The notes below the pieces were generated by a model. The model made no database searches. It saw nothing but the letters and a program-made list of their open reading frames with translations, and had not been told where the DNA came from. Position numbers and translations under genes: made by a program. Positions 1 through 33,787 of a DNA stretch of 33,787 nucleotides are shown here, one piece after another. The stretch covers positions 1-33,787 of the forward strand of contig SVFB01000081.1 in NCBI GenBank assembly GCA_015057085.1, in the 5' to 3' direction. Position 1 is the stretch's first letter, and each line of letters starts with the position of its first letter. Source of the DNA: Lachnospiraceae bacterium. GTDB taxonomy: Bacteria; Bacillota; Clostridia; Lachnospirales; Lachnospiraceae.

Positions 1-38
1 AAATATTTTGGATGTGGACTTTATCTGCGAGGCGGACA

Positions 39-165
39 AATAGCGTCCTCGTGTCCCGGAGAAAAAATTCGGTGTTAGAAGCGAAACACTTGCTTGGGCA
101 ATTTTTGCGCAGCGAGCCCCGATTTTGTGTGGGAAGAGGGATGTGGTGCGGTTGCGCAAAATCCG
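39..165 (+). repeat. Dispersed repeat, left copy (inverted relative to the copy at 33633-33760)
   Basis: This stretch matches the reverse complement of 33633-33760. The core 75-154 is identical over 80 bp to 33647-33726; the flanks differ by a few substitutions and short indels, and weaker similarity continues out to about position 25. Inside it CCGGA and TTCGG can pair around an A-rich loop, and the two copies differ in loop length (6 versus 7 nt), which fits a real hairpin. Short complementary segments (ACAC/GTGT and GGGC/GCCC) suggest more structure. I do not recognise the family. No gene in the first 231 bases is convincing. Confidence 0.85.
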
Positions 166-169
166 CATC

Positions 170-205
170 AAAAAAAGCTTTAGGCATCTGCCTAAAGCTT
201 TTTTT
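170..205 (-). terminator. Bidirectional intrinsic terminator downstream of lgt
   Basis: A perfect 10-bp stem (177-186 with 189-198) is flanked by an A-run on the left and a T-run on the right, so it can end transcription in either direction. It lies 27 bases past the lgt stop codon and would also stop any transcript leaving the left repeat. Confidence 0.9.
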
Positions 206-231
206 ATGATTGATTCATAAATTCAATCTCA

Positions 232-1122
232 TTATTCACTTGTAGAATTATTGTTTTTTGTGTTTTGCTGCTTTGCGACGCGAATCCGCCCCACAATCAC
301 CCACACCAGCGCCACCACAAACAAAACGGCACCGAGGGCTGAAGAAACACGGATAGAGGTATTCGGAATCATCAGCGAATCTGTTCTTAATTGTTCGATC
401 CAGAATCGACCGAATCCATATCCACCCAAATACCAGAGGAAGACCTCTCCCTCAAATTTTCTCTTTTTAAAGAAAATCAGCATACATGCTAAAACTAAAA
501 TATTCCATGCTGATTCATATAGGAAAGTTGGATGCACCTGAATATAGGTAATGCCATCTACAACCACCGTGTGCTCAAGTTGCTCTAAAGTCATATCCCC
601 GGTTCGAACAGCCGATACCGGCAACTGCATTGCAAATAAGCTATCCGTATATCCACCGAAGGCTTCTCTGTTAAAGAAGTTTCCCCATCGGCCGATAATC
701 TGTCCCAAAACCAATCCCAGACCTGCTGTGTCACATAATCTTCCATATGGAATCTTCTTAATCTTTGAGAATACAAAGACTGTGATGATTGCAGCAATCA
801 CGCCGCCATAAATGGCCAAACCGCCTTCTCTGATATTGATGATGGAGGAAGGATTATTTTTATAATAATCCCATTGGAAGATTACATAATAAATTCGTGC
901 TCCAATCAGAGAGCAGATAATTGCAATAATTGCCAAATCCACATAGGTCTCAGGATTCTGCCCGGTCTGTTTCGCTTTCCAGCATGCAATTCCAAGTCCT
1001 GCCAACATTCCGATTGCAATAATAATTCCGTAGTAAGCGATTGTAAAATCTCCGATTGAAATAGATTTTCCAACCTTATCTAAGAATATGTGCAAATGTG
1101 GGAAATTAATATTTGTATCCAT
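232..1122 (-). CDS. lgt: Prolipoprotein diacylglyceryl transferase
   Basis: Lgt moves diacylglycerol from phosphatidylglycerol onto the lipobox cysteine of prolipoproteins, the first step of lipoprotein maturation in the cytoplasmic membrane. The 296-residue product has the usual seven or so hydrophobic segments, the family signature GRWGNFFNREAFGG near residues 145-158, the HPTFLYES motif near residue 199, and a GFGRFWIEQLR segment near the end. Length is normal for the family. The ATG is preceded by AAGGA at 8-nt spacing. It follows the SEC-C gene by 15 bases, so the two are probably co-transcribed, and a strong terminator follows. Confidence 0.97.
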   Translation of the reverse strand: MDTNINFPHLHIFLDKVGKSISIGDFTIAYYGIIIAIGMLAGLGIACWKAKQTGQNPETYVDLAIIAIICSLIGARIYYVIFQWDYYKNNPSSIINIREGGLAIYGGVIAAIITVFVFSKIKKIPYGRLCDTAGLGLVLGQIIGRWGNFFNREAFGGYTDSLFAMQLPVSAVRTGDMTLEQLEHTVVVDGITYIQVHPTFLYESAWNILVLACMLIFFKKRKFEGEVFLWYLGGYGFGRFWIEQLRTDSLMIPNTSIRVSSALGAVLFVVALVWVIVGRIRVAKQQNTKNNNSTSE

Positions 1123-1137
1123 TTCTATTGTCCTTTA

Positions 1138-1638
1138 CTACTTACCACAGCAAAATTTATATTTCTTGCCGCTTCCGCATGGACATGGATCATTTCGTCC
1201 CACTTTCTTTCCTACTATCACGGTTCCTGACTTCTTTTGTTCCAGATAAAGTGCCTTCTTCTTTTCTGCATCAAAGATTTCATCCCACATAGGAAGATTA
1301 TAAAGCCAATCTGCTTTTGCATCCACCATGTTCTTATATAATTTTTCTTTATCGAAGGCAAGAGAAACCTTTGTATCCTCTTCCATCTCTTCGATTGGAT
1401 TTGGATTTACAAGAGAATCATTGATTCCGTCTAAGAATCCTGCCATCTGAAGTGTGGTCAACTCATACTTGTCTGCCAACTCCTTTACAGTTCCTTCTAC
1501 TACTTCATCCGGGTTTGTAAGAAGCTTCTCGTATACTCCCTTCTCAAGCAAGAAGTAATTCTGCCAAAAACGCTGTAATTCTCCCTTGTTAGTTTTCTCA
1601 TTGTAGGCAATTTTTTGCCATTCCTGTAATAAAGCCAT
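1138..1638 (-). CDS. SEC-C motif protein of unknown function
   Basis: The last 21 residues form a SEC-C zinc-binding motif (CPCGSG then KFCC; cysteines 152, 154, 163 and 164 of 166), the same element found at the C-terminus of SecA, where it contacts SecB or ribosomes. The first 140 residues are acidic and apparently helical, with no domain I can name, although phrases such as [16 protein letters not shown] are typical of small clostridial SEC-C proteins. No membrane segment or signal peptide is visible. It sits 15 bases upstream of lgt. A role in protein export or targeting would be a guess from motif and neighbour only. Confidence 0.85.
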
Positions 1639-1685
1639 ATTTTATATCTGCCTTTCTTTATTTTTACAAAAAATATGTACCTTTT

Positions 1686-1730
1686 CATTTTATTGCATTT
1701 TATTGATTTAGCAATAGTCAAAATAGTCAA
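1686..1730. repeat. Two back-to-back tandem duplications in the secC upstream region
   Basis: A 10-bp unit (cattttattg) is repeated at 1686-1695 and 1696-1705, and a 9-bp unit (aatagtcaa) at 1713-1721 and 1722-1730. On the minus strand the second pair gives two TTGACT hexamers that resemble -35 boxes, and the first pair two TAAAAT hexamers that resemble -10 boxes. No pair of them has the usual 16-18 nt spacing (13, 22 and 23 nt are found), so I call repeats, not a promoter. Confidence 0.7.
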
Positions 1731-1767
1731 ATTTTCCTTCTTATTTTTATAGATTCCTTTTTCACGG

Positions 1768-1816
1768 CATGATATGATAGTGATACTACGACATTTTTAG
1801 GTCAAATTATATCATG
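1768..1816. promoter_or_regulatory. Inverted repeat upstream of the small membrane-protein gene
   Basis: The octamer catgatat at 1768-1775 is mirrored by atatcatg at 1809-1816, 33 nt apart, in the 195-bp divergent gap between the SEC-C gene and the plus-strand gene at 1834. The arms flank where a plus-strand transcript would begin. It could be an operator pair or chance in AT-rich DNA. Confidence 0.3.
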
Positions 1817-1833
1817 AAAAGGATTTATAAATT

Positions 1834-2067
1834 ATGAAAAAAGTAAGACAAATACTCGCTATCATCGGCATTGTTCTCTTAGCTGTAATGTATCTTTCAA
1901 CCATCTTTTTTGCCATATTTGACAAAAGTCAAACCATGGGCATGTTTAAGGCCTCTGTTGGTTTGACAATTGTAATTCCGATTTTAATTTGGCTTTATAC
2001 ATTCCTGTATAAATTGATTTCAGGTCATAAGGATGAGAACCAAAAGGCCTCATCCGGTGACGAATAA
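1834..2067 (+). CDS. Small two-helix membrane protein, unknown function
   Basis: This 77-residue product is the only convincing plus-strand gene in the window. It starts with a basic MKKVRQ, followed by two hydrophobic segments (about residues 7-28 and 41-63) separated by a short polar stretch, and ends in a charged tail rich in K, E, D and S. The pattern suggests an integral membrane protein with both ends cytoplasmic. An AAGGA sequence precedes the ATG at 11 nt. Its stop codon directly abuts the gltD stop codon with no intervening base, so the two genes converge with no room for a separate terminator. I recognise no family and assign no function. Confidence 0.75.
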   Translation: MKKVRQILAIIGIVLLAVMYLSTIFFAIFDKSQTMGMFKASVGLTIVIPILIWLYTFLYKLISGHKDENQKASSGDE

Positions 2068-3561
2068 CTATTGAATTCCGAGATAAGAATAGCCCATTAG
2101 ACTTTCATCCACTTCGTGAGCGCATTCACGTCCTTCCCGGATTGCCCAAACGACAAGGGATTGGCCTCTATGCATATCTCCCGCTGTATAGACATTCTTT
2201 ACAGAAGTTGCATAGCTGCCTTCCTTTGTCTCCACATTTGTTCGTTCTGTCATCTGAATTCCAAATGCTTTTGAAATATAGCTTTCTGTTCCGAGGAAGC
2301 CGGCTGCAATTAATACAAGATCCGCAGGAATCTTCTTTTGTGTGCCTGCCACTTCTGTCATCTGCATGCGTCCGGTCTTCTCATCTTTCCGCTGCTCTAA
2401 TTTGACGATTGTAATTCCATTTAATTTTCCGTTTTTATCCTTATGAAATTCCTTCACCGTGGTTTGATAAACACGAGGATCCTTACCATATACGGCAATT
2501 GCCTCCTCCTGCCCGTAATCCGTTTTGAGCACTTTCGGCCACTGTGGCCAAGGATTGTTTGGCAGGCGTTTCTCCGGTGGCGCAGGCATCATCTCAAGCT
2601 GTGTCACGCTTTTTGCACCCTGTCTGATGGCTGTTCCCGCACAGTCATTTCCCGTATCGCCGCCTCCGATGATGACCACATGTTTTCCTTTTGCAGAAAT
2701 TGCCTTGCGATCTTTGAAATTAGAGTCCAAAAGACTCTTCGTATTTTTTGCCAGATAGTCCACCGCGAAATAGATTCCTTCCGCCTCTCTACCGTGAGCC
2801 TTAATATCACGTGGATTCTTTGCTCCACAGCATAGGACGACACGATCGTATTGCTTTAAGAGTTCTGCCGGCTTGATATCCACACCCACATTGCAAGAGG
2901 TTACGAATGAAACCCCTTCCTCTTTCATAATATCAACTTTTCGGTCGATGATTTGTTTTTCCAATTTCATATTCGGAATTCCATACATCAACAAACCGCC
3001 GATTCTGTCATCTCTTTCGTATACAGTTACCGAATGGCCTCTCTGATTTAACTGATCAGCCACGGCAAGTCCTGAAGGTCCGGATCCGATTACTGCAACC
3101 GTCTTTCCGGTTCTCGTCTTCGGCGGATGAGCCTTTGCATATCCTTTTTCATAAGCAGTTTCAATGATTCCATGCTCATTATCACGAACGGATACTGCAT
3201 CCCCCCAATGACCGCAGGTGCATGCCTTCTCACATAATGCCGGACATACTCTGGATGTAAATTCCGGAAAGTTATTGGTCTTGTGAAGACGGTTATATGC
3301 CTGCTCCCAATTTCCGGTATAAAGTAAATCATTCCATTCCGGCACCAGATTGTGAAGTGGACAACCACTTGTCATCCCTGCAATATTCTGTCCATATTGA
3401 CAAAACGGAACTCCACAATCCATGCAGCGGGCAGCCTGACATCGCTGTTCCTCCGGCGAGAGGAAAATGTGAAATTCATTAAAATGTTCGATTCTTTTGC
3501 GCGGCTCCTCTGAATTTGCGTCCACACGCTCGTAATCCATAAATCCTGTTGGTTTACCCAT
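2068..3561 (-). CDS. gltD: Glutamate synthase (NADPH), small subunit
   Basis: GltD passes electrons from NADPH through FAD and iron-sulfur clusters to GltB, which makes glutamate from glutamine and 2-oxoglutarate. The 497-residue product shows the N-terminal cysteine region for [4Fe-4S] clusters (RCQAARCMDCGVPFC and later CPALCEKACTCG), the FAD Rossmann motif GSGPSGLAVADQL near residue 158, and the NADPH motif GGGDTGNDC near residue 300. A C-terminal AGD segment completes the second FAD site. Length is normal for the family. GGAGG precedes the ATG at 8 nt, and it lies 12 bases after gltB, so the pair is a two-gene operon. Confidence 0.97.
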   Translation of the reverse strand: MGKPTGFMDYERVDANSEEPRKRIEHFNEFHIFLSPEEQRCQAARCMDCGVPFCQYGQNIAGMTSGCPLHNLVPEWNDLLYTGNWEQAYNRLHKTNNFPEFTSRVCPALCEKACTCGHWGDAVSVRDNEHGIIETAYEKGYAKAHPPKTRTGKTVAVIGSGPSGLAVADQLNQRGHSVTVYERDDRIGGLLMYGIPNMKLEKQIIDRKVDIMKEEGVSFVTSCNVGVDIKPAELLKQYDRVVLCCGAKNPRDIKAHGREAEGIYFAVDYLAKNTKSLLDSNFKDRKAISAKGKHVVIIGGGDTGNDCAGTAIRQGAKSVTQLEMMPAPPEKRLPNNPWPQWPKVLKTDYGQEEAIAVYGKDPRVYQTTVKEFHKDKNGKLNGITIVKLEQRKDEKTGRMQMTEVAGTQKKIPADLVLIAAGFLGTESYISKAFGIQMTERTNVETKEGSYATSVKNVYTAGDMHRGQSLVVWAIREGRECAHEVDESLMGYSYLGIQ

Positions 3562-3573
3562 TGTTTCTTCCTC

Positions 3574-6500
3574 CTAGTTTGCCTTTGTACTTGCATAGAA
3601 CGCTTCAATTTGAGCCTGTTCCGCATTTAATCCCTTTTCTTCCATCTGTACAATCGCCATTTGCATACGATTGTAATCATATGGAATTACTTTTTTAAAT
3701 TTCGGCAGATATTCACTAAAGTGATCTAAGATTTCTTTGCCCTTTTTGGAATTGGTCAGATAAACATGTTCCTTAATCATTTCCTTTAATTCCAAAACAT
3801 CGTATTTGTTTGAAACTTCTTCCGTAAATACCATTGATTTGTTGGTACGCATATATAAATCATTCTCTTCATCCAGCACATAAGCGATACCACCGCTCAT
3901 ACCTGCAGCAAAATTCTTTCCGGTTCGTCCCAGAATGACCACGCGTCCGCCTGTCATATACTCGCATCCGTGGTCTCCAACTCCTTCAACAACTGCAGTC
4001 GCTCCCGAATTTCTTACACAGAAACGCTCTCCTGCAACACCACTGATAAATGCTTTACCGCTGGTTGCTCCATAAAGAGCCACATTACCGATGATGATAT
4101 TTTCGGACTGATCATAGCGAATTCCACATGGCGGATATACCACTAATTTTCCTCCTGAAAGACCTTTTCCGAAATAGTCATTGGAATCACCTTCCAGTTC
4201 TAAGGTCAGTCCCTTCGGGATAAATGCGCCAAAGGATTGGCCTCCTGCACCATTACATTTGATGATATAAGAATCATCTTCTAACGTATCATCATAACGC
4301 TTTGTGATTTCCGATCCTAAAATCGTACCCAAGGAACGATTGGTATTGGTTACCGAGATTTCCATGGTCTTCTTTTGCTTCTTATCTAAAGCAGGCTGAA
4401 TGATTTCTAAGAGTTCTCCTAAATCCTTAGTTTTCTCCAGCTCGAAATCATAAACCTGATCTTTCTGGAAGATGACACTTTGCTTTGAATCAGCAAATGG
4501 ATTATTCAAAATATTAGACAAATCAAGGCGACTTTCCCGCTCGCTCAAATCATCACGCACCTTCAACAAATCAGAACGTCCCACCAATTCGTCGATGGTC
4601 TTGCAGCCCAGCTTTGCCATATATTCACGCAATTCCTGTGCAATAAAGCGCATGAAGTTTTCTACATATTCAGGCTTTCCTGCAAAACGCTTGCGAAGTG
4701 CCGGATTCTGTGTCGCAATTCCTGCCGGACAGGTATCCAGATTGCACACACGCATCATGACACATCCCATGGTTACAAGCGGTGCTGTCGCAAATCCGAA
4801 TTCTTCCGCACCAAGGCAAGCTGCAATCGCAACATCCTTTCCGCTCATCAGCTTTCCATCGGTTTCAATTCGCACCTTATTTCTCAATCCGTTCATGATT
4901 AAGGTCTGATGGGTTTCTGCCAATCCCAATTCCCATGGCAGACCTGCATTGTGGATGGAACTGCTTGGTGCAGCACCGGTTCCGCCATCATATCCGGAAA
5001 TCAATACAACCTGGGCACCAGCCTTAGCTACGCCGGCAGCAACAGTACCCACGCCTGCTTCCGAAACCAGTTTTACAGAAATACGAGCCTGTCTGTTTGC
5101 ATTCTTTAAGTCAAAAATCAGCTGTTCCAAATCTTCAATGGAATAGATATCATGATGAGGTGGAGGCGAAATCAATGAAACACCCGGTGTAGACAATCTG
5201 GTCTTTGCAATCCAAGGATATACCTTCTTACCCGGTAAATGTCCATCCTCGCCCGGTTTTGCGCCCTGAGCCATCTTAATCTGAATTTCCTGCGCACTGG
5301 TTAAATAGCGGCTTGTTACGCCGAATCGACCTGAGGCAACCTGCTTGATGGCTGAGCATCTGTTTAATCCATCCGGTCCGATGGTCAGACGGCTTCTGTC
5401 CTCTCCACCTTCTCCTGTGTTGGATTTGCCATGAAGATGATTCATTGCAATTGCCAATGTTTCATGGGCTTCCTGAGAAATCGAACCATAGCTCATTGCG
5501 CCGGTCTTAAAGCGTGTCACAATTGAATCCACACTTTCGACTTCTTCAATTTTTACGCCCTTCTTAGGATAAACAAAATCCATCAATCCGCGGATATTGG
5601 TATGCTTTTGTTCTTCATCCACAAGCGCGGTATATTGCTTAAATAAATCATAATCTCCCTGCTGTGTGGATTGCTGGAGCAAATGAATGGTTCCCGGATT
5701 ATAAAGATGACTATCTGCGTTGCTGCGCATCTTATGTCTTCCCTTTGAATCCATGGTGACATCCGTTGTCAATCCAAGTGGATCATAGGCTGCGGAATGT
5801 AAGGTGTTCACATCCTTTTCAATATCAGAAATTGTGATTCCACCAATTCTGCTAACCGTATTCGCAAAATAACGATCGATAACAGAACCATCGATTCCGA
5901 TTGCCTCAAAAATCTTTGAACCCATGTAGGACTGAATGGTAGAGATTCCCATCTTTGCCGCAATTTTTACAATACCGCCAATGATTGCGCGGTTATAATC
6001 ATCGATTGCCGCATAATAATCCTTATCCAACATATGCTCATCTACCAACTGCTTTACTGTATCCTGCGCAAGATACGGATTGATTGCAGATGCACCAAAT
6101 CCAAGCAAAGTTGCAAAATGATGAACTTCACGTGGTTCTCCTGATTCCAAAATCAGTGACAGAGAAGTTCTCTTTTTGGTTTTAACCAAATACTGCTGTA
6201 AAGCTGATACCGCAAGCAAAGAAGGAATTGCAACATGGTTTTCATCCACGCCTCTGTCCGAAAGGATCAGGATTGTCGCGCCATCTCTATATGCGCGGTC
6301 TGCTTCAATATATAATCGGTCAATTGCCTTTTCTAAGCTTGTATTCTTATAATAAATAATCGGTAAAGTTACTACCTTAAAGCCGTCCTGCTTTAAGCTT
6401 TTAATCTTCATCAAATCCGTATTGGTTAAAATCGGATTGTTGATGCGAAGCACCTTACAGTTTTCAGGCTTTTGCTCAAGCACATTTCCTGCCGCACCAA

Positions 6501-8106
6501 TATATACGGTGGTGGAAGTCACAATCTCTTCACGAATCGAATCGATTGGCGGATTGGTAACCTGCGCAAACAGCTGTTTAAAATAGTTAAAAAGCGGCTC
6601 CTTGTTGCCGGATAATGCGGCAAGCGGCGTATCGGTTCCCATTGCTGCAGTTCCTTCCACACCATTTTTTGCCATTGGAAGGATTTGATCCTTCAATGAC
6701 TCGTAGGTGTAACCAAAGGCTTTTTGCATTCTCTGGCGCTCTTCTTTTTCATATTCCTGCACACGCTCATTTGGAATTTTTAAGTCCTTTAATTGCAAAA
6801 TATTGCAATCCAGCCATTCTCCGTATGGTTGCTGTTTTGCATAATAATCTTTCAATTCATCATCGCCGATGACCTGCTGTTTTACAGTATCCACCAAAAG
6901 CATTTTTCCCGGTCTCAGGCGATCCTTCTTTACAATCTTTGCAGGATCAATATCCAAAACTCCGACTTCAGAAGAAAGAATCAGATAATCATCATCCGTA
7001 ATATAATATCTGGATGGGCGAAGTCCGTTTCGATCCAACACTGCACCCATCAAATCTCCGTCAGAAAACAGAATGGAGGCCGGTCCGTCCCACGGCTCCA
7101 TCATCGTTGCGTAATACTGATAGAAATCCTTTCGTTTCTGGTCCATCACATGATTGTTTGCCCATGGTTCAGGAATCAGAATCATCACTGCAAGAGGCAA
7201 TTCCATTCCACTCATCACCAAAAACTCCAAGGTGTTATCCAGCATTGAAGAATCCGAACCTTCCGTATTTACAACAGGAAGCACCTTTTGAAATTCCCCT
7301 GCCAGCTTAGAGGAGGACATGGTCTCTTCTCGTGCCAGCATCTTATCTGCATTTCCGCGGATGGTATTGATTTCACCATTATGGACAATAAAGCGGTTTG
7401 GATGCGCTCTCTCCCAACTAGGATTCGTATTAGTAGAGAATCTTGAATGCACGGTTGCAATTGCAGATTCATAATCCGGATCTTGTAAATCAGAGAAAAA
7501 CAAACGCAACTGCTCTACTAAGAACATTCCTTTATATACAATTGTTCTGCTTGAGAGCGATACCACATAGCTGTTATCATTAGATTGCTCAAATACTCTT
7601 CTTGCCACATAAAGCTTTCTGTCGAAATCCAGTCCCTGTTCAACATTCATAGGGCGTTTCACGAAAGCTTGCATAATATTCGGCATGCAACCTCTTGCCT
7701 TTTCGCTCAGCATTTCCGGTGCTGTCGGAACCTTACGCCAGCCAAGGAATTCCATTCCTTCCTTTTCGATGATAACCTCAAACATCTTCTTTGCCTGATT
7801 GGTCTGCAATTCATCCTGTGGGAAAAAGAACATTCCCACACCGTAATCACGTGCCTCACCAATTGCGATATTTAATTCCTTTGCCACCTTCTGAAAGAAT
7901 TTGTGAGAAATCTGGAGCAAAATTCCAACACCATCTCCGGTCTTTCCATCCGCATCTTTTCCGGCTCTGTGCTTTAAATTTTCTACAATATGAAGTGCGT
8001 TTTCCACTGTCTCGTGGGTTTTGATTCCCTTAATATTTACAACTGCTCCGATTCCACAGTTATCATGTTCAAATCGAGGATCATACAATCCCATTTTGTC
8101 TCTCAT
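3574..8106 (-). CDS. gltB: Glutamate synthase (NADPH), large subunit
   Basis: The large subunit hydrolyses glutamine, channels ammonia and reduces 2-iminoglutarate to glutamate. The 1510-residue product has full bacterial length. Cys17, in HDNCGIGAVV, is the expected N-terminal nucleophile of the class II amidotransferase domain (about 17-410) once the short propeptide is removed. A central domain follows, then the FMN synthase domain (about 800-1190) with the motif PGEDGHLPG. Cysteines near 1115, 1121 and 1126 have the C-x5-C-x4-C spacing of the [3Fe-4S] cluster. The C-terminal GXGXG beta-helix domain is intact. AAGGA lies 6 nt before the ATG. The 236-bp upstream gap shows no clear consensus promoter. 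Confidence 0.98.
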   Translation of the reverse strand: MRDKMGLYDPRFEHDNCGIGAVVNIKGIKTHETVENALHIVENLKHRAGKDADGKTGDGVGILLQISHKFFQKVAKELNIAIGEARDYGVGMFFFPQDELQTNQAKKMFEVIIEKEGMEFLGWRKVPTAPEMLSEKARGCMPNIMQAFVKRPMNVEQGLDFDRKLYVARRVFEQSNDNSYVVSLSSRTIVYKGMFLVEQLRLFFSDLQDPDYESAIATVHSRFSTNTNPSWERAHPNRFIVHNGEINTIRGNADKMLAREETMSSSKLAGEFQKVLPVVNTEGSDSSMLDNTLEFLVMSGMELPLAVMILIPEPWANNHVMDQKRKDFYQYYATMMEPWDGPASILFSDGDLMGAVLDRNGLRPSRYYITDDDYLILSSEVGVLDIDPAKIVKKDRLRPGKMLLVDTVKQQVIGDDELKDYYAKQQPYGEWLDCNILQLKDLKIPNERVQEYEKEERQRMQKAFGYTYESLKDQILPMAKNGVEGTAAMGTDTPLAALSGNKEPLFNYFKQLFAQVTNPPIDSIREEIVTSTTVYIGAAGNVLEQKPENCKVLRINNPILTNTDLMKIKSLKQDGFKVVTLPIIYYKNTSLEKAIDRLYIEADRAYRDGATILILSDRGVDENHVAIPSLLAVSALQQYLVKTKKRTSLSLILESGEPREVHHFATLLGFGASAINPYLAQDTVKQLVDEHMLDKDYYAAIDDYNRAIIGGIVKIAAKMGISTIQSYMGSKIFEAIGIDGSVIDRYFANTVSRIGGITISDIEKDVNTLHSAAYDPLGLTTDVTMDSKGRHKMRSNADSHLYNPGTIHLLQQSTQQGDYDLFKQYTALVDEEQKHTNIRGLMDFVYPKKGVKIEEVESVDSIVTRFKTGAMSYGSISQEAHETLAIAMNHLHGKSNTGEGGEDRSRLTIGPDGLNRCSAIKQVASGRFGVTSRYLTSAQEIQIKMAQGAKPGEDGHLPGKKVYPWIAKTRLSTPGVSLISPPPHHDIYSIEDLEQLIFDLKNANRQARISVKLVSEAGVGTVAAGVAKAGAQVVLISGYDGGTGAAPSSSIHNAGLPWELGLAETHQTLIMNGLRNKVRIETDGKLMSGKDVAIAACLGAEEFGFATAPLVTMGCVMMRVCNLDTCPAGIATQNPALRKRFAGKPEYVENFMRFIAQELREYMAKLGCKTIDELVGRSDLLKVRDDLSERESRLDLSNILNNPFADSKQSVIFQKDQVYDFELEKTKDLGELLEIIQPALDKKQKKTMEISVTNTNRSLGTILGSEITKRYDDTLEDDSYIIKCNGAGGQSFGAFIPKGLTLELEGDSNDYFGKGLSGGKLVVYPPCGIRYDQSENIIIGNVALYGATSGKAFISGVAGERFCVRNSGATAVVEGVGDHGCEYMTGGRVVILGRTGKNFAAGMSGGIAYVLDEENDLYMRTNKSMVFTEEVSNKYDVLELKEMIKEHVYLTNSKKGKEILDHFSEYLPKFKKVIPYDYNRMQMAIVQMEEKGLNAEQAQIEAFYASTKAN

Positions 8107-8272
8107 AATCGTTCCTTTCTGCGCCTTTAAAGGGCCGTTTCTTTTTTTGCTAGTATGAATTTTACAATACTTTCCGCTTTCGAAAATGAAGCCTTTGTTC
8201 TCTTTTGTCAGATTATTTTTCAGACATAATTTTTGAAAGTTATTTTCTGACGATATATATAATTTTTTGCAT

Positions 8273-8310
8273 CAAAAAAAGAGATTAGAATGCAATTGCA
8301 TCCTAATCCC
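8273..8310 (-). terminator. Intrinsic terminator of the cdaR-parEC-fol-CPBP run
   Basis: On the minus strand an imperfect stem (8283-8295 with 8296-8308, containing palindromic TGCAATTGCA) is followed by seven T residues. It lies about 35 bases after the CPBP stop codon and insulates gltB from upstream transcription. Confidence 0.88.
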
Positions 8311-8342
8311 TCCGCTGAAAACCTAATTAAATTAAGTATAAT

Positions 8343-9197
8343 TTATTCTGATTTTGAAATTGTGTCTGAATTGTCGCCAACATGCCTTTCTTTCATAAAG
8401 TATATTAACACACCTATACCAATCAAAAGTGTGCCAATAGAAATCAACCATGAAGATACACTATTATCTGCCAGATTATCCCACCATCCAAAGGAAACAC
8501 GTAACACAGTAAAGATATTCACTGCCATATGGGCCACAATGGATGCATACACATGTTGAACGCGAATTGCAATCAATCCAAGTCCCACACCAAGAATCAG
8601 TGCATACGGCATCTGCACAATATTCATATGCATCAGCGCAAATAAAATCGTTGAAATACCAAGCGCCCACCACTTGTTCAATCTCACTTCCATACGAAAC
8701 AGAATCACACCACGGAATGTCAGTTCCTCCAAAATCGGGACAAATAATCCGCTTCGAAGTAAAATCACTGCCAAAGATCCGCCATATAGATTCTCTGAAG
8801 CCGTGGCATATCCTTTGGACATTTGAATCAGTGGTGTCATGGAAATGATATTATTAAAAGAAAACCCGATTAATATAATTGCCACTGATGCCAATATACA
8901 ATTGATGATTTTCTCTTTGCTCACAGAAGGCTTATGTTCATGAAAATAAACCATCATTCCCTGCCCGCCGTTTCGGTCAGATGCATAAAGCTGAAAAATA
9001 AAAGGAATGGTGACAATGCTTGATATCAAAAGCACAACCGCCTGAATTGACAATGTCATCTCCGCTTTCAAACCATATACTACGATATACAAACACAGCG
9101 TTGAAGCAATATAGAGAATTGCATAATAAAGCAGCGCAGGATAGATTGCCAACCATAGCAGAATCAATGGATGATTGTTTAATCTCTTCTCGTTCAT
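8343..9197 (-). CDS. CPBP-family intramembrane metalloprotease
   Basis: CPBP (CAAX protease / bacteriocin-processing, Abi) proteins are multi-pass membrane metalloproteases. The product has about eight hydrophobic segments and the three family motifs: EELTFRG (Glu157, Glu158, Arg162), His190 in ALMHMN and His223 in VAHMAVN. I chose the ATG at 9197, giving 284 residues, because AGAGG sits 5 nt upstream; an in-frame GTG two codons earlier is too close to that site. The ATG lies 3 nt past the HAD stop codon. The substrate is unknown. Relatives process prenylated proteins or peptides, or give bacteriocin immunity, but nothing nearby suggests either. Confidence 0.88.
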   Translation of the reverse strand: MNEKRLNNHPLILLWLAIYPALLYYAILYIASTLCLYIVVYGLKAEMTLSIQAVVLLISSIVTIPFIFQLYASDRNGGQGMMVYFHEHKPSVSKEKIINCILASVAIILIGFSFNNIISMTPLIQMSKGYATASENLYGGSLAVILLRSGLFVPILEELTFRGVILFRMEVRLNKWWALGISTILFALMHMNIVQMPYALILGVGLGLIAIRVQHVYASIVAHMAVNIFTVLRVSFGWWDNLADNSVSSWLISIGTLLIGIGVLIYFMKERHVGDNSDTISKSE

Positions 9198-9199
9198 AT

Positions 9200-9859
9200 T
9201 CACCTCTTAAAATATTCCAATAACATGTTCATCGAATCCAGCACATCTAATGCACCGGCTTCCTTCATCTCTGCCACATCTCCAAACCCGAAACTGACTG
9301 CTACTGAATCCATCCCAAGCAAATTTGCACCTTGCATATCAAAGGCCGTATCTCCAACCAGAATCATATCTGAAATTGCATAATCCGGTTCTCTTTTCAA
9401 TAATTCCCGAATCACATCCGCTTTCTTCTCAATTCTGCCATCCATAGTCGCACCGCAAATCGCATCAAAATAACAATCGACGCCCTTATCTTTTAAGATT
9501 ATACGAGCCGTTACTTCCGGTTTCGATGTTGCAACACCCAGGAAATATCCCATTTGCTTTAAACTTTCCAAAACCTTCCCGGTATCCGGATATAATTCGC
9601 ATTCCAAATATCCTATCGATTGATATCTCTCCCGAAACACATCCACCGCTTCCACTGCCTGTGCTCTCGAAAATCCATACCATTTTTCGAAGCTGTCTGC
9701 CAGAGGCGGTCCTATGAAGCGATATAGCTTTTTTAAATCTGATTCTTCGATTCCATAATGGCGCAATGCATATTGAGCTGATTTTGTGATTCCCTCAGAA
9801 GAGTCAATCAGCGTGCCATCCAAATCAAACAGTATTGCTTTTTTCTTAATTTTCTTCAT
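9200..9859 (-). CDS. HAD-superfamily hydrolase, phosphoglycolate-phosphatase-like
   Basis: All four HAD motifs are present: FDLDGTLIDSS (nucleophile and acid Asp) at the N-terminus, the Ser/Thr motif in VATSKPE, a Lys in EKKADVIREL, and GDTAFDMQGA. A helical cap between motifs I and II marks it as a C1-cap enzyme like phosphoglycolate phosphatase or PpaX. I place the start at the ATG at 9859 (MKKIKKKAILFDLDG), giving 219 residues. A reading frame extends 33 codons further upstream, but that part lies inside folBK and lacks family features. It overlaps the folBK end by 14 bases, suggesting translational coupling. The actual phosphate-ester substrate cannot be read from sequence. Confidence 0.88.
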   Translation of the reverse strand: MKKIKKKAILFDLDGTLIDSSEGITKSAQYALRHYGIEESDLKKLYRFIGPPLADSFEKWYGFSRAQAVEAVDVFRERYQSIGYLECELYPDTGKVLESLKQMGYFLGVATSKPEVTARIILKDKGVDCYFDAICGATMDGRIEKKADVIRELLKREPDYAISDMILVGDTAFDMQGANLLGMDSVAVSFGFGDVAEMKEAGALDVLDSMNMLLEYFKR

Positions 9860-10703
9860 GGATCTTTTTATTTTCCTCATTCCTTGCTGCAAGTTCCTGT
9901 AGCATCCTCTGCATAGTCTTTCGATATAAAGGATGTACAAAACCCGGAGCCAACTCATTCATCGGCTTTAGGACGAAATCCCGATTTTCAATATCCACAT
10001 GAGGAATGATCAAAGTCTCGCTGTCATAGATCATGTCATCATAAAACAAAATATCCACATCCAGAGTACGCGGGCCCCAATGAATGGTACGCACCCGCTG
10101 TGCTTCCTCCTCAATACGATGACAAAGATCAAGTAGCTGCCTCGGACTGTAAATGGTCCATAATTCAATTGCTCCGTTTAAAAAAGCATCCTGCTTAGTC
10201 ATTCCATATGGTTCCGTCTCGATATATTCGGAGATGCGCATATCTCGTACTTTCTCATCCGCCAGGAATTTTCCTGCCGCCTCATTTAGATACATTTTCC
10301 TATCGCCCATATTCGAACCGATTGATAGAAAGACTCTATGCCAGGCTCTGCTCACATTGACAGAAACCTGTTCAAAAGGCAATCCAATCGGGGCATTGGG
10401 CTTACACAATTCCAGGTCAAGCCCTGTCGTCTTATCGAAATGTATTAAAATCCGTTCAGCTAAATTTTCTGCGGCTGCTTCAATCAAATCAAAGCTTCTT
10501 TCTTTCATCACATCTTTGATAAAATGACAAAGATCCGCATAATTTAAAGCCTCCTTTAGATGATCGCTTCCTGCCGGAAGACTCATATCATAATAGACTT
10601 TTGCATTGATTACAAATGTCTGTCCTTTTTCTTTTTCTTCTTGATAGACACCATGTCTTGCATAAACTTCAAGACCGGTGATTTTGATATAATCATTTTT
10701 CAT
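9846..10703 (-). CDS. folBK: Bifunctional dihydroneopterin aldolase / HPPK
   Basis: One polypeptide carries two consecutive folate-pathway enzymes. Residues 1-120 are FolB (ARHGVYQEEKEKGQ and the conserved YADLC segment), which cleaves dihydroneopterin to 6-hydroxymethyl-dihydropterin and glycolaldehyde. Residues about 122-285 are FolK, with FLSIGSNMGDR, the Mg/ATP motif WGPRTLDVDILFYDD and IPHVDIENRDFVLKPMNEL, which pyrophosphorylates that product. The ATG at 10703 is preferred to a TTG three codons earlier because the FolB domain begins there and it lies just after the folP stop. The fused order matches the reaction order and feeds FolP, encoded immediately upstream. Confidence 0.95.
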   Translation of the reverse strand: MKNDYIKITGLEVYARHGVYQEEKEKGQTFVINAKVYYDMSLPAGSDHLKEALNYADLCHFIKDVMKERSFDLIEAAAENLAERILIHFDKTTGLDLELCKPNAPIGLPFEQVSVNVSRAWHRVFLSIGSNMGDRKMYLNEAAGKFLADEKVRDMRISEYIETEPYGMTKQDAFLNGAIELWTIYSPRQLLDLCHRIEEEAQRVRTIHWGPRTLDVDILFYDDMIYDSETLIIPHVDIENRDFVLKPMNELAPGFVHPLYRKTMQRMLQELAARNEENKKIHEEN

Positions 10704-10708
10704 GACAA

Positions 10709-11518
10709 TCAACGACCTTTCATTATTGCCATCGCCATTTTCATTGCACGATAGTTTTCTTTTATATCATGAACTCGGAAAAATGAAACACCACGTTCCA
10801 CGCCCATTACAGTCGTTGCGAGAGTCCCCTCAACGCGCTCTTCTTTCGGCAAATCCAAAGTCAATCCAATCACTGACTTGCGAGATGTGCCCAGCAGCAC
10901 CGGATAACCGAAATCCAATAGTCTTCCGGTCTCGCGGATTGCAATCAAATTCTCTTCGCGGCTTTTGGCGAATCCAACGCCCGGATCCAATATGATCTTA
11001 TCATCCGAAATTCCGGCATTTTTTGCAATTTTTATCGAATCTTTCATATCCGAAATCCAGTCTTCCACAAAATTTTGATAAGGCATGTTCTCTCGATTAT
11101 GCATCAGACAACATGCCACACCTGATTTTGCCACGACCTCTGCCATCTTCGGTTCAGCCTTCAGCCCCCAAATGTCATTCACCAAATCAGCGCCGGCTTC
11201 AATTGCTGCTTTTGCAACAGCGCTCTTATAGGTATCAATTGAAATCGGGATTTCAAAACGTTCTCGGATTGCTTCGATGATTGGTGTCACACGTGCGATT
11301 TCCTCTTCATCCGAAATTCTTGTATATCCGGGTCTTGTGGATTCTCCACCCACATCAATGATTGCAGCGCCTTCCGATATCATTTCCTCTACGTGGGTAA
11401 GTGCCGCATCTTTAGTGTTCCACTTCCCTCCATCAGAAAAAGAATCCGGAGTGACATTTAAAATTCCCATGATATAACATTCATTTTCTATATCAAATAT
11501 CTGTTTCCCTATTACCAT
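10709..11518 (-). CDS. folP: Dihydropteroate synthase
   Basis: FolP joins 6-hydroxymethyl-dihydropterin pyrophosphate with p-aminobenzoate and is the sulfonamide target. The 269-residue product has all signature segments: GILNVTPDSFSDGGK near residue 18, DVGGESTRPG near 55, a DPGVGFAKSREENL segment near 155, and GTSRKSVIG near 205. Length is typical of the single-domain enzyme. GGGAG lies 6 nt before the ATG. The gene sits between the thioesterase and folBK, with only 5 nt between its stop codon and the folBK ATG, so these are likely one transcript. No substitution in the sulfonamide-contact loops stands out by eye. Confidence 0.97.
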   Translation of the reverse strand: MVIGKQIFDIENECYIMGILNVTPDSFSDGGKWNTKDAALTHVEEMISEGAAIIDVGGESTRPGYTRISDEEEIARVTPIIEAIRERFEIPISIDTYKSAVAKAAIEAGADLVNDIWGLKAEPKMAEVVAKSGVACCLMHNRENMPYQNFVEDWISDMKDSIKIAKNAGISDDKIILDPGVGFAKSREENLIAIRETGRLLDFGYPVLLGTSRKSVIGLTLDLPKEERVEGTLATTVMGVERGVSFFRVHDIKENYRAMKMAMAIMKGR

Positions 11519-11536
11519 TTTGTACTCCCTAATACT

Positions 11537-11920
11537 TTATTTTTCTTGAGCTTTCTTTAAAAACTTTTCTGTATCAATAATGAATCGCTCATGCTCTCCT
11601 TCTCCGATTTTACCGGCTTCATCATAAGCTACCACATCAAATACCAGACGTCTGCGATCAATTTCTTTTAAAACAGATTCCACGCGAACCTTGCGTTCCA
11701 TGGGTGTTGCAGAAAGATGCTTGATATTGATACCGGTACCAACTGTGGCATATCCTTCTTCCAAATACGGAATTACGCTGTCACAGCAGCATTTCTCCAT
11801 CAAAGCCACCATGGAAGGCGTTGCATATACCGGTTGTAACCCGCTTCCCATTGCCTTTGCAGTCTTCTCATAAACGACCATCTCGCTCACTTCGTTTTTT
11901 AATCCTACTTTTAATTCCAT
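11537..11920 (-). CDS. FlK-like hotdog-fold thioesterase
   Basis: The 127-residue product matches the fluoroacetyl-CoA-thioesterase-like hotdog family. Thr34, Glu42 and His68 have the same relative spacing (8, then 26) as the Thr42/Glu50/His76 triad of Streptomyces FlK, in the contexts YATPSMVALMEKCC and INIKHLSATP. In this family the hydrolysed substrate is an acyl-CoA. There is no sign of fluoroacetate metabolism here, so the natural substrate is unknown. I chose the ATG at 11920, preceded by an AAAGGAAG sequence; a longer frame upstream runs inside folC. It overlaps the folC end by 10 bases and sits in the middle of the folate genes. Confidence 0.88.
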   Translation of the reverse strand: MELKVGLKNEVSEMVVYEKTAKAMGSGLQPVYATPSMVALMEKCCCDSVIPYLEEGYATVGTGINIKHLSATPMERKVRVESVLKEIDRRRLVFDVVAYDEAGKIGEGEHERFIIDTEKFLKKAQEK

Positions 11921-13203
11921 AATGCTTCTACTTCCTTTCTGAATCCTCCCAAATAAGAAAGGGATCCACATGCCAAAATCGGCTGTTGATTCTGTATTGC
12001 CAACTGCAAAGCCTCTTTGTAAGACTTCGTATATGCTACATCGATATCAGTATATAGTTGCATTGCCTCCGAAGCAAGCGCTAATCCGGACATTGCCCTT
12101 GGATTATCCTTTGGCGTAATTGTGATCACATGACTTGCATAAGGAAGCAAAAGAGAAAGCATTCTTTTATGATCTTTATCTGCCAATACACCAAGCACAA
12201 GTGTCAGCTTTTGATTTCCAAAGCAACCTTCGATTGTCTTCGCCAATTCCTCCATTGCACCTTCGTTATGTGCGCCATCTAAAATAATCAAAGGATTCCG
12301 GTGCACCACCTCAAATCTGCCCGGCCATACTGCATCTGCGATTGCTTCCATAACCAAATGCAAATCTAAAGTTTCATTCCGGCTTCCAATTCTGATGCCA
12401 AAATAGACTTCCAATGCCAATGCTGCATTCTCCATCTGATAATGTCCCGCCATTTTTGTCTCAAGTCCCAATTGAAGATTCGACCTATGATAGGTAAAGA
12501 CCATTCTTCCCGGCGCTTCTTCCTGCAAGCTCAAATGATCTTTTTTTACAAAAGTCACATTCGCATGATAAAGATTTGCGGCTTCTTGAATGACTGCTTC
12601 CACAGAAGTTTGTTGCGGCGCAGAAAATACCGGGCACTCCGGCTTAATAATTCCGGCTTTCACCCCTGCAATCTCCTCAACAGTATCTCCAAGTATACGC
12701 ACATGATCACGGCTGATGCTTGTGATCACTGAAGCCAACGGCTTTTCAATCACATTGGTAGCATCCGTTTCTCCACCCATTCCGCATTCCAATAAAACAA
12801 CATCCGGACGAATCCTTTCAAACCACAAAAAAGCGATGGCAGTTTCTGCTTCAAAGATAGTAGGATACTCATCCTCCTCAAAATTCTCGCATACCACTCT
12901 GATTTGCTCCATCAATTCCAGATAGATTGATTCTTCCATTGGAATTCCATTGATGGTATATATTTCCATAGGCGAAAAAACAGCCGGAGAGGTATAGCGT
13001 CCCACCAAAAGGCCTTCTTTTTGATACAAATAGGACAGATAGGTTCCCACAGATCCCTTCCCATTCGTACCCGCAATATGGATAATGGGCAACGCATTTT
13101 GCACGTTGCCCAGGGCTTCCATCAAATGTTTCATATTCGAAAGGCCAAGTACTGAGCCTTTCTCCTTAATTTTTTCGATAAAATGCGATAGTTCTTCCGT
13201 CAA
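11911..13203 (-). CDS. folC: Folylpolyglutamate / dihydrofolate synthase
   Basis: FolC is a Mur-ligase-type ATP-dependent enzyme that adds glutamate to dihydropteroate or to folates. The 430-residue product contains the P-loop HIAGTNGKGSVGTYL near residue 41, the omega-loop serine region YTSPAVFSPMEIY, an EVVHRNPLIILDGAHNEGAM segment near residue 298, and the C-terminal Rossmann domain. The start is a TTG directly after the parC stop codon (TAATTG) with only a weak purine-rich site upstream. The next ATG (residue 24) would remove conserved N-terminal sequence, so TTG initiation by coupling from parC is more likely. Confidence 0.95.
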   Translation of the reverse strand: MTEELSHFIEKIKEKGSVLGLSNMKHLMEALGNVQNALPIIHIAGTNGKGSVGTYLSYLYQKEGLLVGRYTSPAVFSPMEIYTINGIPMEESIYLELMEQIRVVCENFEEDEYPTIFEAETAIAFLWFERIRPDVVLLECGMGGETDATNVIEKPLASVITSISRDHVRILGDTVEEIAGVKAGIIKPECPVFSAPQQTSVEAVIQEAANLYHANVTFVKKDHLSLQEEAPGRMVFTYHRSNLQLGLETKMAGHYQMENAALALEVYFGIRIGSRNETLDLHLVMEAIADAVWPGRFEVVHRNPLIILDGAHNEGAMEELAKTIEGCFGNQKLTLVLGVLADKDHKRMLSLLLPYASHVITITPKDNPRAMSGLALASEAMQLYTDIDVAYTKSYKEALQLAIQNQQPILACGSLSYLGGFRKEVEALWN

Positions 13204-15438
13204 TTATCTCTTAACACCTTTCGTATCACGATTTCCGATATGTAAACGATTCAAAGATACTTCTTTGCCCTTTACTTCCACAATCTGATTATCGCCTTCT
13301 GCCAGGAAATAAACTGCTTGCAGCTCATCCCCCTTATCCAGCTTCATTCCGCGCACACCAATGGCTATCTTCTTCTTCTCCGGAATTCCTTCGCATTCGA
13401 TTCTCAAAAAGGCTTCTTTTTGAGAACGCATTACCATAGTCTCCTGTGGCATAAGCATATTTACACCCAATACCACATCCTCATCAGCCAGCTTTGTCGC
13501 TGCAATTGTACGCTTGGATGCCACGAATTCAGAACCATCCACCAGTTTGATCATACCGGTCTTTGTGGCAAATACCAGCTTGTGAGAAGAAACGGCATCC
13601 AAATCAGCCACGAAAATGAATCGCTCATTCTTGCTGTCATAATTGGATAAATTATCAATCGGTACGCCTTTATCTCTGAATTTACCAAACGGCAAATCTA
13701 AAGTTTTGATGCTATGCATATTTCCTTGATCTGTGAAAATACAAATCTTGCCCACATTCTTGCAGGTGAAGACATATTTATTTTCAGAATCTGCAGCTTC
13801 TTTATTTCGCTCATAAGTTGCCACATCCACGGTTTTTACATAGCCGAAGCGATCCATCAGGAAGACAACATCCTTCACTTCAATCGGTTTCTCTTCTACC
13901 ACCGCTTCTGCAAGATTATCGATTACTGTTCGACGCTCTCTCGCATAAGACTTTTTGTATTCCTTTAATTCTTTCATGATATGCTTGGCCATAGAAGCAC
14001 GATTTGAAAGATAATCCTGATACTCTGCGATTTTCGCCATTGTATCATCATGTTCTTTCATTAAGGCTTCTATTTCTAAGCCTACCAAACGATGCAAGCG
14101 CATATCCAAAATCGCCTGCGCCTGATTTTCCGTGAAAGAAAGCTGCTTTGCCTTTTTCTCTGATTCTTTTGACTTAAATGTAATTCCGGCTGTCACACCT
14201 GAAGTCAGGCAAGCTTTCGCCTGCTTCACTTCTTTTGAACCACGCAAAATCTCAATGATTAAGTCGATGACATTGCAAGCTTCGATTAAACCTTCCTGAA
14301 TTTCCTTTTTGTCCATCTCCTTACTCAGGAGTGTCTTATATTTTCTGGTATTTACCTCAAACTGGAAATTCACATGATGGCGAATAATCTGCACAAGCGA
14401 AAGGGTTTCAGGCTTACCATCCGCAACCGCAAGCATATTTACGCCAAAGGTATCCTCGAGCTTTGTTTTCTTATAAAGCAAATTCTTTAATGCTTCCACA
14501 TCCGCACCGCGTTTTAATTCCAGCACGATACGAATTCCCTCTTTCGAAGACTGATTGGTAATATCAACAATATCAGAAGTTTTGCGGGTTTCTACCAAAG
14601 AAGCCACATCATTTAAAAACTTACCGATATTTGCACCAATCATAGTATAAGGAATCTCTGTAATCACAAGACGTTCCTTGCCGCCTTTGACTTTCTCGAG
14701 TTCTACTTTACCGCGGATTTTGATTTTGCCCTGTCCGGTTTCATAAATATTTAACAGCTCATCCTTGTTTGCCACAATGCCTCCGGTGGGGAAATCCGGT
14801 CCCGGAATGTATTCCATCATTTCAGCATTTGTGATATCAGGATTCTTCATATATGCGATAACGCCATCAATACATTCGCCCAAATTATGAGGCGGGATGC
14901 TTGTAACCATTCCGACACCGATACCTTCAGAACCGTTAATTAAAAGGTTCGGCACACGAACAGGAAGAACCACCGGCTCTTTTTCTGTTTCATCATAGTT
15001 TGGAATAAAATCCACAACATCTTTATCCAAATCACCCAGATAAGCTTCCTGGGTAATTTTTTGCAGACGCGCCTCTGTATATCGCATTGCAGCTGCTCCA
15101 TCTCCTTCGATGGAACCAAAGTTACCATGGCCATCCACAAGGGCCTGCCCCTCTTTAAAATCCTGCGCCAATACTACCAATGCGCCGTAGATAGAAGAAT
15201 CTCCGTGAGGATGATATTTACCCATGGTATCGCCGACAATACGCGCACTCTTTTTATAAGGTTTATCATAGCGCACGCCCAGTTCGTACATATCATAAAG
15301 GGTACGACGCTGTACCGGTTTTAATCCATCCCGGACATCAGGGAATGCACGGGCCACAATGACACTCATCGCATAATCCAAAAATGATTTTTTCAGATGT
15401 TCGGAATATTCAGTTTGAATAATATTCTGTTCAGACAT
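13204..15438 (-). CDS. parC: DNA topoisomerase IV subunit A (ParC type)
   Basis: This is the DNA breakage-reunion subunit of a type IIA topoisomerase. Tyr120, in AAMRYTEARL, is the catalytic tyrosine, and the quinolone pocket reads GKYHPHGDSSIYGALV. The product has 744 residues, shorter than GyrA. The C-terminal beta-pinwheel lacks a GyrA-box of the form QRRGGKG; the corresponding region contains only KFRDKGV. This, with the adjacent parE, favours topoisomerase IV, the decatenating enzyme, over gyrase. At the acidic quinolone-pocket position (Glu84 in E. coli ParC) this protein has Gly85, while Ser81 is retained. It starts 25 bases after parE and its stop codon touches the folC start codon. 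Confidence 0.93.
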   Translation of the reverse strand: MSEQNIIQTEYSEHLKKSFLDYAMSVIVARAFPDVRDGLKPVQRRTLYDMYELGVRYDKPYKKSARIVGDTMGKYHPHGDSSIYGALVVLAQDFKEGQALVDGHGNFGSIEGDGAAAMRYTEARLQKITQEAYLGDLDKDVVDFIPNYDETEKEPVVLPVRVPNLLINGSEGIGVGMVTSIPPHNLGECIDGVIAYMKNPDITNAEMMEYIPGPDFPTGGIVANKDELLNIYETGQGKIKIRGKVELEKVKGGKERLVITEIPYTMIGANIGKFLNDVASLVETRKTSDIVDITNQSSKEGIRIVLELKRGADVEALKNLLYKKTKLEDTFGVNMLAVADGKPETLSLVQIIRHHVNFQFEVNTRKYKTLLSKEMDKKEIQEGLIEACNVIDLIIEILRGSKEVKQAKACLTSGVTAGITFKSKESEKKAKQLSFTENQAQAILDMRLHRLVGLEIEALMKEHDDTMAKIAEYQDYLSNRASMAKHIMKELKEYKKSYARERRTVIDNLAEAVVEEKPIEVKDVVFLMDRFGYVKTVDVATYERNKEAADSENKYVFTCKNVGKICIFTDQGNMHSIKTLDLPFGKFRDKGVPIDNLSNYDSKNERFIFVADLDAVSSHKLVFATKTGMIKLVDGSEFVASKRTIAATKLADEDVVLGVNMLMPQETMVMRSQKEAFLRIECEGIPEKKKIAIGVRGMKLDKGDELQAVYFLAEGDNQIVEVKGKEVSLNRLHIGNRDTKGVKR

Positions 15439-15463
15439 TTAAATAAATCTTCTTTCTCAAAAT

Positions 15464-17416
15464 TTATGCGTTATAATCAAGCTCTGCATCATATGCATGC
15501 TCATAGATAAATTCTCGACGTTGTACAACATCATTTCCCATCAAAAGAGAAGTCATGTCGCTTGCCATCATTGCATCTTCGATTTCAATGCGCTTCATCA
15601 TTCTGGTCTCAGGATTTAAAGTGGTCTCCCACAACTGCTCTGCATCCATTTCTCCAAGACCTTTATAACGCTGTAATGTAAATTTCTCACCTTCGTGCTT
15701 TCTGCGGTATTTCTCCAATGCCAAATCATCATATAAATAAACTTCCTCGCCCTTGCTAGGCTGAACCTTATATAAAGGTGGCATTGCCACATAAACATGT
15801 CCTTCATTAATCAAATCCGGCATAAATCGATAGAATAAAGTCAAAAGCAATGTGGAAATATGAGCACCATCCACATCGGCATCGGCCATGATGACGATTT
15901 TGTCATAGCGAAGTTTCGAAATATCAAAGTCATTGCCGTATCCTTCCGAGAATCCGCAGCCAAAGGCATTGATCATCGTCTTGATTTCAGCATTTGCAAG
16001 CACTTTATCGATGCTGGCTTTTTCCACATTCAAAATCTTACCGCGAATCGGCAGGATTGCCTGATACATACGATTGCGGGCTGTTTTTGCAGAACCGCCT
16101 GCGGAATCTCCCTCTACGATAAAGATTTCGCATTTTGAAGCATCTCTGCTCTCACAATTCGCCAGCTTTCCATTTGAATCAAAGGAATACTTTTGTTTTG
16201 TCAAAAGATTGGTTCTAGCTCTCTCTTCCGCCTTGCGAATCTTTGATGCTTTTTCCGCATTTCCAATGACAGTTTTTAACACTTCCAGATTTCGGTCGAA
16301 ATAAAGCGGAATCTTATCATTGGTAACCTTCGCTACAGCCTTTGCCGCATCCTGGTTATCCAATTTCGTTTTTGTCTGTCCTTCAAAACGAGGGTCCGGA
16401 TGCTTAATGGAAACAACAGCAGTCATTCCGCTTCGCACTTCCGCACCATTGAAGTTTGCATCCTTTTCCTTTAGGATTCCCAGTTCTCTTGCATAAGAGT
16501 TAATCACAGCCGTAAATGCTGTCTTAAAACCGGTCAGATGCGCACCACCCTCAGAGTTAAAAATATTATTACAGAATCCAAGAATATTCTCATGAAATTC
16601 ATCCGTATACTGGAATGCAACATCAACTTCAATTCCATCCGCAGCGCCATGGAATGAGATTACTTCATGAAGTCCTGCAAGATTCTGCTTCTTATTAATG
16701 GCCTTTACAAAGCCCACAATTCCTTCCGGCTCATGAAATTCTATATGCTCCGGCTGTCCATCCGGTCGCTTTTCCTTATCCGGTCTCTTATCTTCATAGA
16801 TAATGGTCAGATTCGGATTCAAATAGGCGGTCTCATGCATACGGCTCTTGACATCATCTTCGCGGAAACGGGTCTTCTCAAAAATCTCCGGATCCGGAAG
16901 AAAATTAATCTTGGTGCCGTGCTTCTTTGTCTTTCCAAGTGTCGGAAGTAATCCCTTTTCGAGTTTTACAATCGGAACACCTCTCTCATATCCATCATGA
17001 TGAATATAACCATCTCTTGAAATCTCAATATCCATTCGGGTGGATAATGCATTTACAACTGATGAACCAACACCATGAAGACCACCACTTGTCTTATAGA
17101 CTGTATTGTCGAACTTACCACCGGCATGAAGCGTAGAAAAAACGATTCTTGCCGCTGAAACACCTTTTGCATGCATTCCAACAGGAATTCCTCGCCCATT
17201 ATCCTCTACGGTACAAGAACCATCCTCTTCAAGTGTCACCCAAATCGTATCACACTCTCCTGCCAAATGCTCATCCACCGCATTATCCACGATTTCATAA
17301 ATCAAATGGTTCAGACCTTTTGTGGTAACACTTCCGATATACATTCCGGGACGTTTTCGAACGGCCTCAAGGCCTTCTAAAATCGATATGCTACTCTCAT
17401 CATACTTCGTTGCCAT
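15464..17416 (-). CDS. parE: DNA topoisomerase IV subunit B (ParE type)
   Basis: This is the ATPase subunit of topoisomerase IV. The 650-residue product has the GHKL ATP-binding motifs EIVDNAVDE, DNGRGIPVG and GGLHGVGSSVVNALS in the first 125 residues, the transducer domain, and the TOPRIM metal site (EGDSAGGSAK near 430, DADVDGAHI near 510), followed by the PLYKV and QRYKGLGEMDAEQLWETT segments. Length is that of ParE and of short GyrB proteins, which are hard to separate on their own; the ParC-type partner decides the call. AGGAG precedes the ATG at about 12 nt. Only 3 bases separate it from the regulator gene upstream. Confidence 0.93.
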   Translation of the reverse strand: MATKYDESSISILEGLEAVRKRPGMYIGSVTTKGLNHLIYEIVDNAVDEHLAGECDTIWVTLEEDGSCTVEDNGRGIPVGMHAKGVSAARIVFSTLHAGGKFDNTVYKTSGGLHGVGSSVVNALSTRMDIEISRDGYIHHDGYERGVPIVKLEKGLLPTLGKTKKHGTKINFLPDPEIFEKTRFREDDVKSRMHETAYLNPNLTIIYEDKRPDKEKRPDGQPEHIEFHEPEGIVGFVKAINKKQNLAGLHEVISFHGAADGIEVDVAFQYTDEFHENILGFCNNIFNSEGGAHLTGFKTAFTAVINSYARELGILKEKDANFNGAEVRSGMTAVVSIKHPDPRFEGQTKTKLDNQDAAKAVAKVTNDKIPLYFDRNLEVLKTVIGNAEKASKIRKAEERARTNLLTKQKYSFDSNGKLANCESRDASKCEIFIVEGDSAGGSAKTARNRMYQAILPIRGKILNVEKASIDKVLANAEIKTMINAFGCGFSEGYGNDFDISKLRYDKIVIMADADVDGAHISTLLLTLFYRFMPDLINEGHVYVAMPPLYKVQPSKGEEVYLYDDLALEKYRRKHEGEKFTLQRYKGLGEMDAEQLWETTLNPETRMMKRIEIEDAMMASDMTSLLMGNDVVQRREFIYEHAYDAELDYNA

Positions 17417-17419
17417 AAA

Positions 17420-18505
17420 CTACATATTCTCCTTCATATGCGCCAATACCATTACCGCAATACGGAATGTCATCGCGTCTTCAAAATTGCGGATATCCAG
17501 GCCAACCGCCTTCTCAATCCGCTCGAGTCTGTAAACCAATGTATTTCTGTGAAGATATAACTGGCGTGCAGTCTCAGATATATTCAATGAATTCTCAAAG
17601 AATTTATTAATCGTATTCATTGCCTCTTCATCATCTAAAATCTCCGGAACCTTTTCTCCGAAAACCTCATGAATAAACATTTCACAGAGGCTAAGTGGAA
17701 GCTGATAAATCAAACGGCCGATTCCAAGGCGACCATAGGAAATGGTATCTCTCTCTGCATAAAACACGCGACCCACTTCTAAAGCCATCTTTGCTTCCTG
17801 ATAAGATTTTGCCACATCCATCAAGCTGTTTACCGGATTTCCGTAACCCACTCTCGCCTTTACCATGACTTCCATATGGATATTATCAACCAGCTGCGCC
17901 GCAATTTCCGAAAGCAGCTCATCCTCTTCTATATCCGTTAGATTATCAGTGAGTTCTTTGACTAGAAGCACACTGTTTTCATCTAATTGAAAGACAAAAT
18001 CTTTCTTCTTGATATTGGATAAATTGCGCACAGTAACAAGTACCATATCGCTGTTCTTTTTTGCAGTATCGATAACAAATACCACGCGTCGCGCATCTTC
18101 TACATGAAGCTTCTTTCCTTTTGTAATCACTTCGATTGGAAGCATATTTGCCAAAAGGACATTTTGCATAAATGTGGTTCTATCATATTGTTGTGCAAAA
18201 GAAACGGCAACAACCTTTATTTGAGCAGCTGCCATGCGACCGATTACATCACTGTAACCGTCACCAAAGAGTGCTAAAATATAATCCGATTCCTCCTCAA
18301 TCTCAATACGAAACAGATGGAACTTCTCATAGTCCGCGCTTGATTCCTCAGAGGCAATAAACTTGGCTCTTAAATGACTCAATTCAGCAGATTCATTCTC
18401 TGTAGAAGCAATCGCGATTCCTTCCGCATTATACAAATACCCTTCGAGTCCTGTAATCTCTTTTATCTCTGCCAATGCAATTTCAAATTTTTGATTTGAG
18501 ATCAA
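17420..18505 (-). CDS. CdaR/PucR-type transcriptional regulator
   Basis: The C-terminal 60 residues form a PucR-type helix-turn-helix (NISETARQLYLHRNTLVYRL), and residues about 160-280 resemble the GGDEF-like middle domain of CdaR regulators. The N-terminal part looks like a sensory domain. The start is a TTG at 18505, with a strong GGGAGG site 7 nt upstream; no in-frame ATG is near. Family members respond to sugar acids, purines or other metabolites. Here the gene is only 3 bases from parE, with the fol genes behind, so it may respond to cell state rather than a dedicated substrate, but that is inference. Its own promoter must lie in the 108-bp gap upstream, which also holds a terminator. 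Confidence 0.88.
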   Translation of the reverse strand: MISNQKFEIALAEIKEITGLEGYLYNAEGIAIASTENESAELSHLRAKFIASEESSADYEKFHLFRIEIEEESDYILALFGDGYSDVIGRMAAAQIKVVAVSFAQQYDRTTFMQNVLLANMLPIEVITKGKKLHVEDARRVVFVIDTAKKNSDMVLVTVRNLSNIKKKDFVFQLDENSVLLVKELTDNLTDIEEDELLSEIAAQLVDNIHMEVMVKARVGYGNPVNSLMDVAKSYQEAKMALEVGRVFYAERDTISYGRLGIGRLIYQLPLSLCEMFIHEVFGEKVPEILDDEEAMNTINKFFENSLNISETARQLYLHRNTLVYRLERIEKAVGLDIRNFEDAMTFRIAVMVLAHMKENM

Positions 18506-18530
18506 AGCATGTCCTCCCTGTAAATACCTT

Positions 18531-18564
18531 AAAAAACCGGGTGTAAATAATCACACCCGGTTTT
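18531..18564 (-). terminator. Intrinsic terminator of the MsmK-type ATPase gene
   Basis: A perfect 12-bp stem (18533-18544 with 18553-18564; core CCGGGTGT/ACACCCGG) with an 8-nt loop is followed on the minus strand by a T-run. It lies about 50 bases past the ATPase stop codon and about 30 bases before the CdaR-type start, separating the two transcripts. Confidence 0.93.
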
Positions 18565-18613
18565 ATATTTACCACTGTTTAATTTTAGCGAAATGGCTTT
18601 TAAAAGTCAAATC

Positions 18614-19726
18614 CTAGTTGGTGATTGTCTGCTCTGTTTCCTTGTCAAATACATGAATCTTAGAAACATCAAGAGCAAGCTTAACAGTATCGCCATAACG
18701 AGCAGGTGTATCAGAGTTTACACGAGCAGTCATATTAGCGCCTGCAATTGTGTAATATAATAATACTTCTGCACCAAGTAATTCGTATCCTGTAACTTCG
18801 CTTGATACAACGCTCTCAGAGAACTTGTCAAGGCTGTCTGCATCATCATAAATATCTTCCGGACGAATACCCATAACAACAGTCTTTCCAACATATCCGC
18901 CATCAACCAACTTCTTAGCCTTCTCAGAAGGAAGAGAAATCTTGAATTCAGCAAATTTAAGAGCAGCTCCATCGCCTTCAGCTACAACTTCAGCATCTAC
19001 GAAGTTCATCTGAGGAGATCCGATGAATCCAGCTACGAATAAGTTATTTGGCTCGTTGTAAAGCTTCTGTGGAGAATCAACCTGCATGATAACACCATCT
19101 TTTAATACAACGATTCTGGTACCAAGTGTCATAGCCTCGGTCTGATCATGTGTTACATAAATGATGGTTGCGCCAAGTCTGTTATGTAATGAAGAAATCT
19201 CAGATCTCATCTGTACACGAAGCTTAGCATCAAGGTTTGATAAAGGCTCATCCATAAGGAATACCTTAGGATTACGAACGATAGCACGACCCATAGCAAC
19301 ACGCTGTCTCTGTCCACCGGAAAGAGCCTTTGGCTTACGGTCTAATAATTTCTCAAGATCAAGGATTCTAGCTGCTTCCTCTACCTTTGCCTTGATTTCA
19401 TCCTTCGGAACCTTACGTAACTTTAATCCGAATGCCATGTTATCAAATACTGTCATATGTGGATAAAGAGCATAGTTCTGGAATACCATTGCGATATCAC
19501 GATCCTTAGGCTCTACATCATTCATTAATTTTCCGTCGATGATTAATTCACCGGAAGAGATTTCTTCCAAACCAGCGATCATACGAAGAGTGGTAGACTT
19601 ACCACATCCTGAAGGTCCTACGAAGATGATGAATTCCTTATCTTCTACTTCGAGATTGAAATCCTTAACTGCTTCAAATCCGTTTGGATATACTTTGCAA
19701 ATGTTCTTTAATGATAAACTTGCCAT
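18614..19726 (-). CDS. ugpC: Sugar ABC transporter ATP-binding protein (MsmK/UgpC type)
   Basis: This is a CUT1-family ATPase that powers oligosaccharide or glycerol-phosphate importers. The 370-residue product has Walker A GPSGCGKST near residue 37, the signature LSGGQRQRVAMGRA near 134, Walker B VFLMDEPLSNLDA, the H-loop YVTHDQTEAM, and a C-terminal TOBE/MOP regulatory domain of about 130 residues. No permease or binding-protein gene is adjacent. In Gram-positives such orphan MsmK proteins commonly serve several sugar importers encoded elsewhere, and I infer that here. AGGAGG lies 10 nt before the ATG. It is monocistronic, with its own promoter region and terminator, and codon use looks optimised, suggesting high expression. 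Confidence 0.95.
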   Translation of the reverse strand: MASLSLKNICKVYPNGFEAVKDFNLEVEDKEFIIFVGPSGCGKSTTLRMIAGLEEISSGELIIDGKLMNDVEPKDRDIAMVFQNYALYPHMTVFDNMAFGLKLRKVPKDEIKAKVEEAARILDLEKLLDRKPKALSGGQRQRVAMGRAIVRNPKVFLMDEPLSNLDAKLRVQMRSEISSLHNRLGATIIYVTHDQTEAMTLGTRIVVLKDGVIMQVDSPQKLYNEPNNLFVAGFIGSPQMNFVDAEVVAEGDGAALKFAEFKISLPSEKAKKLVDGGYVGKTVVMGIRPEDIYDDADSLDKFSESVVSSEVTGYELLGAEVLLYYTIAGANMTARVNSDTPARYGDTVKLALDVSKIHVFDKETEQTITN

Positions 19727-19763
19727 TTTAAAAATACCTCCTAAAGTATTATCTTTCTCACTG

Positions 19764-19774
19764 CCCCTTCGGGG
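19764..19774 (-). other. Short GC hairpin in the leader of the MsmK-type gene
   Basis: The sequence CCCC-GAA-GGGG (minus strand) would form a compact 4-bp stem soon after the predicted transcription start, about 38 bases before the ATG and well upstream of the ribosome binding site. It may protect the 5' end of the mRNA; it is too short and lacks a T-run to act as a terminator. Confidence 0.5.
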
Positions 19775-19784
19775 TGTTCCTGAG

Positions 19785-19814
19785 ATTATAATACCTTACG
19801 AGGCATTTCGTTAA
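19785..19814 (-). promoter_or_regulatory. Probable promoter of the MsmK-type gene
   Basis: A perfect minus-strand TATAAT at 19785-19790 has a TTAACG hexamer 18 nt upstream at 19809-19814. A perfect TTGACA lies further out at 19818-19823, but 27 nt from TATAAT, so it would need a different -10 (TAAGGT at 19793-19798, 19 nt away). Two alternative start sites are possible. Confidence 0.55.
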
Positions 19815-19841
19815 AAGTGTCAAATTAGATAATAATTATAT

Positions 19842-19868
19842 GCTCTTCTTGTCATTTTGACGAAGAGC
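19842..19868. repeat. Inverted repeat between the PRTase-like gene and the MsmK-type gene
   Basis: GCTCTTC (19842-19848) and GAAGAGC (19862-19868) form 7-bp arms, extended by an inner GTC/GAC. It lies just past the stop codon of the gene at 19890 and upstream of the MsmK-type promoter. It lacks a T-tract on the minus strand, so it may be a weak or factor-dependent terminator, a 3' stabiliser, or an operator. Confidence 0.5.
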
Positions 19869-19889
19869 AGGACCGGAGTACTATTTCTT

Positions 19890-20531
19890 TTACAGTTTTG
19901 AGTATCCGTAGCCATTTACCATGGCCTCAATGCGATGTCCTTTCTTACAGAATGGACAATCATGTACAGGGAAAGCTTCATATCCCGGAATATCATCCTG
20001 ATTAAATAAATAATCGATCTGATAACCATCCACATCATTGACTGTGGAGAATACTGAACAAACAGCTTCTACAATTCCACCATAATACTGAATGCATTCT
20101 AAGCATCTGCGAATGGTATCTCCTGTAGAAGTGGTAGAAAGCATCAAAATAATATGTTTTCCGGTAATTGCCTTCTTGTTGTTATCGCGGAACAGCATTT
20201 GGTTATTTGCATTAATCTCAGGTGAAACCACATAGGTGGTATCATGCTGGTTGTAATTGCGATAACCGTTCTTTTCTAATTCATCTGCCAAAAATGCACC
20301 GATGACTTCTGTCTTGTCCATACATACGATGGTATCAACAGCTTTTGTAATCGGAATCTTAGACTGAAATACTTTTGCAGCTTCCTTCGCCTCTTTAATA
20401 CGAGTTCCGATACTTGTCACATCAATATAATAATTGATATGAGAATGGCTTGTAGCAAAATGTCCCGGAATTGCATGCATTGCAAGATTATTGCTATGCT
20501 TAGAATAAAACTTAATCATTCTTTCTTCCAT
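19890..20531 (-). CDS. Phosphoribosyltransferase-fold protein (orotate PRTase-like)
   Basis: The 213-residue product resembles a type I phosphoribosyltransferase in overall order, with a region ITGKHIILMLSTTSTGDTI where the PRPP-binding loop should be. The usual pair of acidic residues before TTG is replaced by Leu-Ser, so PRPP binding is doubtful. The C-terminal HDCPFCKKGHR carries a CxxC that could bind zinc. Related clostridial proteins are often labelled orotate phosphoribosyltransferase, but I would not assign that activity. I chose the ATG at 20531, which has a near-perfect GGGGAGG 9 nt upstream; seven codons of open frame beyond it include that site. It is the last gene after dut. Confidence 0.75.
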   Translation of the reverse strand: MEERMIKFYSKHSNNLAMHAIPGHFATSHSHINYYIDVTSIGTRIKEAKEAAKVFQSKIPITKAVDTIVCMDKTEVIGAFLADELEKNGYRNYNQHDTTYVVSPEINANNQMLFRDNNKKAITGKHIILMLSTTSTGDTIRRCLECIQYYGGIVEAVCSVFSTVNDVDGYQIDYLFNQDDIPGYEAFPVHDCPFCKKGHRIEAMVNGYGYSKL

Positions 20532-20561
20532 AATATAAATCCTCCCCATCAAGAAAAAATT

Positions 20562-20996
20562 TTATTGTTTTCCCGTGCTTCCGAATCCGCCGCGATCCTC
20601 ATGGTCTAAATGCGCCACTTCATCAAATTGAATCTTTGGCTGATTTTCCATGATTCTAAATTGCGCAATGCGGTCATTGATATGAATTTCGGTATCACGA
20701 GTCGCATACATTGGAACAAACCACTGATCATTATCTCCGCAATAAGAGCAATCAATGATTCCCATGCTATTTACCTGAAGAAGCCCCCAGGTCTTAAATG
20801 TAGAACTTCTTGGCACAACATGCGCCTCATAGCCCTTCGGAAGCTCCATTGCGATTCCGAGGGGAATCAGTTTGAATTCACCCGCCTTCATGGTAACTTC
20901 CTCGGAAGCACGAAGATCTATCCAGTCGCTCTTTCCATCGATATAATCTAATTTTGTGATTTGATCCGAAAAATATTTAATGCGAATTGTTTCCAT
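20562..20996 (-). CDS. dut: dUTPase (dUTP diphosphatase)
   Basis: The trimeric dUTPase fold is recognisable from its motifs: VPRSSTF (motif 2), [10 protein letters not shown] (motif 3, with the conserved Asp), RIAQFRI (motif 4), and the C-terminal arm RGGFGSTG (motif 5). The enzyme hydrolyses dUTP to dUMP and keeps uracil out of DNA. I place the start at the ATG at 20996 (144 residues); an open frame continues 13 codons upstream into gpsA but has no family sequence there. AGGAG lies 13 nt before this ATG. Motif 3 is followed by an unusual GDNDQW in place of the common GE. It follows gpsA closely. Confidence 0.9.
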
Positions 20997-21018
20997 CTCT
21001 ATTGTACCACTCCTGTCT

Positions 21019-22026
21019 TTACCACTCCAGTCCACTGTGCTCAGATTTTTTATCTCGAAGCATTAATTCTTCTACAGCATCCGAAGCTTTCTGTCCGTCA
21101 AACAATACATGATTGACAGCTTCAATAATCGGCATTGAAACCTCATATTTTTTTGCCAATGCAAGGGCTGCTTTTGCAGAATAAATTCCTTCTACAACCA
21201 TCTTTACTTCTGCAGTAGCTTCTTCCATCGTCTTTCCCTGTCCCATCAGCATACCGGCTTTTCTGTTTCGGCTGTGACGACTTTGACAGGTTACAATCAA
21301 ATCTCCGATTCCGGTCAATCCGGAAAGTGTTTCTTCTCTTGCGCCCATCTTTGTTGCCAATCTGGTTAATTCGGCAATTCCACGGGTAATCAAAGCAGCC
21401 TTTGTATTATCTCCATATCCGAGACCGTCTGCCATTCCGGCTGCCAAAGCAATGACATTCTTTAAAGAACCTCCCAATTCCATGCCAAGCACATCCGGGC
21501 TTGTATAAACACGGAATACACGATTCATAAAGATATCCTGAATCTGTTCTGCGGTTGCCTTATCTTTTGCGCCTGCAACGACTGTAGTCGGCAGCCCGAT
21601 TCCAACCTCCTCCGCATGAGAAGGTCCGCACATAACTGCAACTGTTGCAACAGGAATCTCCTGTTCTACAATATCTGTCAAAGGCATTAAAGTATCCTCT
21701 TCAATTCCCTTTGCCACACAGACAATCACCTGTCCTTCTTTTACAAAAGGCGCCATCATCTTTGCGGTGCTTCTTGTAAATACGGACGGAACTGCCAATA
21801 CTATCATCTCCATTCCCGAGATTGCTTTCTCAATATCGGTTGTAAATGTAATGGAATCCGGCAATTGAACTCCCGGAAGTTTATCCACATGTTCATGCTT
21901 TTCGCAAAGCATGCGAATTTCATCTTCCACAATTGACCATACAACCACACTATGGCCGTTGTTTGCAAGTACTTTTGATAGTGCAATTCCCCAACTTCCT
22001 GCACCAATCACACCAATCTTATGCAT
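21019..22026 (-). CDS. gpsA: Glycerol-3-phosphate dehydrogenase [NAD(P)+]
   Basis: GpsA reduces dihydroxyacetone phosphate to sn-glycerol 3-phosphate, the backbone for phospholipids. The 335-residue product opens with the Rossmann motif [13 protein letters not shown], has [14 protein letters not shown] and [11 protein letters not shown], then the catalytic lysine region [15 protein letters not shown] near residue 190, and [16 protein letters not shown]. Length is normal. GGAGG precedes the ATG at 7 nt. It directly follows plsY (40-bp gap), whose product consumes the glycerol 3-phosphate that GpsA makes, so the two enzymes are adjacent in gene order and pathway. Confidence 0.97.
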
Positions 22027-22066
22027 ATCATCGCCTCCTAATTATAATGATATCAATTCCAAGATT

Positions 22067-22717
22067 TTATTCTTTTTTAGAAAAATGTATTTTGTTCTCT
22101 GTTCCCTTTACCAGGCGCACAATATTTGCGCGATGGCGAATCAAAGCCATGGCTGTAAAGCAGATAGCAAGGATTACGAACTCATCCGCATAGTTACCTT
22201 CTACACCCAAAAGTCCGTTCCGGTAAAAGATAAATATCTGTACCAAAAATAATAACACACCGATTATTGATCCCAACGAAACATATCTGGTGATTAAAAC
22301 AATTATAACAAATGCAGCAAAGCAAACCGGTACGGCAAACGGGCAAATTCCGATTACCACACCTGCCGTACAAGCGATTCCTTTTCCGCCTTTGAATTTC
22401 AGATAAAACGGGAAATTATGTCCCAAAACAGCACCAAATCCGGCATACAGACATAATACTTTGTCCCATTCTCCACAGCTGTGATGAAAGATCAGCCAAA
22501 CCACACCCATAGCAGCAATTGCTTTTAAACAATCACCCAAGAACGTGATGCCTCCGGCCTTTGGTCCCAATGTTCTAAGGGTGTTTGTGGTTCCGGAGTT
22601 TCCACTTCCGTGCTCACGAATATCAATTCCCTTATGTTTCCCGTAAATATATCCGGTTTGGAACAATCCAAACACATATCCAATCAAAACTGCAATGACG
22701 CGATATAAAACTACCAT
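22067..22717 (-). CDS. plsY: Acyl-phosphate:glycerol-3-phosphate acyltransferase
   Basis: PlsY transfers an acyl group from acyl-phosphate to glycerol 3-phosphate in the membrane, making lysophosphatidic acid. The 216-residue product has about five hydrophobic segments and the family motifs GSGNSGTTNTLRTLG near residue 37, the glycine-rich FKGGKGIACTAG near residue 109, and a conserved GHNFPFYLKF segment before it. Its ATG shares one base with the der stop codon (TAATG), so translation is probably coupled; AAGGA sits 2 nt upstream. The C-terminal charged tail is slightly longer than the shortest family members. Confidence 0.96.
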   Translation of the reverse strand: MVVLYRVIAVLIGYVFGLFQTGYIYGKHKGIDIREHGSGNSGTTNTLRTLGPKAGGITFLGDCLKAIAAMGVVWLIFHHSCGEWDKVLCLYAGFGAVLGHNFPFYLKFKGGKGIACTAGVVIGICPFAVPVCFAAFVIIVLITRYVSLGSIIGVLLFLVQIFIFYRNGLLGVEGNYADEFVILAICFTAMALIRHRANIVRLVKGTENKIHFSKKE

Positions 22718-24042
22718 TATCCTTCGTCTTTCCTCTCTCTCACAATAAATTTCAACGAAGTACCTGCAAAACCAAAGGTATCGCGGATACGATTTTCGAG
22801 ATATCTGGTGTACGAAAAATGCATCAGATTCTTGTCATTCACAAATATCACAAATGTTGGCGGTTTCACAGAAACCTGGGTGATATAGTAAATCTTTAAG
22901 CGCTTTCCTTTATCTGTCGGCGGTTGCTGCATTGCGACAGCCTCTGCAACGATTTCGTTTAACACACCTGTTCCTACACGCATACTGTTATTTTCAATAA
23001 CAGCATCCATTGTCTCAAAAATTTTTGGAAGACGCTGGCCTGTCAAAGCAGAAATAAACAAAATCTCCGCATAAGGCATAAAGCTTAAAATCTGACGAAT
23101 CTTTTGTGTATATTCTTTTACAGAATCATTATTCTTTTCTACCGCATCCCATTTGTTGACGCAGATGATGATTCCCTTTCCGCGCTCATGTGCAATTCCG
23201 GCAATCTTTGCATCCTGTTCGGACACACCTTCCGTAGCATCAATGACAATTAAAACCACATCGGCGCGCTCCACTGCCGTGACAGCACGAATAATACTAA
23301 AGCGCTCGATTTCTTCTTTGATTTTGCTCTTTCTTCGGATTCCTGCAGTATCAATCAATACATATTCTTTTCCGTTATAGCGAATTTCTGTATCAATGGC
23401 ATCGCGAGTCGTACCGGCAATATTTGATACAATTACACGATCCTTCTGGGCAAGCTTATTGACCAATGAGCTTTTTCCCACATTTGGTTTACCGACGATT
23501 GCCACACGCGGTCTGTCATCCTCTTCCTCTTCTTTATCATTCTGAGGGAAATATTTCACTACTTCATCAAGCATATCGCCAAGGCCTAATTTGGATGAAG
23601 CTGAAATCGGGAATGGTTCGCCGATTCCGAGATTGTAAAATTCATACACATCCGGCATGAATTTATCAAAATCATCCACTTTATTTACAACCAAAACAAC
23701 CGGCTTGTTGGAACGGCGCAACATATCTGCCACTTTTCCATCCGCATCCTGCAATCCCTGGCGCACATCCACCAGAAACATGATGACATCTGCCGTATCA
23801 ATTGCAATCTGGGCCTGCTCGCGCATCTGCGAAATAATAATATCCTTAGAATCCGGCTCAATACCTCCGGTATCAATCAATGTGAAATTATAATTCAGCC
23901 ATGAGACATCTGCATAAATACGATCTCGGGTAACACCCGGAGTATCCTGCACAATCGAAATGCGCTCACCGGCTAATGTATTAAACAGTGTGGATTTTCC
24001 TACATTCGGTCGTCCTACAACTGCTACTATTGGTTTACTCAT
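22717..24042 (-). CDS. der: Ribosome-assembly GTPase Der (EngA)
   Basis: Der has two tandem GTPase domains and a C-terminal KH-like domain and acts late in 50S subunit assembly. In this 441-residue product the first G domain has GRPNVGKST (residues 10-18), DTGGIEPD and NKVDDFDK; the second has [19 protein letters not shown] and NKWDAVEK. The C-terminal part (from about 355) contains [27 protein letters not shown], which I cite only as the KH-like region near residues 395-420. Length is typical. It starts 13 bases after the radical-SAM gene and overlaps plsY by one base. Confidence 0.97.
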
Positions 24043-24055
24043 GTTCTACCTCTCT

Positions 24056-25396
24056 CTATTCATTTACGCCTAAAAGTGCCTGCAGCAAATCCAGACCGCT
24101 TGATTTTACAATAGTAGTTTCTACTTGTAAAGCGTTTTTCACGTCGGTCAGAGTCCAGTCATCCAAGAATACTTCCTCATCGATTCTTAGCATATTACAT
24201 GGTAAGAGCAAACGCTCGCCCACACCATGCTCTTTTAATTGCGCCACCAAATCCTGCGCTGTAATCAATCCAGACACCGTAATCCTCTCTCCGAAAAAAT
24301 CATTCCGTATCGGAACCACATCAACATGATAATTAGGATGCTTTTCCATAAAACAAGCGGACAATTTTTCCAACAGAGGAGCGGCCAGACGTCCCGTTGC
24401 AATGGTTATATGATGTTCTATTTGATGATGTTCTATTTGACTTTCGAAAGAATCATTTGCCAATGCTTCATTAAATTCTTCCTCCAGTAATCGCATCATT
24501 CCAACGCCATTTTCTAACTGAATATAGCCATCATATCGTTCTGCCTCCGGCATCGGCAAACCTGCGGTCAAATACCATTCATCCGAAGCCTGCACAAAGT
24601 GCATACCGAATTTTTCCATGCAATACCGCTGCCATTTCTCGATGATTCCAATGACTTCTATCGCATCTTCCTTTTCAAACGGCTCTAATTTTGCAAGTCC
24701 TTCACGATATTTGGTCAAGCCTACCGGCACAATCGAAAGGCTTCGCATATATGGCATATATTTGGTCAAATCTCCAATGGTTCGATCCAGTTCTGCTCCA
24801 TCATTAATTCCCTTACATAAAACAACCTGACCGTTCATTTCGATCTCATGCTCATAAAAAACATCGATTTTCTTTAATGCCTCGCCTGCAAATCGATTAT
24901 GTAACATTTCACAACGCAGTTGTGGATTCGTAGTATGCACAGAAATGTTGATTGGTGCAAGATGATAACGGATAATGCGCTCCATATCCTTATCTTTCAT
25001 ATTCGTCAGCGTAATATAATTACCCTGCAGAAAAGAAAGCCGCGAATCATCATCCTTAAAGTACAATGTTTCTCGCATTCCCGGTGGCATCTGATCGATA
25101 AAGCAAAAGACGCATTTGTTAGAACAGGATTTGTAATCGTCCATTAATCCGTTTTCGAAAATGATACCAAGATCTTCATCGAAATCCTTTTCGATTTCAA
25201 GTTCCCATTCTTCACCATTTGCCTTTTCGACTAAGACAATCAGATAATCATCATTTGCAAAATAATGATAATCAAAAATATCTTCTAACTCATGCCCATT
25301 AATCGAGATCAATTTATCGCCGGCTTCCAACTCCATTTCTTCTGCGATACTGCCCGGCTTTACTTCTTTAATTATATGACTTCTATCTTTTTCCAT
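24056..25396 (-). CDS. PDZ/DUF512 radical-SAM protein (TIGR03279 type), function unknown
   Basis: A short PDZ-like domain (about 7-65, with KPGSIAEEMELEAGDKLISI) is followed by a radical-SAM cysteine cluster CSNKCVFC (Cys91, Cys95, Cys98), a clean Cx3Cx2C, and a DUF512 region to the end. This is the arrangement of the TIGR03279 family, commonly encoded beside der; the reaction is not known to me. A perfect 15-bp tandem duplication at 24411-24440 gives an in-frame QIEHHQIEHH. No Shine-Dalgarno precedes the ATG. Instead, a TATAAT ends 7 nt before it, predicting a transcript that begins at or within two bases of the start codon. The frame upstream offers no better start. Confidence 0.9.
   Translation of the reverse strand: MEKDRSHIIKEVKPGSIAEEMELEAGDKLISINGHELEDIFDYHYFANDDYLIVLVEKANGEEWELEIEKDFDEDLGIIFENGLMDDYKSCSNKCVFCFIDQMPPGMRETLYFKDDDSRLSFLQGNYITLTNMKDKDMERIIRYHLAPINISVHTTNPQLRCEMLHNRFAGEALKKIDVFYEHEIEMNGQVVLCKGINDGAELDRTIGDLTKYMPYMRSLSIVPVGLTKYREGLAKLEPFEKEDAIEVIGIIEKWQRYCMEKFGMHFVQASDEWYLTAGLPMPEAERYDGYIQLENGVGMMRLLEEEFNEALANDSFESQIEHHQIEHHITIATGRLAAPLLEKLSACFMEKHPNYHVDVVPIRNDFFGERITVSGLITAQDLVAQLKEHGVGERLLLPCNMLRIDEEVFLDDWTLTDVKNALQVETTIVKSSGLDLLQALLGVNE
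24411..24440. repeat. Perfect 15-bp tandem duplication inside the radical-SAM gene
   Basis: The unit atgatgttctatttg occurs at 24411-24425 and 24426-24440 without mismatch. Being a multiple of three, it duplicates five residues (QIEHH) in frame. Perfect identity suggests a recent slip-type event. Confidence 0.9.
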
Positions 25397-25403
25397 AAAT
25401 TTT

Positions 25404-25431
25404 ATTATAAACGAAAAAAGACTCCAGTAAA
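25404..25431 (-). promoter_or_regulatory. Promoter of the radical-SAM/der/plsY/gpsA operon
   Basis: On the minus strand TATAAT at 25404-25409 is a perfect -10 box; TTTACT at 25426-25431 matches TTGACA at four of six positions, with 16-nt spacing. The expected start site is 25397-25398, immediately before the ATG at 25396. The spacer and -35 lie inside the terminator of the preceding operon. Confidence 0.65.
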
Positions 25432-25443
25432 AGAGTCCTTTTT
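25414..25443 (-). terminator. Intrinsic terminator of the GntR-ABC operon
   Basis: GACTC (25420-25424) pairs with GAGTC (25433-25437) around an 8-nt loop, extended by A/T pairs with one bulged base, and followed on the minus strand by six T residues. It starts 9 bases after the permease stop codon and overlaps the next operon's promoter. Confidence 0.8.
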
Positions 25444-25451
25444 CTAATCAA

Positions 25452-27425
25452 CTATTGTATTTCTCCGGAATAGTCATACTCATAGCTATCAATCAAATCA
25501 TCCACCGAATCGATATAGCCATAATCAATCAAACATTGAATGATATGCTTACTGTCTTTTCCGAAGGAGATTCGATTTTCAATATATAGTTTTGTATGTT
25601 CTGCGATGCCATCCTTTGACTCTTCCGTCCAGTAATCGAAGCGATCGATTCCGGACCATCCGACATGATTCTCACTATATTTCTCATAACGTTTCTGCGT
25701 CGAAACATAATTTAGAATCACCGTTTGATAATACGAAACATCATTCGAATTTTCATCAAAGTAATAATTATATTTCAATAAATTTCCTTCTTTGAGATCT
25801 TGAACCACTGCTTCATACATCGCCTTGTTAAAATCGTCTCCGGTGGAATCATATATCTGTTCTTCGCCCTGTGGGAGCACATAATCAGAAAACTGAACCT
25901 TAACCAAATCATCTTCGGACAAAATTGCGGAGCCGAGCAAATAATTCATGGCATTTTCTTCTTTTTGCTCCTGCTCTCTTAATAAACCGACAACATAATC
26001 CTTATCATCACCGTCCTTGAGATAATAGGTTCGCCGTAAATATTTCTGATCCTTCAGCTGGTAAGTAATACTAATGCAATTGCCGTACTCCCCAATATCA
26101 TTTTGACCGTAATCATATAATTCGTCTTTATGTGTGATCAGATATTCCTGAAGTTCCTGTACGAAATCAAACTGGTTGTTTTCGTAAACAACTGTATAAT
26201 CATAATCTACTGTTACACAAACCACATCCGAAGGATCCGGAATATACTTTTCTTCCACATCCGCATATACCTTTACGCCGCCAAATACGATAATTAATCC
26301 GCAGCAAAAAGCCATCGTCTCCAGCCAAAATCGCTTTTTGAATATGCGAAAAGTCTTCTGAATTAACATCTGCGCAACCATAAATGATACAATTCCGGCA
26401 AAAATATAAACGACAATGACGCCAAAAAGTCCGATGCTGATTCCTCCCGATGCCAAAAAGACATATCCGACAATCGCGATTGCTGCGCCGGCTCCGATTC
26501 CCAACAGCCATCTCATCACCGGGCGCACAAATGGAATCGATACCATATCTCCTGCCAACTCCAGTTTGCGCTTTTGATACATCACGCCGCCTAAGATAAA
26601 GAGGACCACAGCCACAACCAGGTAACGCAAAACATAGACACCTCCGGTCATAGACACACCGGAAGTGATAATATCGATTCCGGTTGGGTCATTTGGCGTT
26701 TCAGAATATATTTGCCATGCAAACAAATGGTTCTCCAAATAAAACAGCGGCGATAACACCTCGAAAACATCTCTTGAGCCATATGCAAAGTCTGTCATTC
26801 CGATTCCGTAAGCAAAAAAGCCGACAAACATTCCAAATACATAGCGAAAACCTTCATAAATGAAATTGATTAAAACATAATAAAATACCGTTGCGAATGT
26901 ATTACCTGACAAAAATGTACTAAATACAGCAATTGAAAGGAATAATATAACGATTCCAGCCATATAAAACAGCCATTCCAGCAATGCAGTCATTGCCGTA
27001 ACTTCAAATGCAATACAAACAAACACCTCCAAAACAAAGGCTATGATTTGTGCACCGATTAACATCACCATGCAGGAAATAATATTTGTCACATACAATT
27101 CCATACGTGTAACCGGCAAAGAATGAATCATATTGGCCATTTTGGATGAATATAAATATTTAAAAACAACAATCACCGCGAACAGTGACCATAGCGCATT
27201 CAGTACAATTACAAGTTCCGGACTCAATAATGATTGCAACAGTTCCAGTCGATTACTTGCAAGCTGTGCGTCCTTCATATATTGGCTCATACTTGCAAAC
27301 TGTAAACCACTCATAAGTGGTAAATAGACAATCAAAATTGCAAGATAACTTGCCCAAACCGGCCATGAAGAAGCAATATTTTTCTTAAATACAGTGAGGT
27401 TAAAATAGGATTTCTTTGACTTCAT
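25452..27425 (-). CDS. ABC-2-type permease with large extracytoplasmic C-terminal domain
   Basis: The product (657 residues) has about nine to ten hydrophobic segments in its first 375 residues. These are followed by a roughly 270-residue hydrophilic, acidic and tyrosine-rich C-terminal region (from about residue 385, after a YADVEEKYIPDP segment) that probably lies outside the membrane. This layout resembles clostridial ABC-2 permeases linked to YtrA-type regulators. I chose the ATG at 27425 because GGGAGG lies 8 nt upstream; a longer frame reaches 27482 but runs inside the ATPase gene. It overlaps the ATPase by 26 bases. The exported substrate is unknown; related systems in Bacillus respond to cell-wall antibiotics. 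Confidence 0.85.
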   Translation of the reverse strand: MKSKKSYFNLTVFKKNIASSWPVWASYLAILIVYLPLMSGLQFASMSQYMKDAQLASNRLELLQSLLSPELVIVLNALWSLFAVIVVFKYLYSSKMANMIHSLPVTRMELYVTNIISCMVMLIGAQIIAFVLEVFVCIAFEVTAMTALLEWLFYMAGIVILFLSIAVFSTFLSGNTFATVFYYVLINFIYEGFRYVFGMFVGFFAYGIGMTDFAYGSRDVFEVLSPLFYLENHLFAWQIYSETPNDPTGIDIITSGVSMTGGVYVLRYLVVAVVLFILGGVMYQKRKLELAGDMVSIPFVRPVMRWLLGIGAGAAIAIVGYVFLASGGISIGLFGVIVVYIFAGIVSFMVAQMLIQKTFRIFKKRFWLETMAFCCGLIIVFGGVKVYADVEEKYIPDPSDVVCVTVDYDYTVVYENNQFDFVQELQEYLITHKDELYDYGQNDIGEYGNCISITYQLKDQKYLRRTYYLKDGDDKDYVVGLLREQEQKEENAMNYLLGSAILSEDDLVKVQFSDYVLPQGEEQIYDSTGDDFNKAMYEAVVQDLKEGNLLKYNYYFDENSNDVSYYQTVILNYVSTQKRYEKYSENHVGWSGIDRFDYWTEESKDGIAEHTKLYIENRISFGKDSKHIIQCLIDYGYIDSVDDLIDSYEYDYSGEIQ

Positions 27426-28305
27426 AATCCACACCTCCCATTTCATATATAAAGATTTCTTCCAAGGTAAGCGGCAATACATCTACAATTGTTTTATCGC
27501 CTTTTTCCTCCAAAATCGCATGAACTGCAGCATCTTTGTCTCCACGGACAATCAGTGTATGTACGCGTCCTGTATTTGACATATGAAGGATTTTAAAGTT
27601 ATCCGGCAAATGCGGAATTCCTCCAAAACATGCCACCTGAATTTTGAAAATATTATCCTGCAAATCACTTAAAGAACGCTCAATGATCACTTTTCCCTTA
27701 TTCATAATTCCCACATGATCGCAAACATCTTCCAATTCACGAAGGTTATGGGATGAAACCACAACCGTCATCCCATTTTCTTCCACTTCCGCAAGCAGAA
27801 TATTCCAAATCTGTCTGCGCATAACAGGATCAAGTCCATCCACCGGTTCATCTAAAATCATAATTTCCGGCTTCATACAAATTGCCAGCCAGAAAGCGAC
27901 CTGCTTTTGCATTCCTTTCGAAAGATTTCGGATATTGCGCTTTACATTAATGCTCGGGAAAAATTCCTGCATCCGATAAAACATTTTTTCATCAAACTTC
28001 GAATAAATGCCTCTGTAATAGCGCATCATTTCCATCGTATCCGCTTGAAGAAAATAAAACATTTCATCCGGAATATAGGCGATTTTTTCTTTCACAGCTG
28101 CATTTTCAAATACCGGTTCTTTATTGATAAAAATCTCTCCGGCATCCTGCTTATATACACCTGTCAAATGGCGAATAATCGTACTTTTTCCGGCACCATT
28201 CGGTCCTACGAGTCCATATACATTTCCTTTTCCCACATGTAAATCTACTTCGTTTAATGCACGAAAGCCATCAAATTCTTTCACAACATGATTTACTTCA
28301 ATCAT
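27400..28305 (-). CDS. ABC transporter ATP-binding protein (YtrB-like)
   Basis: The 301-residue ATPase has Walker A GPNGAGKST near residue 35, the signature LSKGMQKQ near 135, Walker B IMILDEPVDGLDP and the switch histidine VVSSHNLREL. Fusions are absent; the C-terminal 80 residues are a variable extension common in exporter ATPases. It pairs with the permease gene that overlaps its end and follows gntR with an 8-base overlap, so the three genes form one transcript, the order found in ytr-type operons. GGGAG lies 6 nt before the ATG. Export of a peptide, lipid or antibiotic is likely, but the substrate cannot be told. Confidence 0.92.
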   Translation of the reverse strand: MIEVNHVVKEFDGFRALNEVDLHVGKGNVYGLVGPNGAGKSTIIRHLTGVYKQDAGEIFINKEPVFENAAVKEKIAYIPDEMFYFLQADTMEMMRYYRGIYSKFDEKMFYRMQEFFPSINVKRNIRNLSKGMQKQVAFWLAICMKPEIMILDEPVDGLDPVMRRQIWNILLAEVEENGMTVVVSSHNLRELEDVCDHVGIMNKGKVIIERSLSDLQDNIFKIQVACFGGIPHLPDNFKILHMSNTGRVHTLIVRGDKDAAVHAILEEKGDKTIVDVLPLTLEEIFIYEMGGVDYEVKEILF

Positions 28306-28672
28306 TTGAATCTCCCTTTTTGTTTAACAGTTCAAGGCGTTCTTTTAATGTTTCCGGTTCAACTGATAAATATACCAATTTACGAGCAATCTCGTCAAAT
28401 TCAGTCAATAATTCATCCGTGCATTGATTCAACACCTTCGAGCTATCCGCAACAATGAATGAACCATCTTTTTCTTCAACCAGATCCGCTCTTACAAGTT
28501 CTCGATAACTCATTTCTATTGTATTTGGATTGATTGTCATCTTCGCTGCCATCTCTCGAATGCTCGGAAGCGATTCTCCCGCAACAAGCGCACCACTCAA
28601 AATCAATTGAGAAAACCCTTCTGTCAGCTGTAAATAGATTGGTTTAGAATCTCTATAATTTAGCTGCACCAT
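28298..28672 (-). CDS. GntR-family repressor, YtrA subfamily
   Basis: At 124 residues this is the short YtrA type: a winged helix (SIREMAAKMTINPNTIEMSY at about 37-56, then a wing ending DGSFIV) with only a small C-terminal helical tail and no large ligand-binding domain. Such regulators usually repress their own ABC operon. The gene is first in the three-gene operon with the ATPase and permease, has AAGGAG 8 nt before its ATG, and an ideal 9-bp inverted repeat lies 53 nt upstream of the start, which I take as its operator. The inducing signal is unknown. Confidence 0.92.
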   Translation of the reverse strand: MVQLNYRDSKPIYLQLTEGFSQLILSGALVAGESLPSIREMAAKMTINPNTIEMSYRELVRADLVEEKDGSFIVADSSKVLNQCTDELLTEFDEIARKLVYLSVEPETLKERLELLNKKGDSND

Positions 28673-28724
28673 GATTCAGGCTCCTTTCAAATTACTATAC
28701 CTGTATGCACGCAGAGCAAAAAAC

Positions 28725-28749
28725 AGGTGTATGTTTTTATCATACACCT
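28725..28749. promoter_or_regulatory. Probable operator for the YtrA-type repressor
   Basis: AGGTGTATG (28725-28733) and CATACACCT (28741-28749) are perfect 9-bp inverted arms separated by 7 nt. The GTnTA ... TAnAC layout fits what is described for YtrA-subfamily sites. It lies between the regulator and its likely upstream promoter elements; a TATAGT, a possible -10, is at 28693-28698. No other gene in the window carries this site. Confidence 0.65.
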
Positions 28750-28817
28750 AGTTTAACAAATATCCTACGTTCGTCCATTAAGAACCACAAAATATATTCT
28801 TATGATTTTCTTAATAT

Positions 28818-29177
28818 TTATGTAGTAATTGCTTCAAATGCATTTTGAAACAATACAATTTCGTCTGATTCAATCGAAACAACATCAAAACGAATATCTC
28901 TGTCCGGTGTGATTTGCTCCTTCATCAGATAAAATTGCGCAACTTTTGTAATCTTTCTCTGCTTCCTGCGATCCACAGCCTCCTCCGGTCGTCCGTTCTG
29001 ACGGCTTGTGCGATATTTCACTTCCACAAAGCATAGATACTGATGATCATAAGCTATAATATCCACTTCACCAAGTCTGCATCGATAATTGCGCGTGATA
29101 ATTTGATAGCCCTGACCTTTTAAGAATTCTACAGCCAAGTCTTCCTTGTCTGCTCCTACTTTTCTAAGATTCTCCAT
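28818..29177 (-). CDS. yraN: YraN-family (UPF0102) nuclease-fold protein
   Basis: The 119-residue product has the conserved GEVDIIAYDHQYLCFVEVKYR segment near residues 36-56, whose D...ExK pattern is that of restriction-endonuclease-like nuclease folds, and a C-terminal FDVVSI. The family is widespread, often close to rnhB, but its function is unsettled; a role in recombination or Holliday-junction processing has been suggested from fold alone. GGAGG lies only 3 nt from the ATG, closer than usual. It is the last gene of the lepB-rbgA-rnhB run and follows the FlhB-like gene by 21 bases. Confidence 0.92.
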   Translation of the reverse strand: MENLRKVGADKEDLAVEFLKGQGYQIITRNYRCRLGEVDIIAYDHQYLCFVEVKYRTSRQNGRPEEAVDRRKQRKITKVAQFYLMKEQITPDRDIRFDVVSIESDEIVLFQNAFEAITT

Positions 29178-29198
29178 CGTCCTCCAATTCTGCAGAGG

Positions 29199-29489
29199 CT
29201 ACATCTTGATTTTACTCTTCAATTTATCCATATCATCAACAAAGACTAAAATTTCTGCCACAACCTCATAGAGTTCCGGTGGAATCATATCGCCGATTTT
29301 CAATCGTGAAAGGGTGTCCGCCAGTTTATTATCCTTATATAGCGGGACATCTGCTTCTTTTGCCTTCTCTATGATTTTATCCGCCACTGCACCTTTTCCC
29401 GTTGCAAGGATTTTCGGTGCTGCTTCCCCCGGTTCATAAGCAATTGCCACGGCAGTTTTGTCTAAACCACTTCGTTTTTCTTCTGCCAT
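29199..29489 (-). CDS. Stand-alone FlhB C-terminal-domain protein (YlqH-like)
   Basis: The 96-residue product corresponds to the cytoplasmic C-terminal domain of FlhB/YscU export-gate proteins, from just after the NPTH autocleavage site to the end: TAVAIAYEPGEAAPKI, then ADVPLYKDNKLADTL and MIPPELYEVVAEILVFV. The four FlhB membrane segments and the NPTH motif are absent. In Bacillus subtilis the counterpart is YlqH, in the same gene order after rnhB and ylqG. FlhB-C binds the hook-length protein FliK and switches export substrate; a similar partnership with the FliK-like protein encoded 2 bases upstream is inferred. GAGGG lies 7 nt before the ATG. Confidence 0.88.
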   Translation of the reverse strand: MAEEKRSGLDKTAVAIAYEPGEAAPKILATGKGAVADKIIEKAKEADVPLYKDNKLADTLSRLKIGDMIPPELYEVVAEILVFVDDMDKLKSKIKM

Positions 29490-29491
29490 TT

Positions 29492-31270
29492 TTAAGCCCT
29501 CATATCAAACGAATATCTGTGAACCAAACCGATTGGTTTCGCATCCTGTTTCATAAAATCTTCTACAAAATCCAGATGTTTTGCCTCATTGACAACCGCA
29601 ATTTTGCAATTGTAGCCCTTTCGTCTGAGGCGCTCTGCCAACTCTTCCGAATGCTCCATTACCAGCTGATAAGAAGCATCATTATCAAAATAAAACTTTG
29701 TATCTACATTTCGATCCTTCATTTTTACGGATACGTCCGTAGATCCGAGATTTTCCATGTCGAGGTGCAAAAATGCTGACAATTCTCCATCCTCATCCAT
29801 GTTCTTTTTGTTTGTATATACGTACAGCTCTCCTGCCACATTTTGTCCATTCATCTGGAGCGGAATCTGCACATATTGATAGGTCTGATTAACCTGATTC
29901 ATAAAATCTACATTATTGCGAATATCAGTGGCAGTCTGAATCAAAGAGTTTGATTCCTGACCAGTCGCCCGAACTGCCGACTCAATGCGATTTAATTGAT
30001 TTTTTAAATGTTCATAAAGTTTCGAAACTTTGTCACTCTCTGAACCGGCTAAATCTTGCGGTTTCAAGGTCCATTGCTGTTTCATTGCTTCTTTACTTAA
30101 ATCCTGAAATTCTCCGGACAAAAACAGCTTCACCAAAGAAGCTTTATCAGCATCTGAAAGATTCGATAGTCCCATTGCGATCTGATTGAGCAATTCCATC
30201 GCATTTTGTTCCGGCACAAGGGTTTGATTATTCGGAAGCAAATTCGCTTCAAACAAATTATTGGTCAAGTTCGATAACTGATTGGTATTAAACAAAGAGC
30301 CCAGCGAGCCCGGGGATGCATTTACTAAAACTTCTTTCTCCAAAGAAGCACTCATCGCTTGTTCTGTAGCGCCCGGCTCTGCTTCTGCCTCTGCCTGTTG
30401 CAAAACATCATGATTTGCCCCCTGTATGTCAACAGACGGTTGCTGCGACACGGTCTGCTGCGACACGGTCTGCTGTGTCACATCCTGCTGTGTCACATCC
30501 TGTTGTATCACGCCCTGTTGCGCGACATCCGTTTCGGCATTCTGCTCTAAAGCAACATTTGGCAACGGCTCACCATTTTCGAAACTTAGATTTTCTGTCA
30601 ATATCTGCAATACATCTGATGCAGTCTTTGCCATCTCTCCTACAGATAAATTCTGATTTGCCAAGCTATTTGGCAATTCTTCCATGAACTGATTCAATTC
30701 ATTTGTGATTGCCTGGCGATCATTTGCATAATTTTCAAATTGGGATATCATTTCCGGTGTCGTCGGCAGTTTTAGATTTGTCATTTCCACCAGGGTTTCC
30801 ACATTTGCAGTTGGATTATTGGAAACCAAACGCGCCATTTGTGCCAACGAATCCCGGTCCACCGGCATCGCTTTCTCCATCATGGAATTGACCATGGTTA
30901 GATTTGATTCGTTAATTGACAAATTTGCTTGAGAAAGCGCATTCATCATTGTAAGATTCACCTGATTGCCGTTTAATGTAAACGGACGAATTGCGATGGT
31001 GTTGCCATCATTTGATTTCACCTGAAAGAAAAGAGACTGCCCCTGTGTAAGAGAAATAGATGCATCAAGACGTGCGGACAGAGTTTGGCCGTTTGAAAGG
31101 CCCAGTAGAACCCTTCCGCCTTTAATGGAATTAACGGTACCCTCAAAAATGTTGCCTTGCGTTAATTCCGAGAGACTTGATACCAGCTTTTGCGTTCCCA
31201 TCTGTGCGGAAGCTTTAACCGGTTGCGATGTGGAGTTATTGTACATTCCTACCAGGTTGGAAAGTTGCAT
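29492..31270 (-). CDS. FliK-like protein (YlqG-type) with Flg_hook-like C-terminal domain
   Basis: This 592-residue protein is hydrophilic, rich in Asn, Gln and Ser, and has no signal peptide. Residues about 480-570 resemble the FliK C-terminal domain: an amphipathic segment LSAFLHLDMENLGSTDVSV, then an acidic, Tyr-containing stretch and SEELAERLRRKGYNCK. Residues about 249-278 are a pentapeptide array (six units like TQQDV or SQQTV). FliK measures hook length with a long, disordered N-terminal half; this one has a comparable layout. GGAGG lies 7 nt before the ATG, which shares one base with the rnhB stop codon (TGATG). Longer starts lie inside rnhB. Function outside flagella is unknown. Confidence 0.78.
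   Translation of the reverse strand: MQLSNLVGMYNNSTSQPVKASAQMGTQKLVSSLSELTQGNIFEGTVNSIKGGRVLLGLSNGQTLSARLDASISLTQGQSLFFQVKSNDGNTIAIRPFTLNGNQVNLTMMNALSQANLSINESNLTMVNSMMEKAMPVDRDSLAQMARLVSNNPTANVETLVEMTNLKLPTTPEMISQFENYANDRQAITNELNQFMEELPNSLANQNLSVGEMAKTASDVLQILTENLSFENGEPLPNVALEQNAETDVAQQGVIQQDVTQQDVTQQTVSQQTVSQQPSVDIQGANHDVLQQAEAEAEPGATEQAMSASLEKEVLVNASPGSLGSLFNTNQLSNLTNNLFEANLLPNNQTLVPEQNAMELLNQIAMGLSNLSDADKASLVKLFLSGEFQDLSKEAMKQQWTLKPQDLAGSESDKVSKLYEHLKNQLNRIESAVRATGQESNSLIQTATDIRNNVDFMNQVNQTYQYVQIPLQMNGQNVAGELYVYTNKKNMDEDGELSAFLHLDMENLGSTDVSVKMKDRNVDTKFYFDNDASYQLVMEHSEELAERLRRKGYNCKIAVVNEAKHLDFVEDFMKQDAKPIGLVHRYSFDMRA
30436..30525. repeat. 15-bp tandem repeat array in the FliK-like gene
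   Basis: Six 15-bp units, two of which (30451-30465 and 30466-30480) differ at only three positions, encode the pentapeptides AQQGV, IQQDV, TQQDV, TQQTV, SQQTV and SQQPS. Unit length in whole codons keeps the frame if copy number changes. Units are only partly identical. Confidence 0.85.
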
Positions 31271-32037
31271 CACATATCCTCCAGTATCTTTTTGATAAAA
31301 CTTCTTCTGTGAATTGGACAAGGTCCATACTTTTTCAGTGCTGCAATATGCTCGACTGAGCCATAGCCCTTATTGGAAGAAAATCCATATTCCGGGAACA
31401 TTTTGTCATATTCCTGCATCAATCGATCCCTTGTCACTTTTGCGATAATGCTAGCAGCACCGATTGAAATGCTTTTTGCATCTCCTTTGATAATCGGGAT
31501 TTGTCTAATGTCCACCTCGGGAATGGTAACAGCATCATTGAGTAGCAAATCCGGCTTCTTGGAAAGATTTCCAATGGCCTCTCGCATTGCTTCATAGGTT
31601 GCCTGTAAAATGTTAATTTCATCAATGCGCTCCGGTGTGTTCACTCCGATTGCACAAGCAACCGCTTTCTCCATAATTTCATCATAGAGTTCTTCTCTCT
31701 TGGCTTCGCTTAATTTTTTCGAATCATTGATATATAAAATATCGCAATCCTTCGGCAAAATCACAGCCCCTGCCATAACCGGTCCTGCCAGTGGTCCACG
31801 GCCCACTTCATCAATTCCGCAAATAAATTCATACTCAGAATATTTATTTTCGTAAAATTTCAACTTCTCGATTCGATCTAATTCCGCATGATATTTATCC
31901 AATCGTTTGCGCGCAGACTCGACAATTTTTACAACCCCGGCACGCTCATCCGTATCATATTTTGCGATAAATGAATCTAATTCCCGATCCTTTGTATTTT
32001 TTAAATGTTCCTTAATTACACCTATTTTTTCTTCCAT
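31270..32037 (-). CDS. rnhB: Ribonuclease HII
   Basis: RNase HII cuts RNA in RNA-DNA hybrids, including single ribonucleotides in DNA. The 255-residue product has the catalytic GIDEVGRGPLAGPVMAG segment with Asp76 and Glu77, a central NDSKKLSEAKRE segment, and later KGDAKSISIGAASIIAKVTRDR. A 70-residue N-terminal extension is usual in Firmicutes and may help substrate binding. The ATG is 5 bases after rbgA, with only a weak AGGCG upstream, so coupling is likely. It overlaps the next gene by one base, as do several neighbours in this run. Confidence 0.96.
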   Translation of the reverse strand: MEEKIGVIKEHLKNTKDRELDSFIAKYDTDERAGVVKIVESARKRLDKYHAELDRIEKLKFYENKYSEYEFICGIDEVGRGPLAGPVMAGAVILPKDCDILYINDSKKLSEAKREELYDEIMEKAVACAIGVNTPERIDEINILQATYEAMREAIGNLSKKPDLLLNDAVTIPEVDIRQIPIIKGDAKSISIGAASIIAKVTRDRLMQEYDKMFPEYGFSSNKGYGSVEHIAALKKYGPCPIHRRSFIKKILEDM

Positions 32038-32042
32038 CTTAT

Positions 32043-32882
32043 TTACGCCTGTTCCAAAGAAATCTTACCCAAAGTGCCGGCGCGGAATTCGTCCAAAAGA
32101 AGCGCTGCAGCTTTTGCATAATCCAATTCGCCCCCATTTTTAAGGCACTTTCTGTTTTCCGCAATTTTAAGTAAAATATCAGAATTCGACTCTGCTTCAT
32201 CCACTTCATAACGTTCCTTTAATACTCCCGGATAAGCGGTCTTTAAATATTGAATCAATTCAATGGAAAGCTCATCAATATTTAATATCTGATCATTAAT
32301 AGAGCCCACCAATGCCAAACGCAAGCCAACTGTTTGATCCTCAAATTTCGGCCATAAAATTCCAGGGGTATCAAGCAATTCCACATTCTTGTTCAAACGA
32401 ATCCACTGCTTTCCCTTTGTGACACCCGGCTTATTCCCGGTTTTTGCCACTGCCTTTCCTGCAAAAGAATTAATAAACGTGCTCTTTCCCACATTCGGGA
32501 TTCCCACTACCATCGCGCGAATCGGACGGTTTTTAATTCCACGCTTTCTGTCTCGCTCGATTTTTTCTTTACAAGCCTCCATAATCACGCGGTTGATATT
32601 ACTCATAGAGCTTTTATTTCTTGCATCCAGACATACTACTGCATAGCCTTTATTCTCAAAAAACTTTGTCCAGGCTTCTGTCATTTTCGGATCTGCCAGA
32701 TCGGATTTATTCATCAAAATCAAACGGAATTTATTTTTTCCAAGTTCGTCAATATCCGGATTCCGACTCGACTGCGGCAAACGCGCATCCACAAGTTCAA
32801 TCACCAAATCAATCAGTTTGATGTCCTCTTGCATCTGCCTCTTTGCTTTTGTCATATGTCCCGGGTACCATTGAAAATTCAT
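32043..32882 (-). CDS. rbgA: Ribosome biogenesis GTPase RbgA (YlqF)
   Basis: RbgA is a circularly permuted GTPase needed for late 50S assembly in Firmicutes. The motif order is permuted as expected: G4 NKSD at residues 58-61, then G1 GIPNVGKST at 127-135, then G3 DTPG at 171-174, with an RNA-binding-type C-terminal domain (about 190-279). The 279-residue length is normal. A weak AGGT site lies about 4 nt before the ATG. It sits between lepB and rnhB. In B. subtilis rbgA is likewise followed by rnhB, so the order is conserved. Confidence 0.96.
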   Translation of the reverse strand: MNFQWYPGHMTKAKRQMQEDIKLIDLVIELVDARLPQSSRNPDIDELGKNKFRLILMNKSDLADPKMTEAWTKFFENKGYAVVCLDARNKSSMSNINRVIMEACKEKIERDRKRGIKNRPIRAMVVGIPNVGKSTFINSFAGKAVAKTGNKPGVTKGKQWIRLNKNVELLDTPGILWPKFEDQTVGLRLALVGSINDQILNIDELSIELIQYLKTAYPGVLKERYEVDEAESNSDILLKIAENRKCLKNGGELDYAKAAALLLDEFRAGTLGKISLEQA

Positions 32883-32898
32883 AATTACCTCACTTTAA

Positions 32899-33486
32899 TT
32901 ATCGGACAATACCCATATCTCCTAAAGAGGAGAATCGATACCAGGCCTTGCCTTCAATATATTCTTTCTTGATGACGCCAATATTTGCATATCGACTGTC
33001 TTCACTGTTGTTTCGATTGTCACCCAATACAAAATATTCATCTGAGCCAAGCTCGATTGCTTCTTCTGCAATTCCGGCATTCTCAATGGATGCCACATCT
33101 GTGGATTCTTCGTAAAATTCACCGTTTACATATACAGCCCCATCTATAATCTGCACGGTATCTCCAGGTGTTCCGATGACACGTCTCACATAATAGTGGG
33201 ATTTTTCGTTACCATTCGGCAAAAATACGATGACATCGCCGGCCTTTGGCTTCGTAAAGTTGTATACCAGACGATTCACAAAGACCTCTTCCCCATTCTT
33301 CAGGGTTGGCTCCATTGCACTACCCACAACCCCGGTTCGGTAACCAAACAAATAGACCAGCATAATCGCAACCAGTACAACAGCAATTAATTCGATCATC
33401 CATGCCAGAATATCTTTAAACAAATTGATATTAAACTTTTTTCTTTGCTTGCTGAAATTTAGACCGCTTTTCCTTCTTCTACCCAT
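32899..33486 (-). CDS. lepB: Signal peptidase I homologue lacking the Ser/Lys dyad
   Basis: The 195-residue product has the type I signal peptidase layout: one N-terminal membrane segment (about 27-48), box B (GSAMEPTL), box D (YVRRVIGTPGDTV) and box E (GDNRNNSEDSR). By alignment with SipS-type enzymes the nucleophile position (Ser in GDSM) is Ala57, with Ser56 one residue before it, and the Lys general-base position is Arg101. Both codons read cleanly (GCA and AGA). If the alignment holds it would not cleave signal peptides by the usual mechanism. A precedent is S. aureus SpsA, an inactive paralogue next to the active enzyme. It is the first gene of the rbgA-rnhB run. Confidence 0.85.
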   Translation of the reverse strand: MGRRRKSGLNFSKQRKKFNINLFKDILAWMIELIAVVLVAIMLVYLFGYRTGVVGSAMEPTLKNGEEVFVNRLVYNFTKPKAGDVIVFLPNGNEKSHYYVRRVIGTPGDTVQIIDGAVYVNGEFYEESTDVASIENAGIAEEAIELGSDEYFVLGDNRNNSEDSRYANIGVIKKEYIEGKAWYRFSSLGDMGIVR

Positions 33487-33523
33487 AATGCTTTATTTCA
33501 AATCCTTTAATTTTATCTTTTCT

Positions 33524-33553
33524 ATTATATTCTATCACGGACTGTTTTTTCAA
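33524..33553 (-). promoter_or_regulatory. Promoter of the lepB-rbgA-rnhB run
   Basis: TTGAAA (33548-33553) and TATAAT (33524-33529) on the minus strand, 18 nt apart, form a good sigma-A-type promoter. The predicted start is near 33517, giving a leader of about 30 nt. An AAAGGA site lies 16 nt before the ATG, farther than usual. Confidence 0.8.
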
Positions 33554-33583
33554 CCTTCTCTATGATCGTTAAATTAAGAAAGC

Positions 33584-33599
33584 ATGTTGCTTGCAACAT
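33584..33599. repeat. 16-bp palindrome between the right repeat and the lepB promoter
   Basis: ATGTTGC and GCAACAT are perfect 7-bp arms around TT. It lies between the right dispersed repeat and the lepB promoter. Its purpose is unknown; it may be part of a larger repeat, as GC-rich hairpin sequence also occurs at 33607-33620. Confidence 0.7.
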
Positions 33600-33632
33600 A
33601 TTCCCATCGCGCGAGTGCGCATCCATAGATGA

Positions 33633-33760
33633 CGGATTTTGCTTCACAACCGCACCACATCCCTCTTCCCACACAAAATCGGGGCTCGCTGCGCAAAAAT
33701 TGCCCAAGCAAGTGTTTCGCTTCTAAACCGAATTTTTCTCCGGGTCACGAGGGCGCTATT
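33633..33760 (-). repeat. Dispersed repeat, right copy (inverted relative to 39-165)
   Basis: The reverse complement of this stretch matches 39-165, with an 80-bp perfect core (33647-33726) and weaker similarity out to about 33774. It reads toward the lepB promoter. The 301 bases above lepB (33487-33787) hold this repeat, a palindrome and the promoter, and no gene I can support. The window ends a few bases past it. Confidence 0.85.
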
Positions 33761-33787
33761 TCTTACCCTCCCAGATGGCATATCACC

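Follow-up and report, generated by a model that had tools for sequence, protein, structure and literature searches.

A signal peptidase I homologue without the catalytic Ser/Lys dyad is kept by selection in a clade of Lachnospiraceae

Introduction

Why would bacteria keep a signal peptidase I homologue in which both catalytic residues are replaced? The question is raised by a gene near one end of a 33,787-nucleotide stretch of Lachnospiraceae DNA (GenBank assembly GCA_015057085.1, contig SVFB01000081.1), referred to here as the window. Inactive signal peptidases are known singly, as SipA and SpsA, and their job is still debated. The original prediction for this gene was a maintained pseudoenzyme that might bind signal peptides, retain a substrate or assist an active paralogue, with Ser56 as a possible shifted nucleophile. 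Here we follow the gene through its genus and beyond.

Results

The gene and its protein

The features of the gene, which we name lepB1, are as follows.

32899..33486, minus strand: lepB1 (name coined here), 195 residues, signal peptidase I homologue lacking the Ser/Lys dyad (open reading frame, Pfam, NCBIfam, orthologues)
33430..33486, minus strand: residues 1-19, basic tail ahead of the membrane helix, of the RRRxGLNFxxxRKKxN type (column counts)
33346..33447, minus strand: residues 14-47, predicted long helix with the membrane anchor (AlphaFold2 model)
33301..33336, minus strand: residues 51-62, box B, first strand of the peptide-binding cleft (mapped from the SpsB contacts given in the excerpt of PMC4704075)
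33316..33318 (33318-33316), minus strand: codon 57, GCA, Ala, at the nucleophile position (read directly from the letters)
33184..33186 (33186-33184), minus strand: codon 101, AGA, Arg, at the general-base (Lys) position (read directly from the letters)
32977..33039, minus strand: residues 150-170, box E (GDNRNNSEDSR), intact (alignment columns)

The reading frame runs on the minus strand from an ATG at 33486 to 32899, and plus-strand frame 1 over the same stretch holds four stops. LepB1 scores 129.9 bits against Pfam PF10502 (Peptidase_S26; cut-off 22.9) and 134.5 bits against the NCBIfam signal peptidase I model TIGR02227 (cut-off 47), and it is predicted to adopt the peptidase S26 / signal peptidase I fold. 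Residues 55-58 are G-S-A-M and residues 99-102 are Y-V-R-R, so that in the alignment Ala57 and Arg101 occupy the places of the serine nucleophile and the lysine base of active enzymes, and LepB1 has neither. The best PDB sequence match is the S36A variant of Staphylococcus aureus SpsB (4wvg, 2e-16), against which Ala57 falls on Ser36 and Arg101 on the Lys at residue 77, counted along the alignment. These SpsB residues are numbered Ser36 and Lys77 in the excerpt of PMC4704075, while the excerpt of the review PMC12445088 prints the general base as Lys83. The predicted replacement of both residues is thus borne out. It is not a matter of chance or of assembly, because the same pair is present in 30 of the 60 orthologues of the genus, including that of the single-contig genome G008. 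With no nucleophile at Ala57 and, at position 101, an Arg that replaces the Lys base poorly, LepB1 should not cut, and we infer that its peptidase activity is lost.

Dyad states within the genus

We denote the dyad state by the residues at positions 57 and 101: A/R stands for Ala/Arg, S/K for Ser/Lys, and S/R, T/R and A/K are to be read likewise. Among the 62 genomes of the genus 61 give a match and 60 have a lepB1 orthologue, the exceptions being G017, with distant hits only, and G048, with no hit. All 60 were read: 30 are A/R, 27 S/K and 3 S/R, each near full-length and with no internal stop. The S/K proteins are 55-62% identical to that of the window.

In a lepB1 tree built without the two dyad columns, whose bootstrap did not converge, the A/R genes together with the S/R gene L006 form one clade (support 100/99) and the S/K genes of the genus another (98/94). 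A/R is found in 30 of the 31 members of its clade. The remaining member, L006, comes from one draft genome and has Ser57 although it is nested among A/R genes, which is most simply read as a reversal. L069 and L070, the two further S/R genes of the genus, sit on a long branch with other genera, outside the A/R clade, in the trees of lepB1 alone; they join the A/R clade with support 98 once RbgA is added, and holding them together with it is not rejected on lepB1 (AU p 0.224). Because the tree of lepB1 and RbgA places them with the A/R clade, the Lys-to-Arg change probably came first in this lineage and the Ser-to-Ala change second.

Relatives with Ser and Lys at this locus, which the original prediction had named as a sign of recent decay, do exist, as a sister clade of 27 species. 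The recent decay they were to signal is disfavoured: the loss of the dyad is old, and Ala57 and Arg101 are kept throughout the A/R clade.

Selection on the replacement residues

The 30 A/R genes use all four Ala codons at position 57 (GCA 11, GCC 8, GCG 7, GCT 4) and all six Arg codons at position 101 (CGC 7, AGA 6, CGG 6, CGA 6, CGT 3, AGG 2). By parsimony over the 31 rows of the clade, codon 57 underwent 14 third-base changes with 1 residue change, and codon 101 underwent 23 base changes with none, when about one third of changes would be silent without selection. With so many codon changes and next to no residue changes, Ala57 and Arg101 themselves are under purifying selection, and this turnover of codons under held residues disfavours recent decay. 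dN/dS is below 0.3 in the twelve closest A/R pairs. The median is somewhat higher in A/R (0.19, from the 30 of 435 pairs with dS below 1.5) than in S/K (0.12, from 48 of 351 pairs).

Cleft, boxes and basic tail

The residues lining the S1 and S3 pockets of SpsB, as given in the excerpt of PMC4704075, were mapped onto LepB1 via the alignment, which yields nine cleft positions with the dyad excluded. They changed 3 times in the A/R clade (tree length 8.87), 8 times in the S/K clade (5.73) and 45 times among other genera (16.69). They are slower than nine random sites drawn from residues 52-187, with P of 0.0006 in A/R, 0.034 in S/K and 0.16 in other genera, where the outgroup is deeper and cleft position 51 lies just outside the sampled range. 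Hence, the cleft was not loosened by the loss of catalysis and its conservation is no lower than in the active sister clade, a slowness of change that may serve the fold alone.

Gly155, Asp156, Ser161, Asp163 and Arg165 of box E are unchanged in all 30 A/R proteins, and the columns of boxes D and E are very conserved as well. Box B, the membrane helix and the C-terminal end are somewhat looser in A/R than in S/K; Gly65, for example, is present in 13 of 30 A/R proteins versus 27 of 27 S/K proteins. The Pro of SMxPT remains in 9 of 30 A/R and 3 of 27 S/K proteins. Most of the latter clade (L042 and L026, for instance) is without it, 15 of 27 proteins having Glu instead, and this seems unusual in a working signal peptidase.

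The basic tail is found in most lepB1 orthologues, with the dyad intact or lost. The mean column entropy of its residues 8-19 is 0.63 bits in A/R, 0.65 in S/K and 1.42 in other genera.

Neighbourhood and paralogues

Two genes follow lepB1 directly.

32043..32882, minus strand: rbgA-type GTPase, next gene downstream of lepB1 (Pfam MMR_HSR1; order kept in relatives)
31270..32037, minus strand: rnhB, ribonuclease HII, directly after rbgA (Pfam RNase_HII)

The GTPase gene is presumably rbgA. Beyond rnhB, Pfam matches mark FliK-like, FlhB-like and UPF0102 genes. Upstream of lepB1, trmD and rplS are found in 5 of 7 loci of relatives whose proteins were read by eye, L078 and L054 having other genes in their place.

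Some relatives carry a second signal peptidase gene, lepB2, after rbgA; it is absent from the window, since rnhB follows rbgA directly. Apart from two loci that are cut by contig ends, the genus has lepB2 in this place in 2 of 29 A/R, 7 of 26 S/K and 0 of 3 S/R genomes, so LepB1 as the partner of a tandem LepB2 was set aside, there being no consistent link across these genomes. Intact enzymes are nevertheless at hand: the host genome has two further signal peptidases, both with Ser and Lys, and the intact paralogue for which the original prediction asked was found in 29 of 30 A/R genomes of the genus. In another genus, g28, the loci L056, L283 and L284 have two more signal peptidase genes in tandem after lepB1-rbgA, making three in the cluster.

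Recurrence in other genera

The family scan gave matches in 395 of 397 genomes, two of them from the genus of the window. Named relatives from other genera, met in a separate scan, are mostly Lachnospiraceae. We read 128 orthologues from other genera, taken from the better-scoring end of matches in at least 393 genomes, and found 122 S/K, 3 S/R, 2 A/R and 1 A/K. Part or all of the dyad is missing in 6 of these 128, always through Ser-to-Ala or Lys-to-Arg changes, which is not a family frequency because the sample is the better-scoring end of the list and several genera were sampled twice. Dyad loss in other genera lies beyond the reach of the original prediction.

In one of these genera, g320, 16 of 17 genomes match, with 15 A/R genes and one T/R gene (L215, with Thr57, resting on one draft genome). 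An S/K signal peptidase, lepB2, follows rbgA in 15 of the 16 g320 loci, the sixteenth being cut short. In g28 the A/R species has a single congener, which is S/K. The S/R gene L274 has three congeners, all S/K, and each of the two further S/R genes, like the A/K gene, is the sole member of its genus among the genomes compared.

Over all 205 rows only Ser, Ala or Thr is found at position 57 and only Lys or Arg at position 101. On a quick tree these rows require a minimum of 6 and 7 changes at the two places, and departures from S/K number at least 8, of which 6 are forced by well-supported branches. Among single-base routes, the share leading from a TCN Ser codon to Ala is about 0.09-0.19 and that from Lys to Arg about 0.14-0.31, depending on mutation bias. 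So narrow an outcome against so low a mutational share suggests constraint, which may be one of simple side-chain fit.

A single origin of the A/R clade and g320 is not rejected by lepB1 alone (AU p 0.145) and is just rejected with RbgA (rbgA p 0.048; concatenated p 0.0475). The nearest neighbours of g320 lepB1 in the tree are S/K genes, and g320 differs from the A/R clade at four cleft positions (Leu/Met51, Cys53, Val/Ile/Met62, Met100). We conclude that dyad-less LepB1 probably arose more than once.

Box E also varies outside the genus. Ser161 is replaced by Met or Gly in the S/R proteins L274 and L280, and by Gly in L292, an S/K congener of L274; as L292 keeps its dyad, a change at position 161 may precede the loss of Lys.

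Discussion

Proposed role of LepB1

LepB1 is a pseudoenzyme kept by selection: its catalytic residues are lost across a clade while the protein is conserved. The original prediction of a maintained pseudoenzyme is thus supported by the A/R state of 30 of 31 clade members, by purifying selection on both residues, by the intact cleft and by the intact paralogue in 29 of 30 A/R genomes. As to its role, we suggest, with a probability of roughly 0.7, that LepB1 is a membrane-anchored pseudo-signal-peptidase whose Ala-X-Ala cleft would bind the ends of signal peptides without cutting them. By analogy with known enzymes, the protein would sit anchored in the membrane with its peptidase-fold domain outside. 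Exported precursors would dock in its cleft by the Ala-X-Ala end of their signal peptides and leave uncut, so that LepB1, working alongside the active signal peptidases, might hold precursors or set their timing. The same double loss in other genera suggests that LepB1 persists because it holds peptides, not because it cuts them.

A broader reading, which we offer tentatively, is that the LepB1 lineage always had a second, non-cutting job as a signal-peptide receptor and that a switch from peptidase to receptor took place convergently across the family. LepB1 would then take signal peptides at the membrane surface and hold or time exported proteins. With catalysis dispensable, lineages would repeatedly make the same substrate trap, by Lys to Arg and then Ser to Ala.

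Other explanations have to be weighed against signal-peptide binding. LepB1 could be kept as a structural scaffold whose basic tail and membrane helix touch a partner (the translocon, the ribosome or an active signal peptidase, for example), with the cleft conserved only as part of the fold's core. Both A/R and S/K proteins conserve the tail, those of other genera more loosely, and every one of the 31 members of the A/R clade has Arg15 (as compared with 7% of S/K and 44% of other genera); since the tail is conserved regardless of the dyad, its function would predate the catalytic loss. The cleft test leaves the scaffold standing, as boxes D and E are very conserved too. However, the fold does not necessarily require every side chain that lines an open cleft to be preserved, and the nine positions of the cleft are slower than random sites, so we regard a pure scaffold as rather unlikely, if the most serious of the alternatives.

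A slow decay of the gene after intact paralogues took over is improbable. Such paralogues exist, g28 has one A/R and one S/K species, and the looser box B, membrane helix and C-terminal end of A/R proteins are what a gene on its way out might show; yet the frame is near full-length and free of stops in all 60 orthologues, a whole clade holds the A/R state, and four Ala and six Arg codons have come and gone with hardly any drift of the residues. An unusual active protease, with Ser56 or another Ser/Thr as nucleophile and Arg101 or His97 as base, is very improbable. All 31 members of the A/R clade have His97, Ser96, Ser161 and Ser164, and selection maintains Arg101. However, the S36A change of SpsB is described as a catalytic mutant in the excerpt of PMC4704075, and the shifted nucleophile of the original prediction fails, position 56 being Gln in 14, Asn in 12, Ser in 2 and Pro in 2 of the 30 A/R proteins. 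Nor is there a sign of a newly gained nucleophile: of the seven residues that are fixed across the A/R clade while rare in S/K, none is Ser, Thr, Cys or His.

Relation to known systems

In Staphylococcus aureus the gene of the inactive homologue SpsA adjoins spsB, whereas just 2 of the 29 A/R genomes judged have the gene of an active enzyme after rbgA; moreover, unlike SpsA, the dead gene here is the orthologue of an intact gene in a sister clade. The excerpt of PMC12445088 describes SpsA as a signal peptidase homologue that lacks two conserved catalytic residues, stands beside the active enzyme and is dispensable. LepB1 resembles it as a dyad-less homologue alongside an active enzyme, a likeness by description and not by the residues of SpsA.

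SipA, which serves pilus assembly in Streptococcus pyogenes (PDB 4n31, 4k8w), has likewise lost the dyad and kept the cleft. It has Asp and Gly at the two dyad places, which are variable in SipA of other species and not needed, and the equivalents of Gly272 and Ser278 are replaced (PMC4049620). LepB1, on the contrary, keeps Ala and Arg through its clade, retains Gly155 and Ser161, and lies by rbgA and rnhB rather than in a pilin/sortase cluster. The S36A variant of SpsB (4wvg) shares the Ser-to-Ala change with LepB1, but it is man-made and its Lys is kept. The closest comparison is that with dyad-intact LepB1 (27 of 60 in the genus; 122 of the 128 read from other genera), of the same family and with the same tail, but with Ser and Lys in place.

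Inactive signal peptidase homologues are thus already known, and what is new and notable here is the conservation of the dyad-less state, the sister clade of intact orthologues and the recurrence. The titles and abstract openings of the open-licence PMC papers listed mention no such protein for this group. As intact and dyad-less orthologues share one locus in sister species, with S/R intermediates, the role can be tested by an orthologue swap. The curated NCBI model accepts LepB1 at almost three times its cut-off score, which means that the annotation signal peptidase I is probably given to some proteins that do not act as peptidases.

Other S26 homologues

Further departures from the dyad were seen outside lepB1. 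L287:1411-2034 and L306:1495-2184 encode distant S26 paralogues with Gly or Arg at the place of the base Lys, which could be further inactive groups or a misalignment. In Ruminococcus/Clostridiales, L059:3468-3956 and L060:3498-3986 encode short S26 homologues that keep the Lys but have Ala as the nucleophile residue (GHAM...IKR), perhaps a separate inactive lineage. They begin with what resembles a lipoprotein signal, with Cys at its end, rather than a plain membrane helix.
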